Below, in pieces: positions 1-64,000 of a stretch of 64,000 bases of DNA. Every line of letters starts with the position of its first letter. The stretch's first letter is position 1. Source of the DNA: Calothrix membranacea FACHB-236 (GTDB taxonomy: Bacteria > Cyanobacteriota > Cyanobacteriia > Cyanobacteriales > Nostocaceae). The notes below the pieces were generated by a model. That model had not been told where the DNA came from. It did not search any database and saw only the letters and a list, made by a program, of their open reading frames with translations. A program made the position numbers and the translations under genes. Location of the stretch: assembly GCF_014696315.1 (NCBI RefSeq), contig NZ_JACJPX010000005.1, positions 124,001 to 188,000 on the forward strand, read 5' to 3'.

Positions 1-576
1 TTGAAGGTGAAGGGGGTCATAGACCTAATATTGGCAAGCCTATTACTGATATTTTTATTTCCCTTGATGCTATTGGCAATGCTGGCTATCAAGTTGGATA
101 GTCCGGGCCCAATTTTTTACAGTCAAGTACGCACAGGGTTATACAGTAAACCATTTAGGGTTTACAAATTTCGGTCTATGTATCAAGATGCTGAGAAGCG
201 GGGTGCACAATGGGCAAGCCAACGCGATCCGCGAATTACCAGGGTAGGGTATTGGCTGCGAGTTTTACGGATTGACGAACTACCACAGATTTTTAATGTG
301 TTGAGGGGAGATATGAGTCTAATTGGCCCTCGTCCTGAACGACCAGAGTTTGATATTAAACTCAAAGAAGCGATTCCATATTATGAACTACGTTATTTAG
401 TCAAACCTGGAATTACTGGTTGGGCACAGGTACTTTATCCTTACGGTGCTTCAGTTGAGGATGCTGCCCAAAAGCTAGCTTACGACCTCTATTACATTAA
501 AAATTATTCTTTATGGTTAGATATTGCGATCGCCTTTAAAACTGTCAGGGTCGTTTTGTTAGGTAAAGGTAGATGA
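1..576 (+). CDS. Polyprenyl-phosphate sugar-1-phosphate transferase (probably 5'-truncated)
   Basis: This is a bacterial sugar transferase of the WbaP/PglC type, which moves a sugar phosphate from a UDP-sugar to undecaprenyl phosphate at the cytoplasmic membrane and so starts exopolysaccharide or O-antigen repeat synthesis. A hydrophobic N-terminal segment (about residues 5-30) is followed by the family motifs KLDSPGPIFYSQ, FRVYKFRSM, LRIDELPQ and SLIGPRPERPEF, then GITGWAQV and the usual GKGR-like end. The frame is open at base 1. Many relatives have about 250 extra N-terminal residues, so this is probably the C-terminal catalytic part of a longer gene cut by the window edge; a short PglC-like form starting at TTG is the alternative. 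It overlaps the next gene by 4 bp (ATGA), so the two are probably translationally coupled. Confidence 0.88.
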   Translation: MKVKGVIDLILASLLLIFLFPLMLLAMLAIKLDSPGPIFYSQVRTGLYSKPFRVYKFRSMYQDAEKRGAQWASQRDPRITRVGYWLRVLRIDELPQIFNVLRGDMSLIGPRPERPEFDIKLKEAIPYYELRYLVKPGITGWAQVLYPYGASVEDAAQKLAYDLYYIKNYSLWLDIAIAFKTVRVVLLGKGR

Positions 577-1652
577 AAACGAAAGTATTAGTAACTGGCG
601 GTGCAGGTTATATTGGTTCCCATGTCGTGCGCCAATTAGGGGAAGCTGGTTATGATGTGGTGGTGTACGACAATTGTTCTACAGGTTCACCCAAAGCCGT
701 ACTAAATGGTGAGTTAATTATTGGTGATTTAGCAGATACAGACCGTCTTTACCAAGTTTTTGCCAAACACCGATTCAGTGCAGTGTTGCACTTTGCTGCT
801 AGTTTAATTGTACCAGAATCAGTTGCTCACCCTCTTGACTACTATAGTAACAACACACGTAATACTCTAAATTTATTACGGTGCTGTAACGTTCTAGACG
901 TTAACCAATTTATTTTTTCTAGTACAGCCGCTGTTTACGGAGAACCAGAAGAAAACCCAGTTACCGAATCTACACCTACTTTACCGATTAACCCCTATGG
1001 ACGCTCAAAGCTGATGAGTGAATGGCTGATTCAAGACCACAGTTTAGCGTCTCGACTGCGATATGTAACTTTGCGATATTTTAATGTAGGTGGTGCAGAT
1101 CCAGGTGGGCGACTGGGGCAAAGTTTACGTAATGTAACACACTTAATTGCAGCCGCTTGTAATGCAGCACTTAAACGTCAGCCGGAAGTAAAAATTTTTG
1201 GCACAGATTTTCCTACTCCTGATGGGACGGGAATTCGGGATTATATTCACGTTGAAGACTTAGCCGCTGCCCATGTGGATGCTTTACGCTATTTAGAAGC
1301 GGGTGGAGAAAGCCAAACTCTCAATTGTGGCTATGGCAAAGGCTACAGTGTGCGCCAAGTGATTGAGAGAGTAAAGGCAATTTCTGGTGTAGACTTCCCT
1401 GTGATTGAAGCTGAACGTCGTCCTGGAGATCCAGCTTGTGTGACAGCTTGTGCCGATAAAATCCGTCGGGTATTGGGTTGGCAACCCCAGTATAATGACT
1501 TGGATACCATAGTCCATACAACTTTGGCTTGGGAAATGCAACAAGAAAATCTGCGTTCGGTAACAGGAACTAGGCAGAAGCTAGTATTAATTAATAAGGA
1601 AAGACCTGTAAGATCTAAAATTGCTGAAATTGCTTATCGGCTACCACAGTAG
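573..1652 (+). CDS. galE: UDP-glucose 4-epimerase family protein (GalE-like)
   Basis: A short-chain dehydrogenase/reductase-fold NAD-dependent epimerase, expected to interconvert UDP-glucose and UDP-galactose (or the N-acetyl forms) to supply sugar nucleotides for polysaccharide. The nucleotide-binding motif TGGAGYIGSH lies at residues 8-17, followed by the active-site set SSTAAVYG and the YGRSK dyad near residue 148. RYFNVGGADP and GTGIRDYIHVEDLA are typical of GalE. At 359 residues it is about 25 longer than most GalE proteins because of a basic C-terminal tail. The start ATG overlaps the stop of the preceding sugar transferase, which supports a shared operon and a role in surface glycan synthesis. 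The exact sugar specificity cannot be read from the sequence. Confidence 0.88.
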   Translation: MKTKVLVTGGAGYIGSHVVRQLGEAGYDVVVYDNCSTGSPKAVLNGELIIGDLADTDRLYQVFAKHRFSAVLHFAASLIVPESVAHPLDYYSNNTRNTLNLLRCCNVLDVNQFIFSSTAAVYGEPEENPVTESTPTLPINPYGRSKLMSEWLIQDHSLASRLRYVTLRYFNVGGADPGGRLGQSLRNVTHLIAAACNAALKRQPEVKIFGTDFPTPDGTGIRDYIHVEDLAAAHVDALRYLEAGGESQTLNCGYGKGYSVRQVIERVKAISGVDFPVIEAERRPGDPACVTACADKIRRVLGWQPQYNDLDTIVHTTLAWEMQQENLRSVTGTRQKLVLINKERPVRSKIAEIAYRLPQ

Positions 1653-1706
1653 AGTTGCATTAATCAATGTAGAAGAAGGCTGATGGAAACTTTGAGTACC
1701 AGCAGT

Positions 1707-2219
1707 TTAATCAGATGCGGGTAGCAGATAAATTGCCCCAGAGATTAATGTCAGAATTACGGAAACCCAAAATGCAGTTATGGCTGGGATTTGCCAATCT
1801 GCTGATAAGGGTGCAATTAAAAGTGCGATCGCAATAATTTGACTAACGGTTTTGAGTTTACCCCAAATATTCGCCCCGGTAATTTGAGTTTGATTCACCC
1901 GCCAACCTGCGATCGCTAGTTCTCGCGCCAAGATGAGAAACACTCCCCAAGCGGGGACTTTACCTAATTCAATCAACACCATTAACGGCGCAAGTACTAA
2001 AAATTTATCAACTAAAGGGTCAAGAAATTTGCCTAAATCGCTAATTTGGTTGAGTTTACGTGCTAAATAGCCGTCTAACCAATCGGTTAATGCAGCTACT
2101 AAAAAGATTGTTAGGCATATCCATTTGGCTTCGTTGGTAGGATTGTATAAGCCATAAAGGAGAAATGGTATTCCTAATAAGCGCGAAAAGGTAATCCAGT
2201 TGGGTATGGTCATTAGCAA
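1707..2219 (-). CDS. pgsA: CDP-diacylglycerol--glycerol-3-phosphate 3-phosphatidyltransferase
   Basis: An integral membrane enzyme making phosphatidylglycerol phosphate from CDP-diacylglycerol and glycerol 3-phosphate, the committed step to phosphatidylglycerol, an essential thylakoid lipid. The CDP-alcohol phosphotransferase signature D-G-x2-A-R-x8-G-x3-D-x3-D is complete (DGYLAR followed by GKFLDPLVD, residues 48-70). The rest is hydrophobic helices, and 170 residues is normal for the family. The N-terminus MLMTIPNWITFSR is typical of PgsA. It converges on the epimerase gene and is transcribed alone. Confidence 0.92.
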   Translation of the reverse strand: MLMTIPNWITFSRLLGIPFLLYGLYNPTNEAKWICLTIFLVAALTDWLDGYLARKLNQISDLGKFLDPLVDKFLVLAPLMVLIELGKVPAWGVFLILARELAIAGWRVNQTQITGANIWGKLKTVSQIIAIALLIAPLSADWQIPAITAFWVSVILTLISGAIYLLPASD

Positions 2220-2286
2220 TTCTAAATTATATTGAAATTAAAACTCGCAACCTCTTAATTTTATTGGTATCCTGGCATCCACCGTT

Positions 2287-3000
2287 CTAAATTGTATCTG
2301 GATCGATATTCAACTCTCGCAACTTAGCAGCTAATCTTTCTGCTTTTTGTTGAGCAATTTCTTTTTGCTGACGTTCTGATTCTACGATTTCTTCAGGTGT
2401 CGGAACTAAATTACCTTCTGGGGTAAAAAATCTTACTAAACCTTGATAAATACCCAAATACAACTCTAACTGTTGACTCCACAAATGTCCTTGATTGTTG
2501 GGTTCTAGAGGTTGATATTTACCATCAACTAAATGAAATCCTGCAAATTCTGAGGTGTAGGGATCAAACCAGAAATAATCTGGAGTCCGAAAAGTATCTT
2601 GGTAAAGTTTTTTCTTCAATCCTCTGTCTGTCTTCGCTGTTGATTCCGAAAGAATTTCTAAAATTAAATTCGGGTATTTACCATCTTCTTCCCACACTAC
2701 CCAACTTTTACGGGTTTTGCGTTCTGTATCGAGAACCACAAAAAAATCTGGGCCTCGGAATTTTTCATCTTTGCGCTTATTGTAACTATAGTAAATTGTC
2801 AGGTTACCAGCAGCATAAAAATCATTGCGATCGCGCCACAACCATTTTAAACATTTGAGTAAGAGCATGATTTGCTCTAAATGTAGTTCGGTTTCCAAGG
2901 GAGGTTCATCAGAGTATAAATCACCTGGAGGAAAGATAACATTTTCTGTGATGTCCTCGATAGCTGCTGGGGTAGTCTCTATTTCTTTAGCCAGGGACAT
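2287..3000 (-). CDS. Uma2 family endonuclease-like protein (DUF820)
   Basis: A member of the restriction-endonuclease-like Uma2/DUF820 family, hugely expanded in cyanobacteria and of unknown cellular role. Visible family features are the PDFFVVLD strand (residues about 85-92), the LILEILSESTAKTDRGLKK core with the D/E and K residues of a PD-(D/E)XK fold, and the FRTPDYFWFDP segment. The tail from about residue 205 is a Glu/Gln/Lys-rich predicted coiled coil (ESERQQKEIAQQKAERLAAK), common in these proteins. Length (237 residues) is normal. No partner gene or obvious mobile element flanks it. Confidence 0.8.
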   Translation of the reverse strand: MSLAKEIETTPAAIEDITENVIFPPGDLYSDEPPLETELHLEQIMLLLKCLKWLWRDRNDFYAAGNLTIYYSYNKRKDEKFRGPDFFVVLDTERKTRKSWVVWEEDGKYPNLILEILSESTAKTDRGLKKKLYQDTFRTPDYFWFDPYTSEFAGFHLVDGKYQPLEPNNQGHLWSQQLELYLGIYQGLVRFFTPEGNLVPTPEEIVESERQQKEIAQQKAERLAAKLRELNIDPDTI

Positions 3001-3135
3001 GATTGCGCTGAGGTATTGGTAGTTTATGGGTTTATTTTAACTCTCGTCAGTGGTTAAAAAGTCTGCGGTTGGTAGTTGATGCTAGGCAATAAATCGTAAA
3101 ACTCTTGTTTGTCGCTGACTACAAAGTAGTAAAAC

Positions 3136-3891
3136 CTATGCCACACGCTGAGATAGAAGTTCCTCCCATCTTGCTAAAATCATGTCTGTGTAATCTTTGC
3201 TATTAATCTTATATGCTCCTATAGCAAAACCATCGTTCATCTCTATCAGCGCAGTTTCTCCAGAATCTAAAACTCCAAAATCAATTGCATACCCTGCATA
3301 AGATTCTCCTGCATTATCGAGAGTTTCGATAGCAAACTGAATTTTTTCCCTATCTAGTAAAACATTGGCGTTGCCATCATAATGATCGATACTTCTAATT
3401 TCTGAGTGAACAACATAAACACGATACTCACTCAGCCAAGAAACTACTTCTGAACACAGCAGCTTTTCCTGACGCGAAACTCCGTAAACTCGATACAAAT
3501 CATATTCTGATTCCATGACACAACCTGTAAAGCGTTTGCGGCGCACAGCAGGTTTAGCAAATATTGCAGAGTATTTAGCGTTGCGAAGTCTTTGTTCCAA
3601 CTCTAAAAGTGTAGATGTCCATATGCGGCGGTGCATGAAGTTGCGAAGAGAGGAGGGATAATCGTTTGGTAAAGGTTCTGGGATACTAAGCTGTTTTAAT
3701 GCGCCTAAAACACATGACATATCACCAACGACTAAAGACTGATAATCAAGTGCAATTTGCCGCCTGTGAATACGTTTGTGGGTATAAAAAGTAATGGGAA
3801 TACCACGTTTTCTCAGTTCTTCAGTAACAAGTTGCTCTTCGTGTCGCAGTTTTCCATTACCCTGTTCTTGAATGAAAGCTTGAGAAATCAA
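3136..3891 (-). CDS. ATP-grasp domain-containing protein (R2K/DUF4343-like)
   Basis: A 251-residue protein resembling the R2K group of small ATP-grasp ligases, which are predicted to attach amino acids or peptides to other peptides. The C-terminal half carries the features that suggest this: FAKPAVRRKRFTG, LCSEVVSWLSEYRVYVV, GYAIDFGVLDSGETALIEMN with acidic metal-binding residues near D222 and E234/N236, and DGFAIGAYKI. The N-terminus (GKLRHEEQLVTEELRKRGI) looks like a pre-ATP-grasp region. A role in antiphage or peptide-tag chemistry has been proposed for related families, but nothing beside this gene supports one here. The family call is from motif memory. Confidence 0.65.
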   Translation of the reverse strand: MISQAFIQEQGNGKLRHEEQLVTEELRKRGIPITFYTHKRIHRRQIALDYQSLVVGDMSCVLGALKQLSIPEPLPNDYPSSLRNFMHRRIWTSTLLELEQRLRNAKYSAIFAKPAVRRKRFTGCVMESEYDLYRVYGVSRQEKLLCSEVVSWLSEYRVYVVHSEIRSIDHYDGNANVLLDREKIQFAIETLDNAGESYAGYAIDFGVLDSGETALIEMNDGFAIGAYKINSKDYTDMILARWEELLSQRVA

Positions 3892-3951
3892 TGCTAGCTC
3901 ACAAATTTAATCATAAATTTCCTGATACCAATATGCTAATCAATTATTTTT

Positions 3952-3985
3952 GCACCGCAGAGGACGCAGAGGCGCAGAGAGAAAA
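3952..3985. repeat. Interspersed GCAGAGG-type repeat
   Basis: A run of imperfect GCAGAGGC/GCAGAGGA units upstream of the aspartase gene. Runs of this kind recur between genes in Nostoc-like genomes. No coding frame or promoter is evident in it. Confidence 0.55.
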
Positions 3986-4054
3986 TTCAATTTTCACTTG
4001 TTCGCTTTGGCGTGGGATGATCTTTGTTCTGAGATTGTCTAAATTATCGGCACT

Positions 4055-5491
4055 ATGACTCAAGAAGTAAACTCCCAATTTCGCATCGAACGCGATTCGA
4101 TGGGCGATCGCCAAATTGCTAGTAATTTTTATTACGGCATTCAAACACTGCGGGCGATAGAAAACTTCCCAATTAGCGGGCTGAAGCCGTTATCTACTTA
4201 CGTAGATGCTGGTTTATTAATTAAAAAAGCTACCGCAATTGTTAATGGTGAATTGGGATGCATTCCCCAAGAAATTAGTCAGGCGATTGTACAAGCCACT
4301 GATGAGATACTTGCAGGGAAGTTGCGCGATCAATTTGTGGTTGATGTTTATCAAGCTGGTGCAGGGACTTCGCACCACATGAATGTCAATGAAGTGTTGG
4401 CGAATCGCGCTTTAGAAATTTTGGGAGATGAAAAGGGTAACTACAAGCGCGTCAGTCCTAATGACCATGTAAATTATGGGCAGTCTACCAATGATGTGAT
4501 TCCTACGGCAATTCGTATTGGTGGCTTATTAGCGCTAACTCATACATTACACCCAGCGTTAGATAATGCGATCGCAGCCTTGGAAGCTAAAGCCACAGAA
4601 TTTCAAGATATCGTCAAATCTGGCAGAACTCATTTGCAAGATGCTGTACCCGTGCGCTTAGGCGAGAACTTTCGCGCTTGGGCGTATATACTTGCAGAAC
4701 ATCAAAACCGGATTTATACAGCCTCAAGCGATTTAATGGTGTTGGGTTTAGGTGGAAGTGCGGCTGGTACAGGGATGAATACCCATCCACGTTATCGGGC
4801 GCGGGTGGTGGAAGTACTAGGCGAATTGCTAAACTCACCCTTGCAACCTGCACCCCATCTCATGGCTGCAATGCAGAGTATGGCACCATTTGTAAATGTT
4901 TCCGGTGCTGTACGTAATTTAGCTCAGGATTTAGTCAAAATCTCCCACGATTTGCGGTTGATGGATTCGGGGCCAAAAACTGGATTTAAGGAAATTCAAT
5001 TACCACCAGTACAACCTGGTTCTTCGATTATGCCAGGCAAGTATAATCCGGTGATGGCAGAGATGACATCAATGGTGTGTTTTCAAGTCATGGGTTACGA
5101 CAATGCGATCGCCCTGGCAGCCCAAGCGGGACAATTAGAATTAAATGTGATGATGCCGCTAATTGCTTATGATTTGATTCATAGTATCGAAATTCTGGGC
5201 AATACTATCGCCGCCCTCACGGAACGCTGTATCAAAGGGATTACAGCTAACCAAGAACGTTGTTTAGCATACGCGGAAGGTAGTTTGGCTTTAGTTACTG
5301 CCTTAAATACCCACATTGGTTATCTAAATGCGGCGGCTGTAGCGAAGGAATCTTTAGAAACTGGCAAATCTTTACGGCAGATTGTTTTGGAAAAAGGGCT
5401 GATGAGTGAAGCGGAATTAGCCACTGTGTTAAATCTCGAACAGATGAGCGGTATCATACCCCTCACTCCAGAATCAGACAACCTGGATTAA
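4055..5491 (+). CDS. aspA: Aspartate ammonia-lyase (aspartase/fumarase superfamily)
   Basis: A cytoplasmic lyase expected to convert L-aspartate reversibly to fumarate and ammonia. The superfamily signature GSSIMPGKYNP (about residues 327-337) holds the catalytic-loop serine, and GAGTSHHMNVNE and YGQSTNDVIPTA are also present. I chose aspartase over class II fumarase because several stretches match AspA rather than FumC: YYGIQTLRAIENFPISG near the N-terminus, CIKGITANQERC, and GKSLRQIVLEKGLMSEAEL near the C-terminus. At 478 residues the length is normal. The frame opens with ATG at 4055, and a hairpin terminator follows the stop. It may feed or drain the aspartate/cyanophycin nitrogen pool, but that is inference. 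Confidence 0.85.
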   Translation: MTQEVNSQFRIERDSMGDRQIASNFYYGIQTLRAIENFPISGLKPLSTYVDAGLLIKKATAIVNGELGCIPQEISQAIVQATDEILAGKLRDQFVVDVYQAGAGTSHHMNVNEVLANRALEILGDEKGNYKRVSPNDHVNYGQSTNDVIPTAIRIGGLLALTHTLHPALDNAIAALEAKATEFQDIVKSGRTHLQDAVPVRLGENFRAWAYILAEHQNRIYTASSDLMVLGLGGSAAGTGMNTHPRYRARVVEVLGELLNSPLQPAPHLMAAMQSMAPFVNVSGAVRNLAQDLVKISHDLRLMDSGPKTGFKEIQLPPVQPGSSIMPGKYNPVMAEMTSMVCFQVMGYDNAIALAAQAGQLELNVMMPLIAYDLIHSIEILGNTIAALTERCIKGITANQERCLAYAEGSLALVTALNTHIGYLNAAAVAKESLETGKSLRQIVLEKGLMSEAELATVLNLEQMSGIIPLTPESDNLD

Positions 5492-5512
5492 AAAGATAGT
5501 AGGAAGATATAG

Positions 5513-5544
5513 GAAAGAAGATTTCTTCTTTCTTTATCTTTACT
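5513..5544 (+). terminator. Probable rho-independent terminator of aspA
   Basis: Perfect 9-bp inverted repeat GAAAGAAGA (5513-5521) and TCTTCTTTC (5524-5532), then a T-rich run, 22 bp after the aspA stop. The stem is AT-rich and the loop is only 2 nt, so the hairpin would open slightly. Confidence 0.55.
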
Positions 5545-5561
5545 AATTGTCTAAATGATCC

Positions 5562-6533
5562 ATGCAGACACAAAAACCATCTGTCAGCTTAATCCGTGCT
5601 AATTCTTACGAACGAGAGACTTTACGCGAGTCTTTAGAAACGCTGCTGGAACCTTTTGGGGGGATAGCAGCTTTTGTTAAGCCAGGCGATCGCGTATTGC
5701 TCAAACCTAATTTACTCACAGGTGCGCGTCCTGGTAAAGAGTGTACTACTCGCCCCGAATTGGTTTACACAGTTGCCCAGATGGTAATGGAAGTTGGCGG
5801 TAAGCCGTTTTTAGGGGATAGTCCCGCTTTTGGTAGTGCCAAGGGTGTGGCTATAGCCAATGGTTATGCGCCAATTGTCGAAGAACTTCAGTTACCAATT
5901 ATCGATTTTCACGGTCAGCGTTACGAAACTGTTGGCGAAAATTTTAATCATCTGTTGCTATCAAAAGAAGCAATGGCGGCGGATGTGGTGATTAACTTAC
6001 CCAAAGTCAAATCCCATGCTCAACTAACATTAACTTTGAGTGTAAAAAACCTCTTTGGTTGTGTTCCCGGCAAAATGAAAGCTTGGTGGCACATGGAAGC
6101 CGGGAAAGATGCCAACCGTTTTGCGGAAATGTTGGTAGAAACTGCAAAGGCTATTAACCCCAGCTTAACCATTTTAGATGGGATCATCGGTCATGATGGC
6201 AATGGCCCTAGTAATGGAGAACCGCGTGCATTAGGTATTTTGGCAGCAGCATCAAATGTGTTTGCTCTGGATCGGGCAATGGTAGAAATTCTCAATGTTC
6301 CACCCCAGCAAGTACCAACCGTCGCAGCTTCCCAAAGATTAGGATTATGCCCAGAATTAACTGAAATTGATTTTCCGCATTTAGAACCTGATTTACTCAA
6401 AATAGAGGATTGGCGATTACCAGACAAGTTAATCCCTATCGATTTTGCCATGCCCCGTGTGATTAAATCCACATTTAAACACCTTTACATTCGTTTTATC
6501 AAAGAACCAATGACTGCCTATGGTAGACGTTAG
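5562..6533 (+). CDS. DUF362 domain-containing protein
   Basis: A 323-residue DUF362 protein. The family often accompanies iron-sulfur proteins, but its chemistry is not established. Recognisable segments are PGDRVLLKPNLLTG (residues 40-53), GGKPFLGDSPAFGSA, INLPKVKSHAQLTLTLSVKNLFGC and DGIIGHDGNGPSNGEPRALG. There are few cysteines and no CxxCxxCxxxC ferredoxin motif, so this is the form without the Fe-S extension. It lies 70 bp behind aspA on the same strand, with a hairpin between the two, so co-transcription is uncertain. A terminator follows. Confidence 0.85.
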   Translation: MQTQKPSVSLIRANSYERETLRESLETLLEPFGGIAAFVKPGDRVLLKPNLLTGARPGKECTTRPELVYTVAQMVMEVGGKPFLGDSPAFGSAKGVAIANGYAPIVEELQLPIIDFHGQRYETVGENFNHLLLSKEAMAADVVINLPKVKSHAQLTLTLSVKNLFGCVPGKMKAWWHMEAGKDANRFAEMLVETAKAINPSLTILDGIIGHDGNGPSNGEPRALGILAAASNVFALDRAMVEILNVPPQQVPTVAASQRLGLCPELTEIDFPHLEPDLLKIEDWRLPDKLIPIDFAMPRVIKSTFKHLYIRFIKEPMTAYGRR

Positions 6534-6610
6534 TTTTCCAAGTGCAAACTTAGCTACAACAATTTGAAAATTAGCAAATTAAGCTATAAATACCCTCCGA
6601 TTGCTTAACC

Positions 6611-6636
6611 AAACCGCCCTAGATTAGCGGCGGTTT
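6611..6636 (+). terminator. Rho-independent terminator after the DUF362 gene
   Basis: Perfect 8-bp stem AAACCGCC (6611-6618) and GGCGGTTT (6629-6636) with a 10-nt loop, 77 bp after the DUF362 stop. The T tract is short (TTT). Confidence 0.7.
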
Positions 6637-7400
6637 CCTCATACTCAATTTGTGATAAAATTACGATCAAACTCTGCATTATTGCTGGATATATTGCTGC
6701 AATATTTGCTAGATTTATGTAGATATATAGTATCCAAATATTTCAAATCTACCTAAATATAGATTGACAAAACAAGAAAGTATTCCTAGGAATATTTACT
6801 CTCATCTCGACAATATTGTTAGCATCCTAACTAAATTAATACGGACTAACCAGGTAGACATGAGTCTATTTATTCAGTGTCGATTTATGGTTACAAAAAG
6901 CAACAAGATTGGTTAATCTAAAAACATGATGCCGTTTCAGTATAACCACTGTGGAATATTACTATGGTTAATAGATAATCAGTGATTCTTCGGTAATGAA
7001 TTTAAGTAACACAAATTAATCTAATATCCCTAAAACTACCTTAGACAAAGCTTTTTCAGATGTTATACTAATGCAATCAAGCCCAAAATTGATTAAAAAT
7101 TGCATCTGCACTCAACTGCAAAAATGTAATTTATGATTCTCTAATCCTAAATCAAAAGCAGCAAAAATGATACAGGAGAGCAAGTGATATTTAATCTTAG
7201 CTACCACATCAAAGCCCAAAATGTTTGTGTTGAACTTTGTATCAAAAGACTTTTGTAGCGAAGCAATATTATGACACTTGTAAAACTGGATAAGATTATA
7301 AATGTATCCCCTGGTTACATCTAAAAGTAGTTAAAATAGAATCAAGACTCTCTTCAGAGAGTAAAGCTCAAAGTGAAGTGGTGAAGTTCAAATTTTTTGT
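6637..7400. other. AT-rich non-coding spacer (about 760 bp)
   Basis: No convincing reading frame, tRNA or repeat was found here. Close to the next gene is a small hairpin, ACTCTC-TTCA-GAGAGT at 7347-7362, which could lie in its 5' leader. Otherwise I see only AT-rich sequence that presumably contains its promoter. Confidence 0.6.
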
Positions 7401-7586
7401 ATGAATTCAAATAGTCAGTCTGCCAATACCGATACATATTCCCATAGGTTGGCAGACATTGTGGGAACCGCGATCGCTCTACTGACTCTGACATTACCTG
7501 TATTTGTCATTGCTCATTATTCTTCGACAAATGTACACAACAATCAACAGCCTCTGACTTATAATCTACCCAGAAGCGGGGATTAA
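7401..7586 (+). CDS. Small single-span membrane protein, unknown function
   Basis: A 61-residue protein with a polar N-terminus, one clear transmembrane segment (about residues 22-42, VGTAIALLTLTLPVFVIAHY) and a short polar tail. It is accepted as a gene because it has a coherent membrane topology and stands alone between long spacers. It also has a HIP1 site in frame and a strong terminator about 170 bp downstream. No good Shine-Dalgarno precedes the ATG. I do not know its function; the look of the helix is reminiscent of small proteins conserved in Nostocales, but that is memory, not a search. Confidence 0.55.
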   Translation: MNSNSQSANTDTYSHRLADIVGTAIALLTLTLPVFVIAHYSSTNVHNNQQPLTYNLPRSGD

Positions 7587-7724
7587 ACGATCAGACTCGA
7601 AATTCACAACTAAATAAACCCAAAGCGGGAATAGATAATTCAGCAACAAAAATTGCTTCTACTCTCTGTAAACAGGTGCGAGATGAAGCATTAACAATCT
7701 GTCCGCTAAAACAACTGAATAATT

Positions 7725-7785
7725 TTAGGCGCTGATGATACAGCGCTGTTATGCGGCGATTTCTGAGGAATCGCCGCACTTTTTG
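7725..7785 (+). terminator. Tandem hairpins with rho-independent terminator
   Basis: Two stems in a row. The first is GCGCTG-ATGATA-CAGCGC (about 7726-7743). The second is a perfect 9-bp stem, GCGGCGATT (7753-7761) and AATCGCCGC (7769-7777), followed by ACTTTTTG. The second is a standard terminator, placed to end a transcript from the small membrane-protein gene. Confidence 0.75.
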
Positions 7786-7969
7786 TCACCACAATACTTT
7801 TCGGTTAAAGGAAAAGGTCAAAAGGGAAAGTCATAACCCTTAACCTTTCGCCTTTTACCTTTTCCCCTGAATTCAGTAGTATTGAAGTCCATCTTGGCCC
7901 TAAAATTCTACACGGGGAGGCAATATTGCTTATATCCCCGATGTACTGTTTTATAAGAGGAGCTTGTTT

Positions 7970-8482
7970 GTGGATTTATCCCGTATACCACCCCAACCAA
8001 AACCGGGTCTAATCAACGTTCTGATTGAAATTGCAGGCGGGAGTAAAAATAAATACGAATTCGACAAAGACTTACAAGCTTTTGCCTTAGACCGGGTACT
8101 TTATTCGTCGGTAAAATATCCTTATGACTACGGCTTTGTCCCCAACACTTTAGCTGATGACGGCGATCCCCTAGATGGGATGGTGATCATTGATGAACCT
8201 ACCTTTCCTGGCTGTGTAATTGCTGCACGACCCATTGGTTTCTTAGAGATGATTGATGGTGGCGATCGCGACGAGAAAATTCTTTGCGTTCCTGACAAAG
8301 ATCCGCGCTACGCTCAAGTACAATCACTAAAAGATGTACCATCACACCGCTTGGATGAAATCGCTGAATTTTTCCGCAGTTATAAAAATCTGGAAAAGAA
8401 AGTAACTGAAATTCTCGGTTGGCAAGATGTTGACAAGGTCAAAGCTTTGGTAGATAAGTCCATTAAAGCTGCTCAAGGATAA
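7970..8482 (+). CDS. ppa: Inorganic pyrophosphatase
   Basis: Family I soluble pyrophosphatase, hydrolysing pyrophosphate to two phosphates with Mg2+ and so pulling biosynthetic reactions forward. Family landmarks are [18 protein letters not shown] and the signature DGDPLDGMV with its three metal-binding aspartates. I chose the GTG at 7970 (170 residues, beginning [13 protein letters not shown]) because AAGAGGAG at 7955-7962 sits 7 nt before it and cyanobacterial homologues start this way. The in-frame TTG at 7964 is too close to that ribosome-binding site. Cytoplasmic and monocistronic as far as can be seen. Confidence 0.95.
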
Positions 8483-8736
8483 TTGATAATAGGTAATGGG
8501 TAGTTGTTCAGTGGTCAGTAGAACTAGAAGCTAGGAACCAGGGACTTAGAGTATAAAAGAGAAATAATAAAGACACGATTAATCGCGTCTCTCCAACTCT
8601 TGATTCTTGACTAAATGCTATCTTTGTGCTATTGACTAGTGATTAATTACCTATTACTTATATTTTTCCATCTTCAGCACTCAAGTGCTGACTAAAAACT
8701 CGAAACGCAAATATTGCCACCGCACCCCTTAATCAA

Positions 8737-9120
8737 ATGCAGCGTACTCTCCTTTCGGCAAAAATTCACAACTGTACCCTCACAGGGGCCAATATCAACT
8801 ATGTGGGTAGTATCAGTATAGATAATATTCTGTTGCAAAAATCTGGAATTTTACCCTATGAACAGGTACAAGTCGTGAATAGTGCTAACGGTGAGCGTTT
8901 TATTACCTATGCCATACCTGCTCCAGCCTATTCCGGGATTATTGAGCTAAATGGGGCTGCCGCACGTCTAGGCATTATAGGCGATCGCCTGATTATAATG
9001 GCCTACGGGCAGTTCACTCAGGAAGAGTTACAAAATTACTCGCCTACGGTCGTCATTGTAGACGAAAACAACCGACTATTGGAAGTACGGCACTACGATG
9101 ACCTGCTCAGTAAGGCCTAA
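8737..9120 (+). CDS. panD: Aspartate 1-decarboxylase proenzyme
   Basis: Makes beta-alanine from L-aspartate for pantothenate and CoA synthesis. PanD is a pyruvoyl enzyme: the proenzyme cleaves itself between Gly24 and Ser25, and both residues are present in YVGSISID. The proton-relay region around [11 protein letters not shown] is intact, as is [19 protein letters not shown]. At 127 residues it is full length. It is followed 12 bp later by a metallo-hydrolase gene on the same strand, so the two may share a transcript. Confidence 0.95.
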
Positions 9121-9132
9121 ACTGCAAAGAAG

Positions 9133-10089
9133 ATGTCAAATACTGAACTGTCGGATTCCCAAAGCCACTTAACTGAGAAACAAGCCACCCCACTGTCAAA
9201 TCCATCTGGGGAATTTGTAGTGCAATTCTGGGGTGTGAGAGGTTTGGTTGCTACTCCAAGCGGCAATACCACGCGCTATGGTGGAAATACTGCTTGTGTG
9301 GAAATGCGTGTAGGTGCAAAACATTTAATTTTTGATGGGGGTACTGGCTTAAGGTTACTGGGTAAAACTTGGCAAGAATTAGAACAGCCAATAGAAGCCT
9401 ATCTATTTTTTACTAACTCCCAGTCCAATCGCATTCAGGGGTTTCCTTTTTTTGGACCTGCGTTTGTTGCTAAAAATCGCTTTCATATTTACGGTTCAGC
9501 CGCCTCAAACAGCGCCTCAATCAAGCAATGTCTGTGCGATCAAATGCTGCAACCACACTTTCCCTACCCGTTACAGGTGATGCAGTCAGAATTGCATTTC
9601 CACAATATAAATCCTGGTAGCGAAGTAAAGCTAGGGGATCTCACGATTCACACAGCATTAATTAACAAACATCAGCGTTCTGTTGGCTATCGAGTTGATT
9701 GGCAAGGTTATAGCGTTGCTTACATCACCGACTTGTCTAAAGATCCTGAGCAAGTAGAACAAGATAAAATTTTACAGCTAATTCAAGGAGCTGATTTACT
9801 GATTGCTAACAGTACCTATGCTCCCCCGACTGCTCACAATAATGATTCATCTAATTTACAGTGGCAAACTGCTGTGGATTTAGCTAGCAAAGCTGGCGTT
9901 AATAGCTTAGTTATCTCTCATTATCATCCAGATGATGATGATGATTTTCTTGATCGCGTACAATCGGAAGTTAATTCTGCATTCCCTAAAGCATTATTAG
10001 CACGTGAAGGTATGGTGTTATCTGTGAGTCATCACCAGACAAACGGAACAAAGACAACAAAGAAGACAAAAAAGACCAAGGAGAAGTAA
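9133..10089 (+). CDS. MBL-fold metallo-hydrolase
   Basis: A 318-residue metallo-beta-lactamase-fold protein. The N-terminal strand WGVRGLVATPSGNTTRYGGN with IFDGGTGLRLLG, and the later ISHYHPDDDDDF, match the group of cyanobacterial MBL proteins related to phosphodiesterase-like enzymes. The usual HxHxDH metal motif is not obvious: around residue 95 the sequence reads FFTNSQSNRIQGFPFF, where active members have a TH-x-HxDH stretch. Metal binding may therefore be reduced or lost. The C-terminus is a Lys/Thr tail (KTTKKTKKTKEK). It starts 12 bp after panD. Substrate unknown. Confidence 0.75.
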   Translation: MSNTELSDSQSHLTEKQATPLSNPSGEFVVQFWGVRGLVATPSGNTTRYGGNTACVEMRVGAKHLIFDGGTGLRLLGKTWQELEQPIEAYLFFTNSQSNRIQGFPFFGPAFVAKNRFHIYGSAASNSASIKQCLCDQMLQPHFPYPLQVMQSELHFHNINPGSEVKLGDLTIHTALINKHQRSVGYRVDWQGYSVAYITDLSKDPEQVEQDKILQLIQGADLLIANSTYAPPTAHNNDSSNLQWQTAVDLASKAGVNSLVISHYHPDDDDDFLDRVQSEVNSAFPKALLAREGMVLSVSHHQTNGTKTTKKTKKTKEK

Positions 10090-10097
10090 TTAATAAC

Positions 10098-10133
10098 AGT
10101 TAACTGTTGACTGTTAACTGTTGACTGTTAACT
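10098..10133. repeat. STRR heptamer array (GTTAACT/GTTGACT units)
   Basis: About five tandem heptamers alternating TTAACTG and TTGACTG, the short tandemly repeated repetitive (STRR) class known from heterocystous cyanobacteria. The array overlaps the 3' end of cnaT and encodes that protein's last residues. Confidence 0.85.
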
Positions 10134-11173
10134 AATTTTCTCAGGTCTTGGAGTTTGGCCGCGACTACGCCAGTAGTGAATAATTCAGAGGCTTTGGCAA
10201 TACCCGATCGCATATCTGGAGAAATACCACTGCGCCACAGGTAAAATCCACCATTCCATAAGGCTGTTTGCATCAACTCTGTGGGTTTACCAGCTAAAAC
10301 CTCTTGCATTTGGGTGAGTAATTCTGCGGTAGTCTCAAGGGGGACATTTTTGGTAGTAAATCCATAATCACGTGGTGCAAGATGTAAGCGTTCTAGCACT
10401 CCTGTAGGTGAGGATAAGCCGATAATTGCGGTGCGATCACGTGGTAAGTCACAACTACCTTCTAATCCCTTCACTAAGGTATATTTTGTGACATTCTGTA
10501 AGGCTAGCGTTTCCTGAAATAACGCTTCTGTTGGCGGATGGACAAAGCCGGGGATTATATGAACATCCCCTGCATAAGGACACCAAATTAGCTCCATTGT
10601 TGCCAAAGGTGGGCGCTTGCCTAATTGGTCGCGGTAATCCCAAATACTTTGATTTAGTGGAAAATGCTTAGGATTGTAAACAAAGCCAATTCCTGTTTGC
10701 TCTAATATTTCCTGGTTTTTTGCTAGTTGTAAAGTTGTCCAATCTATCCCTAAACCCTGCCAAATTTCTACTAAAGGAATTCCGTACTTAGTCGGGAGGC
10801 GATCGCCTCCGTGCATCACCACTGGTTGATCAACAGCAGCTAGTAACAAAGCGATGATCGGGTTGATTGGTGCAGTACGGGTTCTGCCATCATAGGGTAT
10901 GCCTAAGACTATTACTGGTCGCTCCGCCGCAATAGGTTGCAGTTTTGGCCCTAGTTCATTGTAGGCATCTAACATTCCCGCTAACTCTTCCGGCGTGGGA
11001 CGCTTGATCCGATGAGCAATTAAAAACGCCCCGATTTGGGCGGGTGTAGCTTCACCTAGCAACATCATTTTGGTAGCTGTGGCGGCTTCAGCGCGAGTTA
11101 AATTTTCTCCTGTGTGATTTCCACTTCCTACCTTTTTTAATAATTGCCTAAATAAATTGCTCATGGTACTCAA
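10100..11173 (-). CDS. cnaT: CnaT-like nitrate-assimilation regulator (anthranilate phosphoribosyltransferase fold)
   Basis: A 357-residue protein of the glycosyl transferase 3 / TrpD-like family. Its position right behind ntcB identifies it as the counterpart of Anabaena CnaT, reported to be needed for expression of the nitrate-assimilation nir operon. The N-terminal helical domain (LTRAEAATATKMMLLGEATP) and the phosphoribosyl-binding segment IPYDGRTRTAP-x-VMHGGDRLPTKYG are visible. It is unlikely to be the tryptophan enzyme: the canonical GTGGD loop is replaced by IPYDGRTRTAP. The last residues (NSQQLTVNS) are encoded by an STRR array, so the C-terminus has been altered by repeat insertion. 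What it binds or transfers is not known. Confidence 0.82.
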   Translation of the reverse strand: MSTMSNLFRQLLKKVGSGNHTGENLTRAEAATATKMMLLGEATPAQIGAFLIAHRIKRPTPEELAGMLDAYNELGPKLQPIAAERPVIVLGIPYDGRTRTAPINPIIALLLAAVDQPVVMHGGDRLPTKYGIPLVEIWQGLGIDWTTLQLAKNQEILEQTGIGFVYNPKHFPLNQSIWDYRDQLGKRPPLATMELIWCPYAGDVHIIPGFVHPPTEALFQETLALQNVTKYTLVKGLEGSCDLPRDRTAIIGLSSPTGVLERLHLAPRDYGFTTKNVPLETTAELLTQMQEVLAGKPTELMQTALWNGGFYLWRSGISPDMRSGIAKASELFTTGVVAAKLQDLRKLVNSQQLTVNS

Positions 11174-11174
11174 A

Positions 11175-11213
11175 GGTCAAGGGTCAACAGTCAACAGTCA
11201 ACAGTCAACAGTT
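11175..11213. repeat. STRR heptamer array (GTCAACA units)
   Basis: About five tandem copies of GTCAACA between ntcB and cnaT, the same heptamer class as the array at the far end of cnaT. The gene is therefore bracketed by STRRs. Confidence 0.85.
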
Positions 11214-11252
11214 ATTGGACTCTAGACTTGTGACTTTTGAGTCATCATAGCC

Positions 11253-12200
11253 TTAAGAAGCCGATCGCTGTTGGTTAATTTGTGGTGGGATATTTTGTCG
11301 CACCAGTTGCCAAAAGTGGTTAATTGGGGGAATTTGTAGGCGATCGCCAGTGGTAACCATGACCACCCGACGAGTCAAACTCGAACTATCCGACGCATTA
11401 ATGTTACTATTACAGGCTAAAGGTCGTACTGCCAAGGTGGGATCTAGCCGCGCTTCCATGAGTGCGGAATGAGGTAGCAAAGCTATCAGCTCTCCTTGAC
11501 GCACTACTCCCCGGAACGCATCTAAAGTATTAACCTCTAAAGCAGCTTGCAGTGTAGCTTCTAAACGCTCGAACCTATCTTGGATTAAACGTTGCATCCC
11601 ATAACCATCTTTAAAAACCACTTGGGGGTAACGAATTAGCTCCGACCAAGGAATATATTCATACTGGGCTAAGGGATGCTTGGCAGAAGTTAATACCTCT
11701 ATAGGTTCTTCATACAGAACTTCTACCACCATTTCGCGACCAGTAGTTAAGAAGCGATTATTCATCACGATCGCCAAATCCACCAGTCCATCTTTTAAGA
11801 CTTTTAAAGCGCGATCGCTACCCAAGGAAGTTACCCGCAATTGCACATCTGGGTAATCACGACAAAATTGTTGTAATACTGGCGGCAAATACGATCCACA
11901 CATTGAGTGAATCGCTGCAATACACAATTCTGGTTGCTTACCTGCAATTAAATCTGTTAGTTCCTCTGTCGCTGTTTGCCACTCCTGACAAATTTTTCGC
12001 ACGCGGGGTAGTAAACGTTCACCGCCTAGTGTTAGCTTGGCGTGAGTCGTGCGGTGAAATAACTCTAATCCTAAATCAGCTTCCAAGGCTTGGATTTGGC
12101 GGCTAATTGTCGATTGAGTGACACCACATTTTCTGGCCGCTTGTTGAAAGCTGCCGGTTTCCGCGATCGCTAAAAAGGCTTGCAACTGCTCTAGTCGCAT
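11253..12200 (-). CDS. ntcB: LysR-family nitrate-assimilation activator NtcB
   Basis: A 315-residue LysR-type transcriptional regulator. The N-terminus has the winged helix-turn-helix (residues about 17-37, QQAARKCGVTQSTISRQ), then a linker helix and the periplasmic-binding-like effector domain (about 90-300). The sequence as a whole matches my memory of NtcB from heterocystous cyanobacteria, the pathway-specific activator of nitrate and nitrite assimilation genes (nirA operon) that works with NtcA. Two things support the call: the adjacent cnaT gene, and a canonical NtcA-activated promoter upstream. NtcB likely senses nitrite or nitrate status; the nir operon itself is not in this window. 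Confidence 0.88.
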   Translation of the reverse strand: MRLEQLQAFLAIAETGSFQQAARKCGVTQSTISRQIQALEADLGLELFHRTTHAKLTLGGERLLPRVRKICQEWQTATEELTDLIAGKQPELCIAAIHSMCGSYLPPVLQQFCRDYPDVQLRVTSLGSDRALKVLKDGLVDLAIVMNNRFLTTGREMVVEVLYEEPIEVLTSAKHPLAQYEYIPWSELIRYPQVVFKDGYGMQRLIQDRFERLEATLQAALEVNTLDAFRGVVRQGELIALLPHSALMEARLDPTLAVRPLACNSNINASDSSSLTRRVVMVTTGDRLQIPPINHFWQLVRQNIPPQINQQRSAS

Positions 12201-12206
12201 TTTTTT

Positions 12207-12220
12207 GTAGCCTGAATTAC
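12207..12220. promoter_or_regulatory. Second NtcA-type palindrome in the ntcB leader
   Basis: GTA-N8-TAC (GTA at 12207-12209, TAC at 12218-12220), 6 bp before the ntcB start codon. It lies downstream of the predicted start of transcription, so if NtcA binds here it would more likely block than activate. It may be a chance match. Confidence 0.4.
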
Positions 12221-12236
12221 ATTTATTGATTTCATT

Positions 12237-12278
12237 AACTTAACGGATTTTCTACCTCAATTTGGTACGGTTTGTTAC
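12237..12278 (-). promoter_or_regulatory. Canonical NtcA-activated promoter of ntcB
   Basis: Reading the minus strand, GTAACAAACCGTAC (12278-12265) fits GTA-N8-TAC exactly. After exactly 22 nt it is followed by TAAGTT (12242-12237), which fits TA-N3-T. This is the class II NtcA-activated architecture, with the NtcA site replacing the -35 box. It predicts a start of transcription near 12230 and a leader of about 30 nt before ntcB. Confidence 0.85.
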
Positions 12279-12432
12279 AAGTGCTTTCCTCTGCAATATT
12301 TTAATTTAACTTTTTCTGAAAGTCGTTTTATATTTTTTCTCATTAATAGTCATCCTGAAGCCGCATTTGTCGCCAAATCTCCTCAAGACAAAATTTTCAA
12401 TTTTCTTTTTTCGTATCTAAATATCAAGACAA

Positions 12433-12558
12433 GGGGATTGGGGATTGGGGACTGGGAAGATGAGGGAGATGAGGGAGATGAGGAAGAAATAAAAAACACC
12501 CCTTACCCCTTAACCCTTAACCCATGCCCAATGCCCAATGCCCAATGCCCAATGCCCA
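12433..12558. repeat. Short tandem repeats (GGGGATT and CCCAATG units)
   Basis: Two repeat runs downstream of the HEAT-protein gene: GGGGATTGGGGATTGGGGAC at about 12433-12452, then a GAGGGAGAT run, and later at least four CCCAATG heptamers at about 12527-12556. They are the STRR-like class seen several times in this window. Confidence 0.75.
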
Positions 12559-12562
12559 TTAC

Positions 12563-13861
12563 TTACCACTCCGCCAAAGCGATCGCGACTCCTTGCTGTA
12601 AGTCGGGGGTGAGGGTGGTGTTGTTGGCTAATTGTTGTAATTGTTGACGGGCGATTTCTGGTGAGAGATTTTTGAGGGCGGCGATCGCATGTAGTCTTAC
12701 CGATGGTTCTGTATCTGCTAGGAGTAGAATCAATGGTTCAATAGCTTGGATGCAGCCTAGCTGTCCTAAAGATAGGGCGATCGCATTTTTGATGTTGGCT
12801 AGTTCTGTGGTGGGATGGTTTGATTGCAGTATTGCCAATAAAATTTCTGTGGCTAATGGCGTTAACTGTGGTTTTTGTACTCGCCCTAAAACTGTGACAA
12901 TTTCCTGCCACACTGTTTCCGATGTGCTTTGATTAAATGCTTGTTGGAGATATGCCAAACTTGTAGCTGTTCCTAACCAACTCAGGGCGCGAATAATTTC
13001 TAATTGCAGCTTGATAGATATATTTGGTGATATTAAAGCCTCAAATAAGCATTGAGCCGCATTGTCACTACCCATGCGAGCTAGGGTAATTGCAGCAGTA
13101 CAAGCAACATCTTCGTTTAAATCATAAAGTCTCGGTTGGAGTTTCGTTACTAAATCTAATGTTTCGCATAATTCAGGGCGAAAACCTAAACCTTGGGCTG
13201 CGGCGTGTCTGACTGAGGCGGCGAAATCTTCTAAAGCTTTCACCAATACAGGGGGAATACGTTCGTCATGAAAGCTGCTGAGGGCTTCAATGGCTGCGGT
13301 TCTAACTGCAGGTTGTGGATCATCTACCACACTCAAAAGCGGCGCAATGGTTTCTGTGCTACGGATATAAGAAAGCGATCGCACTGCTAAAAGTCTGGTA
13401 TCTTCTGCAAGCAAGAGTTCGGTAAGTGCAGCACTAGCAAGATGATCCATTTTCCCCAATGCACTTGCTGCCATTTCCTTGAGTTCTTGGCTATCGCTAG
13501 TTTTTAATAATTGCACCAAAGGCGCGATCGTCTCTGGATGCTGAAGTTCTCCTAATATCCTGGCTGCATACCAGCGAACTTCCTCGTCTGCGTCCTCATC
13601 TTCTAAAATCTCAACTAATCGAGGAATAGCTAATTTTCCTAGATACTGAAAAACCTTAGCAATCTCCCAGCGTTGCTGAAAATCACCCATTTCTAAGATA
13701 GAGATGGTTAAATCGAGCAAAAGCTCTTGGTTTTCCAATATTTGTGGATGTGTAGACTCTTGTTTGAGAATCAACTGTTGTAGATATTCAATCAGCAATG
13801 ACCAATCAGCTGCATCATGTGCTGCTTGTGCTTGCACCAAAAGCTGGTTGATATTCTTCAC
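12563..13861 (-). CDS. HEAT-repeat protein
   Basis: A 432-residue protein built almost wholly of HEAT/PBS-lyase-like repeats of about 31 residues. Examples are RWYAARILGELQHPETIAPLVQLL, with similar A-R-x-LG-x2 cores repeated through the chain, and VRLHAIAALKNLSPEIA near the end. Such alpha-solenoids act as protein-binding scaffolds; in cyanobacteria relatives include phycobilin lyases (CpcE type). No lyase partner (CpcF-like) is next to it, so a lyase role is not supported. Cytoplasmic, no signal peptide. Short-repeat DNA lies directly downstream. Confidence 0.8.
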   Translation of the reverse strand: MKNINQLLVQAQAAHDAADWSLLIEYLQQLILKQESTHPQILENQELLLDLTISILEMGDFQQRWEIAKVFQYLGKLAIPRLVEILEDEDADEEVRWYAARILGELQHPETIAPLVQLLKTSDSQELKEMAASALGKMDHLASAALTELLLAEDTRLLAVRSLSYIRSTETIAPLLSVVDDPQPAVRTAAIEALSSFHDERIPPVLVKALEDFAASVRHAAAQGLGFRPELCETLDLVTKLQPRLYDLNEDVACTAAITLARMGSDNAAQCLFEALISPNISIKLQLEIIRALSWLGTATSLAYLQQAFNQSTSETVWQEIVTVLGRVQKPQLTPLATEILLAILQSNHPTTELANIKNAIALSLGQLGCIQAIEPLILLLADTEPSVRLHAIAALKNLSPEIARQQLQQLANNTTLTPDLQQGVAIALAEW

Positions 13862-14031
13862 GATTCTTGCAAACCTCTACACTGGTTATCTTTTATATTT
13901 TCTCAGGATCTATACAATCTAGCCAAGGGTTCCTAGCCAGCAATCAAGTATAGAAAATCTAGAACTAATGTTCTGACTATGAACTTAATACAAAATCAAA
14001 TAATGTTTGCGACACATCAATATAATCTAGA

Positions 14032-14052
14032 GGGCAAGGCATTGCCTTGCCC
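14032..14052. repeat. Interspersed palindrome GGGCAAGGC-ATT-GCCTTGCCC
   Basis: Perfect 9-bp arms with a 3-nt loop, in the 323-bp spacer between the Rieske and HEAT genes. It resembles the common cyanobacterial repeat of the form GGGGCAAGGCATTGCCTTGCCCC, and could also serve as a transcript end for the Rieske gene. Confidence 0.7.
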
Positions 14053-14184
14053 CTACAATCTGTAGCATTCTTTTTTCAGATTGCTATAAGAGTACTTAGG
14101 GATTTCCAGAAAATAAATTATCTTCAATTACTGACATTAAGATTATATTTCTCTCCCTGCTCCTCTGCTTCCATTGGAAGCCTC

Positions 14185-14637
14185 TCAGGTTGACTGAACA
14201 ACAACAGAATCGCCTTCTATTTTTGCTGTGTAAGTTTTGAGAGGTTTATCAGCAGGGCCTTCTATCACTTTGCCATCAGCCCCAAATTCCGAGTCATGAC
14301 AAGGACATACAAATTGTTTGGCAGTTTCCTTCCAGGCGACGGTACAACCTTTATGAGTACAGGTAGGGTTAACAGCAATTAAATTTCCAGATTGAGATTT
14401 ACCAACTACTAATACAGGCCCAACTGGCGATTCCTTCACCAGTAACTGACCAGTTTTATCTAATTCTGCAACAGTACCAACTTTTACCCCATTCCCAGAT
14501 GTTGAAGATGTGGTTGCAGGTGTAGTTGCAGTTGTAGATGTCGTTGTTGTTTCGGAACTACAAGCTGCGATCGCAATAGGTAAAGAACTAGCTAGCCAAC
14601 CTAAACCCACCCAATTAATAAAATCACGACGTTTCAT
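14185..14637 (-). CDS. Exported Rieske [2Fe-2S] protein with Tat/lipoprotein-type signal
   Basis: A 150-residue Rieske-domain protein. The cluster-binding motifs CTHKGC and CPCHDSEFG are complete, giving two Cys and two His ligands. The N-terminus MKRRDFINWVG is a twin-arginine signal and ends in IAIAAC, a lipobox-like cleavage site at Cys26, so a lipid-anchored protein on the lumenal or periplasmic side is likely. A Thr/Ser-rich linker (about residues 29-48) follows. It is shorter than PetC (about 180 residues) and lacks the long membrane helix and flexible hinge of the b6f Rieske, so it is a PetC-like accessory electron carrier rather than the main subunit. Partners unknown. Confidence 0.85.
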   Translation of the reverse strand: MKRRDFINWVGLGWLASSLPIAIAACSSETTTTSTTATTPATTSSTSGNGVKVGTVAELDKTGQLLVKESPVGPVLVVGKSQSGNLIAVNPTCTHKGCTVAWKETAKQFVCPCHDSEFGADGKVIEGPADKPLKTYTAKIEGDSVVVQST

Positions 14638-14696
14638 AAGTGCTAGAAGAATTACGTAAGTTTAACTAACACATATAGAGTAAATCATTTGGTCGT

Positions 14697-14831
14697 GGGG
14701 GATTGGTAATTGGTAATTGGTAATTGGTAATTGGTCATTGGTGTTTGTCTTTTATTCTTCCCCATCTCCCTTATCTCCCTCATCTCCCACATCCCTAGTC
14801 CCCAGTCCCCAATCTCCAATCCCCAATCCCC
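14697..14831. repeat. Short tandem repeats (TTGGTAA units and CCCCAATC/CATCTCC runs)
   Basis: At 14700-14740 are four or more TTGGTAA heptamers, and from about 14760 to 14830 a pyrimidine-rich strand of CATCTCC and CCCCAATC units. Together they fill the spacer between the TpsB gene and the Rieske gene. Confidence 0.8.
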
Positions 14832-16562
14832 TTAAAAGTTGTATCCAAAACTAAAATAAAATCCATGATCTTGGGCATTATTACTGCCATCGCTTGAATC
14901 AACTAGGGGAAGTGCGTAGTCCAAGCGACCGGATAAGTGTGGGATGGGTTCCCAAATTAGCCCTAAGCCTAAACCTGCTAAAAAGGTCTGATTCGTTAGC
15001 TTGTTGGGATTGTCTGATTGATTCCAGACAGCGCCTACATCGATAAATGGTGCTAATTGCATGGTAGGCTGCCCTGAGTTGTTATAGTCAACTACAATCC
15101 GGTCTTCTACAGATAACCGAAAGCCATTGTCGCCAGAACGGGCATTTTGTCGGTAACCCCGCAGCGATTGTCCACCACCAATAACGAACTGTTGCGAGGG
15201 TAGTAAACTATCGGGGGTAAGTTGCAAGTCTAATTGAGCAATTAGCAAGTTGTTTTTAGATAATCGCTGTACACGTTGTATTTGGGTAAGCCAACTGAAA
15301 AACTGCCCATCTGGTATTGGGTCAGGGTTGGTAGTAGCATCTAAGATATTTAAGCCGATATTGAATTGCGATCGCAGCGCCCAGGCCCCTTGTAAATCGC
15401 GTTTAAGATAATCTTGCCCAAATTTCAATACTCTTGTGCGGCTGTTACCTTCAGCATCGGGGCCAATCCCAAAAGGTGTAGGTGTGTCGTTAAATAAGAA
15501 TGTTTGACCATCTTGCCAAGCAAAGCCCAAAGATAAAGCCAATTCCTCACGGGGATTGCGAATTAATGGTTGGCGGTAACTAATTTCATATAAGTTGGTA
15601 TCGCTGCGAATGCCAAAATCGACAAATTGTGGGTCAGTAATTTTATTGCTACTTGGTGCAATTCGCAGTTGAATGTTACCATTCATGGCATTTACAGGCA
15701 GGCGATATCTAAAATCATAGGCATTGGAACCGCCTGTGCTTGAGCGATAGTAGGAAGCGGTAATTTCATCACCATTGCCTGTCAGATTGCGGTTACTAAT
15801 CAACCCACCAAAACGCTCAGAGCCAACGCTGGGAGGTGAGTAATTATCTATACCAAAATAACCATAAAAAACAGGTGCCTCTTCGACACGTACTGTTAAA
15901 ATACTTTGCCCTAATTCGGTTCCCTGTTTTAAATAGGCTTCTACATTACTAAATAGCGGATCGACTTTGAGCAAGCGCAGTTGGTCTTCTAATTTATCTT
16001 TGCTGAGAGGGGAAACAGTACCTAGTTGTAGCCGACTGCGAACATAGCTAGGATTGACTTTTTCAGTTCCTAGCACTTCGATTTTTTCTACCCCACCTTC
16101 AATTACCTGAATTTGTACAACCCCGTTAGTAATTGTCTGCTCAGTGAGAATCGCTCTGGAAGTAATATATCCTCGGTTGAGATACAGTTCAGAAATCTGA
16201 TCTACAGCCCCCTGGAGTTCCGTTAAAGTCACAGAACGGCCTTCTAGAGGTTTAGTAATGGTAGCAATTTCTTCGGAACTGAAAACGGTGCTACCGATAA
16301 CTTCTATTTTGCGAACCGAAATATTGACAGATGGATCTGCTGGTGTGAGTTGTGTCGGTGGCGCATTAGGTAGAGTCGGCTGCTGTTCATTTGGGGGTAA
16401 AGGTTGAGGCGTAGGTGGAGATTGGGGAAAGCGATCAATATTGGGATTTGGTTGAGGAGGTACCTGCACCGGGGCTGTTTGTGCGATCGCAGATAAACTC
16501 GTAAATAATGCCAAGCCAGCAAAAACGACTGATAACCAAAAACGATGAAATATAAAATACAT
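14832..16562 (-). CDS. Two-partner secretion transporter (TpsB/ShlB/FhaC family)
   Basis: Outer-membrane pore of a two-partner secretion system, expected to export the large TpsA protein encoded just upstream. It has a signal peptide (residues 1-27, ending AIAQ), a proline-rich stretch to about 75, and a POTRA domain (about 80-155) including ISVRKIEVIGSTVFSSEEI. A second POTRA-like part with VQIQVIEGGVEKIEVLG follows, then a 16-strand beta-barrel region to the C-terminus ending GFYFSFGYNF, where the last residue is aromatic as in outer-membrane proteins. The barrel holds FVIGGGQSLRGYRQN, containing the conserved RGY motif of loop L6. Length (576) is normal for the family. It lies 155 bp downstream of its TpsA on the same strand. 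Confidence 0.92.
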   Translation of the reverse strand: MYFIFHRFWLSVVFAGLALFTSLSAIAQTAPVQVPPQPNPNIDRFPQSPPTPQPLPPNEQQPTLPNAPPTQLTPADPSVNISVRKIEVIGSTVFSSEEIATITKPLEGRSVTLTELQGAVDQISELYLNRGYITSRAILTEQTITNGVVQIQVIEGGVEKIEVLGTEKVNPSYVRSRLQLGTVSPLSKDKLEDQLRLLKVDPLFSNVEAYLKQGTELGQSILTVRVEEAPVFYGYFGIDNYSPPSVGSERFGGLISNRNLTGNGDEITASYYRSSTGGSNAYDFRYRLPVNAMNGNIQLRIAPSSNKITDPQFVDFGIRSDTNLYEISYRQPLIRNPREELALSLGFAWQDGQTFLFNDTPTPFGIGPDAEGNSRTRVLKFGQDYLKRDLQGAWALRSQFNIGLNILDATTNPDPIPDGQFFSWLTQIQRVQRLSKNNLLIAQLDLQLTPDSLLPSQQFVIGGGQSLRGYRQNARSGDNGFRLSVEDRIVVDYNNSGQPTMQLAPFIDVGAVWNQSDNPNKLTNQTFLAGLGLGLIWEPIPHLSGRLDYALPLVDSSDGSNNAQDHGFYFSFGYNF

Positions 16563-16717
16563 AAAAATAAATAAGTATAAAGTTTAAAAGATAAAAAATA
16601 AAGTATAAATTACTGCTAGTAAAATTGCTAGATTAGGTGCGTTTTAGCCTAATTACTGGGAATCAAAAGAGAGAACACAGCTTCATTTAGCAGTTTTTAT
16701 ACTTCATCTTTCAGCCT

Positions 16718-19700
16718 TTACCAAGGGTTGCCAATAAGTGTAAAAGCTGACCAGTAATATGGATGGCGTAATTCTTGGTTACCGAGTTCGGCAAGGATGG
16801 GTGGTAGAGTGACATTCACATTAGAAGTTTTGAGTTTCCCGTCTTGCAAGCGGACTTTACCTTTAATCATGGCGATTTGCGCTTGGCGGAGTGCTTCGGC
16901 TTTGATGGGGGCTTTTTTTAATTGTTCGTAGAATTCACTCATCAATCCCAAAGTCCCTTCGTCAGACACGTACCACAAACTCGCTAGTGCTGTCCTCACA
17001 CCAGCTTGTACTGCAAAACCTGCAAAGCCTAACTCGGCCTCTTTATCTCCGATCGCAGTCCGACAGGAACTTAAAACCACTAGCTGCACTGGGGGATTGT
17101 TCCAACCCAGTTTTCGCAGCTGATCCATTTTCAATTGGCTATCCCACATCTGAATGTAAGAATTACCGCGATCGCCTGGTTCAAATTCCGCGTGAGTAGC
17201 TAGGTGAATAATGCCGAAGGGTTTTTGCTGACGTTGCTTTTGCAGATTTGTCAAAGTAAAGCTTTCGTTTAAAAAGAAATTACCTTGCCATAACCGGGAA
17301 GTAATAGTTACCAATTCTGTGGGAACTGCTGGTAAAGGATTTTGGTTGCGGAATTCCGATGCACCCATACCTAAAACTTCCGCTTTTTTGATGTCCACAA
17401 ATTTGGTGTCAGTCAGGCTGAGACTGGGCATTAAACCGACGCTATAGCTTTCTACCAAATACTTTTGTCCATCATAAAGAGCCGCAACAGGAAGCGATCG
17501 CAATCCCGCATCCATGATGAATGCAATATTATTAACCTTGCGTGCTTGCAGTTCAGGTTCTAAGGGTGTAATCAGCCATTCATACAATTTTTTAGCTGGA
17601 TCTTTATAGCTGTTATTCCGTGCACTCTTGGTAATATCCTTAATAAAGGTTTGGGCTGTACCTATAACTTGCGATCGCGTCACAGGTAATACCTTACGAA
17701 TTGGTAAACCTTGGGCAGTCACTATTAGCAATTCCAAGCGATCGTTTGGCGATGGTTGAATTTTTGCTTTGTTCTGCTTGAGTGTAATCGCAGGTGAAAC
17801 GCTCGTAGGGATGAAATTGACATAAATTAGTGCAGGTTGAATACCTGTGGCATCACTAATTTGTTGCAGAATATTACGGGCTGTGTTGGGGGCTTCAAGA
17901 TTAGGTTTAGCTTCTTCTCCTAAGTATTCTTTATACTCAGTAGTGTATTCTTGCTCAATATTGGCTACAGCAGTATCAAGTACAACTTCCGGTGCGGAAT
18001 TAATAGTTACTGGTATTTGTGTAGAGGGCGGTTTCTTCAGAACCTCTGGATTGGGCGTATCAATTGGAACTGTTGGTGTAGTTGGAACTTCAGAAGCAGC
18101 ATTATTAGTCAAACTGAAGTTGGCGGGTGTAAGTGCGCCACTGTTAGCTGTAACTGTGTAATTACCTTCAACTGTATTGGCTGTGACTGGGATACTCACA
18201 TTACCACTGCTATTAGTCGTGAGGCTGGTATTACCTGTGAAATTAGCAGTTGCGCCAGTTGTAGGTGCATTGAAGGTAACTGTAGCGTTAGCGATCGCAT
18301 TCCCGTATTGGTCTTGAACTCTTGCTTGTAAGGGATTAGTAAATGCAGTGTTGACAACAGTACTTTGCAGTGTGCCACCTGTGGCGATTATGGAGAAGGC
18401 AACATCAGGATTATTAATCAAACTAAAGTTCGCTGGTGTGAGTGCGCCGCTATTTGCTGTAACTGCGTAGCCACCTGCAACAGTGTTGGCTATGACTGGG
18501 ATGCTGACATTCCCAGCGCTATCAGTAGTCAGGGTTGTATTTCCTGTGAAACCAGCAGTTGCGCCTGATGTAGGTGCATTGAAGGTAACTGTAGCGTTAG
18601 CGATCGCATTCCCGTATTGGTCTTGAACTCTTGCTTGCAGCGGATTAGTAAATGCAGTATTAACAACTGTAGTTTGCGGTGTTCCACCTGTGGCGATGAT
18701 GGAGAAGGCAACATCAGGATTATTAATCAAACTAAAGTTCGCTGGTGTGAGTGCGCCGCTACTGGCTGTCACTGCGTAGTTACCTGCAACAGTGTTAGCT
18801 GTAACTGGAATGCTGACATTCCCAGCACTATCAGTTGTCAGGGTTGTATTTCCAGTGAAACCAGCAGTTGCACCTGATGTCGGTGCATTGAAGGTTACAG
18901 TAGCGTTAGCGATCGCATTTCCGTATTGGTCTTGTACTTTGGCTTGTAGCGGATTAGTAAATGCCGTGTTGACAACAGTACTTTGCGGTGTGCCACCTGT
19001 GGCGATTATGGAGAAGGCAACATCAGGATTATTAATCAAACTAAAGTTCGCTGGTGTGAGTGCGCCGCTACTGGCTGTCACTGCGTAGCCACCTGCAATA
19101 GTGTTGGCTGTGACTGGAATGCTGACATTCCCAGCACTATCAGTTGTCAGGGTTGTATTACCTGTGAAATTAGCAGTTGCGCCTGATGTCGGCGCGTTGA
19201 ATGTAACTATGGCGTTAGCGATCGCATTCCCGTATTGGTCTTGTACTTTGGCTTGTAGCGGATTAGTAAATGCCGTATTGACGATAGTACTTTGCGGTGT
19301 TCCACCTGTAGCGATAATCGCCGCAGCCACATCTGGGTTATTAATTAAACTGAAACTTGCAGGTGTGAGTGCGCCACTATTTGCCGTGATATTGTAGCTA
19401 CCTGCAACAGTGTTGGCTGTAACTGGGATGCTGACATTCCCACTGCTATCAGTCGTCAGGCTGGTATTACCTGTGAAATTAGCAGTTGCGCCTGATGTCG
19501 GCGCGTTGAATGTAACTATGGCGTTAGCGATCGCATTACCATATTGGTCTTGAACTCTTGCTTGTAGTGGATTAGTAAATCCAGTGTTGACGATAGTATT
19601 TTGCGGTGTTCCACCTGTAGCGATAATCGCTGCTGCAATATCTGGGTTATTAATTAAACTGAAATTAGCAGGTGTTAGTGTGCCACTATTGGCTGTCACT

Positions 19701-22700
19701 GCATAGCTACCTGCAACAGTGTTGGCTGTAACTGGGATACTCACATTACCAGTGCTATCGGTGATGAGAGTTGTATTTCCAGTAAAGTTGGCAGATGCAC
19801 CAGTTGTAGGGGCTGTAAAATTAACTGTGATTCCCGGAATGGGTAGATTAAAGCCATTTTCTGTAACCGTTGCCTGTAAAGGGGTAGAAAAAGGATTGTT
19901 AGCGATCGCGCTTTGTCCAGATCCAGCAGTAGCGGTGAGAGTATAACCGACCAATTCAAATGCACCGATATCTGGTGTTGTGTCTTGAGGTCGGCTAATA
20001 CCACGTTGATCTGTGGTGATGTTAGTATCAGAAATTCCCGCATTGATTGCAGGACTACCTGTTAGCAGGGCGAATGTCTGCGTAGAACCTCCATAGTTTC
20101 CCAAAACAGAGAGTAGAGGATTAATTGGGATAGCGGTTGTACCCACCTGATTACCGCTTACGCCGTTGCTGATACCTGTTGTACCAGTACCGTCACCAAT
20201 GAGGTTGTTGCTACTACTCCCAAGCAGAACCCCGGAAACATCAGGATTTTGGGAACTAGTGTTACCTGCAACAATAGTGTTCTTCAGCGTTGTCGGCGCA
20301 CGAGATTCGCTCAAGATACCACCACCGTCGGTTGCCGAATTACCGCTGAGGGTACTGTTATTGACATTTAGTGTGTCAAGGGAGTTGTAAATGCCGCCAC
20401 CATTGCCGTTAATCGCTGCATTGCTAGCAAAGGTGCTGTTGTTGACATTCAACGAGACACCAATGTTGTTGTAAATACCTCCACCATCGATTGCTGAATT
20501 AGCATTAAAGGTGCTGTTGTTGACAGTTAGCACATTTATAAAGACACCCTCGTTGTAAATGCCGCCACCACGGCCGTTACTAGCTAAATTACCGCTGAAG
20601 GTACTGTTATTGACATTTCCTGTAGTATCGTTGTTGTAAATACCGCCACCATTGCCGCTGGTCGCCGAATTGCTAATGAAGTTGCTGTTGTTGAAATCCA
20701 ACCTGCCTCCATTAATGCCATCGTCGTAAATACCTCCACCTTCAATTGCTGAATTACCGATGAAGGTGCTGTTGTTGACATTCAACCCGCTTTGATTGTC
20801 ACTGATGTTGTAAATACCGCCACCGAGGCCGTCACTAGCTAAATTACCGCTAAAAGTACTGTTATTGACATTCAGTGTGCTGTATGAGCTGTAAATGCCG
20901 CCACCATTGCCGTCGGTTGCCGAATTGCTATTTAAGGTGCTGTTGTTGACATTCAGTGTGCCATATTCGCTGTATATAGCGCCGCCATTGCCACCACCTT
21001 CTATGTTAAATTCTGTCGAATTATCAGTAAAGGTAACATTGTTGACATTGAGCGTGCCAGAACTAGAACTGAAATAAGCAATACCACCACCATCAAGGCC
21101 AAAACCTCTACCGTTAATAATTGCCAAGTTATTAATGGTGACGGTACCTTGACTGAAAATACCAAATACTTGGTTAATATTATTACCATCAAATATGGTA
21201 TTACTTGCCCCAGCACCATTTAATGTCAACGTTTTTTCAAAAATGTTGACTGTGTTGCCTGTGTAAGTGCCTGCACCTAAGTTAATGATGCTATTTCCTG
21301 CTACTGTACCAATTGCGTCAATTGCATTTTGAATTGAATCAGTTGATGCATTCGTCTCCGGGTTCACCTGATTGAGATTAAACGTCAAGTTGCCCGTACT
21401 AGATAAATTGATGTTTATTAAATAATTGGGATTTAAAAATTGCCTACTCGTCAGCGTTAGAGATGCAGTCCCACCTCCAGTTTGATTAATCCCATCCGTT
21501 AGCGTAATATCACCATTACCCCCTGTACCACTGGAAGTTGTGATGGTGACATCTGTGCCATTATCTAAGGCAGTTGCAATAGTTAACGGATCAATATCAC
21601 TATTATTGGCTGGGTCAAACAGTCCCCCTGATGGTGTTCCACTACCACCACTCACAATATTGATATCGGTTGGATCTAGTAACCAAGTACCGGGTTGTCC
21701 TTTAGCAGCACTAGCATCGACTTTGCTACCAGTAACATCCAGGGAAAGTTTTCCTGATGTTTCAACTAAGCCGCCATTACCTGCGATCGCTCCACCTCTG
21801 GCTGTAATATTGCCAAAAAAGCGGGTAGTATCATCAGCCCAAACAATTACCTTACCGCCGTTACCATTGCCCAAAGCATCAGCCGCGATCGCAGAATCAC
21901 TACTAATATATGTATGGCTGGCATTAGGGACAGTGCCTTTACCTTGGTAATCTCCACCTATTAAGACCGTACCGCCATTACTACCAGAGGCATTGATATT
22001 GGCATTTAATAGGGCAATGCGATCGCCTAAAATATTAATTTGCCCTGTATTATTAGATACGTTATTTACAGCCTCTGGGGAGTTACTCACAGATACTTTG
22101 CCGCTGACAATAGTTGTACCAACATCTGTAGGAATCGCTGTATTTGTACTAATTAGCTTCACCACACCATTTTCTACAGTCACACCCGTAACTTTTTTGA
22201 CGTTTCCCCCAGTTAATAGTGATGGTAGCGATCGCGGCGAAAATGGTTGTGGGTTAATCTGGTTTTTCGTTTCTACAGGTAAATCTAGACTGAATAAACT
22301 ATTGCTTGCAGTTACCCGCACAATTTTCTCGGCGGGGACTGCCATAATTGTGACATTACCATTAGGTGCGGTAAGGGTTCCTGTATTTAGCACCATCCCG
22401 CCAAGTAACATTAAGCTTTGTGCTTCACCCACAGCCAAATTTCCAGCGTTGAAGATACTTCCTCCCTGGCTGCTGGTAAAGGCAAATTCTGTAGGATTAC
22501 CAATTAAATTAGCGTAATTATTGGCACCAATCGCATTAAACCATTGGTTATTACCAAACCCAATCCCATTTGCAGTTGTGGCTGTAAACGCCGCCGGGAC
22601 ATTTAAACTGGCGCTAGAACCAAATATAATCCCCGCAGGGTTGATTAAATATAAGTTAGAATTGCCACCTGTAACTTGAATTAGTCCGTTAATTAATGAA

Positions 22701-23029
22701 GCATTGTTACCTGTGACACGCCCTAAAATATTTTGAATTGATGGTTGCGAAAGAAAGTTAGCTGTTTGATTGGCATCTAGCCCAAATTGAGAGAAACTGT
22801 GAAATAGATTAGTGCGATCGCTACTCAAACTACCACCGCTAATATCAATCTTATTGCCTTCAGTAGTAATCACAGTTCCAGTCCCATCATTAGCTGGAGT
22901 GATTGATTGGGCTTTGACAAGTGGAGAAAATAGCCCAAAAATCATTGCTAAAGTTGCTAGCGGACTGATGGAACTAGCAAATATGGATTTAACCCTGATG
23001 GCAACAAAAATTATCAGCATCTTCATCAT
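16718..23029 (-). CDS. TpsA exoprotein: TPS domain, beta-helix, Ig-like repeats and C-terminal CHAT protease
   Basis: A 2,103-residue secreted multidomain protein. In order it has: a signal peptide ending VKAQS (about residue 41); a filamentous-haemagglutinin TPS domain (about 42-270) with SLINGLIQV and NLYLINPAGIIFG; FHA-type linker; and a right-handed beta-helix of GGGIYN/LNVNNSTF units (about 600-960). A choice-of-anchor-Q-like segment ending PDIGAFELVG comes next. Then come six Big/invasin-like Ig repeats of about 103 residues (five nearly identical) and a CHAT domain (about 1765-2103). The CHAT His (IHLATHAEF, about residue 1946) and Cys (VVLSSCRTAIGD, about 1989) of the catalytic dyad are both present, so the peptidase is probably active. 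Paired with the TpsB transporter downstream. Substrate unknown; surface processing or self-cleavage is possible. Confidence 0.9.
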   Translation of the reverse strand: MMKMLIIFVAIRVKSIFASSISPLATLAMIFGLFSPLVKAQSITPANDGTGTVITTEGNKIDISGGSLSSDRTNLFHSFSQFGLDANQTANFLSQPSIQNILGRVTGNNASLINGLIQVTGGNSNLYLINPAGIIFGSSASLNVPAAFTATTANGIGFGNNQWFNAIGANNYANLIGNPTEFAFTSSQGGSIFNAGNLAVGEAQSLMLLGGMVLNTGTLTAPNGNVTIMAVPAEKIVRVTASNSLFSLDLPVETKNQINPQPFSPRSLPSLLTGGNVKKVTGVTVENGVVKLISTNTAIPTDVGTTIVSGKVSVSNSPEAVNNVSNNTGQINILGDRIALLNANINASGSNGGTVLIGGDYQGKGTVPNASHTYISSDSAIAADALGNGNGGKVIVWADDTTRFFGNITARGGAIAGNGGLVETSGKLSLDVTGSKVDASAAKGQPGTWLLDPTDINIVSGGSGTPSGGLFDPANNSDIDPLTIATALDNGTDVTITTSSGTGGNGDITLTDGINQTGGGTASLTLTSRQFLNPNYLININLSSTGNLTFNLNQVNPETNASTDSIQNAIDAIGTVAGNSIINLGAGTYTGNTVNIFEKTLTLNGAGASNTIFDGNNINQVFGIFSQGTVTINNLAIINGRGFGLDGGGIAYFSSSSGTLNVNNVTFTDNSTEFNIEGGGNGGAIYSEYGTLNVNNSTLNSNSATDGNGGGIYSSYSTLNVNNSTFSGNLASDGLGGGIYNISDNQSGLNVNNSTFIGNSAIEGGGIYDDGINGGRLDFNNSNFISNSATSGNGGGIYNNDTTGNVNNSTFSGNLASNGRGGGIYNEGVFINVLTVNNSTFNANSAIDGGGIYNNIGVSLNVNNSTFASNAAINGNGGGIYNSLDTLNVNNSTLSGNSATDGGGILSESRAPTTLKNTIVAGNTSSQNPDVSGVLLGSSSNNLIGDGTGTTGISNGVSGNQVGTTAIPINPLLSVLGNYGGSTQTFALLTGSPAINAGISDTNITTDQRGISRPQDTTPDIGAFELVGYTLTATAGSGQSAIANNPFSTPLQATVTENGFNLPIPGITVNFTAPTTGASANFTGNTTLITDSTGNVSIPVTANTVAGSYAVTANSGTLTPANFSLINNPDIAAAIIATGGTPQNTIVNTGFTNPLQARVQDQYGNAIANAIVTFNAPTSGATANFTGNTSLTTDSSGNVSIPVTANTVAGSYNITANSGALTPASFSLINNPDVAAAIIATGGTPQSTIVNTAFTNPLQAKVQDQYGNAIANAIVTFNAPTSGATANFTGNTTLTTDSAGNVSIPVTANTIAGGYAVTASSGALTPANFSLINNPDVAFSIIATGGTPQSTVVNTAFTNPLQAKVQDQYGNAIANATVTFNAPTSGATAGFTGNTTLTTDSAGNVSIPVTANTVAGNYAVTASSGALTPANFSLINNPDVAFSIIATGGTPQTTVVNTAFTNPLQARVQDQYGNAIANATVTFNAPTSGATAGFTGNTTLTTDSAGNVSIPVIANTVAGGYAVTANSGALTPANFSLINNPDVAFSIIATGGTLQSTVVNTAFTNPLQARVQDQYGNAIANATVTFNAPTTGATANFTGNTSLTTNSSGNVSIPVTANTVEGNYTVTANSGALTPANFSLTNNAASEVPTTPTVPIDTPNPEVLKKPPSTQIPVTINSAPEVVLDTAVANIEQEYTTEYKEYLGEEAKPNLEAPNTARNILQQISDATGIQPALIYVNFIPTSVSPAITLKQNKAKIQPSPNDRLELLIVTAQGLPIRKVLPVTRSQVIGTAQTFIKDITKSARNNSYKDPAKKLYEWLITPLEPELQARKVNNIAFIMDAGLRSLPVAALYDGQKYLVESYSVGLMPSLSLTDTKFVDIKKAEVLGMGASEFRNQNPLPAVPTELVTITSRLWQGNFFLNESFTLTNLQKQRQQKPFGIIHLATHAEFEPGDRGNSYIQMWDSQLKMDQLRKLGWNNPPVQLVVLSSCRTAIGDKEAELGFAGFAVQAGVRTALASLWYVSDEGTLGLMSEFYEQLKKAPIKAEALRQAQIAMIKGKVRLQDGKLKTSNVNVTLPPILAELGNQELRHPYYWSAFTLIGNPW
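18099..19643 (-). repeat. Five tandem 309-bp repeats inside the TpsA gene
   Basis: The HIP1 octamer recurs at 18291, 18600, 18909, 19218 and 19527, always 309 bp apart, and the flanking sequence is nearly the same each time. The units encode 103-residue Ig-like repeats starting IIATGGTPQ. The high DNA identity suggests recent duplication or gene conversion and makes copy number liable to change. Confidence 0.9.
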
Positions 23030-23278
23030 TAAATTTACCTGAAATAGCGAGTAGGAGAAAAATTATTATGTAAAAAAAGCAGCCTAACATGACAATAAAT
23101 ATCGCCAAATATAGTGAAATGTACTTAAAAACTAGTATTTGACAATTTTTAAACTCTCAGTATATGCTGTTTTTTCTATTACAGCCACTATGAAAAATAT
23201 GTAATATTACTTAATAAAAAGTATTATTATTTTTATCCTTTATAGAAAATTGCAATTAAATAAACGCTACTAAACCAG

Positions 23279-23307
23279 ATCCCCGACTTTTTCAAAAAGT
23301 CGGGGAT
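23279..23307. terminator. Perfect 14-bp palindrome, possible dhaL terminator
   Basis: ATCCCCGACTTTTT and AAAAAGTCGGGGAT around a single C. It sits in the 456-bp spacer between the TpsA start and the dhaL stop. The GTCGGGGAT core is a frequent cyanobacterial interspersed palindrome. On the minus strand it could end dhaL transcription, though it lies 180 bp past the stop. The rest of the spacer shows nothing coding. Confidence 0.55.
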
Positions 23308-23485
23308 TTAAATCTCGCTTAAGTCAGTAACATTCAGCGATAAAATGATTGATTTAGTATTCTGGATGTTGATGAATATAAATTAGGAACCTTCCAATTC
23401 AAAAAATATTCCCAAAGCGATTGTTCACTGAACCGTCAACAGTCAACAACTTGAACGGAATAATTTATTTTTTGGAGTTCCCTGA

Positions 23486-24115
23486 TCAACTTTGCACTAC
23501 TGTTAACAAACATTTCAACATTAAATAAGCAGAAGTTGCGCCCGGATCTTGATGTCCAATACTTCGCTCTCCCAAATAGCTAGCTCGTCCCTTTTTCGCT
23601 AACATCGGCGTTGTCGCCTGTAAACCTTGTTCTGCATCTGCTACTGCTTGCTGCAATGCTGTTACAGTATCGCCACCTTCACCTACAACTTGTGCAAAAG
23701 CCGTCACTGTGGGAGATAGAACATCTACCATTGTCTTGTCTCCCAGTTGAGCTTTACCACGCTGAAGCACACCATCTAAACCAGCCTGAAGTAATCCCAA
23801 CAAATCCTGTTCATTCAGTTCTTGCTTATGAGCTACAACCGTACTAGCACGTAAAAACCAAGTTCCATAAAGCGGGCCACTTGCACCCCCAACACTAGAA
23901 ATTAAGGTCATGCTGACTGCTTTTAAAATGCTACCAATATCTTTATCGGCGACCGTTGGTAATTGACTAACTACCTTTTTAAACCCGCGATCCATATTAA
24001 TACCGTGGTCAGCATCACCAATTGCTGCATCTAATTCGGTTAAATATGCTTTATTTTGCTCTATTTCACTGGCGAATGCCTGCAACCATTGCAAAATCTG
24101 CTCTTTGCTTACCAT
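23486..24115 (-). CDS. dhaL: Dihydroxyacetone kinase subunit DhaL
   Basis: The nucleotide-binding subunit of the two-part dihydroxyacetone kinase. Family landmarks are LDAAIGDADHGINMDRGF (Asp residues that bind Mg2+-ADP/ATP at 30-37), SVGGASGPLYGTWFLRAS and GRASYLGERSIGHQDPGATSA near the C-terminus. At 209 residues it is a complete stand-alone DhaL. DhaK, which binds the substrate covalently, is not beside it or elsewhere in this window, so it must act with a partner encoded elsewhere. Cytoplasmic. Its upstream neighbour is divergent. Confidence 0.92.
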   Translation of the reverse strand: MVSKEQILQWLQAFASEIEQNKAYLTELDAAIGDADHGINMDRGFKKVVSQLPTVADKDIGSILKAVSMTLISSVGGASGPLYGTWFLRASTVVAHKQELNEQDLLGLLQAGLDGVLQRGKAQLGDKTMVDVLSPTVTAFAQVVGEGGDTVTALQQAVADAEQGLQATTPMLAKKGRASYLGERSIGHQDPGATSAYLMLKCLLTVVQS

Positions 24116-24390
24116 CTGTAATTTTTGAAACCTAGATTTGCTAATATTTGGCCAAGCTAGCGTATTATTCTATCCGAATTTTTACGGCTAAGTGTGTTTG
24201 GCAGATGTAACAGTAAGAAGTACTGAGCTAATCCTACCTATGAAAGGAGTGGATTTTGTAGGTTTATGGCATGAGAAAAAATACTTATGCTCCATGAATA
24301 ACCTAAGTCGGTGGGTGTAGTTGATTCCCATCTGGAATTAGTGTATTTTCCTGCCGACCTTCTGTAAATTAGCCAAGGGAATATACGTTT

Positions 24391-26391
24391 ATGATTCTTC
24401 CTCGGTCTTTAGTCTTAAAAATACTTCCTTTGTTATTTTTAATTGCTTTATTCACTACAAATTGCGTTGACCATAGCAAAAATAGTGAAAATCAGATTGC
24501 TGCCTTTGGTGCTGCGATCGCCAAACCAAAAGAGAATATTATCTATCCAGAAAATGCAGGTATCATCAATGTTACTTCTCCTGAATATGGAGCTATACCT
24601 AATGATAGTCAGGATGATACAGAGGCTATCCAAAAAGCATTGAGTAAGTTTCCTAATGCTAGGAAAACTATCTATTTACCCAATGGCGTGTATAACATCT
24701 CTGATTGCTTACATTGGCCTAAAGGTATTCGTTCTCGCTCTGACTACAAGCGAACTGTACTACAAGGACAAAGTAAAGAAGGAGTGATTATTCAACTTCA
24801 AGATGCTGCACCCAAATTTCAAAATACTCAGCAACCTCGACCAGTAATTTCTACAGGTTTTGATCCAGATTTAAATTCTGAATCTGCAGATTTTAAGGCT
24901 AGTAAAGTAGCTCAACGTTTTGGTAATTCGGTGCGGAACCTCACTATTAATATAGGAAAGAACAATCCAGGTGCAGAAGGACTAAATTTTGTTGCTAATA
25001 ATCAAGGAGCAGTACGTAGCGTTAAAATTATTTCTGCTGATGGACAAGGGACAACAGGTCTAGCACTAACTCATGGTGAAGTCGGCCCCCTATTAATTGA
25101 AGATGTGGAAATTGTGGGATTCGATAACGGAATCCTCACAAATAGCGGTATTAACGGTATTTCGTTGCAGAATATTACAGTTCGCAATCAAAAAATAGTT
25201 GGTATATTCAATGGCGGCCAACCAATGAGCCTAGAAGGGTTCACTAGTTTTAATTCAGTTCCAGCAATTATTAACGGCAAAAATCCCAATAAAGGTAACG
25301 ATCCAGGAAGTACCTTAACGCTGGTGAATGCCAAGATTGTCGGTCGAGGTCAAGCCAAAAATGTCTCTGCAATTAGTTCTGCTGGGTTTATTTATGCCAG
25401 AAATATAGTATCTTCTGGTTACAAAAACTTGCTTTCCAGTAATGCGCGCAAGGCTAAAAAGACCATTAGCAAGAGCGAAATTGATGAATTTACTTCACAC
25501 CCAATCGTTTCCGTTTTTCCATCACCAGCGAGATCATTAAAACTGCAAATTAAGCAATTTCCTAAGCTAGCTTGGGACGATCCAAAAACTTGGGTTAGTG
25601 TTGAGAAATTTGGTGCAATACCCAAAGATGACAAAGATGATACAGCCGCTTTTCAGGCTGCAATAGATTCCGGTGCCAACACAGTGTTAGTGCCAAGCAC
25701 TGGCAAATTTATTATTAATGGTTCTCTCAAACTTAGAGGCAAAGTACAAAGATTTGTAGGAACTGAAGGCTCGATTAATGGTAATGGAGAGATAGTTGCA
25801 GAAAATGGCAGTCAACCAACCTTAATAATTGAGAATTTTTTTGTAGGATATAATTCAAAATTGAAATGGAAAACAGTTGCTAGTCGCACTGTTGTTTACC
25901 GTGGTATCACTCACCTAAATCTCGAAAGCGAAGGCTCTGGAGACCTTTTCATTGATGATACTGTCATAGATAAACTGATATTCAACAATTCTGCTCAACA
26001 CATTTGGGTACGCCAGTTGAATCCTGAAGGAGGTGCGGAAACTAATATAGTCAATAGTGGCGCTAAACTTTGGATTTTAGGATTTAAAACAGAACGTGGT
26101 CAAACAAAAATCGAAACTACCAATGGGGGTGTAACTGAACTTCTTGGTGGTTTAATTTATGCTTCTGGTAAACAAAACCCAAAAGATCCAATTTTTCGCA
26201 TTGTTAATGCTTCAGGCAGTTTCGTGGGGATTGCGGAAGCATATTTTGATAAAGATACGTATCAAATTTGGGTTGAAGAAACAAGGGGTAATACTACCAA
26301 AACCCTAATGAGATCCAAACTTCCAGGTAGATATACAGCTAACGGAGTAGTGATGTTAATGTATACAGGTTTTGACAAGCCACCAAAATAA
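24391..26391 (+). CDS. Lipoprotein with two pectate-lyase-3 type beta-helix domains
   Basis: A 666-residue exported protein. Residues 1-25 form a lipoprotein signal with lipobox FTTNC (Cys about 25). Two copies of the pectate_lyase_3/GH28-like opening follow: SPEYGAIPNDSQDDTEAIQ (about 63) and VEKFGAIPKDDKDDTAAFQ (about 408). Each heads a region of turns typical of a right-handed parallel beta-helix. Such proteins bind or cleave polysaccharides. No catalytic residues can be assigned with confidence. It sits alone on its strand, preceded by a 275-bp spacer and followed by repeat DNA and a small gene remnant. A role in modifying the cell's own sheath or exopolysaccharide is plausible but inferred. 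Confidence 0.8.
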   Translation: MILPRSLVLKILPLLFLIALFTTNCVDHSKNSENQIAAFGAAIAKPKENIIYPENAGIINVTSPEYGAIPNDSQDDTEAIQKALSKFPNARKTIYLPNGVYNISDCLHWPKGIRSRSDYKRTVLQGQSKEGVIIQLQDAAPKFQNTQQPRPVISTGFDPDLNSESADFKASKVAQRFGNSVRNLTINIGKNNPGAEGLNFVANNQGAVRSVKIISADGQGTTGLALTHGEVGPLLIEDVEIVGFDNGILTNSGINGISLQNITVRNQKIVGIFNGGQPMSLEGFTSFNSVPAIINGKNPNKGNDPGSTLTLVNAKIVGRGQAKNVSAISSAGFIYARNIVSSGYKNLLSSNARKAKKTISKSEIDEFTSHPIVSVFPSPARSLKLQIKQFPKLAWDDPKTWVSVEKFGAIPKDDKDDTAAFQAAIDSGANTVLVPSTGKFIINGSLKLRGKVQRFVGTEGSINGNGEIVAENGSQPTLIIENFFVGYNSKLKWKTVASRTVVYRGITHLNLESEGSGDLFIDDTVIDKLIFNNSAQHIWVRQLNPEGGAETNIVNSGAKLWILGFKTERGQTKIETTNGGVTELLGGLIYASGKQNPKDPIFRIVNASGSFVGIAEAYFDKDTYQIWVEETRGNTTKTLMRSKLPGRYTANGVVMLMYTGFDKPPK

Positions 26392-26400
26392 TTATCAGAG

Positions 26401-26443
26401 TAGGGGGAGATGAGGGGGATAAGGGAGATGAGGAAGTAGGGGA
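26401..26443. repeat. Purine-rich GGGAGATGAG short repeats
   Basis: Imperfect GGGGAGATGAG / GGGATAAG units directly after the beta-helix lipoprotein gene, the same class as the runs near 12.4 and 14.8 kb. It abuts the open frame described next. Confidence 0.7.
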
Positions 26444-26572
26444 AAAAAACTAGAAGCGCAAAATAAGGAACGTGGATTTAATAATATCCAAATTTTAGGA
26501 CAGTGGTTTGGCAATACCAAAGCCTTAAAGGAAAGAGATTATGTAAGTTATTTAATTCACAATCCTAAGTAA
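26432..26572 (+). pseudogene. Possible C-terminal remnant of a lost gene
   Basis: An open frame without a start codon, ending in TAA at 26570-26572. Its translation from about 26447 (KLEAQNKERGFNNIQILG onward, then QWFGNTKALKERDYVSYL) looks like real protein rather than spacer. It begins inside the purine-rich repeat, as if the repeat had replaced the upstream part. About 45 codons; parent family not recognised. It could also be chance. Confidence 0.35.
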
Positions 26573-26702
26573 ATCGGTGGAAATCAACCCAAAAATGTTA
26601 CGAAACGTAAATAGGCTTGAAACCCTTACCAATGACCAATAACTAATGACTAATGACAGCCCTTACCAGCTATCTTTAATTGCAACGCTCTACTTAATAC
26701 TT

Positions 26703-27497
26703 CTAATCTTCTGCTTGCAATAACCAAAAACCGCTGTAAGTCATCCCGGAATCATCTGGTTGCACTAACAAAAAGTGTAGCCCCTGACTTAGCTGTTGAC
26801 GCTGTTGATAAGCCTTAGCCGCCGCCGCCACTTCTGCATCTTCAAAGGTAGCGACAATCCACCTATCTGCTAAACCGGCTTCTAATACCAAGCCGTCGGG
26901 CGCACCCGCAATATAATTCAAAGATACTGGACGCGCTTCGTGTAACCACCGTACTAAACGCATCGATTGTCTTCCACCGTAAATCACTACACCGGGAACT
27001 GGTGCTGTGGAAGGTAAGCCGAGATTTAGGGGTTTAAGAAATTCTGGCAAATGGAGAATGGGAATTGGGCGATCGCTAAATGCAGTTTCTACATCACCAG
27101 CACTTAGCGTCGCAAAGCGCCATTGTTCTCCCCAAAGGTTTTCTGGTAAGGGTGCAGGTGGTGCTTTCTCGATGGCTGTGGAATATTGTTTTTCTTGTAA
27201 CCACTGCTTTAATGTGAAAGTGCGACGGGTAGGTTCAACATTAATACCTAAATTACGCCCAGCCGCCTCAATTAAACTCAAAGACTGAGGGCGAAATACC
27301 TGAATTACATCTGGCAGTTGATCACCAGCTGCTAGCTGAATTTGATCTGTTAGCCAACTGGAATTTGCTTCTTTTTGGGGACAGCTAGCGGCATATTCAA
27401 AGCTGCGAGTCGCATTACAAATCAACAACTCCCAAAAAATTTTTCCTGTTGTATCTTGCTGTGGACTCCGGTAAAAATCAGCTTGCCAAATGTTCAT
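26703..27497 (-). CDS. Tab2/Atab2-family RNA-binding protein
   Basis: A 264-residue homologue of plant and algal Tab2/Atab2 (DUF1092). Those proteins bind the psaB 5' leader and help translate photosystem I core subunits. The family opening is seen here as IWQADFYRSPQ-x-WELLICN, and later LPDVIQVFRPQSLSLIEAAGRNLGI, RRTFTLKQWLQEK and VVIYGGRQSMRLVRWL. Full length, no signal peptide. In cyanobacteria the family is general, so a role in photosystem biogenesis is likely but not proven. An STRR array lies just upstream of the start. Confidence 0.85.
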   Translation of the reverse strand: MNIWQADFYRSPQQDTTGKIFWELLICNATRSFEYAASCPQKEANSSWLTDQIQLAAGDQLPDVIQVFRPQSLSLIEAAGRNLGINVEPTRRTFTLKQWLQEKQYSTAIEKAPPAPLPENLWGEQWRFATLSAGDVETAFSDRPIPILHLPEFLKPLNLGLPSTAPVPGVVIYGGRQSMRLVRWLHEARPVSLNYIAGAPDGLVLEAGLADRWIVATFEDAEVAAAAKAYQQRQQLSQGLHFLLVQPDDSGMTYSGFWLLQAED

Positions 27498-27517
27498 ATG
27501 AAAAACCTAACCGCTAA

Positions 27518-27553
27518 GTTGACTGTTGACTGTTGACTGCTGACGGTTAACAG
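27518..27553. repeat. STRR heptamer array (GTTGACT units)
   Basis: Three clean GTTGACT heptamers plus two degenerate ones, 20 bp upstream of the Tab2 gene start. It lies in the leader or promoter of that gene. Confidence 0.8.
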
Positions 27554-27615
27554 CCAATACACAAAAATGTGCAAGTTAGAGTAAGGACAGCTTATTGATG
27601 TATTCTCTCATACCC

Positions 27616-28158
27616 CTATTTCAGCAATACCATGATTTCGTCACACCAAGCTAGCCAGCCCATTTCGTAGTGAATTCCACGCAGCAATGTCATGTACTGA
27701 AACTTTAAGGTTTTTGATAATTCTTGCGGATTCTGGAAGTATTGGTTCTGGATTTCTTGATAGATTGCTAATCGCTGCTGATGTTGCCGACGATGTGCTT
27801 CTAGCTTTGCAATGATTAGCTGCTGGGATACTAAATGCCCAGCATAAAGTTTTAAAAGCAATTCATCCTTGAGGGGTGCCATATCCTCAGATTCGGCAAT
27901 CCACTCACATAAGTGCTGTTTACCTAAAGCTGTCACAGTATAGATACGTTTATCGGGTCGATTCTCCTGCTGTACTGATGCGGCTTGCAGCCATTCCTTT
28001 TGTTCTAAGCGGTTCAGTTCTCGATAAATCTGTTGAAAACTGGCACTCCAGAAAAAACCAACTGACCCTTCGACTGAGGGGTTGAAACGCTTGGCAAGGT
28101 CATAGCCGCTACTAGGGGCACTAACTAAGACAGACAGAATGGCATAGGTAAGAGACAT
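27616..28158 (-). CDS. PadR-family transcriptional regulator
   Basis: A 180-residue PadR-type repressor. The N-terminal winged helix begins LTYAILSVLVSAPSSGYDLAKRF, with the recognition region SASFQQIYRELNRLEQ, and a wing with KRIYTVTALGKQHL. The C-terminal part (about 90-180) is helical (LEAHRRQHQQRLAIYQEIQNQ) and would form the dimerisation coiled coil of the longer Vir-like PadR subgroup. It is divergent from the small gene at 28291. The shared spacer holds a doubled inverted repeat that is the likely operator for both genes. Confidence 0.9.
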   Translation of the reverse strand: MSLTYAILSVLVSAPSSGYDLAKRFNPSVEGSVGFFWSASFQQIYRELNRLEQKEWLQAASVQQENRPDKRIYTVTALGKQHLCEWIAESEDMAPLKDELLLKLYAGHLVSQQLIIAKLEAHRRQHQQRLAIYQEIQNQYFQNPQELSKTLKFQYMTLLRGIHYEMGWLAWCDEIMVLLK

Positions 28159-28174
28159 GGGTGATGGGTTGACA

Positions 28175-28224
28175 TATTCACTTAGTTGAATATATATTAT
28201 AAGTTATATTCAACTAAGTGAATA
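28175..28224. promoter_or_regulatory. Doubled operator: 20-bp inverted repeat made of two smaller dyads
   Basis: Perfect arms TATTCACTTAGTTGAATATA (28175-28194) and its reverse complement (28205-28224), 10 nt apart. Each arm is itself a dyad, TATTCA-N6-TGAATA, so there are two identical operator sites facing each other. It sits in the spacer between the divergent padR and DUF4188-like genes, where a PadR autorepression site is expected. Confidence 0.8.
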
Positions 28225-28290
28225 ATCTATTTATTGAGTATATAGCTGACGCAAAGCAACACCATCAATAAGTCTCAAGAGGGTAGTGCA

Positions 28291-28683
28291 ATGAGTTATT
28301 CGGTTTATCAAATTAATTTGCCAGAAAATCCCGAGGCTGTTGTCTTTGTCAACGGCATCATAGCGCGCGATCGCATCGGCTTTTTCTGGATGTGGAAAAA
28401 TCTATTTTGGATAGGTAGTTCAACTACCAAAGCTGAAGGCTGCGTACAAGTTAAAGCAGGAATTTGTGCCGCAAACGAAGTGATTATGGTTAGCTACTGG
28501 CGTTCCGCACATGACTTGAAACAGTTCTTCCGCGGTGAACCCCATCGGCGGATGATGCAGTTTGTCAGCAAAAATCCCAACAGTTTGTGTTTGTATAACG
28601 AGACATATCAACCACAACACAGTGGCAAATACAGCCATGAACCGCAAGGAATGGCAAGGCTGTACCCAAGTGCAGCGAAATGA
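28291..28683 (+). CDS. DUF4188-like (monooxygenase-fold) protein
   Basis: A 130-residue protein with features of the DUF4188 family, thought to have a ferredoxin-like alpha/beta-barrel fold related to small haem- or cofactor-free monooxygenases. Segments that fit are VVFVNGIIARDRIGFFWMWKN, IMVSYWRSAHDLKQFF and HRRMMQFV. It is divergent from padR and shares the doubled operator, so it is probably the gene PadR represses, perhaps in response to a phenolic or other toxic compound. Family from motif memory; substrate unknown. Confidence 0.65.
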   Translation: MSYSVYQINLPENPEAVVFVNGIIARDRIGFFWMWKNLFWIGSSTTKAEGCVQVKAGICAANEVIMVSYWRSAHDLKQFFRGEPHRRMMQFVSKNPNSLCLYNETYQPQHSGKYSHEPQGMARLYPSAAK

Positions 28684-28804
28684 AAAATAGAAAATGGGAT
28701 ATGGGGAAGAAATTACCAATGCCCAATGCCCCATCCCCAATGCCCAAAGCGGCGGGGCGCGCACCTTAATAACCCCAAAGAGATTGCAGTTTCCCGCCGC
28801 TTTC

Positions 28805-28829
28805 AAAAAAAAGAGGTGGTTAACCCACC
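28805..28829 (-). terminator. Rho-independent terminator of the glucan phosphorylase gene
   Basis: On the minus strand GGTGG-GTTAA-CCACC (28829-28815) is followed by TCTTTTTTTT, 30 bp past the stop codon. A textbook intrinsic terminator. Confidence 0.85.
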
Positions 28830-28858
28830 CCTATATCTAACCAGGAAACCCAAACTTT

Positions 28859-31072
28859 CTAAACTAGAACCTTAGCTAAAATGGGTTCTACATTCTTAGC
28901 AATTTCTGGGACGTAAACCTGGGAAACATAGTCAGCAATCATCCTATCGGTGTTGAATAGTGGTGCGTTGGTTTTAATTGATGTCTTCATCATCTGCACC
29001 CAACCAGGGGAAACACCTTGAGAATTTTGGTTATAGTACAAGGGCACAATTTCTTGTTCCAATAGCTGATAAAGCGATTGCGAATCTATGCGATCCTGTA
29101 ATTCTTGATCGCTAGTGTGAGCATCTTCACCTATAGCCCAACCATTCAATCCTTTACCATCACTTCCGGCTTTGTAGCCTTCGCACCACCAACCATCAAG
29201 GACGCTTAAATTCAGTCCGCCATTAAAGCAGACTTTTTGTCCACTGGTACCCGATGCTTCTAGAGGACGGCGGGGGTTATTTAACCACACATCCACACCT
29301 TGCACGAGTTTTTGTCCGGTGTAAATGTCGTAATCTTCAATAAAGGCGACTCGATTACTCAGTCCGGAATTACGACACCACTCCATCAATCGTTGGATAA
29401 TCCGCTTACCTTCTTCATCTGCTGGGTGAGCTTTACCTGCGAAGATAATTTGGACGGGATATTGGGCATTACCAAAAATCTTCTTCGCCCGTTCTGCATC
29501 TCGTAAAATTAAATCTCCGCGTTTGTATGGGCTAAAGCGACGGGCAAATCCAATCGTTAAAACATCGGGATCTAGCAGGGTGTCAGTAGATTGAATAAAG
29601 TGGTAATCTTCTCCCCGTTGTTCCCTGGCTTTCCTGATTTTATAACGGGTGTAGGCGATGAGTCTTTCTTTGAGGACGCGATGTCGCCACCACAATTCTT
29701 CATCAGGAATCCCGTCAACTTTTGCCCACATTTCAGGTAACATGGCGCGAGTTTTCCAGTCTTCGCCCAAATACTGATTGTACAAGTCACCTAATAAAGG
29801 TGCAGTCCAGGTAGGTGCATGAACACCGTTGGTAATGTAACCAATGGGAACTTTATCTTCTGTATGTTGAGGATAGAGGACAGTCCACATTTTGCGGGAA
29901 ACTTGACCGTGTAATTCACTGACACCATTGCAAGCACGAGTCATCCGCAATGCTAAAACTGTCATTCCGAATGGTTCCCAAGGATCACCCAACCGTCTTG
30001 CACCTAAAGCCAAAAATTGTTCGCGGGAAAGTCGCAACTGGGGCCAGTATTGAGCAAAATAAGAGTCAATTAAATCCGGCGAGAAGACATCATGTCCGGC
30101 GGGAACGGGGGTATGGGTAGTGAAAACACAACGATTTCGTACCGTCGCTTCTATGTCATAGAAAGATTTGCCGGTCTTTTCGATTTCTAAACGGGCAACT
30201 TCTAATGTACAGAAAGCGGCGTGTCCTTCGTTGAGGTGATAGACGGAAGGTTGAATCCCTAAAGCATTTAAAGCACGGACACCACCAATGCCTAATACTA
30301 CTTCTTGGGCGATACGGGTTTCTAAGTTACCGCCATAGAGGTGTCCAGTTAGCCAGCGGTCGATGGGATCGTTGTCTTCGCGATCGCTATCGAGTAAATA
30401 TAAAGTGACTCGCCCGACTTGTACCTGCCAAATTTGGACTTTTACTTGCCTTTGACGAACATCTAGATGAATAATTAACGGTTCCCCATTTTGAGTTTTC
30501 ACTAACTCAATGGGCATTTGCTGGAAAGGATTATCAATATAATAATCTTCTTGCCAGCCGTGACGGTTCAAGCGTTGGCGAAAGTAGCCTTGGCGATATA
30601 GCAAGCCTATACCTACCATTGGTACACCCAAATCTGATGATGATTTAAGGTGATCCCCAGCCAGAATCCCTAAGCCACCTGAGTAGACTGGTAAGGATTC
30701 ATGAATACCAAATTCTGCACAAAAATAAGCAATGGGATTATTTTTGCTAAGTTGCGGTGCAACGCCACTTACCCAAGTATCTTTTTGCAGCAGATATTGG
30801 TCAAACTCCTTTGCCAAGGCAGAGATTTGCTTCAGATAAAAAGGGTCTTCTGCTAATTGGGTAAGACGTTCATAACTTGCTGACTCTAAAATCGCTACCG
30901 GGTTATGTCCACAGCGTTCCCATTCTTGGGGATCGATAGTTTGGAATAGGGCAATGCGATCGCCACTCCAACTCCACCAATAGTTATAAGCCAAATCTGC
31001 CAAACGCTTTAACGGAAAAGGTAACTTTTCACTTAAGCGTAGCGCTGCGGTAACTGCACTACTATTAACCAT
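28859..31072 (-). CDS. glgP: Alpha-glucan (glycogen) phosphorylase
   Basis: A PLP-dependent glycosyltransferase-35 enzyme that releases glucose 1-phosphate from glycogen. It belongs to the bacterial alpha-glucan phosphorylase subgroup, which has an N-terminal DUF3417-like part (LADLAYNYWWSWSGDR, residues 24-39). Other landmarks are AEFGIHESLPVYSGGLGILAGDHLK, VYHLNEGHAAF and FARRFSPYKRGDLI. The PLP region EASGTSGQKVCFNGG follows, where the Lys after GQ is the cofactor lysine. 737 residues is a little shorter than the 800-850 of many homologues but no motif seems lost. Cytoplasmic; mobilises glycogen in the dark or in heterocysts. Single-gene unit with its own terminator. Confidence 0.92.
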   Translation of the reverse strand: MVNSSAVTAALRLSEKLPFPLKRLADLAYNYWWSWSGDRIALFQTIDPQEWERCGHNPVAILESASYERLTQLAEDPFYLKQISALAKEFDQYLLQKDTWVSGVAPQLSKNNPIAYFCAEFGIHESLPVYSGGLGILAGDHLKSSSDLGVPMVGIGLLYRQGYFRQRLNRHGWQEDYYIDNPFQQMPIELVKTQNGEPLIIHLDVRQRQVKVQIWQVQVGRVTLYLLDSDREDNDPIDRWLTGHLYGGNLETRIAQEVVLGIGGVRALNALGIQPSVYHLNEGHAAFCTLEVARLEIEKTGKSFYDIEATVRNRCVFTTHTPVPAGHDVFSPDLIDSYFAQYWPQLRLSREQFLALGARRLGDPWEPFGMTVLALRMTRACNGVSELHGQVSRKMWTVLYPQHTEDKVPIGYITNGVHAPTWTAPLLGDLYNQYLGEDWKTRAMLPEMWAKVDGIPDEELWWRHRVLKERLIAYTRYKIRKAREQRGEDYHFIQSTDTLLDPDVLTIGFARRFSPYKRGDLILRDAERAKKIFGNAQYPVQIIFAGKAHPADEEGKRIIQRLMEWCRNSGLSNRVAFIEDYDIYTGQKLVQGVDVWLNNPRRPLEASGTSGQKVCFNGGLNLSVLDGWWCEGYKAGSDGKGLNGWAIGEDAHTSDQELQDRIDSQSLYQLLEQEIVPLYYNQNSQGVSPGWVQMMKTSIKTNAPLFNTDRMIADYVSQVYVPEIAKNVEPILAKVLV

Positions 31073-32221
31073 AAAATTCTCAGTTCTCTGCTATTTTTTA
31101 CTTCACTTCACATCTGTTGGCGTGTAACTGCTCTTCAGTTCGATTGCAACGGCGGCTTTATCGATCAATCCTCCCCTGAAGCGGGAGCAGTTTATTAAAG
31201 ATTCAACTCAATTCTCTTGAATGTTTTTATTGTGCTGACGATTACAAAATTATCTCTATTTTTGCGAATGTTTTTTATCAATTTCAATCACGTTTTTTAA
31301 ACTACTTTATTTAATAATTAATATTTATTTAAAAATCGCAATAATCTACTACAAAATATATTAATTAATGTTTAAAGCTAATATAGGCACAAAGTTTGAG
31401 CGTTAAAAAAATAACTCTTATTAGTATGCAACTGTAATTTTTTTTGCCCAAATAATGGGTTTGACAATTTCCATAAACAACAAATTATATGCAGGGAAAT
31501 TTTTATTTTTATCCAAATAAAATACGGTATGAGCATTAAATCAATTTATAACGAGGGCTGTATTCCTAATTTTCAGCAGTCAATTAGCCTTAATTCTGCT
31601 GGAAATGTTTTCCTCCTATGCCGTCCAACACGCTCAATGCCTACGTAACAATACTGAACTTTTCCGTAGAAATTATCCTAAAATGTCATGGTAAATTTAC
31701 ATAAGCAGCAAATAGACAGCCATTAGCTGTCTATTTGCTGTGCGCTAATGAATTATACATAAAGTTTTTATGAAATTACATCAGTATTATTGTGGTTAGC
31801 ACACATTTATGTAAATCATTAATAAGGAGATTTAGAAATAATGACAGCCTCATAAATTTTGATTTATCAGCAGAAATTAGCTAATTTAATTTCACTGATT
31901 TATTTAATTAATAATGTGGTTATAAATCTATTTTTAAATCTAATTTTCCGCCATCTAGAGTATTGCTTTTCATCTCAGGGTTTGCTATCTATTAAAGCTT
32001 TTTACTCATAATTTAAATTATCTCACTCTTGAGATAGATGGCATAGTAAGAATTTACCTAAATTCATAAATCTAGTTTCAGTTTTGTAGACAAAACTCCA
32101 GAAGTTTAACAGGAGCAGATAGTTAGACTGATTAGCTGTGCAGTGATTCAAGATTACCTGATTAATCGATTAAAGCACTTCTCAAAAACTAACCCACAAA
32201 AGCCTATTTATTTGGAGGAAA
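31073..32221. other. AT-rich non-coding spacer upstream of the NRPS locus
   Basis: About 1.15 kb without a credible gene. The main structure is the 15-bp hairpin at 31706-31740, listed separately. The stretch must hold the divergent promoters of glgP and of the NRPS operon. No NtcA-type site with a matching -10 box was noticed in it. Confidence 0.6.
31706..31740. other. Perfect 15-bp hairpin in a spacer
   Basis: CAGCAAATAGACAGC (31706-31720), loop CATTA, and its exact reverse complement (31726-31740). There is no T tract on either side, so it is not a simple intrinsic terminator. It lies about 480 bp upstream of the NRPS operon. Confidence 0.75.
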
Positions 32222-32896
32222 ATGGAACTCTACACACTGAATGAAATTGAACAGCTTCAGAAAGACCTTCCATACTTGATAGAGACTTCGCAATGGCTAC
32301 AAAATTTTTTGGCAAAACCTCATGCTGATTTAGGTAGACCTGGGCCTGTTTGTCCATTTGTACCAAAAGCAATGAAGTTAAATGCTTTAAGAATGAGAGT
32401 GATTCGTTCTCAGAATTTGCTGGCGCAAGAGGTTGAAAATATAGTTTTACCTTACCTGCATACTTTCTTAGCTTTAGAACCAAAAAATCAAGCGGAAGCT
32501 TTAAATAAATCAATATTATTGCTATTTCCTGATATTAGTCATGAGGAGGCACCGAGACTAATTGATTCTGTACAAAAAAAACTAAAACTTTTATTCGTAG
32601 AAGCGGGGTTAATGTTAGGAGAATTTCATCGGCGTAATCAAACTCCTGGCTTACATAATTCCCATTTCCGACCCCTGCGTAGTCCTGTTCCAATGTTAGT
32701 TATCCGCTTTATGGTGGAATCGGATTTACCTTTCTTGGAAAATGCAGCAGATTTAAATATTCGGATTTGCTATCTAGAAGCTTATTTAAAAAATTTTGAT
32801 CAAAGATTTAACGATGAAACCAATTGCGATCGCGCGCGTCAAGCATTAGCTTTTGCGAGACAACAATTGGAGAAAGAACTTTTAATTATGAAATAA
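32222..32896 (+). CDS. DUF6875-like protein of an NRPS locus
   Basis: A 224-residue protein of no known function. The segment LGRPGPVCPFVPKAM (residues 37-51), with a lone conserved Cys, and the later GEFHRRNQTPGLHN and PVPMLVIRFMVESDLPFL fit the DUF6875 family, often found beside non-ribosomal peptide synthetases. The ATG at 32222 is preceded closely by GGAGG (32214-32218). It ends directly against the synthetase frame, so the two form one transcription unit. It may act as a tailoring or release enzyme; that is inference from position. Predicted soluble, no membrane segment. Confidence 0.6.
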   Translation: MELYTLNEIEQLQKDLPYLIETSQWLQNFLAKPHADLGRPGPVCPFVPKAMKLNALRMRVIRSQNLLAQEVENIVLPYLHTFLALEPKNQAEALNKSILLLFPDISHEEAPRLIDSVQKKLKLLFVEAGLMLGEFHRRNQTPGLHNSHFRPLRSPVPMLVIRFMVESDLPFLENAADLNIRICYLEAYLKNFDQRFNDETNCDRARQALAFARQQLEKELLIMK

Positions 32897-32917
32897 TTGC
32901 CATCATCAAAAATAAAT

Positions 32918-35900
32918 ATGAGTATAATTAGGAACGATTTAGATAATCAATGCCATGTTCAGGCTGAAATATTAAATAAAAGCAGCCAGACTCAGGAATT
33001 ACAACAAGAGTATGATACAGCGTTATGTCTCCATCAGCTGTTTGAAGCCCAAGTTAAGCGTACACCCAATGCGATCGCAGTTATATTTGAACAGCAGAGA
33101 TTAACTTACCAAGAGTTAAATACCAAAGCCAATCAACTAGCAAATTATCTCCAGAGTTTAGGTGTGGGGACAGAAGTACTGGTGGGTATTTGTTTAGAAC
33201 GCTCTTTAGAAATGGTTGTGGGGTTGTTGGGTATACTCAAGGCTGGTGGTGCTTATGTACCATTAGATCCAGCATATCCCCCAGAGCGTTTAGCTTTCAT
33301 TTTAGAAGATACGCAAACACCAATACTTTTAACTACAAACAATTTAGTTGAAAATCTAGAAATTCATCAACAGCAAATTATTTGTCTAGATACAGATTGG
33401 GAAATAATTGCAGATAATAGTTCAGCCAATGCTGTAGCTGAAGTCACACCAGAAAACTTGAGTTATGTAATTTATACTTCAGGTTCTACAGGAAAGCCCA
33501 AGGGTGTAATGATTACCCATAGTGGTATTTGTAATACACTTTACTGGCGACAAGAAACTTTTAAATTAACTGCACAAGATAAAGTTTTACAGACCATTTC
33601 TTTTAGTTTTGACCCCTCTGTTTGGCAGATATTTTGGCCTTTAGGATTTGGCGGTCAGCTAATTATGGCCCGCCCTGGCGGTCATCAAGACCCTACTTAT
33701 TTAATTAAGACAATTATTGAGCAGCAAATTACAGTGATTGCTGTGGTACCCTCGATGCTGCGGCTATTACTGGAGGAAAAAGGAATAGAAAATTGTCACT
33801 GCTTGAGACATATTACCAGTGGTGGCGAAGCTTTATCTAATGAACTAATAAAGCGCTTTTATGAAAGATTGCCATTAAATCATGTGCTGGTAAATTGTTA
33901 CGGCCCCACAGAAGCAGCGATTGATGCTACCTTTTGGATGTGTCAGCCACAAATTAACTCTAATTTTGCACCGATTGGGAGTGCTATTAGGAATACACAG
34001 ATTTATATTTTGGATGAAAATTTGCAGCCTTTAGCTTTTGGGGAAGCAGGGGAATTGCATATTGCGGGTTATGGTATTGCACGGGGATATCTCAACCGTC
34101 CCGATTTGACCCAAGAAAAATTTATTCCTAATCCTTTGACGAATTCACAATACAATCGTTTGTATAAAACTGGGGATTTAGCTCGTTATTTACCGGATGG
34201 TAATATCGAATTTCTGGGTCGTATTGACCAGCAAGTAAAGATTCGGGGTTTGCGAATTGAATTAGGAGAAATTACAGCTGTACTTAGTCAACATTCAGCT
34301 GTGAAACAAGCTTTAGTTATTGATAGAGAAGATATTCCTGGGAATCAGCAGCTTGTAGCATATTTAGTAGCTGAACAAATTCCGACTCAGAGAGAATTAC
34401 GGCGCTTTTTGCAGGATAAATTACCTGATTACATGGTACCTGCTGCCTTTATTTTTTTAGATACCCTACCGTTAAACCCTAATGGCAAAATCGACAGGAG
34501 TGCATTACCCGTACCAGATGTAGCAACTTTGATTAATACTGTAAACTTTGTTGCGCCACGTAACCCAACAGAAGAAATATTAGCTGCGATTTGGGGACAA
34601 GTATTAGGCTTAGAAAAAGTTGGGATTGCGGATAACTTCTTTGAAATTGGCGGAAATTCGCTGTTGGCGACTCAAGTAATTTCGCGGCTGCGTTCAGCGT
34701 TGAGTGTGGAAATACCATTACGATCGCTCTTTAGTAATCCTACCATCGCCAGTTTTGCAGATGCGATCGCCCAATTGCAAATCGCGGATAACTCTCACCA
34801 CCAGCCAATTAGCCAAATCAGCCAAAGCGAGGCGATACCGCTATCATTTGCCCAGCAGAGAGTCTGGTTTATTGAACAATTAGAACCAAATAACCTGACA
34901 TATATCATTCCAGAAGCCGTCAAGTTACAAGGTCAGCTGAATATTGAAGTATTGCAAAAATCCTTAGATGCAATAGTCGCCCATCATGCCATCCTGAGAA
35001 CTACATTTATTACAGCCGCAGATGGTAGCCCTATACAAGTTATTCAGCCACCGCGTCCGGTGGAACTTGAGATTATTCAGCTGTCTTCACCATCTCAAAT
35101 CTCACCAATCCTCAACCAAGCAGCACAAAAACCCTTCAATTTAGCATCAGACTTGATGCTGCGCGCTAGTCTACTCCAGCTTGATTCACAAGCACATATC
35201 TTAGTAATAGCGATGCACCACATCGCCGCTGATGGTTGGTCGATGGGGATATTTTGGCAGCAGTTAGCCGCAGTTTACGCAGCATTTTTAGCAGGTAAAT
35301 TATCTCCCCTCACTCCCTTACCGATTCAATATGCTGATTTCGCAATTTGGCAAAGACAACAACTTTCAGGAACACAGCTAGAAAGCGAACTCGCATACTG
35401 GAAACATCAGCTAGCAGATGCAACCACCGTCCTAGAATTACCCACAGATAAACCTCGTTCTCCAGTGCAAACCTACCGGGGAGAAAGCCACACCCTCAAG
35501 CTTGCACCAACGCTGAGTAAAGCACTGACAGCCATCTCCCGTCAGCATCATGTGACTTTATTCATGACATTATTAGCAGCTTTTGGGACAATGCTGCACC
35601 GCTACACCGGACAACAAGACATACTTATCGGTTCCCCCATTGCGGGACGCAACCGCGCCGAACTCGAACAGTTGATTGGCTTCTTTATCAACACAGTTGT
35701 GCTGCGAACCAGCTTTACAGGTGACCCCAATTTTTCTACCCTACTAGCGCAAGTGCGCGAAACAGCCTTAGCAGCTTACGCACACCAAGATACCCCCTTC
35801 GAGAAACTAGTAGAACAACTGCAAATTGAACGCGATACTAGCCGTCATCCCCTGTTTCAAGTCTGGTTTAATATGCTGAACTTGGGCGATGTCAAGCTAG

Positions 35901-38833
35901 AACTACCAGGATTAGCAGCCGAACCCATTGCTTTCACAGAAACCACCTCTAAATTCGACCTCACCTTATATATAGTCGAACAAAAGCAGGGAATCGAACT
36001 CAAACTAGTCTACAACGCGGATTTATTTAGCTCAGAGCGAATGCAGGAAATGCTGCATCAATACCAGCATTTACTCACGCAAATAGTTGCACAGCCGAAT
36101 CAAAAAATTAGTTCTTATTCTTTGGTAACGCCAACATCTGCGGCTTTATTACCTCAACCTGGGGAAGTATTAGCACAACCAGAATATGCATTAGTCACTA
36201 CATTATTTAATTTTTGGGTAGCTACCAACCCCCAAAAGACAGCTATTACTCAAGCTACATATCATTGGAGTTACCAAGAATTAAGCAACAGCGCCCATCA
36301 TCTAGCAATGGTGCTATTGAATTATGGCGTACAACCAGGAGATGCGATCGCTCTTTATGGTACAAAAAGCTTTGGCTTAATTGCTAGTATGCTGGGGATT
36401 TTACTCAGTGGTGGGGTATTAGTTACCATTGACTCCCAACTTCCAGCCGAACGTCAGCAGATTATTTTATCAGCTGCCAATGCTAAATACTCTATATATA
36501 TTGATGGTGAGCATCCACAACAGCCAAATACTATCTGCGTAGATTCCAAGACAGCAGCAGTTACCAATAATTTGCCATCTCATCAGCAAATTACAGCATT
36601 ACCAACAATTCAACCTGACGATGCAGCATATATTTTCTTCACCTCTGGGACGACAGGAGTACCTAAAGGTGTTTTGGGTTGTCACAAAGGACTAGCACAC
36701 TTCTTAAATTGGCAACGACAAACCTTTAATATTGCAGAAAACGACAAAGTCGCACAATTAACCGGCTTATCCTTTGATGTCGTCCTCAGAGACATCTTTT
36801 TACCCTTAACCAGTGGTGCTACCTTATGTTTACCAGAAGTTAGCGCCCAAATCGCACCTGATCAAATCCTACATTACTTACAACACCAGCAAATTACCGT
36901 ACTGCACACAGTACCATCCTTAGCGCGATCGTGGTTAGCTCATGTTCCCCCAGAAGTCACCCTCGTTAATTTGCGCTGGTTATTCTTCGCTGGTGAACCA
37001 CTCCCCGAAACACTCATACAGCAATGGCGACAAACATTCCCCGCCTCTGGTGAAATTGTCAATCTTTACGGGCCGACAGAAACCACACTCGCCAAATGCT
37101 ATTACCAAATACCAACTCCACCCACACCGGGAGTGCAACCCATCGGTTTACCAATACCACAAACCCAAGCACTAGTCTTGACACCCCATCATCAACTTTG
37201 TGGGATTGGTGAACTCGGTGAAATTGTCATCCGCACACCCTTCCGCAGCTTGGGTTACATCAACAACCCAACCGAAAACCAAGCGCGGTTTGTACAAAAT
37301 CCCTGGAGTAATAACGAGCAAGATTTGCTTTACTTTACAGGTGATTACGGCCGCTATCGCCCAGATGGATTGTTAGAAATCCTTGGTCGCCGTGACCAGC
37401 AAGTTAAAATTCGGGGGATACGTATTGAACTGGGAGAAATTGAAAGCATATTAACCCAGCACCCAGATATTTTTCAGGCTGTAGTCATAACCCGTGAAGA
37501 TATTGCTGATGACAAACGCTTAGTCGCTTACATTATCCCCCATGCCCACACCGTCACCAACATCAACGATTTGCGGCGTTTCCTCAGCAGTCAGTTACCG
37601 CAGTACATGGTTCCCACAGCATTTGTGACATTAAACACTTTACCCCTGACTCCCAATGGCAAACTAGACCGTCGTGCTTTACCAATACCGCAATCAGACA
37701 GCCAAACTACCTACATTGCACCTCGAAATCAAATTGAACAGCAACTAGCAGAAATTTGGCAACAAATTTTAGGTGTAGATGCCATTGGGATCAGGGATAA
37801 TTTCTTTGAATTGGGGGGACATTCCCTGTTAGCAGCCAAATTATTTTGGCAAATTGAGCAGAAATTCGGTCAAAATCTCCCCTTAGCGATTTTGTTTCAA
37901 TTAGGAACCATTGAAGCCCTAGCAGAAATCCTCAATTCAGAGCAACAAACAGTAAATTTACATAATAATTGGTCTTCACTAGTAGCAATTCAACCCCAAG
38001 GAAACAAACCCCCGTTGTTTTGTGTTCACGGGTTAGGTGGTGAAGTGCTGTGTTTCCGCGAATTAGCCATGTATCTGGGAACAGACCAACCATTTTACGG
38101 ATTGCAAGCAATAGGTTTGGATGGAAAACAGCCACCCTTGACCAAAATTGCAGAAATGGCGACACATTATCTCCAAGAAATCAAAACTATTCAGCCGCAT
38201 GGCCCTTATTTTCTCGCGGGTTACTCTTTTGGCGGAAACGTCGCCTTTGAAATGGCGCAGCAATTGCATCGTCAAGGGGAATCTGTAGAAATTTTAGTGT
38301 TATTAGATACTAATCGCTTCGGTTCTGAACAACGCTTACCATTTCATCAGCGAATCGGCGAACATTGGCAAAACCTTCGCACAATGAGACTAGCTTATAT
38401 TAGGCAAAGGCTAGAAGTTTGGCGTAATTGGGCAATCGATAACTTCCAGCGACAACAATATTTATGGAAAAATCAATCTCAAGAGTCAGCACTCAAGGCA
38501 AATTATTTATTAGATATTACGCAAAATCTCTTAGAAACTGACGATTACATCGACATTATCAATACAAATATCCAAGCAATCAAAGAATATCACTACCATG
38601 TTTATCCAGGACGCGTGTTGCTATTGCGTACCGAGGATAAAAATCGTTTAGAAGCCGTAGGTGTACAATATGATCCGCAATTTGGTTGGGGAGAACTGGT
38701 AACTGGAGAATTAGATATCGAATATATCCCCGGTTCCCACCTGAATCTCCTCCAAGAACCTTTTGTACAAGTCCTAGCGAAAAAATTACGCGATCGCTTG
38801 ACTAAGATTGTGGATGCTACAAGGGATCATTGA
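32918..38833 (+). CDS. Dimodular non-ribosomal peptide synthetase, A-PCP-C-A-PCP-TE
   Basis: A 1,971-residue synthetase expected to make and release a dipeptide-based product. The first adenylation domain occupies about residues 35-540, with YTSGSTGKPKG near 187. A carrier domain follows, whose phosphopantetheine serine is in DNFFEIGGNSLLA at 581. The condensation domain has an intact HHIAADG motif at 767-773. The second adenylation domain is about 1090-1595, with FFTSGTTGVPKG near 1240. The second carrier serine is about 1636 in ELGGHSLLA. A C-terminal thioesterase has GYSFGG with Ser 1770 and a late His. There is no N-terminal C domain, so module 1 is a loading module. No epimerase, methyltransferase or cyclase domain. 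I start it at ATG 32918; a TTG at 32897 abutting the previous stop is the alternative. Neither has a clear ribosome-binding site. Confidence 0.9.
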   Translation: MSIIRNDLDNQCHVQAEILNKSSQTQELQQEYDTALCLHQLFEAQVKRTPNAIAVIFEQQRLTYQELNTKANQLANYLQSLGVGTEVLVGICLERSLEMVVGLLGILKAGGAYVPLDPAYPPERLAFILEDTQTPILLTTNNLVENLEIHQQQIICLDTDWEIIADNSSANAVAEVTPENLSYVIYTSGSTGKPKGVMITHSGICNTLYWRQETFKLTAQDKVLQTISFSFDPSVWQIFWPLGFGGQLIMARPGGHQDPTYLIKTIIEQQITVIAVVPSMLRLLLEEKGIENCHCLRHITSGGEALSNELIKRFYERLPLNHVLVNCYGPTEAAIDATFWMCQPQINSNFAPIGSAIRNTQIYILDENLQPLAFGEAGELHIAGYGIARGYLNRPDLTQEKFIPNPLTNSQYNRLYKTGDLARYLPDGNIEFLGRIDQQVKIRGLRIELGEITAVLSQHSAVKQALVIDREDIPGNQQLVAYLVAEQIPTQRELRRFLQDKLPDYMVPAAFIFLDTLPLNPNGKIDRSALPVPDVATLINTVNFVAPRNPTEEILAAIWGQVLGLEKVGIADNFFEIGGNSLLATQVISRLRSALSVEIPLRSLFSNPTIASFADAIAQLQIADNSHHQPISQISQSEAIPLSFAQQRVWFIEQLEPNNLTYIIPEAVKLQGQLNIEVLQKSLDAIVAHHAILRTTFITAADGSPIQVIQPPRPVELEIIQLSSPSQISPILNQAAQKPFNLASDLMLRASLLQLDSQAHILVIAMHHIAADGWSMGIFWQQLAAVYAAFLAGKLSPLTPLPIQYADFAIWQRQQLSGTQLESELAYWKHQLADATTVLELPTDKPRSPVQTYRGESHTLKLAPTLSKALTAISRQHHVTLFMTLLAAFGTMLHRYTGQQDILIGSPIAGRNRAELEQLIGFFINTVVLRTSFTGDPNFSTLLAQVRETALAAYAHQDTPFEKLVEQLQIERDTSRHPLFQVWFNMLNLGDVKLELPGLAAEPIAFTETTSKFDLTLYIVEQKQGIELKLVYNADLFSSERMQEMLHQYQHLLTQIVAQPNQKISSYSLVTPTSAALLPQPGEVLAQPEYALVTTLFNFWVATNPQKTAITQATYHWSYQELSNSAHHLAMVLLNYGVQPGDAIALYGTKSFGLIASMLGILLSGGVLVTIDSQLPAERQQIILSAANAKYSIYIDGEHPQQPNTICVDSKTAAVTNNLPSHQQITALPTIQPDDAAYIFFTSGTTGVPKGVLGCHKGLAHFLNWQRQTFNIAENDKVAQLTGLSFDVVLRDIFLPLTSGATLCLPEVSAQIAPDQILHYLQHQQITVLHTVPSLARSWLAHVPPEVTLVNLRWLFFAGEPLPETLIQQWRQTFPASGEIVNLYGPTETTLAKCYYQIPTPPTPGVQPIGLPIPQTQALVLTPHHQLCGIGELGEIVIRTPFRSLGYINNPTENQARFVQNPWSNNEQDLLYFTGDYGRYRPDGLLEILGRRDQQVKIRGIRIELGEIESILTQHPDIFQAVVITREDIADDKRLVAYIIPHAHTVTNINDLRRFLSSQLPQYMVPTAFVTLNTLPLTPNGKLDRRALPIPQSDSQTTYIAPRNQIEQQLAEIWQQILGVDAIGIRDNFFELGGHSLLAAKLFWQIEQKFGQNLPLAILFQLGTIEALAEILNSEQQTVNLHNNWSSLVAIQPQGNKPPLFCVHGLGGEVLCFRELAMYLGTDQPFYGLQAIGLDGKQPPLTKIAEMATHYLQEIKTIQPHGPYFLAGYSFGGNVAFEMAQQLHRQGESVEILVLLDTNRFGSEQRLPFHQRIGEHWQNLRTMRLAYIRQRLEVWRNWAIDNFQRQQYLWKNQSQESALKANYLLDITQNLLETDDYIDIINTNIQAIKEYHYHVYPGRVLLLRTEDKNRLEAVGVQYDPQFGWGELVTGELDIEYIPGSHLNLLQEPFVQVLAKKLRDRLTKIVDATRDH

Positions 38834-38849
38834 GAGGGGAGAGACATAG

Positions 38850-38869
38850 AGACGCGATGAATCGCGTCT
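38850..38869. repeat. Interspersed palindrome AGACGCGAT-GA-ATCGCGTCT
   Basis: Perfect 9-bp arms with a 2-nt centre, 17 bp after the NRPS stop. A near-copy half-site (ATTAATCGCGTCTC) occurs at about 8579. It may double as the 3' end of the NRPS transcript, though no T tract follows. Confidence 0.7.
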
Positions 38870-38924
38870 GTACAAGAGTAAAGAGTCAAAAGTCGCCTTA
38901 TTCTCTTGTACTTTATCCTCAGTT

Positions 38925-39140
38925 ATGGGAAACTTCGCCTTCGTAACTCCATCATTCCACCTCAGAACCGGAAACTTCGCCTTCCAAAGTCCAGCGATCG
39001 CACTCAGAACACCATCATTCCCCCTCAGAACAGAAACGTTCTCATCTGAAACAAGAACATTCTCACTTGAAACAGAAACGTTCTCGTTTGGAACAGGAAA
39101 CTTTGAGTTCAGAACACGAAACTTGGAGATTAAAGCTTAA
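38925..39140 (+). repeat. 21-bp tandem repeat array, open in one frame as heptapeptides
   Basis: Ten degenerate 21-bp units. In the frame starting ATG at 38925 they translate as heptapeptides of the pattern x-N/S/T-F-x-x-x-T, for example GNFAFVT, PSFHLRT, GNFAFQS, ETFSSET, ETFSFGT. The DNA period is as clear as the protein period, there is no ribosome-binding site, and the frame has no other domain, so I treat it as repeat DNA. A 71-residue peptide cannot be excluded. Confidence 0.7.
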
Positions 39141-39217
39141 TTGATGAGGCTGAGAAGTTAAATTTTACTTTTCTGAGGACAGGCGATCGCGCATTTACTT
39201 GTATAAAGTTATTCTAT

Positions 39218-40552
39218 TTAGCTGTTATTGGTTGAGAGCAACGAAGATAACGAATTACTTTGCAGCCATACACATAGTTTTATATTCTTTGAATCCTCTG
39301 CCTTTGATTTATATTCCCCACTTTTAATTTCTTCTATACTTTTGGCATTAAACCTTGAATTGAGGTTACCTCTCATCAGGTCTTCAAACATAGCTAGCGG
39401 TAGCATTATACTCTCAATTTCCATCTCATCTTCGCTAAAGATAAGCGTCTCGAATCTAAATCTATAACCACACCATCTAATAGTCGATAGCCTATCTGCT
39501 GCATTTTTTAAATTTTCTACAATGCCATCATACTTTGTATCAGGATTTTTCTTTCCATGTTCTATCCACCAATAAACATTGTGCCTAACAAAATGCTTAC
39601 CATTTTCGCTAGTACAAACCTCTATTTCCACATCATTTACATATAAAAATTGACGAGTCATTACTCTAGCTTCACCTTCCGCCATTGGTTCTAATTCCTC
39701 CCAAGGTTCTACTTCAATCACATCTTGACAATTACTAATGTTCTGATTTTTCTTATCAACTAGTTCTATGGGTATAGGGTCATCCTCTAAAGCCTCTAAA
39801 CCGGAAGCTTCTTCCTTAAACTCTGGTGTATTTTCAAGAATTATTTCTAGTTGCTCACTACTAAAAGCCATAAGTTCAACCCCTGCGATAGTGCGACGAG
39901 TCGAATTATCCATAAAGTGAACTAAACCCTGAAACGGTGTTAAATCTATTCGTATACCGTTGTACTCAGTCTGCCAATAACCAAATTTTCCTAAACGCTT
40001 AGGCTCTGTATGGTACTCTTTCCACTTCAGTGTGCTAGCCTTTGTGTTAATATTTTTAAGTGCAGATCTAATGGTTCCTGATACACCGCGCCTATCGTAA
40101 ACAGGATAAACCAAATATATTGTTGGTAGTTCCTCATCAGCAATTGGATCGAATCCAAATATCATAGTTTTACAGTTAGCCAATTGCTGAAGACTCTGCT
40201 GTAATGATGTCTCGGCTAGAGTTATTCTTCTAATTGGCGCGACCACTTTCGACCAATTCAACGGCGGCTTGTATAAATTGATTAGTTCATTTTCGATAGT
40301 TGGAAGAGCATTTATCTGATTACTGCAATTTACCCAACTAATATTAATACGGTCTTTGCGATTAAATCTTTTTAGCTGTTTAAATCTATGATGTTCTCGC
40401 CACCGCGCAGCTAAGTTGATTGTTCTGCCAATATAAAGAATCTGACCTTGGCTATCAGAAACAAAGTAGATAGCTGCACAATTCGGTAACTTGTCTTTGT
40501 CTAATAAATAAACCGATGGTAGTTCAGATAAGTTGATGTTTTCTAATAACAT
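39218..40552 (-). CDS. GIY-YIG nuclease-domain protein
   Basis: A 444-residue protein with an N-terminal GIY-YIG endonuclease domain. AIYFV (27-31) and LYIGRT (39-44) form the GIY and YIG strands. The catalytic Arg lies in AARWREHH (48-55), and the Glu in ENELINLYKPPLN (87-99). The other 340 residues match nothing I recognise. They include a second block from about residue 130 (YLVYPVYDRRGVSG) and a central acidic linker. The stand-alone form with a large unknown C-terminal half suggests a repair, restriction or mobile-element role. A short transposon-like element lies 94 bp upstream of its start, possibly within its promoter. Confidence 0.8.
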   Translation of the reverse strand: MLLENINLSELPSVYLLDKDKLPNCAAIYFVSDSQGQILYIGRTINLAARWREHHRFKQLKRFNRKDRINISWVNCSNQINALPTIENELINLYKPPLNWSKVVAPIRRITLAETSLQQSLQQLANCKTMIFGFDPIADEELPTIYLVYPVYDRRGVSGTIRSALKNINTKASTLKWKEYHTEPKRLGKFGYWQTEYNGIRIDLTPFQGLVHFMDNSTRRTIAGVELMAFSSEQLEIILENTPEFKEEASGLEALEDDPIPIELVDKKNQNISNCQDVIEVEPWEELEPMAEGEARVMTRQFLYVNDVEIEVCTSENGKHFVRHNVYWWIEHGKKNPDTKYDGIVENLKNAADRLSTIRWCGYRFRFETLIFSEDEMEIESIMLPLAMFEDLMRGNLNSRFNAKSIEEIKSGEYKSKAEDSKNIKLCVWLQSNSLSSLLSTNNS

Positions 40553-40640
40553 CGCACCACTTTTGCAAAAAAATAGAATTAAAATTTATCAATAATTAGC
40601 TCTTTAAACTATAGATATAATCACTCTATATTTGTCGATA

Positions 40641-41045
40641 AAATTTGTCGGTTAACCCATAATATTGCCGCGACTGGAACCATAATATTGCCGCTTTAAG
40701 GGTTGTAATGTTGATTCTTTCATTACGCGATCGCATCCTTTTTTGATGCATTGGAACCATAATATTGCCGGAAATCAAAAATGGAATTATAAGCTTGCCA
40801 AAAAAAGGTAATCCTAAGATTTGATTTTTTGGTTGGTGTATTATTGCCAAATGCTTATGCCAGAAGAGCTTCAGGTTTTTAGGGGATTTCAATCCTACAT
40901 TTTCAGTCCAGGTTCGTTATCAACCATTTTATTGCCAAATGTATAGCCTGTAAGGATTAGACGCATTGGAAGGATAATATTGCCAATTTGAATTAGAAGC
41001 ATAAGCACGTAAAAACGGCAATATTATCCTTCCACCGACAAAATT
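40641..41045. mobile_element. 395-bp mini-transposon with 5-bp target duplication (Tn7/Tn5053-like ends)
   Basis: The element spans 40646-41040. It starts TGTCGGTTAACCC and ends CCGACA, and is flanked on both sides by AAATT (40641-40645 and 41041-41045). The two 25-bp ends agree at 20 positions when one is reverse-complemented, sharing TGTCGGT and then ATAATATTGCCG. The inner motif ATAATATTGCC recurs at 40674-40693 and 40748-40770, and as GGAAGGATAATATTGCC at 40968-40984. Weaker copies lie near 40781, 40831 and 40921. A 5-bp duplication plus multiple internal binding-site-like repeats is the hallmark of TnsB/TniA/MuA-type transposons. It carries no transposase, so it is non-autonomous (MITE-like). 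Confidence 0.8.
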
Positions 41046-41187
41046 AGTGAAATCATCTCATCATTCTATAGAGTCTATATTGCTAGATTTCCCTCAAATT
41101 ATCTCAAAGTAACATTTTCAAATTATTTTAAGAAGCAAACTGGCAATAGGTGAAAAATTGCACTTTTGTGAAACATCCAAAACAATA

Positions 41188-41211
41188 CCCCTCTCCGCCG
41201 CCGGAGAGGGG
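41188..41211. terminator. Palindrome CCCCTCTCCG...CGGAGAGGGG downstream of ndhJ
   Basis: 10-bp perfect arms with a 4-nt loop, 54 bp past the ndhJ stop. It is a common cyanobacterial interspersed palindrome (followed by GGTTAGGG). On the minus strand the stem is followed by TATTGTTTTGG, so it could end the ndhC-K-J transcript. Confidence 0.6.
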
Positions 41212-41264
41212 TTAGGGATGAGATATCACACTTCTCACTGCTGACACTCAGCAATCAACACTGT

Positions 41265-41792
41265 CTAATAAGCGTCTTGCAACTCGTAGAAATCAGGCGA
41301 GATGTAATCCTTCCGCAAAGGCCAGCCTACCCAATCTTCAGGCATTAAAATCCGCTTCAAGTTGGGGTGTCCTTCATAGACAATGCCGAACATATCATAG
41401 GACTCGCGCTCTTGCCAGTCTGCGGTCTTCCAAATCCAGTAGACTGAAGGCACTGTAGGGTTTTCCCTTGGGAGGAACACCTTCAATCGTACTTCTTCAG
41501 GGCGATCGCTATTATCACCTACTTTAATTAAGTGATATACACTCACCAACTCTTGTCCGGGGCCGAGGTCAACGCCACCTTGGAACTGGAGACAATTAAA
41601 CCCGTAAGCATACAAAGCTGTAGCGGTAGGAAGTAAGAAATCTGCTGCTACCTTGAGTATTTCTACACCGTTAACATCGGGTGCTAAAACCTCATGGTCA
41701 AAGCCATTTTCACTCAACCACTGGGAAACTTTTCCGGCCTTAACCAACGAATCTTCGGCTGCTGGTACTGGCTTAGATTCTTCATCAGCCAC
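41265..41792 (-). CDS. ndhJ: NAD(P)H-quinone oxidoreductase subunit J
   Basis: The 30-kDa-type hydrophilic-arm subunit of cyanobacterial NDH-1, which works in respiration, cyclic electron flow around PSI and CO2 uptake at the thylakoid. The family signature [20 protein letters not shown] is present as YDMFGI-x-HPNLKRI, followed by [13 protein letters not shown]. 175 residues is the normal cyanobacterial length. Its start overlaps the ndhK stop by 8 bp, so it is the last gene of ndhC-K-J. Confidence 0.96.
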
Positions 41793-42522
41793 GGTTAGTT
41801 CCCTCCTTTTGTTTCTGGGATGTCAATAAAGCAGGTGGAACTGGTAAACCAATCGCTTCCGCCAATTCCTTGGGTGGTGTAAAGCGAGTATCTGACTGCA
41901 TATACTTACCAGTCAAAATCTGCTCTACAGGCTTCAGGTTATGAGTTGTACTGTAATAGCGGTGGGTTTGCTTAATTTGATCCCGTTCTTGGATGGAATC
42001 ATTGGCTATCTTCTTCCGCAGCTTGATAATTGCGTCAATAATCGCTTCTGGACGCGGCGGACAACCAGGTAAGTACACATCTACAGGAATGAGTTTATCA
42101 ACTCCACGCACAGCGGTGGGGGAATCAACGCTAAACATCCCGCCTGTAATTGTACAAGCTCCCATCGCAATCACATACTTTGGCTCAGGCATTTGTTCAT
42201 AAAGACGTACCAATTGAGGAGCCATCTTCATGGTAATTGTGCCAGCCGTAATAATTAAATCGGCTTGGCGTGGGCTAGAACGGGGAATTAGCCCAAAGCG
42301 GTCAAAGTCAAACCGCGAACCAATTAAAGCTGCAAATTCAATAAAGCAGCAAGCCGTACCGAAGAGCAACGGCCACAAACTAGAAAGCCGCGCCCAGTTG
42401 TAAAGGTCATCAACCGTAGTCAGAATCACATTTTCTGAAAGGTCTTGAGTGACAGTGGGACGCTCAATTGGGTTGATGATGCGTTCTTTGTCCTGAGTTG
42501 GTAAATTAGAATTCAAGACCAT
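41785..42522 (-). CDS. ndhK: NAD(P)H-quinone oxidoreductase subunit K
   Basis: The NDH-1 subunit that binds the terminal [4Fe-4S] cluster N2. The cluster cysteines are visible in [23 protein letters not shown] and [11 protein letters not shown]. 245 residues, including a C-terminal extension (from about 190) usual in cyanobacteria. It overlaps ndhC upstream by 10 bp and ndhJ downstream by 8 bp, showing tight translational coupling within the operon. Confidence 0.97.
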
Positions 42523-42875
42523 TCCAAAGCTCCTTTACGCCATGCGTAAACTAAGGCGATTACAAGAATTGCAATAAAAATTAGCGCTTCAATGAATGCC
42601 AATAGCCCCAGACGGTGGAAAGCTACCGCCCAAGGATACAAAAACACAGTCTCCACATCAAAGACGACAAAGACCAGCGCAAACATATAGTAGCGAATGT
42701 TGAACTGAATCCAGGCTCCGCCGATGGGTTCCATCCCGGATTCATATGTGGTGCGCCGTTCCGCACTTTTGCCGCTGGGTCGTAGGAGCTTGGACGCTGA
42801 GAGCGCCAGCGCAGGCACTAGGCTACAGATAATGAGAAAGCCTAGAAGGTACTCGTAACCGCTGAGAACAAACAC
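42513..42875 (-). CDS. ndhC: NAD(P)H-quinone oxidoreductase subunit 3
   Basis: A 120-residue membrane subunit of NDH-1 with three transmembrane helices. The loop [20 protein letters not shown] and the acidic helix [15 protein letters not shown] are the NuoA/ND3 hallmarks. First gene of ndhC-K-J. The 196-bp spacer upstream separates it from the divergent rubA and should hold both promoters. Confidence 0.97.
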
Positions 42876-43071
42876 AATGGATATCTACCGCTTATGGTGT
42901 AAATAACGCCGTAACTTTCTTTTACATTATATCTTTTAGGCTTTTCTGAAATCTGGGAAACAGAAGCTATGAAGGTATTTGATTCGTTTTTAGTTGTGAT
43001 AGAAAAGTCTAACAGTTATGTCATAATTTGTAACGTATATTTAATATTTGCCCCTCTGCGAGGCCTAAGCA

Positions 43072-43416
43072 ATGAGCGAACAAAGCGAACAAGCTGTTGA
43101 AACTCAAGTATTAGACCGCTATGAGTGTCGCTCCTGCGGTTACATTTATGAACCTGAGAAGGGAGATGACAAATATGAAATTCCCCCTGGAAGACCCTTC
43201 GCAGAACTGCCCGTAAATTGGCGCTGTCCCGTATGTAGTGCAAAGAAGCAAGCTTTCACCAACATCGGCCCAGCAGGTCAAGCATCAGGCTTTCGAGAAA
43301 ATCTTGGTTATGGCTTAGGTGTCAACACCTTGACCCCAACCCAAAAAAACCTGCTGATTTTCGGTGCTTTAGCACTAGCTTTCTTATTTTTCCTTAGTCT
43401 CTACGGGTTACAATAG
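43072..43416 (+). CDS. rubA: Membrane-anchored rubredoxin
   Basis: A 114-residue rubredoxin with a C-terminal membrane anchor. The iron site is formed by YECRSCGYIYEP and RCPVCSAKK, two CxxC pairs, and the anchor is the hydrophobic helix near residues 94-112 (NLLIFGALALAFLFFLSLYG). In cyanobacteria and plastids this protein is needed for photosystem assembly. Gene order rubA-ycf48-psbE-F-L-J is the conserved arrangement and supports a PSII/PSI biogenesis role. Confidence 0.95.
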   Translation: MSEQSEQAVETQVLDRYECRSCGYIYEPEKGDDKYEIPPGRPFAELPVNWRCPVCSAKKQAFTNIGPAGQASGFRENLGYGLGVNTLTPTQKNLLIFGALALAFLFFLSLYGLQ

Positions 43417-43533
43417 ATACTATTTGTTGCCCAGTCTCGGTATTTAGCAGCTACCACTCAATTTTGAGGTTGGTAAATCTTTTTCCCAAACCCGTACACA
43501 AATTTAGAAACAACTAAGAAATAAAAAATACTG

Positions 43534-44556
43534 ATGCACGCAATTTTGAAAAGTTGGCAACGAATATTTGCCGTATTGATAGTTGTCCTGATGTGTATAG
43601 GTTGTAGCAAAGTTCCTTCTACCAGCTATAACCCCTGGGCAGTTATTTCTGTCCCCACAGAAGCAAAGCTGTTTGATATTGCTTTTACAGAAAATCCTCA
43701 GCATGGCTACATAGTCGGTAGCAATGCCACCATTTTAGAAACCGATGATGGTGGAGATACTTGGAAACCCTTGAATCTAGCGCTGGATGATACCAGATAC
43801 CGCTTTGATTCTATTAGTTTTGCAGGTAAAGAAGGATGGATTGCCGGAGAGCCTGGTTTGCTACTGCATACTACTGATGAAGGACGTTCTTGGTCACGTA
43901 TTCCCCTAAGTGAAAAATTACCTGGTAATCCAATCAGTATCAGTGCGCTGGGAAAGGATACAGCTGAGATGGCTACTGATGTGGGCGCAATTTATCAAAC
44001 CAAAGACGGCGGTAAAAACTGGAAAGCTCAAGTAGAAGCAGCCGTTGGTGTGGTACGTAACTTAGAACGTTCTGCCGATGGTAAATATGTCGCTGTTTCT
44101 GCTAAAGGTAGCTTTTACTCCACTTGGGAACCAGGACAAAATGCTTGGGTACCCCATAACCGCAATAGTTCTCGTCGCGTAGAGAACATGGGTTTTGCTG
44201 ACAATGGGCAAATGTGGATGCTGGCACGGGGAGGTCAAGTACAATTTAGCGACCCCACGAAACCCGAGGAGTGGCAAGAAGCACAAAATCCCGAATTATC
44301 TACGAGTTGGGGTTTACTGGATTTAGCCTATCGCACACCGGATGACATTTGGGTTGGCGGTGGTAGTGGTAATTTACTGCACAGCACTGATGGCGGTAAA
44401 ACTTGGGAAAAAGACCGGGATGTAGAAACAGTTGCTGCTAATTTTTACAAAATTGTGTTTTTCCAACCCAATCAAGGATTTATTATTGGCGATCGCGGCG
44501 TTTTACTGAAATATAACCCTAACGTTGCTACAGCCTCTCCCTCAGAGCCAGCTTAG
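43534..44556 (+). CDS. ycf48: Photosystem II assembly factor Ycf48 (HCF136)
   Basis: A 340-residue lumenal protein that binds precursor and mature D1 during PSII reaction-centre assembly and repair. The signal peptide ends in a lipobox (VVLMCIGC, Cys about 28), so it is a lipoprotein. The rest is a seven-bladed propeller with repeated DGG-x-TW elements (TDDGGDTWKPL, KDGGKNWKAQ, TDGGKTWEK). The ATG at 43534 gives a standard signal peptide. Directly upstream of psbE. Confidence 0.95.
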   Translation: MHAILKSWQRIFAVLIVVLMCIGCSKVPSTSYNPWAVISVPTEAKLFDIAFTENPQHGYIVGSNATILETDDGGDTWKPLNLALDDTRYRFDSISFAGKEGWIAGEPGLLLHTTDEGRSWSRIPLSEKLPGNPISISALGKDTAEMATDVGAIYQTKDGGKNWKAQVEAAVGVVRNLERSADGKYVAVSAKGSFYSTWEPGQNAWVPHNRNSSRRVENMGFADNGQMWMLARGGQVQFSDPTKPEEWQEAQNPELSTSWGLLDLAYRTPDDIWVGGGSGNLLHSTDGGKTWEKDRDVETVAANFYKIVFFQPNQGFIIGDRGVLLKYNPNVATASPSEPA

Positions 44557-44607
44557 GGCAACACTAGCCTATGTAATTATCCAGATTTCTGAGAAGGACG
44601 TTGCAAG

Positions 44608-44638
44608 TTGTAACTCTTTCTAAACTTTGTAGGATAAT
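44608..44638 (+). promoter_or_regulatory. Possible psbE promoter
   Basis: TTGTAA (44608-44613), a 16-bp spacer, then TAGGAT (44630-44635), about 37 bp before the psbE start. A plausible sigma-70-type promoter for psbE-F-L-J, but the match is modest and readthrough from ycf48 is also possible. Confidence 0.35.
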
Positions 44639-44674
44639 AAACTCAATAACTGTCTTTGTGAAGGTAGGAAGTAA

Positions 44675-44923
44675 ATGTCAGGTACCACTGGAGAACGTCC
44701 GTTTTCGGACATTATTACCAGCGTTCGTTACTGGGTAATTCACAGCATCACCATCCCAGCATTATTTATTGCTGGTTGGTTATTTGTCAGCACCGGACTG
44801 GCTTATGATGTTTTTGGTACACCCCGCCCCAATGAGTATTTCACCGAAGTGCGTCAAGAAGTACCCATTGTGAACAACCGTTTTGAAGCTAAAAAGCAAG
44901 TAGAAACTTATATCGGAAAGTAG
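44675..44923 (+). CDS. psbE: Cytochrome b559 subunit alpha
   Basis: An 82-residue PSII core subunit. The haem-ligating His23 is in [12 protein letters not shown], followed by one membrane helix and the lumenal [13 protein letters not shown] tail. First gene of psbE-F-L-J. It is preceded by GAAGGTAGGAAG, a ribosome-binding site. Confidence 0.98.
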
Positions 44924-44932
44924 TTTGAGATT

Positions 44933-45070
44933 ATGACTAGCGGCAACAACATCAATCAACCAGTTACCTATCCAATTTTTACAGTTAGATGGTTGGCAGT
45001 TCACACCCTAGGTGTACCTACTGTCTTCTTCTTGGGCGCGATCGCCGCAATGCAGTTTATTCAACGCTAG
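44933..45070 (+). CDS. psbF: Cytochrome b559 subunit beta
   Basis: A 45-residue single-helix PSII subunit translated from ATG 44933 to TAG 45068-45070. [11 protein letters not shown] carries the second haem-ligating histidine, and the protein ends AAMQFIQR. It starts 9 bp after psbE. Too short for usual gene-size cut-offs but unmistakable. Confidence 0.97.
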
Positions 45071-45079
45071 GAGCAACTC

Positions 45080-45199
45080 ATGGAAAGAACGCCCAATCCC
45101 AATAATCAGCCGGTTGAATTAAACCGGACTTCTCTGTACCTGGGACTACTACTGATTTTTGTTCTGGGTATCCTATTTTCCAGTTACTTCTTTAACTAA
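45080..45199 (+). CDS. psbL: Photosystem II protein L
   Basis: A 39-residue PSII subunit beginning [20 protein letters not shown] and ending FSSYFFN, a near-invariant cyanobacterial PsbL. One membrane helix (about 17-36). The ribosome-binding site is GGAG 9 nt before the ATG. Confidence 0.97.
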
Positions 45200-45269
45200 C
45201 TGGAATCACTTTTGTTAATCATTTGTTTATTCAACTTGTGTTGGTTTGTTGTTAAGGGAGGAGAAAACT

Positions 45270-45389
45270 GTGTCTGGAAGTGGGAGAATTCCTTTGTGGG
45301 TCGTCGCTACGATCGCAGGATTAGGTGTAATAACTGTTTTAGGCATTTTCTTTTACGGAGCCTATGCCGGAATCGGTTCTTCAATTTAA
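45270..45389 (+). CDS. psbJ: Photosystem II protein J
   Basis: A 39-residue single-helix PSII subunit starting at GTG 45270 ([16 protein letters not shown]) and ending [12 protein letters not shown] strong ribosome-binding site, GGGAGGAG, lies 7 nt upstream. Last gene of the psbE-F-L-J operon. Confidence 0.96.
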
Positions 45390-45454
45390 TAGTAGCTGGA
45401 GCCGAATAGCATAATAATGTAGATTCTCTAGCACTTGTTTAGAAATCAACATGA

Positions 45455-45488
45455 TAAAAAAACCGCCCGTCTCATAGAGATAGGCGGT
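45455..45488 (-). terminator. Terminator between convergent psbJ and psaI
   Basis: Outer stem ACCGCC (45462-45467) with GGCGGT (45483-45488) and an inner TCTC-ATA-GAGA. On the minus strand it is followed by seven T residues, so it should end psaI; on the plus strand it could also end psbE-F-L-J. Confidence 0.8.
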
Positions 45489-45572
45489 ATTAATTATTTG
45501 TGATTTGTCATTTGTCCTTGGTCAATAGTTTACCAGTATCGGAGTACTATTGACTAATGGCTATAGCACAAA

Positions 45573-45713
45573 TTAGGCAATATCTTCGCGTTCAATATAG
45601 ATAAACAAAAACGCAAATACAGCGATGGGTACACCCCAACCAATAATAGGAACGAACAGAGCAGGCAAGTAAGAAGTACTAGCCAAGATTGAAGGAAAAA
45701 GTTCAGTTGCCAT
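45573..45713 (-). CDS. psaI: Photosystem I subunit VIII
   Basis: A 46-residue protein from ATG (45713-45711) to TAA (45575-45573). It begins MATELFPSILASTSYLPALF and ends FLFIYIEREDIA. The single membrane helix and the YIERE motif identify PsaI, which helps bind PsaL and form PSI trimers or tetramers. It converges on psbJ and is separated from it by a strong terminator. No psaL is next to it here. Confidence 0.94.
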   Translation of the reverse strand: MATELFPSILASTSYLPALFVPIIGWGVPIAVFAFLFIYIEREDIA

Positions 45714-45825
45714 AGCTAATTATTCCTGTTGAATTACACTTCAATTCAAGATGAGCTTACTGCAAATTCTGTCCCATTTTTGAAAATCTAAAGATTTTTA
45801 ACACAGCAGGATTTAGCTAGAATGT

Positions 45826-48648
45826 CTAAATACCTAAGAATTCATCTAGCTGTAAATTCGGCAAGTCAGGAGGAATTACAGAGCGTGTTAGGGAAATTTT
45901 GTCACTTTCCTGTTGAGTTTCCTGATTAAGTGCGATCGCTTCTACTCGCATTTCTAAGCAGCCAAAAGGTACATGTAATTGCGTCTTCACCTCTAATACT
46001 CCTGAAGAGTTTGGTAGTAAATCTTTGAGGATATAGGGGCCATCGATTACCCAACGTGTTTGACAATCCTTAATCCATAACTTCACTACTACTTCTGGAG
46101 ATACCTCAGGTAGTTCTACACGTACCCGCACAGATGTACCAGCAATTAATTCTCCCTCTGGTAAGTACAGTTGAGGAATTGGTAAAGGCTCAACAACTGC
46201 TACAGCCATCAAGGGTAATGGTGATGGTGGTGCTATTAGTGGTACTTCTTCTTGTTCTTCCTCTTCTTCTTCAGGCACGCTCGGAACTATTTCTTCTTCT
46301 GGCTCAATGTAAGTATCATCAACAATTATTTCTTCTGTTACCCGAACTAACGGTATCTTGGCATAACGTGGTGGTGGGGGAGGTGGCTCTAGCAGTGATG
46401 AGGTTAGCTCTGTTTCTGATACATTCTCTACTGTCTGTTGCTCCTGTTGCACAAGCTCCAACTCATCTGCGACTATCCCCATGTCAGCATCTAAGTTTAA
46501 CGACAAGTTGAGTTCAATATCAGTGCTTTCTGGGTTAAAAGAATCACTAATCTGCTCACTGGACGTTGTCTGGTTGGCGACAACATCCATATCGTAGTCT
46601 TGATCTAGCAGATGAATCGGTTCGGGTAAAGAAAAGCCTTGGCTCTGTAACCACTGCATAATCAGCGGAGATGAGTATGGGTTCCCCTCGACAATTAATT
46701 GGGGACGAGGTGGTGTAGTTGGTTGTGCAACTAACTCATCAATTAATTCAGAATCAGGTGGTGTAGTTGCTTGTGTAGAATCATCAATTAATTCAGGAGG
46801 TGGTGGCGTAGCAGGTTGTGCAATAACATCATCAAATTCTGCCTGAGTTGGTGTAGCTACTTCTGCAACAGCATCATCAATTAATTCAGGAAGAGGTGCC
46901 ATAGCAGGTTGTGCAACAGCATCATCAAACTCCGTCCGAGTTGGTGTAGATACTCCTGCAATATAAGCATCGATTAATTTAGAGCGGCGTGGTACAGTTT
47001 CTTCAAAAACAGGTTGATTTTGAGATTGGGGATTACCACGCAATAATTCAGCATTTAGATCCAGCTCGGGTAAATTAATATCCAGCGCTGTTGCTGTTTC
47101 TGGAGGATGATAATTTGATGCAGGTGCTTCCTCTGATCCCGGTAAAGCTGGTAAAGGTTTCAAGAATGGAAATGTGCCGCTAATCATAGGTAATCGCCGA
47201 TTTGTAATTACCAGTTCATCCATGTTGATAGCGGCTAAGGTGTCAACTTTGTCTAAACTTTCTTCTGGTTTCGGCTGCTCTACTGTAGGAGATTCTGCCA
47301 CCGTAGCAGTAATCGGGGGTAACGGTGGCATATTCGGCAATTGAATTCCACTATGAGACTCTACAGATTTTCTTGGCGATCGCGCCTTAATTTCTGGGGG
47401 AAGAAATTTAGGAGCTAACGCACCCAGAGCTAAAGAATCGTCTGGTTTGATGGTTTTAACTAAATTTAAAAGAGATAAATCAATATTAGGCAATGACTCA
47501 GCTATTGGAGGTGGTGGTGCTTCCTCTACAATCTCGGGTTTTTTCGCTGTAAGTTCTGCTTTAATCACCAATAATTCACTAACATCTGCTGTAATCATGA
47601 AAGACTGGCTAGCTAACAAAACTACTTCACCACCCTCATGGACTGCGCCATACAAATTAATATCCGCCAAAATTAACTTAGATTCGCATTCAGCGGGAAT
47701 ATCAATTGCAGCTTGGAGATTAAAAGGTAACACCTTATTAGGTAAAGCTTGGCGTACTTGATGCAAGGTTTCCAAGCCTAGGGGTGAGCGCAATTCGATA
47801 TTTAATTCTAGAGAATAGAGAGCCTGTGGCTCAGGTATCTCAGCTTCTTCATTTTCTGCTTTTAGCTCTAATTGCCCATTAACAGTGAGACTTTGTCCCC
47901 AACGAGCAACATAGGTTTCTTGATCTAACTTCAGCAATAAAGGTGGTAATGATGGGGTTGTTGGCGGATCTACCAACATTTCCTCATCCAAAAGCGGTTC
48001 AGAGGTAGGTAATGCTAATTCTATTAAGTTTTGTAAAATCTGCTCTGCCGTCACTCCCTTAACCCAAACTGGGCTGACAGGCTGATCGATAATGGCATCC
48101 TCTAAAGTATCTATTGGAACTGCATTTCTGGCAGGGCTAATTTCTAGGGTAGCTATTGTTGCTGAGGCAGTATTAACAGTTTCTGACGGTGCAATGCTGG
48201 TTTCTGTTTCTTCAATAGCAGTAGATGCGACATCATTAACAGGAATATTATTCGAGTCTAGAGGCGAATCTGATACTGCACTTTTCTCTTCTGGATGCTG
48301 AGATAAAACCCGCACATAGAGGTTGTATTGCCAAGATTGACCGCCGAGAATATCCGACATCAAGTCGCCAGAGCATTGCAGTTCCCAAATTCCCGGTTTG
48401 AAGTAGGTATAGGGAATTACCGCCATTAAGCCTTCGGCATTAGTGCGACGCGATCGCTTCTGAATTCGCCGCTTTGGCGGGACTTCTTGCGTCGATGAGT
48501 GAATTACTCGTACTTCCACATCCGTATGAGGACGGTTAGAACGAGCCAAAACTCTATACCGACCTTCGATAATTTCTACCTTTGGCGATTCCAGGGTATG
48601 CCAAGCGCGATCGCCCTGTCTCTGTATCAGAAATTGCCAGTGTTCCAT
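45826..48648 (-). CDS. Large Pro/Glu-rich cyanobacterial protein, unknown function
   Basis: A 940-residue protein I do not recognise as a named family. The N-terminus (1-120, GRYRVLARSNRPHTDVEVRV and YTYFKPGIWELQCSGDLMSD) looks like a compact Ig-like fold. The middle (about 400-840) is low-complexity, with repeats such as PPPPELIDD and ATPTQAEFDD and a Glu run (EEEEEEQEE). The C-terminus (about 850-920) is another Ig-like domain (LPEVSPEVVVKLWIKDCQ). There is no signal peptide. Modular folded ends joined by a disordered region suggest a scaffold or tether. It stands alone, with 738 bp of spacer upstream. Confidence 0.7.
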   Translation of the reverse strand: MEHWQFLIQRQGDRAWHTLESPKVEIIEGRYRVLARSNRPHTDVEVRVIHSSTQEVPPKRRIQKRSRRTNAEGLMAVIPYTYFKPGIWELQCSGDLMSDILGGQSWQYNLYVRVLSQHPEEKSAVSDSPLDSNNIPVNDVASTAIEETETSIAPSETVNTASATIATLEISPARNAVPIDTLEDAIIDQPVSPVWVKGVTAEQILQNLIELALPTSEPLLDEEMLVDPPTTPSLPPLLLKLDQETYVARWGQSLTVNGQLELKAENEEAEIPEPQALYSLELNIELRSPLGLETLHQVRQALPNKVLPFNLQAAIDIPAECESKLILADINLYGAVHEGGEVVLLASQSFMITADVSELLVIKAELTAKKPEIVEEAPPPPIAESLPNIDLSLLNLVKTIKPDDSLALGALAPKFLPPEIKARSPRKSVESHSGIQLPNMPPLPPITATVAESPTVEQPKPEESLDKVDTLAAINMDELVITNRRLPMISGTFPFLKPLPALPGSEEAPASNYHPPETATALDINLPELDLNAELLRGNPQSQNQPVFEETVPRRSKLIDAYIAGVSTPTRTEFDDAVAQPAMAPLPELIDDAVAEVATPTQAEFDDVIAQPATPPPPELIDDSTQATTPPDSELIDELVAQPTTPPRPQLIVEGNPYSSPLIMQWLQSQGFSLPEPIHLLDQDYDMDVVANQTTSSEQISDSFNPESTDIELNLSLNLDADMGIVADELELVQQEQQTVENVSETELTSSLLEPPPPPPRYAKIPLVRVTEEIIVDDTYIEPEEEIVPSVPEEEEEEQEEVPLIAPPSPLPLMAVAVVEPLPIPQLYLPEGELIAGTSVRVRVELPEVSPEVVVKLWIKDCQTRWVIDGPYILKDLLPNSSGVLEVKTQLHVPFGCLEMRVEAIALNQETQQESDKISLTRSVIPPDLPNLQLDEFLGI

Positions 48649-49265
48649 TGTGAGTGATGCCCAGACCGCAAACCAGCTGAGTAATATTTTGCATTACTTG
48701 CTTGCAAGTTTACCTCAGCAATTTACAATTGCATAATCTTAGGCCATGTTTTGATAAAGATACTGTTAAAAGGTAACTCTTCACAGTGAAATCATCATCA
48801 GTAAATTTCACACTACACCCAGCAATTCATTAGAGCTTACTTTCTAAGTATGGACATCCCAGTTATAGACTTTAGCTTCATAATAGTTTCCCAGCATATT
48901 CAGAGCTAAATGGTCGAAATACTTAAGGTAAGTCAATAGTGAGCCAAATTATTTCAGCTAAAACTAATTCTGGAAACACCAAGTATAGGACTGTTCACGC
49001 TGTCCGTAGTCCCATAGATTGAAGATAATATTTCCAGAGCAGTAATTCTCTCTTATCTATGACTCAGTCAATACACAAGCTAGTACCGCTATGGGGAATT
49101 TAAAATTCAAAATTTAGAATGAATACAGCGTCAGCGTTTCGTTGATTTAAAATAGTCTGCTTATTTACAACGTAGTGTTCTAGTAACCTTTGAAAAATTT
49201 GTGAATTGGCTACTGTTATACAAGGAAATAAAATCTTTTCATTAATACTCTCATAAAAATAGAGA
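48649..49265. other. Non-coding spacer upstream of the 940-residue protein gene
   Basis: No reading frame, repeat or RNA is evident. It presumably contains the promoter of the large minus-strand gene. Confidence 0.55.
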
Positions 49266-49319
49266 CTAGAGAGTGGGGACTAGGCAATATTTATTTCATG
49301 CCTAGTCCCTAATCTCTAG
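49266..49319 (-). terminator. Long bipartite hairpin ending the sigF cluster
   Basis: Inner perfect 11-bp stem GGGACTAGGCA / TGCCTAGTCCC (49276-49286, 49299-49309) and outer 7-bp stem CTAGAGA / TCTCTAG. On the minus strand it is followed by TCTCTATTTTTATG, about 70 bp beyond the small gene that closes the sigF cluster. Probable terminator. Confidence 0.65.
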
Positions 49320-49386
49320 CCTTTATTATCTTTTTCATGTGTCCTAATGTACACAGTTACTGAAGAATACTTCTTACCTGAAATCC

Positions 49387-49632
49387 TCACCCATTGTAAA
49401 GATTTCGATAGTAAGCCAAAATTTGCTGAACACGTTGCCGACTTGTAGATGTAGGGTTAGATGCCCAAGAAATCCATAAACCCTCAATTTGACTTTGATA
49501 ATAATCAAACTGTAGAGATGACTGGGATATCAAACCCACTTCTACCCCTTCAACCTGACGCAAATGAGCTGCTATCTCTCGATAGACAGCTAAAGGTAAA
49601 CCAGCAAATTCTATTTTTTCCTTCGTCTCCAT
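49387..49632 (-). CDS. Small conserved-type protein, unknown function
   Basis: An 81-residue soluble protein with mixed alpha/beta pattern (GLPLAVYREIAAHLRQVEGVEVGL, then QSQIEGLWI and RVQQILAYYRNLYNG). It starts 30 bp after the lipoprotein gene, with a clear ATG, so it is probably the third gene of the sigF cluster. The family is not recognised with certainty. No catalytic motif. Confidence 0.65.
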   Translation of the reverse strand: METKEKIEFAGLPLAVYREIAAHLRQVEGVEVGLISQSSLQFDYYQSQIEGLWISWASNPTSTSRQRVQQILAYYRNLYNG

Positions 49633-49662
49633 TGTAATGAAGCTCCGACAGCAACAAGATTG

Positions 49663-50520
49663 TTAGGATGGCGTTGTCTGCGAACCAGGATTTCCGCCTG
49701 GATTCGTAGTTGGTGTTGCTGAGTTAGTAGGTGTATCTCCTACCATTCTGGCAACTTCAATTCCATATTGTTCCACAATCACAATAGGATTGGAGCCTTC
49801 ATTCATTTCAATACGCTTAATTAAAAGACCATTGGCTAGTCGCTGTCCAGCTTGCACATAGCGACTCGTTGGCTCATTTGGTACTTTAATAATCGCCTGT
49901 AGTTGCTTACCGATTAAAACTACACCAGTCACAAAAACTGACTTGGCTAAATCAGGTTCTGGTGGTTTGGGTAATACAGATACCAAATTTGGGCTTGGAA
50001 GCACTGGCGGTAAGACTTTCGGCAAAACAGGAGTCAATTTAGGAATGGCAGCAGTTTTTTGGATTTGTATTTTTTGTGGTTTTATAGTGATTGCTTGAAC
50101 TGCGCTTTTAGGTGGTACTTTTGGTACTGATACTTGGACTACTGGCGGCTTAGGAATAGGCAGAGGCGGTAAATTAGGAACAGGTTTGCTAATACCAGTA
50201 GGAAGGAAGTTACCTCCCTGTCCCATAATAATTTCGGCAAACGGGTCTGTTCGACCTTTTGATACCAAAACTAACCGCTCTGTAGCATTAGTAGGTTGAA
50301 TCAAAGTAGAAGCTGGACTATAAGTTGCGGCGGCAACTTTCGATACCTGTTTTCCAGGCACGAGTGGATTATTAAAGGATTGAGTAGCTGGTGGCGATTT
50401 GACTGCTGGTGTCGCAGCCGGGCTAGGATTACTAGCTTGTGGTGTTTCTTCTGAGGTACATCCCGCGATCGCCAACGCTAAAATGGCTGCACCTGCGATT
50501 GTGAAATTTTTTCTACCCAT
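49663..50520 (-). CDS. PilP-like lipoprotein downstream of sigF
   Basis: A 285-residue lipoprotein: the signal MGRKNFTIAGAAILALAIAGC ends in a lipobox with Cys 21. A Pro/Ala/Thr-rich linker follows, then GRTDPFAEIIMG (about 90-101) and a second proline-rich stretch to about 190. The C-terminal domain includes VTGVVLIGKQLQAIIKV and RYVQAGQRLANGLLIKRIEM. The DPF motif and the C-terminal beta domain resemble PilP, the lipoprotein that links the type IV pilus inner-membrane complex to the secretin. It lies 165 bp after sigF on the same strand, and SigF controls pili in other cyanobacteria, which fits. Family call tentative. Confidence 0.6.
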   Translation of the reverse strand: MGRKNFTIAGAAILALAIAGCTSEETPQASNPSPAATPAVKSPPATQSFNNPLVPGKQVSKVAAATYSPASTLIQPTNATERLVLVSKGRTDPFAEIIMGQGGNFLPTGISKPVPNLPPLPIPKPPVVQVSVPKVPPKSAVQAITIKPQKIQIQKTAAIPKLTPVLPKVLPPVLPSPNLVSVLPKPPEPDLAKSVFVTGVVLIGKQLQAIIKVPNEPTSRYVQAGQRLANGLLIKRIEMNEGSNPIVIVEQYGIEVARMVGDTPTNSATPTTNPGGNPGSQTTPS

Positions 50521-50685
50521 TAGCCGTTCTCAAAAGCCATAGGAAAATTTGTTGAGGAAAATTAACCAGCCTTAAATTTGTATTAAAGACTAAGTCTGTT
50601 CCCTTTATAACCTAATTTTTTACAATTGTATGGTTATTTTTAGTACTGTCAGTACAGTATAAATGCGGTGATAAATAATTGCTAA

Positions 50686-51483
50686 TTAATCGTCTACCAC
50701 ACCCATCAGATTTTTCAACAAGTCCAGTCCTTTCTTGACTCTTCGGGAAACAGTGACTACACTAATCCCTAAATGTTCTGCGACTTGTTTTTGTGTTAAA
50801 TCATGTAAAAATACACATTCCAAAACATCACGGGTGCGCTGTTCTAGCTGAACCAATGCTTGTTGTAGGCGAATTTGATCTTCTTGAGCTAATTGAAAAC
50901 TGCGATAGTGAGGATCTGGAACTAATTCTCCTAGGCTTGTAGCACCTTCTTCCCCATCTTGTATTGGTACATCCAAGCTCAAAGGCGCACGATTAATCCA
51001 TGCTAATTTAATTTCCTGCCATTCATTAGGGGAAATTTCTAGTGCAGCTGCTAGTTCAGAATCAGTAGGTTGGCGATTATATTGTGCGCGTAAAGAACGC
51101 GAAACTCCTATCGCTTGCTGTTGCAGTGCTAAGTAGCGTCGGGGAATGCGTACAGTGACACCTTTATCTCGGAGGTAGTGTTGAATTTCACCACGAATAT
51201 AAGGAACAGTAAAGGAACTAAAAGCATGTCCCTTAGAAATTTCAAATTTCTCAATTGCCTTAATTAAACCTAAACAGCCGACTTGGAGTAAGTCTTCATA
51301 GTTTTCATGGCATTGATTCATCCAATAGTGAGCTTCTCTTCTCACTAGTCCAAAATTGAGTTTAACTAGCTGATTGCGAACAGTTTCTGAGCGCGATTTT
51401 TGATATTCTCGCAACAACTGCCAGGTTTCATGCTTCAGTTCATTGGTGACAGTGGTAGGCATAGCACCGAGTTTATTGAGCAA
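50686..51483 (-). CDS. sigF: RNA polymerase sigma factor, group 3 (SigF/SigB-like)
   Basis: A 265-residue alternative sigma factor. Region 2 is seen as NFGLVRREAHYW and DLLQVGCLGLIKAIEKFE, then SFTVPYIRGEIQHYLRD. Region 3 has VRIPRRYLALQQQAIG, and region 4 has the HTH DLTQKQVAEHLGISVVTVSRRVKK. There is no region 1.1. It is most like cyanobacterial SigF, known for control of phototaxis and pilus genes. I base the symbol on overall similarity and on its neighbourhood (psbO upstream, PilP-like gene downstream). An in-frame ATG 8 codons in is an alternative start. Confidence 0.85.
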   Translation of the reverse strand: MLNKLGAMPTTVTNELKHETWQLLREYQKSRSETVRNQLVKLNFGLVRREAHYWMNQCHENYEDLLQVGCLGLIKAIEKFEISKGHAFSSFTVPYIRGEIQHYLRDKGVTVRIPRRYLALQQQAIGVSRSLRAQYNRQPTDSELAAALEISPNEWQEIKLAWINRAPLSLDVPIQDGEEGATSLGELVPDPHYRSFQLAQEDQIRLQQALVQLEQRTRDVLECVFLHDLTQKQVAEHLGISVVTVSRRVKKGLDLLKNLMGVVDD

Positions 51484-52289
51484 AGCAAATAAAGCGTTAA
51501 GTAATTGCTTGTAAACTTAGATGCGATTGAGCGATATGAAAGTAAATATCAAACTAAATTACCCAATAGATTTATGCCATATAACAAATTTGTTATGGCA
51601 GAATCTGAGAGAGGTAAACAATCGAGCTGAGTAGTAAACAAGCTTATTTGGTTGGTATTTTGGTTGTTATCTAGCTTTGGTATTACCTGGAGCTAAAAAA
51701 CTATATAAACACAAAATATAAAACTTTCTATTGTTTTTAAAACCGAAATTGTACCTAACTTTGTTTATTAAGTATCAGTCCAGCAATTCAACAAAAAATT
51801 AGATTATCTAATGATGAAATTGGATTTTCTCACTTTGATTAACTCAGTAAAAATACGACATTAAATACCAAGCAATCATCATTTGTTTAATTTCCTTAAA
51901 TATATTGGCAGAAATATACGTACTTATTCGTAAAGATTAAATAGTTAATATCAATTAAAGTTTTGCCAGAAATGAGAATTTAGCTAAATTTCAATCTATA
52001 TATTAAAAATACAACTTTTAAAATTTTAAATTCCCTATTTTAATTCCAAATTTTAAATTTCAAAAATAAAAATATTCAAATATGATAAATATTTGAACAA
52101 ATTAAGTACTATCAAAATTGAAATTTTAGTTAAAAAATGACAAATAAACTGGTGTAAACAGAGACACCAATCGCCCAAAAGTAGCTTTTCTAGCCATATT
52201 TCATCAAGCAGCCAAATCTGGAAAGCTTTCTTTACCTGCCCTTGCTTGCCTACGTGAGTAAATAAAAATATAGAGATTAGCTGATTTGC
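51484..52289. other. AT-rich non-coding spacer upstream of sigF
   Basis: About 800 bp with many A/T runs and no credible gene. A 96-codon minus-strand frame (52053-52343) is discounted because it runs into the psbO terminator. No clear operator was seen. Confidence 0.55.
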
Positions 52290-52328
52290 AAAAAAAACAC
52301 ATACGCCCCTAAATAAAGGGGGTATGTG
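52290..52328 (-). terminator. Rho-independent terminator of psbO
   Basis: On the minus strand CACATACCCCC (52328-52318) pairs with GGGG-C-GTATGTG (52309-52298), leaving one unpaired base, and is followed by eight T residues. It ends 84 bp past the psbO stop. Strong intrinsic terminator. Confidence 0.88.
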
Positions 52329-52411
52329 AATTAACTTTTGCATTCAAGCCTAATGCATACAGAATTGTTGTGAATATCTGAGTGCCCGTAATTTGCGGTA
52401 CTCAAGAGAAC

Positions 52412-53245
52412 TTAGCCTCTGTTGGGTTCAACTCGAGCATAGAAAAGCCCACGAATCTTGACTTCTTTAGGTTCACCAGCACCTAAATCAGTATCAGATG
52501 GCTGTTCACTATCGAAAGTACCTGCAATTTCACCAGTAGAACTATCAACTTTAGCTACTTGCAGGGAAATTTTGCCGCTAAGACTTTCAGCTCGCTTAAC
52601 GTTAGTGCGAGTAAGTTCGTCATCGTCCGCTTGAGCAGGTAGAGCTACAGCGTTATCATAGCCAGTAACTACACCTCGTCCTTTGGGATCTAAGAAAGCA
52701 GCACCACGATATGAAGGTACTTTAAATGTGCCTTCAAAATCTGTAGAGGTATTCAAGCTGGTTGAACCAGGTTGTGTTTGAGCAACTAAATTTTTGATAG
52801 TGAATAGGAAAGGTACTCGTTCGCCACCAGGAAGTTGTACAGTAATGGCTTGAAAGTCAAGACCATCTTTCTCTTTAAATGTCAAGCTACTGTCTGAATT
52901 AATTTTCAGATCGCCTTGCACTTGGTCAATAGTGGATGTGTACCTGGTTAACAGCTTACCAGCAACAAATTCTGCTTCTTGGCGTTTATTAGCTGGTTCT
53001 TCTTTGACAAAGAAATTAGTTGGTTCTAAGCAAAGCTCTTTGATGGTGTATGACTGGCTAGAATCCAAGGGAATCGAACCACGACTTGTTTCTGCCAATT
53101 GAGGGCACTTGTTAGCCAAACCAGTGCCACGAATTTGTTCGTATGTAAGTATGTCTCTACTGCTAGCAGAGGAACCATCACTACAAGCAGTTATTAGCCC
53201 TAGGCACAAAGCCAAGAATGCAACAATTAAAGCGCGATACCTCAT
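52412..53245 (-). CDS. psbO: Photosystem II manganese-stabilising protein
   Basis: The extrinsic 33-kDa lumenal protein that stabilises the oxygen-evolving Mn cluster. The signal peptide (about 1-25) is followed by the family motifs LTYEQIRGTGLANKCP, AETSRGSIPLD, KELCLEPTNFFVKEE, GLDFQAITVQLPGGERVPF and KEVKIRGLFYARVEP. I chose the ATG at 53245 (277 residues) because TTGAGG sits six nt before it; the TTG six codons upstream lacks such a site. Both conserved cysteines that form the disulfide are present. The region upstream contains many hairpins, described separately. Confidence 0.96.
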   Translation of the reverse strand: MRYRALIVAFLALCLGLITACSDGSSASSRDILTYEQIRGTGLANKCPQLAETSRGSIPLDSSQSYTIKELCLEPTNFFVKEEPANKRQEAEFVAGKLLTRYTSTIDQVQGDLKINSDSSLTFKEKDGLDFQAITVQLPGGERVPFLFTIKNLVAQTQPGSTSLNTSTDFEGTFKVPSYRGAAFLDPKGRGVVTGYDNAVALPAQADDDELTRTNVKRAESLSGKISLQVAKVDSSTGEIAGTFDSEQPSDTDLGAGEPKEVKIRGLFYARVEPNRG

Positions 53246-54251
53246 GATCAACCTCAATTTCAAAAATTAATATCTAACGTTGCAAAACTGCACTTAAGTT
53301 TTGATCTCTGGTGAGAAACCGCCCTAAGATGGGGGCGTTGTCGGCAGTTCGCCTTTAGCCCTTTCCGTTTCCGGTTGGGTAAAGCCCCTTCCCGATAGAT
53401 AGGGTTGGGTAATTGCCGTTCAAACTTATGTTTGCTAAACGTATTTAAACGTGTCGCTCTTTTGACTCTGGGATGTAAACCCCAGGCTAGCTAGTACACT
53501 GCATCCATTGTGGATGTATGACCCAAACGGGCAAAAACCAGCGTTTTACTATTGTCGGCATTTGGTAGAGTTTGGGCGCATCAATGATTGTGCCCTGACA
53601 CAGAGCGGCATCAGCGCTTGCCTCTGAGGACACGAAGAGCAAAATTCTCTTCGTACTTTCCTCTAGCGTATGGCAAAAGTGGCATCGCTTTAATCGTTCT
53701 GTATTATGTATGTGTCGCCACTACATACTGCCCATTGTTTAAATAGGGAAATCAGCCAGATCATACGATTTTTTGAAACTCAAAATCAAAGCACTCTAGT
53801 ATTAACCCAGAATATCCCGATCTGATTTAGCTCACCTATCGGCTGTAATAAACGTCATTACCTTGTTCTATAAGCGATGTCTAATACTGGCTACGCCTAC
53901 GCAATTGTTTTTAATCGGCAGACCCATGAGCTGAGGTAATGCCAAAAAAATGTCCCATTCCTACGGTACGCTGCGCCTAGCTTACTTCCCCAAAAGGGTA
54001 CGATGTAATTGCACACAATTGGAGAGTGGAGACAAGGAACATAGTTATTGATTTGGTGAAATTAGATAATTTATTTTTTCCAAGTTCCCCGAATGGAACT
54101 TTTTCAGGCAGTTAACACTGAAGAATCAACAATCAGCAACCCTCAATAAGGGTATAAAAGCCAATTGAGGAGATCTGAAACTGCCAGCCAATAGAAAGCC
54201 AAAAATCTTGGGTAAATTTGAGTAGGCCCTAATTTATACGGAAAAGCTGGC
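53246..54251. other. Hairpin-rich spacer upstream of psbO; possible ncRNA or long leader
   Basis: This 1-kb stretch has no gene but is locally richer in G+C than other spacers here and folds repeatedly. Stems include CAAAACT/AGTTTTG (53283-53303), CGCCC/GGGCG (53330-53336 area), CATCCA-TTG-TGGATG (53502-53516) and CCCAAAC/GTTTGGG (53522-53528, 53570-53576). Others are GGGCGCA/TGTGCCC (53574-53595) and ACGAAGAG/CTCTTCGT (53632-53654). It could be a structured RNA, a long psbO leader or decayed repeat DNA. From about 53780 on it is plain spacer, including GGCTACGCCTACGC-type repeat remnants near 53890 and 53965. Confidence 0.4.
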
Positions 54252-54602
54252 ATGAGCAACGACAGAAGCTTGGAAGCAGATAATTTGTCTTCTAAACTAC
54301 AAATGATTTCAAATACGGTGTATGATGCAGCAAAAAGTTGCGAAGGAGATGCGATCGCTCTTTTAGCTTTGCTACGACAGTTAGAGCAGTTACACCGTGA
54401 GATTCGGGATGGCGCTTTTCAAGCAACTTTACCTGAGAATCGTCAGCAACTCTACTCATTGCTCAAAGATATTGAATCTGAGGGAGGCTGGCCTTACATT
54501 GAGCGCATGAGAATAAAGGCCTTTTTAGCAAACTTGGTAGAAGATGCTAATCAGGACAATAGCGATGGTGTCGTCAAAAGCGATCGCTCTTGTGGTTGGT
54601 AA
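54252..54602 (+). CDS. Small helical protein, unknown function
   Basis: A 116-residue, mostly helical protein (DAIALLALLRQLEQLHREIRDG and RQQLYSLLKDIESEGGWPYI). It is accepted because of a good ATG, regular amphipathic helices and an in-frame HIP1 site with normal codon use. It converges on the large WD40 gene with only 7 bp between the two stops. I do not know a function; it looks like small conserved proteins in filamentous cyanobacteria, which I cannot verify. Confidence 0.65.
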   Translation: MSNDRSLEADNLSSKLQMISNTVYDAAKSCEGDAIALLALLRQLEQLHREIRDGAFQATLPENRQQLYSLLKDIESEGGWPYIERMRIKAFLANLVEDANQDNSDGVVKSDRSCGW

Positions 54603-54609
54603 ATTCTAA

Positions 54610-57600
54610 TTATTTGCTGTTGGTAATGTCATCACAAAGCAGGCGATCGCGCGGATCAACATTATGGTTGTGCTGGAGATAATCATCAACCCAGCTGCAA
54701 CCACTATGCAGGAGGTCATTAAGATTTAAATTCCACAAAATGATTGTGCTGTCGTCACTAGCAGAAGCCAATGTTTGACCATCAGGGCTAAAGCTGACAC
54801 TTAATACAGCACTCTGATGCCCAGTGAGGGTTTTAATCAGTTTACCCTCACGGCTCCAGAGTTTGACTGTCTTGTCCCAACTGGCTGCAGCGAGCAATTC
54901 ACCATTGGGACTGAAGGTAACAGCATTAACGCTATCGCTATAACCTTTTAACAAGGTTTTCAACAATTTCCCATCCCGCCGCCATAACTTTACGGTGTTA
55001 TCCCAACTAGCAGAAGCTAGTAACTGGTCAGTAGGACTAAAGCTGACACCTAAAACCCAGCTATCTTGAGGCGAAAAAGTTTTCAACAAAGTCCCATCCC
55101 TGCGCCAGAGTTTGATGGTTTTGTCGTCACTCGCAGTCGCTAATAGCTGACCGTCCGGGCTGAAATTGACACTATTCACCCAACCGTTATGTCCTACCAA
55201 CGTTGTCAGCAAGCGGCCATCACGATGCCAAAGTTTCACTGTCTTATCTTTACTCGCTGAAGCTAACAACTGTCCGTCTGGACTAAAACTGACGCTCATG
55301 ACACTATCAGTATGCCCCTGCAGTGTCTTGATAAAAGTTCCATCACGCCGCCAAAGTTTGACAGTTTTGTCATAGCTGGCTGAAGCTAGTATTTCACCTA
55401 AAGGATCAAAACTCACACTGGGAACCTTATCTGTATGACCCCGCAGAGTTTTGTAAAGTTGTGTTTGCACCTCACCATTTTTAGTTTCACGTTGCCACAG
55501 TTTGACTGTGTAATCTTTGCTGCCAGAAGCTAACATCTGACCATCCGGACTCCAAGCCACGCTTAAAACTCTACCCGTATGACCTTTGAGGATGGGTATT
55601 GTTGAGGCATCTAAACGCCATAATTTGACGCTTTTATCATAACTAGCTGATGCTAGCAGTTTCTGATCTGGGCTGAAAGCCACACTAGCAACAGCATCGC
55701 TATGTCCTTTAAAAGTATTTAGTAAAGCGCCTGTAGTACTCCAGAGATTGATGGTGTTATCGTCACTTCCAGAAGCAAATTTTTGACTATCAGAACTAAA
55801 ATTCAGGCTCCAAATAACACCATTATGCTGCTGTAAGGTTTTAATGCGGCGAAAATCAAAGCTATTTTTACTACTACTTCGCTCTCTGCGCCAGAGTTGT
55901 ATAGTTTGATCTCTACCACCAGATACTAGCAGTTGACCATTGGGGCTGAAAGCTACGGCAGTTACACCCTTACGATGCCCCTGTAAAGTGGTTACTAAAC
56001 TACCATCTTGCCGCCAAATTTTTACGGTTTTGTCTTCACTAGCTGAGGCAATAAATTTTCCATCTGGGCTGAAGGTTACCCAGTTAACCCATCCTTGATG
56101 TCCCCTAAGGATTTTGACTAAAGTACCGTCTTTGCGCCAGAGTTTAATGGTTTCATCCTTACTACCAGTGGCTAAAAGCTCACTATTAGGGCTGAAACTG
56201 ACGCTATAAACCCAATCTCCATGCCCTTGCAGAGTTTTGTATGGTTGTGGGTCAAATAAGCCTGTAATCGCATTTCTCTGCCAGATTTGCACGGTTTTAT
56301 CGAGACTGGCAGAAGCTAAGGTCTGACCATCAGGACTAAAACTGACGCTAGTAACCGCATCACTATGACCCTTAAGAGTTTGGACTAAAGTGCCGTCATA
56401 TCGCCATATTTTTACAGTTTGATCCCGACTACCTGAAGCCAAAAATTGACCATCAGGACTGAAAGCAAGACCCCAAACAATATCTTTGTGACTCTCTAAG
56501 CGATTTTTCTCTTTAATCCCATAAACTGCTTGTTGTAAGGCTGTTACAACTCGCATCTTTGTGTCTGCTTGAATACCATCATCTGCTTGTTTGAGCCTTT
56601 TCCAAGCCCGCAAACTTTCTAATAGGGCATCAAACTCTTTATTAGAAGCAAATAGTGCTTCACTTGAAGCTGCGATCGCGCTGATTTTGAAATTTGTTTC
56701 GCTGCGTTCAGCTCTTAATGCTTGACGCTCGGCTGCTCTTTTTTGTAAATCTGCCTGCCACCATAATACGGCTATTGTCCCTGCCATTGCTGCCAAGGCC
56801 ACCCCAGCTAGACGTGCTTCTCGCAGTCGCCGTTGTAAAACTAAATTCAATTGCTCTTGAGAGAGTTTTTGCGCTACTTCAGCTCGATTTTTTTCTGATC
56901 TGACTTTTTCTAACTCGGCAACCATTCCATAATCATTTTTTTGGCGAATTGGTTCAACTAAATAATCATGAACCAACTGGTAGCGATCGCCTAATTCTTC
57001 TGGCTCTCGTAATACTAATCCTGACCCCACTAAAATTTCTAAAATAAATTCCCAAGCTGAATCAAAATTAGATATTGCGTTTTGATTATTCTCTAGAACA
57101 GCTGCTAAATCCGCTTTAGTTTTTAATGGTCTTGTACCTTTTTCATCTGTTAATTCAAATAATAATTTCCAACTCCGTGCTTCGTTTTCCTGCCCACAAT
57201 CTTTGATCACTTCCTCAAGCCATCGCTCAACTAGTTTTTCTGAGCCACCGCACAGATTATATTGTGCAAGAGTAGTAATATTTTCTGCTTGCAGTTGAGC
57301 GCCGACGATTTGTAGTTCAATAGGATGTACTTCGTTGTTGTCTCCTGCTAAATCTTTAACTAACTGATGAATTAATTCATCAGTAATTTCATAATGTGAA
57401 CGTTGAGTCAGACTTTTAATAATGTTAATTGCATCATCACTGTCAAAGTTACCCAAGTAATAGCGGATGTCTTTATCTAATATATTTTTATTAATTATAC
57501 CTAAATCATAAAGACCATGACTATTTTCTTTGCTCAACCGCTCAAATTCTAATAAATAATGTAAATAATCTTCACGAATTGCCAAAATAATTTTGACATA

Positions 57601-59640
57601 GCCAATATTTAAACACTCACTAAAAAATTTATAAAATTGGATTTTTTTCTCAGGAGAGGTGCTGATAAAGAAGAATTCTTCAAACTGATCAAAAATAATG
57701 ACTATCGTATGATTACGTTCAGAAACTAAACGTAGTTTTTCAATAAGTATAGTTGGTGTAATTTCTCCAACAGTAGAAATTTCTGTCTGTGCTAGTACTT
57801 GATTAACATTGCGTCCTAATGCTGTCACCCAATCTGTATACACAGATAAAACTATAGGTAAAGCAATACGCTCACCAATAGCTTTTCCTTTTAAAGCTGG
57901 TACTAAACCTGCTTTGAGAATAGAGCTTTTACCTACTCCTGATGGGCCATGAATGACTGTAAGTTTGTAATCAGCACGGGTGATTCTTTCAATCAAACGA
58001 TTAACATCTTGTTGTCTTCCAGAAGCAGCTATTTCTTGGGCGACTTCCTCAGGAATAAATGGTATTTTTTGCGACTCTAATACTGGGTTAATTCTGTAGC
58101 GTTGTGGCTGTAATTGGCTAGCACCAATGAAGGCGCGAAAGCGATACTGATGTTCGATTTGAATTTTTTCTTGCTTGAGAATAAAGGCTTCTGTATAATC
58201 ATGACGCTCATCAAAGTAGAGCGATCGCAACTCTTCTAAAATTTCTAAATACAGCAATGGCTCATACTGTAGCTCACAAACTACTCTTGCCCATTCCAGG
58301 TTATTGATAGCTTCTTGCCACTCACCCAAATGTCGCTGTGTACGTGCTAACAATAATAGATACCAACTTTCTTGCCTGCGTGACACTTCTGTCGCTAGTT
58401 CAGCAATAGAAAGTGCTGTATTGGCTAATTCATGGGCTAATACCCAGTTCGATTCTGAAGCCGCCACATCTGCGAGAAAGGCGTAATCTTGGGCTAGTTG
58501 TGCGGGATTGCCATAATTTTCATGCAGCTGCAACGATTTCTTAGCTAATTGCTCTAATTCTTCCCAATTTTGTAAGCGTTGCAGCATTTCGCAAGTCGGT
58601 AGAATGAATTTGGCAACTAAGTCCGGTCTTTGTGCCTCTTCCAATATCTCCAAGCATTTGGTAAACCACAAAAGAGCATCCTGCCAGTACTTACTATCAG
58701 CACCTTGGTATAAGTCTGCCATGCGCCGATAACACAACCCAATGTGGAATGTTACTACTGCTTGTCTCAGAAGTGGTGGAGATGGCAGCATTGGCGGATA
58801 GGGAGAATATAGTTCTACATTCTCTTCTAAATTAATTAATCCACTCTCGCCTGAACCAACTTGTTGCCAAAGTTCTAAGCTTTTTTGATAATGAGTTAAA
58901 GCATCATCAATTTGATCGTTAGCATATTCATCACGTCCCAAGACAAATTCTAAACTTGCTTCTAATTCAGGATCTAATTTCACCCCATATAAACGCAACA
59001 AATCATTACGGGCGGATTCAATTTCCCGCCGATTTCTTGACTTAGGAGCTAAATCAAGAGCATCATTTGATAAAAATTTGTCAGCACCTGCTTCTAAAAC
59101 TTTAGCGAATAGAGATTCTGTTTCCTGACGGATTAGCGCAATTAAATATTCTTGCGCTAGTTCAAATTTGATGGTAGTTGCTGCCCAACTTTTAAAATCT
59201 GGCGCTAATCTTGAAAGCATAGAAGCTACTTCATCTTGTAGCCAAAAGATTAATGGGAAGGGAAAAGTAGCTGAATAAATATCTCGTGCTTGGTTGAGAC
59301 CAGCCAAAAAATTATCGAGAGCAAGAATTGACTCTAGTCCAAAAACCATCACAGCCGATGGCAAGGTATCTTTTACAACTACAGAATGATCTAAAAATAG
59401 TTCTGTAATTATTTGAGTATGTAAAGCATTGGTTGATGGCTGAAGAAATATCTCTCTAATATTGATTTCTTTAGTTAGCAAGCGGAGATTACCCAACATT
59501 TGCTCCCGTAATTGCCCATAATTACAGCGGACTAAAATTAGAGCAAAGTGACCTTTAGAGAGATTTATTGCCCGAATCATCCTTTGCAGAGCATGTTGAT
59601 TGTCATTAACTATAGCTGCTGTGAATTGCCACTTTGTCAT
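54610..59640 (-). CDS. TPR - STAND NTPase - transmembrane - 14 x WD40 protein
   Basis: A 1,676-residue signalling NTPase. Residues 1-210 form an unassigned N-terminal domain. TPR-like helices span about 220-530. The nSTAND-type NTPase has Walker A VIHGPSGVGKSS (K571) and Walker B TIVIIFDQFEEFFF (about 645-658). One transmembrane segment (VALAAMAGTIAVLWW) lies near residue 950, and fourteen WD40 repeats run from about 1045 to 1650. Fourteen repeats make two seven-bladed propellers. The repeats keep the H...SPDG...SAS.D.T.KLW consensus. STAND proteins act as ligand-triggered switches, some in antiphage or death signalling. The upstream gene encodes another P-loop ATPase. Trigger and output unknown. 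Confidence 0.88.
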   Translation of the reverse strand: MTKWQFTAAIVNDNQHALQRMIRAINLSKGHFALILVRCNYGQLREQMLGNLRLLTKEINIREIFLQPSTNALHTQIITELFLDHSVVVKDTLPSAVMVFGLESILALDNFLAGLNQARDIYSATFPFPLIFWLQDEVASMLSRLAPDFKSWAATTIKFELAQEYLIALIRQETESLFAKVLEAGADKFLSNDALDLAPKSRNRREIESARNDLLRLYGVKLDPELEASLEFVLGRDEYANDQIDDALTHYQKSLELWQQVGSGESGLINLEENVELYSPYPPMLPSPPLLRQAVVTFHIGLCYRRMADLYQGADSKYWQDALLWFTKCLEILEEAQRPDLVAKFILPTCEMLQRLQNWEELEQLAKKSLQLHENYGNPAQLAQDYAFLADVAASESNWVLAHELANTALSIAELATEVSRRQESWYLLLLARTQRHLGEWQEAINNLEWARVVCELQYEPLLYLEILEELRSLYFDERHDYTEAFILKQEKIQIEHQYRFRAFIGASQLQPQRYRINPVLESQKIPFIPEEVAQEIAASGRQQDVNRLIERITRADYKLTVIHGPSGVGKSSILKAGLVPALKGKAIGERIALPIVLSVYTDWVTALGRNVNQVLAQTEISTVGEITPTILIEKLRLVSERNHTIVIIFDQFEEFFFISTSPEKKIQFYKFFSECLNIGYVKIILAIREDYLHYLLEFERLSKENSHGLYDLGIINKNILDKDIRYYLGNFDSDDAINIIKSLTQRSHYEITDELIHQLVKDLAGDNNEVHPIELQIVGAQLQAENITTLAQYNLCGGSEKLVERWLEEVIKDCGQENEARSWKLLFELTDEKGTRPLKTKADLAAVLENNQNAISNFDSAWEFILEILVGSGLVLREPEELGDRYQLVHDYLVEPIRQKNDYGMVAELEKVRSEKNRAEVAQKLSQEQLNLVLQRRLREARLAGVALAAMAGTIAVLWWQADLQKRAAERQALRAERSETNFKISAIAASSEALFASNKEFDALLESLRAWKRLKQADDGIQADTKMRVVTALQQAVYGIKEKNRLESHKDIVWGLAFSPDGQFLASGSRDQTVKIWRYDGTLVQTLKGHSDAVTSVSFSPDGQTLASASLDKTVQIWQRNAITGLFDPQPYKTLQGHGDWVYSVSFSPNSELLATGSKDETIKLWRKDGTLVKILRGHQGWVNWVTFSPDGKFIASASEDKTVKIWRQDGSLVTTLQGHRKGVTAVAFSPNGQLLVSGGRDQTIQLWRRERSSSKNSFDFRRIKTLQQHNGVIWSLNFSSDSQKFASGSDDNTINLWSTTGALLNTFKGHSDAVASVAFSPDQKLLASASYDKSVKLWRLDASTIPILKGHTGRVLSVAWSPDGQMLASGSKDYTVKLWQRETKNGEVQTQLYKTLRGHTDKVPSVSFDPLGEILASASYDKTVKLWRRDGTFIKTLQGHTDSVMSVSFSPDGQLLASASKDKTVKLWHRDGRLLTTLVGHNGWVNSVNFSPDGQLLATASDDKTIKLWRRDGTLLKTFSPQDSWVLGVSFSPTDQLLASASWDNTVKLWRRDGKLLKTLLKGYSDSVNAVTFSPNGELLAAASWDKTVKLWSREGKLIKTLTGHQSAVLSVSFSPDGQTLASASDDSTIILWNLNLNDLLHSGCSWVDDYLQHNHNVDPRDRLLCDDITNSK

Positions 59641-59787
59641 ATATAAAAAACGGGCTATAGAGGAAGAATAATAAATTACACATCAAGCAGCAGCAAGAAT
59701 AATTTTTGATACTGATTTTTGCATTGTGAAAAATTGGTTTGAGGTTTTAGTTCCATAGCCAATTTTTCTAGATAACTTGGAAATCAC

Positions 59788-61119
59788 TCACTTATTTTGC
59801 TGCCAGATAAGGACTTTTTCTGTTTCTGCTAATGCTGGACTAATTCCAAACCACCGACCTTGGGGATCGCGGTATTCAAACAGATACATACTTCGTAGTA
59901 AGCTTTGATAGTCAGATTCACCTTTGACGCTTTGCTGTTGCACTACTTCAAACAGTAATTTCCATTGATGTTCATCAATCGCTAATAACAGGTCGTCCCG
60001 GTAATCTTTAATGACAGCTTCTAAACATTCTCTGGAAAAGGGTGGATCTTGGCGTTGCAAGCAACTATAAAGTAGTCCCAATAAATTACGGATGTGACCA
60101 CCACTAACACGGCAAATTCGATCTAATGTCTCAGGGTGATCGAATAAATCTGTGATTAATAAAGGTCTTTCATCCCACTTAACTTCTGGGAAAGCTCGTG
60201 CTAGTACTAACTGGCGCAATAGTGACATTCCTGGTTCAAAGTCGCTACCATCCCTTTTCCGCACTAAAACCATCGGTAATACTTTAGGTGCAATTCCTCC
60301 TCCTAAGCGATTTTTTAGAGTTTCATACTCATTAGAAAAAATTAAGGCTAGGGGAATGGTGTAGACTAAGTGGCATTTCAGCCGACGTAACTGCTCACCT
60401 CTGTCAATGAAAAGATATTCTGGTTGGGTACGTCCAGAAGCAACTGGACGCATATCAACTCGATCTAAGTTATCTACGATCACTACTAATCCTTTTTGAC
60501 CGCGTTGCTTAAGCTGTTCAACAGCTTTGTCTAGTATCTCCTCGTTAATTGCTTGCAAAATACTGTTGGTACGTGGCTCCAGGTATTGCCTTAATTGATT
60601 ACGTGTCTGGGCACTATCTTTGGTTTTAGCAGTAATTTTGGCAATACCCAAGGATAATTCTGCTTGTCCTGATAACTCTATAGGGGTCTGCAAAAAATCC
60701 CCTATTTCTTTAAACAAATTACTAAAGTAACCTGGTTTAAATTTAATTCCAATTCCTTCCAAACTAACACTGACTTGACGGGCTACACTCAGCAAAATAT
60801 CGCTAACATCTATATCCGCCATATCTAAGTCTTGGCTGGACTCAAAATAAACCACATGAAATCCTGCTGCGTTTAGCTCTGCTTTCAGGCGTTGTAACTC
60901 TGTGGATTTACCACAACCAATATGACCTGTAAATAACTGACAAGTTGGCTCATCTGGAGAAATTCGAGTAATAGTACGTTGTAGTTCTTCAACAATTTTG
61001 CAACCACGTACATCAGAGAAATCTATATAGTACTGCTTATCCAGTACTTCACTCATATTTAATGTGTAGCTTGGGTTACACGCTTTATAAAAACGTGACA
61101 AATTTAATGTTGTTCTCAT
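59788..61119 (-). CDS. P-loop ATPase paired with the STAND-WD40 protein
   Basis: A 443-residue AAA/STAND-like ATPase. Walker A is GHIGCGKST (residues 65-73), Walker B is LVVIVDNLDRV (211-221), and a sensor-like RLGGGIAPKVLPMV and a helical lid with SGGHIRNLLGLLYS follow. The N-terminus (FYKACNPSYTLNMSEVLDKQYYIDF) resembles the start of other cyanobacterial ATP-binding proteins of this kind. No nuclease or membrane part is seen. The stop lies 147 bp before the WD40 gene on the same strand, so the two probably form an operon and work together. Function not known. Confidence 0.8.
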   Translation of the reverse strand: MRTTLNLSRFYKACNPSYTLNMSEVLDKQYYIDFSDVRGCKIVEELQRTITRISPDEPTCQLFTGHIGCGKSTELQRLKAELNAAGFHVVYFESSQDLDMADIDVSDILLSVARQVSVSLEGIGIKFKPGYFSNLFKEIGDFLQTPIELSGQAELSLGIAKITAKTKDSAQTRNQLRQYLEPRTNSILQAINEEILDKAVEQLKQRGQKGLVVIVDNLDRVDMRPVASGRTQPEYLFIDRGEQLRRLKCHLVYTIPLALIFSNEYETLKNRLGGGIAPKVLPMVLVRKRDGSDFEPGMSLLRQLVLARAFPEVKWDERPLLITDLFDHPETLDRICRVSGGHIRNLLGLLYSCLQRQDPPFSRECLEAVIKDYRDDLLLAIDEHQWKLLFEVVQQQSVKGESDYQSLLRSMYLFEYRDPQGRWFGISPALAETEKVLIWQQNK

Positions 61120-62092
61120 GTAGATGCAGATCTAGTTTTATTTGTATCTTTTGCTATGCAAAAATCTCTATCAATTTTAAGAGATATCAAATTTAATACA
61201 AGTTGGAATTAAACAGTAGACAACCCCAAGAGCGAGAATGCCCCAACCAACTGTCAGTATAATGGCAGAGATTGAGTTTTTCCTTATACGTTAAGTTTCT
61301 CTGTCCTTTTTACAGCTGGTGTTGAACTTTTGACAATCTATAACCTTTCCCGAGGTTGCCAAATCCTGATGGGCTAGTCACGATGTCAAAAAAAATACTT
61401 TTTTAGCTAAATGGAGGGTGTGGTTATGGATGGTACACATATCATTATATTTTGCCTTTGTCAATAAAAAATGTAATATTTTTTACAGTCAAATTAACAT
61501 TTTGTAATTATCTGCAAAAAAAACTCAGATGTCTATATGTTTTCAATGGCAGTGATTACTATACATTTAGCTACATCTAAAGCGTTTAATCACATAGCAC
61601 TAAATTAAAGTTTGAGGTGGTTGCTAGGATGTGGCTTTGGCAGAGAAATTGTTTGTGTGTTTGTTGATTTACCCTAGTAAAAATAAAAGCGCTATTGGCT
61701 TTGAACTGTAAGTTAAATAGAGAATTTTGCCATAATGCAGATAAAAGAAAATTGTGATTGTTGCTCTTGGATGTAAAACGTATAAATACTGAGAAGATAC
61801 TAGAGCTAATATACATATAACATTATATATTTCAATCTCTCTGATGTAGCTTTTTTTGCAGATAATGGCTGTCACCCTACAGTAAAAAAGTGACATTCGG
61901 TCTAGAATAGACAGCGCTAACTGCTAAATGAAGAGATATCACCCCACAATCATCCTGTGGTTGCTGTAAAGTGTTACTAAAAAGTGAAAAAATTTTGGAA
62001 AAAAGGGGCTAGTAAATGCCACCAAAGTTTACTGAAATTAATTAATGAGCTGACTACCAAAGAATTTGGACTGAAACCAGCAAGGGGTTTTA
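61120..62092. other. AT-rich non-coding spacer upstream of ftsQ and the ATPase gene
   Basis: About 970 bp between divergent genes, holding both promoters. Two overlapping minus-strand frames (61586-61896) have poor composition and no start signal and are not called. A small stem, GTCAC/GTGAC, lies near 61871-61894. Confidence 0.55.
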
Positions 62093-62938
62093 ATGGCTGA
62101 CCTAGTATCACTTTCCCGTGCAGATTTAGCCCAGCGCCGTAAAAGATTAAGGCGCAAGCAGCAAATGAAAATTATTCAGGCAATTTGGCGAACTTTCGCC
62201 ATTAGCAGTTTGGCAGGTTGTTTGCTGTGGGTGGCAACCCAACCTATTTGGGTGCTAAATGCACCCAACCAAATTGTCGTGAAATCAGGTAATGAATTAC
62301 TCCCAGAAGAAACAGTTAAGTCTCTGTTGGTATTATCTTATCCCCAATCTTTATGGCGAATTCAACCGTCAGCGATCGCCGAATCTTTAAAGCGACAACC
62401 CACTATTGCACAAGCCAGCGTCAGTCGTCGTCTATTCCCACCGGGGTTGATCGTCGACATCACTGAACGAGTACCCGTAGCTATAGTACAAACACCCACA
62501 GGTGGAAAGTCTGAAGGTGTTAATAAGCAAGCATCTGTTGGCTTAATAGATGCTAATGGAGTTTTGATACCTTTAGACAAATACACATCACTTAATCCCA
62601 CAAGAAAATTACCCAATCTCAAGGTGATTGGGTTACCTGAACAATATCTTCCTTATTGGACTCAACTTTATCTATCTGTGAACCAAAGTTTGGTGAAAAT
62701 CCAAGAAATTAATTGTCAAGATCCAACAAATCTAATTTTAAAAACAGAGCTAGGCAATGTGTACCTCGGCCCACCAAGTCCTCAGCTATCTGAACAGATT
62801 AAGATCCTTGCTCAAATGCGCCATTTATCTAGCAAGTTAAATTCAAGTCAAATAGAATACATTGATCTCCAAAACCCTGAAGCTCCATTAGTACAGTTGA
62901 ACCAAAAAAAACAGAAAATTAATGTTCGTAATCCCTAG
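62093..62938 (+). CDS. ftsQ: Cell division protein FtsQ (DivIB)
   Basis: A 281-residue bitopic division protein. It has a basic cytoplasmic N-terminus (RKRLRRKQQMK), a single membrane helix (about residues 28-48) and a POTRA domain: LPEETVKSLLVLSYPQSLWRI, then the FtsQ beta domain with PGLIVDITERVPVAIV and the GVLIPLD loop. It links early and late divisome proteins. In Anabaena-type genomes ftsZ normally follows ftsQ; here at least 1 kb separates them. No coding frame overlaps it. Confidence 0.9.
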   Translation: MADLVSLSRADLAQRRKRLRRKQQMKIIQAIWRTFAISSLAGCLLWVATQPIWVLNAPNQIVVKSGNELLPEETVKSLLVLSYPQSLWRIQPSAIAESLKRQPTIAQASVSRRLFPPGLIVDITERVPVAIVQTPTGGKSEGVNKQASVGLIDANGVLIPLDKYTSLNPTRKLPNLKVIGLPEQYLPYWTQLYLSVNQSLVKIQEINCQDPTNLILKTELGNVYLGPPSPQLSEQIKILAQMRHLSSKLNSSQIEYIDLQNPEAPLVQLNQKKQKINVRNP

Positions 62939-63482
62939 AAATATTTAGCATGTTTAATATATATAAGGCTTTTAGTAAATTAACAAAGTTTTATGATAAA
63001 AAATATTTACTATTTTTTTATGTTTCGAGTAATACTCAAAAAATAGGCATAAACTTCTCATTAAAATGAGAGCATTACTCACAAAGCCTCTTTGAGGAGT
63101 AAAATCAATGCAATTGTTACCCTAACATCTTACAATCGGGCACAAGATGTTAGAACGCTAACAATGACGTTAAATCTGTAAACCACCTTTTGCCTAGTCA
63201 ATTTTCCCATAAAATCAAATTTCCCAGAGAAAAGCCTGTATTTGTCACTACCCTAACTCTTCCAGATTACAAAGCAAATTTAGTACACCTATATATATGG
63301 ATGGCACCAGTGACGAATTCTATAAGGTAGAATATTTCTCCAACCAATAGTCTGTTAAAACAGAGCAAATAGCTAATCAATTTGGGTTTTCCATAAATTG
63401 GCAAGCAATTTCTTCTCAGCCCCAAACTTCTAAATAAGTAAGTAAAGGGCAAATTTTGTGTCATAAGGTGCAATCATCCCTA
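62939..63482. other. Spacer downstream of ftsQ
   Basis: About 540 bp without a credible complete gene. It contains the 10-bp hairpin at 63122-63153, otherwise AT-rich sequence. Confidence 0.55.
63122..63153. other. Perfect 10-bp inverted repeat downstream of ftsQ
   Basis: CTAACATCTT (63122-63131) and AAGATGTTAG (63144-63153) around a 12-nt loop. No T tract follows, so it is a weak terminator or a protein-binding site. Confidence 0.6.
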
Positions 63483-64000
63483 ATGGTGAAACCTATTAAC
63501 TATATTATGGAAAGAGATCGGACGCGTTATGGTGCGTCTTTACAAGTTGTGCTATCTAAGTGTAATTTTTGGGATACAAGTTTTTATACTGAGAATGTTA
63601 GTATAGTTAATTACCAAATTTTACCAATAGAGGCTAAATTTAACAACACTAATAATCTCTTTTCTCAGTATTTTTCTTTGGAGGAAAATTATAAAATATA
63701 CAAAATTAACCTTGTAATAGTGGCGATCCAGGAAAAAAAAATCAATACTGTAAGTTGTAAAATTAATGACCAATCAAAATCATTAGTAGTAATAAGGGAA
63801 GAACACAGTAAATGCCAAAGAAAAACCCCAACAAATTGTCAGCAGCAAAGTAGAGGTCTAAATATCTGGTTGAAGTTATACAGATCATTTTTAAGTAAAT
63901 ATAGGTATACTTCTTTAGAACTAGTTGTGCGATCGGCTGCGTTCTTGGCTGATGCCGTAGCGAAATTTCGCACTGACAATCCTGTTAGGGTTGGAAGTAG
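63483..64000 (+). CDS. Partial CDS running off the right edge, unknown function
   Basis: From ATG 63483 the frame stays open for 172 codons to the last base, in AT-rich DNA where stops should be frequent, so it is probably a real gene cut by the window end. The product starts MVKPINYIMERDRTRYGAS and is basic. The last visible part (LELVVRSAAFLADAVAKF) is more G+C-rich and helical. In-frame GTG 63468 and TTG 63456 are other possible starts. I recognise no family. By the usual gene order ftsZ would be expected next, but none of the visible residues resemble FtsZ. Confidence 0.5.
   Translation, partial: MVKPINYIMERDRTRYGASLQVVLSKCNFWDTSFYTENVSIVNYQILPIEAKFNNTNNLFSQYFSLEENYKIYKINLVIVAIQEKKINTVSCKINDQSKSLVVIREEHSKCQRKTPTNCQQQSRGLNIWLKLYRSFLSKYRYTSLELVVRSAAFLADAVAKFRTDNPVRVGS

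Follow-up and report, generated by a model that had tools for sequence, protein, structure and literature searches.

The 395-bp element and its relatives

A 395-bp unit in the window (the whole 64-kb stretch of DNA that was analysed) begins with TGTCGGT, ends with ACCGACA and has AAATT directly outside each tip (Table 1). Its neighbours, both on the minus strand and both named from a reading of their translations, are a GIY-YIG gene (39218-40552), whose start faces the unit, and ndhJ (41265-41792), whose 3′ end does. The initial annotation had described this unit and its AAATT flanks, and its limits, 40646-41040, can be read directly from the sequence. A repeat search returned its terminal inverted pair as 30 nt (40641-40670 and 41016-41045) with 80% complementarity. 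ORF inspection found no genes inside it, and an Rfam search of 40500-41250 gave four matches, all far under their gathering scores. The unit has the generic features of a MITE, being short and gene-less, with terminal inverted repeats (TIRs), a target-site duplication (TSD) and an autonomous relative. Elsewhere in the window, at 38925-39140, the ORF list includes a short ORF of near-repeats that adjoins a large NRPS-like gene.

Table 1. Coordinates of the element, its parts and its neighbouring motif in the window.
Feature	Coordinates	Strand	Basis or remark
Left TSD copy, AAATT	40641..40645		Sequence reading; one copy, slightly altered, at the empty site in L090-L092
Non-autonomous Tn7-like mini-element, 395 bp	40646..41040	+	Left end first; strand set by homology
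Left end	40646..40804	+	Homologous to TnsAB-TnsC-TniQ left ends (positions 1-158/177, 66-72% identity)
Left terminal 25 bp, TGTCGGT-N6-ATAATATTGCCG	40646..40670	+	Sequence reading and end search
Putative TnsB site, element position 14	40659..40669	+	Exact ATAATATTGCC
Putative TnsB site, element position 37	40682..40692	+	Exact ATAATATTGCC
Putative TnsB site, element position 114	40759..40769	+	Exact ATAATATTGCC
Weak putative TnsB site, element position 144	40789..40799	+	2 mismatches
Core of ~160 bp, common to the mini family	40805..40965		No match in the tested full elements; two weak sites (40838, 40926)
Right end	40966..41040	+	Homologous to full-element right ends (last 75-99 bp, 71-89% identity)
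Putative TnsB site, -67 from right tip	40974..40984	+	Exact ATAATATTGCC; inverted relative to the terminal site
Right terminal 25 bp	41016..41040	-	Sequence reading and end search
Putative TnsB site at right tip, position -24	41017..41027	-	Exact ATAATATTGCC
Right TSD copy, AAATT	41041..41045		Sequence reading
Putative target motif ATTGCTAGATTTCCCTC	41079..41095	+	GCTA from base 42 past the right tip; matrix p=0.0012

The end block also recurs within the unit, as had been noted from the sequence: there are five exact copies of ATAATATTGCC, every one of them inside the element, plus three weak sites (2 mismatches) at element positions 144, 193 and 281. With up to one mismatch allowed, ATAATATTGCC has 11 matches in the 64 kb against 2.03 expected, and none of 100 shuffles reached 11. 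These putative TnsB-type sites are multiple and asymmetrically arranged, four on the left (one weak) and two on the right.

The 395-bp unit is an insertion. In three genomes of the same genus (G018, G013 and G015), the window flanks are continuous and lack the element (BLAST, 401 positions, 90-91% identity), and a fourth, G016, aligns over the same joined-flank stretch at 73% identity; for G014, G012 and G017 the ndhJ-side part alone aligned, which makes them uninformative on the empty site. An empty site with a single AAATT had been anticipated, and the empty site is there, although it reads AAAG(T) in G018, G013 and G015.

A DNA search of 217 Nostocaceae genomes gave matches in 101, many of them to the ends alone. 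Full-length relatives occur in G214 (93% identity), G085 (88%), G155 (86%), G005 (85%) and G193 (72%). A strict end-pattern search located the end in 56 of the 217 genomes. When species genomes were scanned for the exact pattern, 41 stretches contained it, and the titles of 39 of these are cyanobacterial. The other two matches lie in metagenome-assembled genomes titled Clostridiales (L220, L238). With up to two mismatches allowed, a scan of the phylum found the end in 39 of 386 genomes, those outside the family being pattern matches alone. Of 34 pairs obtained by matching ends in the loci examined, 21 are short elements (316-883 bp, the window copy included), 10 are full elements (5456-5947 bp) and three are others, one of 3104 bp and two composites. 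Perfect 5-bp TSDs flank 11 of the 21 short and five of the 10 full elements; the remaining 10 short and five full elements have no perfect TSD, which we count against the explanation favoured below.

The mini-elements resemble one another in their core by up to 96% identity. A blastn search with the core (element positions 160-320) against all loci returned minis and a single, unassigned 55-bp match in L070, and did not find it in the full elements. Since no core was found there, the 395-bp mini did not arise by simple internal deletion from any full element tested, which likewise counts against that explanation. We also considered such a deletion by aligning the core to the full elements L064 and L067 (two regions each), and rejected it, as these alignments were equalled by 0.925, 0.89, 0.68 and 0.12 of 200 shuffles.

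Full elements and the class of the transposase

The ends of the mini-element are shared with elements that carry transposition genes. On plasmid pANSO36B of Nostoc cf. commune SO-36 (L064), a 5895-bp element has the same ends as the mini and is annotated with a TnsA-domain protein, an AAA ATPase and a TniQ protein. Pfam, applied among the full elements to the L064 proteins only, assigned TnsA N- and C-terminal domains, an rve integrase core and Mu-transpos_C to a 904-aa protein, AAA/TniB to the second protein and TniQ to the third. The other nine full elements are from G140, G040 (four), G014 (two), G193 and G062. Eight of the ten have three intact ORFs, read as TnsAB, TnsC and TniQ; the G193 copy (L071) has a broken TnsAB frame and an extra, unrelated 295-aa ORF, and one G040 copy (L077) has a split TnsC frame. 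TnsAB proteins in G105, G140, G040, G014 and G062 are 71-100% identical to that of L064.

The five exact sites, at positions 14, 37, 114, -67 and -24, are identical in position between the mini and five different full elements, and the weak site at position 144 is present in four of these five, the exception being L067. The mini keeps the register of the full elements. Compared with these cargo-free Nostocales TnsAB-TnsC-TniQ elements (e.g., L064), the window mini has the same kind of tips, the same site register at both ends, target motif and spacing, and a 5-bp TSD, which half of them have. Unlike the mini, they span 5.4-5.95 kb and encode three genes, and the 160-bp core was not found in them.

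The initial annotation had proposed a transposase of either TnsB or TniA type. A Tn5053/TniA-class mini-element would share with this one its TGT tips, a TSD of 5 bp and more than one site at each terminus, all of which occur in the wider class, yet all ten full elements encode TnsAB, TnsC and TniQ (with TnsAB broken in L071 and TnsC split in L077). The Tn5053 family has TniA, TniB and TniR and no TnsA. Here, in place of a TniA/TniB/TniQ/TniR set without TnsA, the TnsA domains are fused to the transposase (Pfam, L064), and visual inspection of the ten full elements showed no resolvase ORF. We therefore regard a Tn5053-type origin as very improbable. The TnsB half of the proposal stands, in the form of a TnsA-TnsB fusion related to type I-B2 CRISPR-associated transposons (CASTs), and so does the broader description of a TnsB-class mini-element that is non-autonomous, has multiple sites, is flanked by a clean duplication of 5 bp and was probably moved in trans, given the autonomous elements with the same ends, the empty site and the relatives with TSDs. 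Judged by sequence comparison, the mini is a gene-less satellite of a Tn7-like branch with TnsAB-TnsC-TniQ/TnsD, not of Tn5053.

A link to CASTs had also been raised, and it holds for the transposase and not for the gene content. TnsAB aligns over residues 5-898 with the PmcCAST transpososome chain in PDB 9bw1 (1122 bits), so the TnsA-TnsB fusion is related over its full length to that of the type I-B2 CAST PmcCAST (Tn7744). The matching full elements have no CRISPR-Cas genes; each of the ten contains three transposition ORFs, with the additional 295-aa ORF in L071. PmcCAST, by the account in PMC11406308, has CRISPR-Cas genes, two TniQ-type proteins and a tRNA attachment site. The best match of the TniQ protein to PmcCAST TnsD is confined to residues 1-347 of 522, which fits a different target reader. 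The same source, citing Hsieh and Peters, states that cyanobacterial TnsA-TnsB-fusion elements occur together with I-B2, I-D and a range of targeting modes not based on CRISPR.

Two kinds of TnsAB element within the same genus could be the mover in place of the cargo-free TnsABCD group, as one TnsAB could accept related ends. One, in G018 (L257-L258, G018:C1:4639000-4678800), encodes a Cas6 confirmed by Pfam, a pair of TniQ-domain proteins and a TnsAB of 900 aa that is 56% identical to P0001, along with a TnsC-like ORF and restriction-modification-like cargo, both recognized by eye. Pfam gave no match for three neighbouring ORFs, where other cas genes would be expected. This element is probably a type I-B2-like CAST, a label that is in part our interpretation. 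Its four left-end sites are spaced 14/37/114/144 as in the mini, but its tips are TGCGACT and TGTGACT and its sites resemble ATAACTTTGCC, compared with TGTCGGT and ATAATATTGCC in the mini, and a tRNA-Val gene, not a Tn3-type motif, lies directly outside its right end. The other, in G014 (G014:C1), is present as two identical 4,904-bp copies with their own 5-bp duplications (L288 516-5419 and L289 282-5185) and a TnsAB identity of 48%; judged by its length, this may be Tn5469. Its tips are TGTGACT/TGTCACT and its sites ATAAGTTTGCC, again unlike those of the mini. The spelling TGTC/ATAAKATTGCC accompanies TnsABCD-only elements. On balance, a mover that is I-B2-like or Tn5469-like seems decidedly unlikely, and we continue with the cargo-free TnsABCD group. 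According to PMC11406308, Tn5469 of Fremyella diplosiphon is cargo-free with a single TniQ and, unlike the elements described here, is untargeted.

The sequence beside the right ends

In many relatives a motif like TTCGCTATATCTACCCC lies outside the right tip. GCT[AC] at base 40-43 is found in 33/61 distinct right-end flanks (GCTA in 29/61) compared with 8/44 left-end flanks. For a matrix of the motif, TGTG-tip ends and flanks that are themselves another copy were dropped, leaving 56 right and 36 left ends. In leave-one-out scoring, 37/55 right ends reached p<0.01 and 40/55 reached p<0.05, against 7/36 and 9/36 for the left-end control; the flanks are related by descent, so these p-values are descriptive. 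The remaining 15/55 right ends (about a quarter, p>=0.05) have no clear motif. The window copy scores p=0.0012 at the standard offset with a matrix from the other 55, although its 17-mer agrees with the consensus at 11/17 positions and a score of this size arises somewhere in about 7% of random 150-mers. Three of the left-end positives (L024, L139 and L142) sit in mirror-image repeats and so are flanked by the motif on each side. L266 and L115 have a strong motif adjoining the left end, against the position rule. At least one short element, L143, is oriented differently by the end pairing and by the GCT[AC] count, so that left and right are uncertain for such near-symmetrical copies. Statistically, then, a conserved motif is often found some 41 bp beyond the right end, with distance and orientation fixed at the level of the family.

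In the relatives that could be traced, sequence comparison shows the motif to be the outer TIR part either of a transposon of the Tn3 family or of an element of the resolvase/transposase/TniB type. The clean case is in G060:C10 (L286 202-4994), where two outward-facing copies enclose a 4793-bp element with GGGG tips and TTATA on each side that encodes a 1011-aa protein with a Tn3-transposase domain (3.5e-142) and a tyrosine recombinase. A second pair, in G065:C3, spans 5455 bp and includes a 653-aa Tn3-domain protein, without a matching duplication. AP018275, which has an annotated Tn3 transposase, was considered and set aside, as a GGGGT scan showed no Tn3-type TIR. Family elements are also hosted by short GGGG-tipped inverted pairs with 5-bp duplications, in L139 (TTCTC) and L142 (AAATT). 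Short inverted pairs of such Tn3-type ends without a transposase were observed in L139, L142, L164 and L174.

At L141 the flank contains a 38-bp repeat, GGGG...TAAG, whose length and TAAG ending we take to match Tn3 repeats, and the right tip of the element lies 18 bp inside it. With insertion just inside the TIR, as seen at this one locus, the host transposon would be expected to remain mobile and to take its guest along. Targets of another type, TGTAGCGAACTGCAAACA..., make up both of the long inverted ends (TGTAGCGAACTGCAAACAT) of the L176 element (2122-6047), which encodes a resolvase (Pfam), an annotated DDE transposase, for which Pfam gave weak HTH matches only, and a TniB-like ATPase. 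In L183, genes with these annotations adjoin one end of this kind. In L177, two TGTAGCGAACTGCAAACAT-type ends are about 640 bp apart.

From this anatomy we infer that TniQ/TnsD homes to the motif. Hot spots, or exchange among plasmids that carry Tn3 ends, would offer a different and, in our judgement, unlikely reason for the motif to lie beside right ends. The targets are indeed repeats that occur widely on plasmids (27 and 25 records), and the right ends that lack a clear motif and the left ends that carry one point the same way. Against this, spacing and orientation are similar across several motif variants, four full copies in the single genome G040 adjoin three variants, all ending CCCC, and tandem insertions occur at one site. 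Recognition by TniQ/TnsD accordingly remains our preferred reading of the motif.

Mobilisation and the missing helper

Two loci hold a short and a full element head to tail. In L138, a 5947-bp element is joined to a 317-bp mini, with ATTGC between the two and on the motif side, and not on the far side. In L141 (G040:C2), an 883-bp derivative (6262-7144) adjoins a 5895-bp element, with CCCAG at all three junctions. If the distance of insertion from the motif is fixed, the motif-proximal element came last, which would be the mini in L138 and the full element in L141. This tandem sharing of one target site is circumstantial evidence for mobilisation in trans. The start of an ORF in the 883-bp derivative reads by eye as part of TnsAB, and because of this remnant the derivative looks like an internal deletion, an origin other than that of the 395-bp family.

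We consider it likely that the mini-element is a natural "mini-Tn7"-like satellite of the cyanobacterial TnsAB-TnsC-TnsD(TniQ) family that was moved in trans and placed near the motif. The gene-less 395-bp element keeps the putative TnsB-domain sites at each end in the same register as the autonomous elements (5.4-5.95 kb), and the TnsAB of an autonomous element then in the cell would bind them and cut the mini out in trans. TnsC and TniQ/TnsD would then insert the mini, with its right end leading, some 41 bp from a motif resembling TTCGCTAYATYTACCCC, which would leave a 5-bp duplication. The window copy may have used a weaker chromosomal match to the motif between ndhJ and the GIY-YIG gene, and the helper may since have been lost or have been absent from this genome.

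In the window genome (8.81 Mb, a draft of 164 contigs with completeness given as 100), the element is an orphan. The whole element is present once, and the 25-bp end with up to two mismatches occurs just at its two ends, two further matches needing three mismatches. A protein search of this 164-contig draft found no TnsAB at E<=1e-60; the best match was 28% identical over 292 residues. A 633-aa TnsB-like ORF with this match (L088 1204-3105, G000:C149) was considered as the cognate helper and rejected, as it has no fused TnsA. With one copy and no TnsAB in the 164-contig draft, there is no sign of current activity. The further copies anticipated in the initial annotation are thus found in related genomes and not elsewhere in its own, and likewise the transposase with matching ends, a cognate tnsABC-tniQ element, is encoded by the ten full elements in other genomes and was not found here.

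A TnsAB match at E<=1e-60 is present in 98 of the 217 family genomes, the window genome not among them. Thirteen genomes have a match of more than 100 nt to the mini core (G000, G214, G155, G055, G036, G085, G091, G136, G005, G172, G114, G125 and G086), a set that leaves out the distant G193 (62%), the shorter matches in G180, G106 and G113, and L228 (a Tolypothrix contig). Nine of the 13 have no TnsAB at this threshold, and G114 is the sole one with a TnsAB of at least 65% identity, which is cut short. That no helper was found in the window genome or, at this threshold, in most mini-core genomes counts against the satellite explanation that we favour.

Among bacterial elements described before, TIMEs and other MITEs are likewise short, gene-less and moved by the transposase of a full relative (PMC4133298, PMC10969869). 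TIMEs differ in being derived from Tn3, while the window mini has many putative transposase sites and would need multi-protein Tn7-like machinery. For the target, the nearest precedent is Tn5053, described in PMC11406308 as a TniQ element that, as a "res site hunter", homes to part of Tn3-family transposons; it targets the res sites of Tn3 relatives, and here the target is the terminal inverted repeat. None of the titles and abstract openings among the papers listed describes such satellites or such a target, and the autonomous group may already be included in Hsieh and Peters (NAR 2023).

Altogether, we suggest that this branch targets the ends of other transposons and is carried along by them. 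In its broadest form, we regard as an even proposition that a Tn7-like branch next to the I-B2 CASTs has a TnsD that reads the TIRs of other transposons (of the Tn3 family and of a resolvase/transposase/TniB-type family), inserts just inside them and supports gene-less satellites of 0.3-0.4 kb that obey the same rule, one of which lies in the window. Natural gene-less Tn7-like satellites would show which end sites suffice for the multi-protein TnsABCD machinery, which would be useful for I-B2 CAST tools. The target rule, if based on TnsD, would be a non-CRISPR targeting mode in a branch that also gave rise to CRISPR-guided transposons, and, if true, it suggests how a transposon without cargo may spread, by riding inside other transposons.
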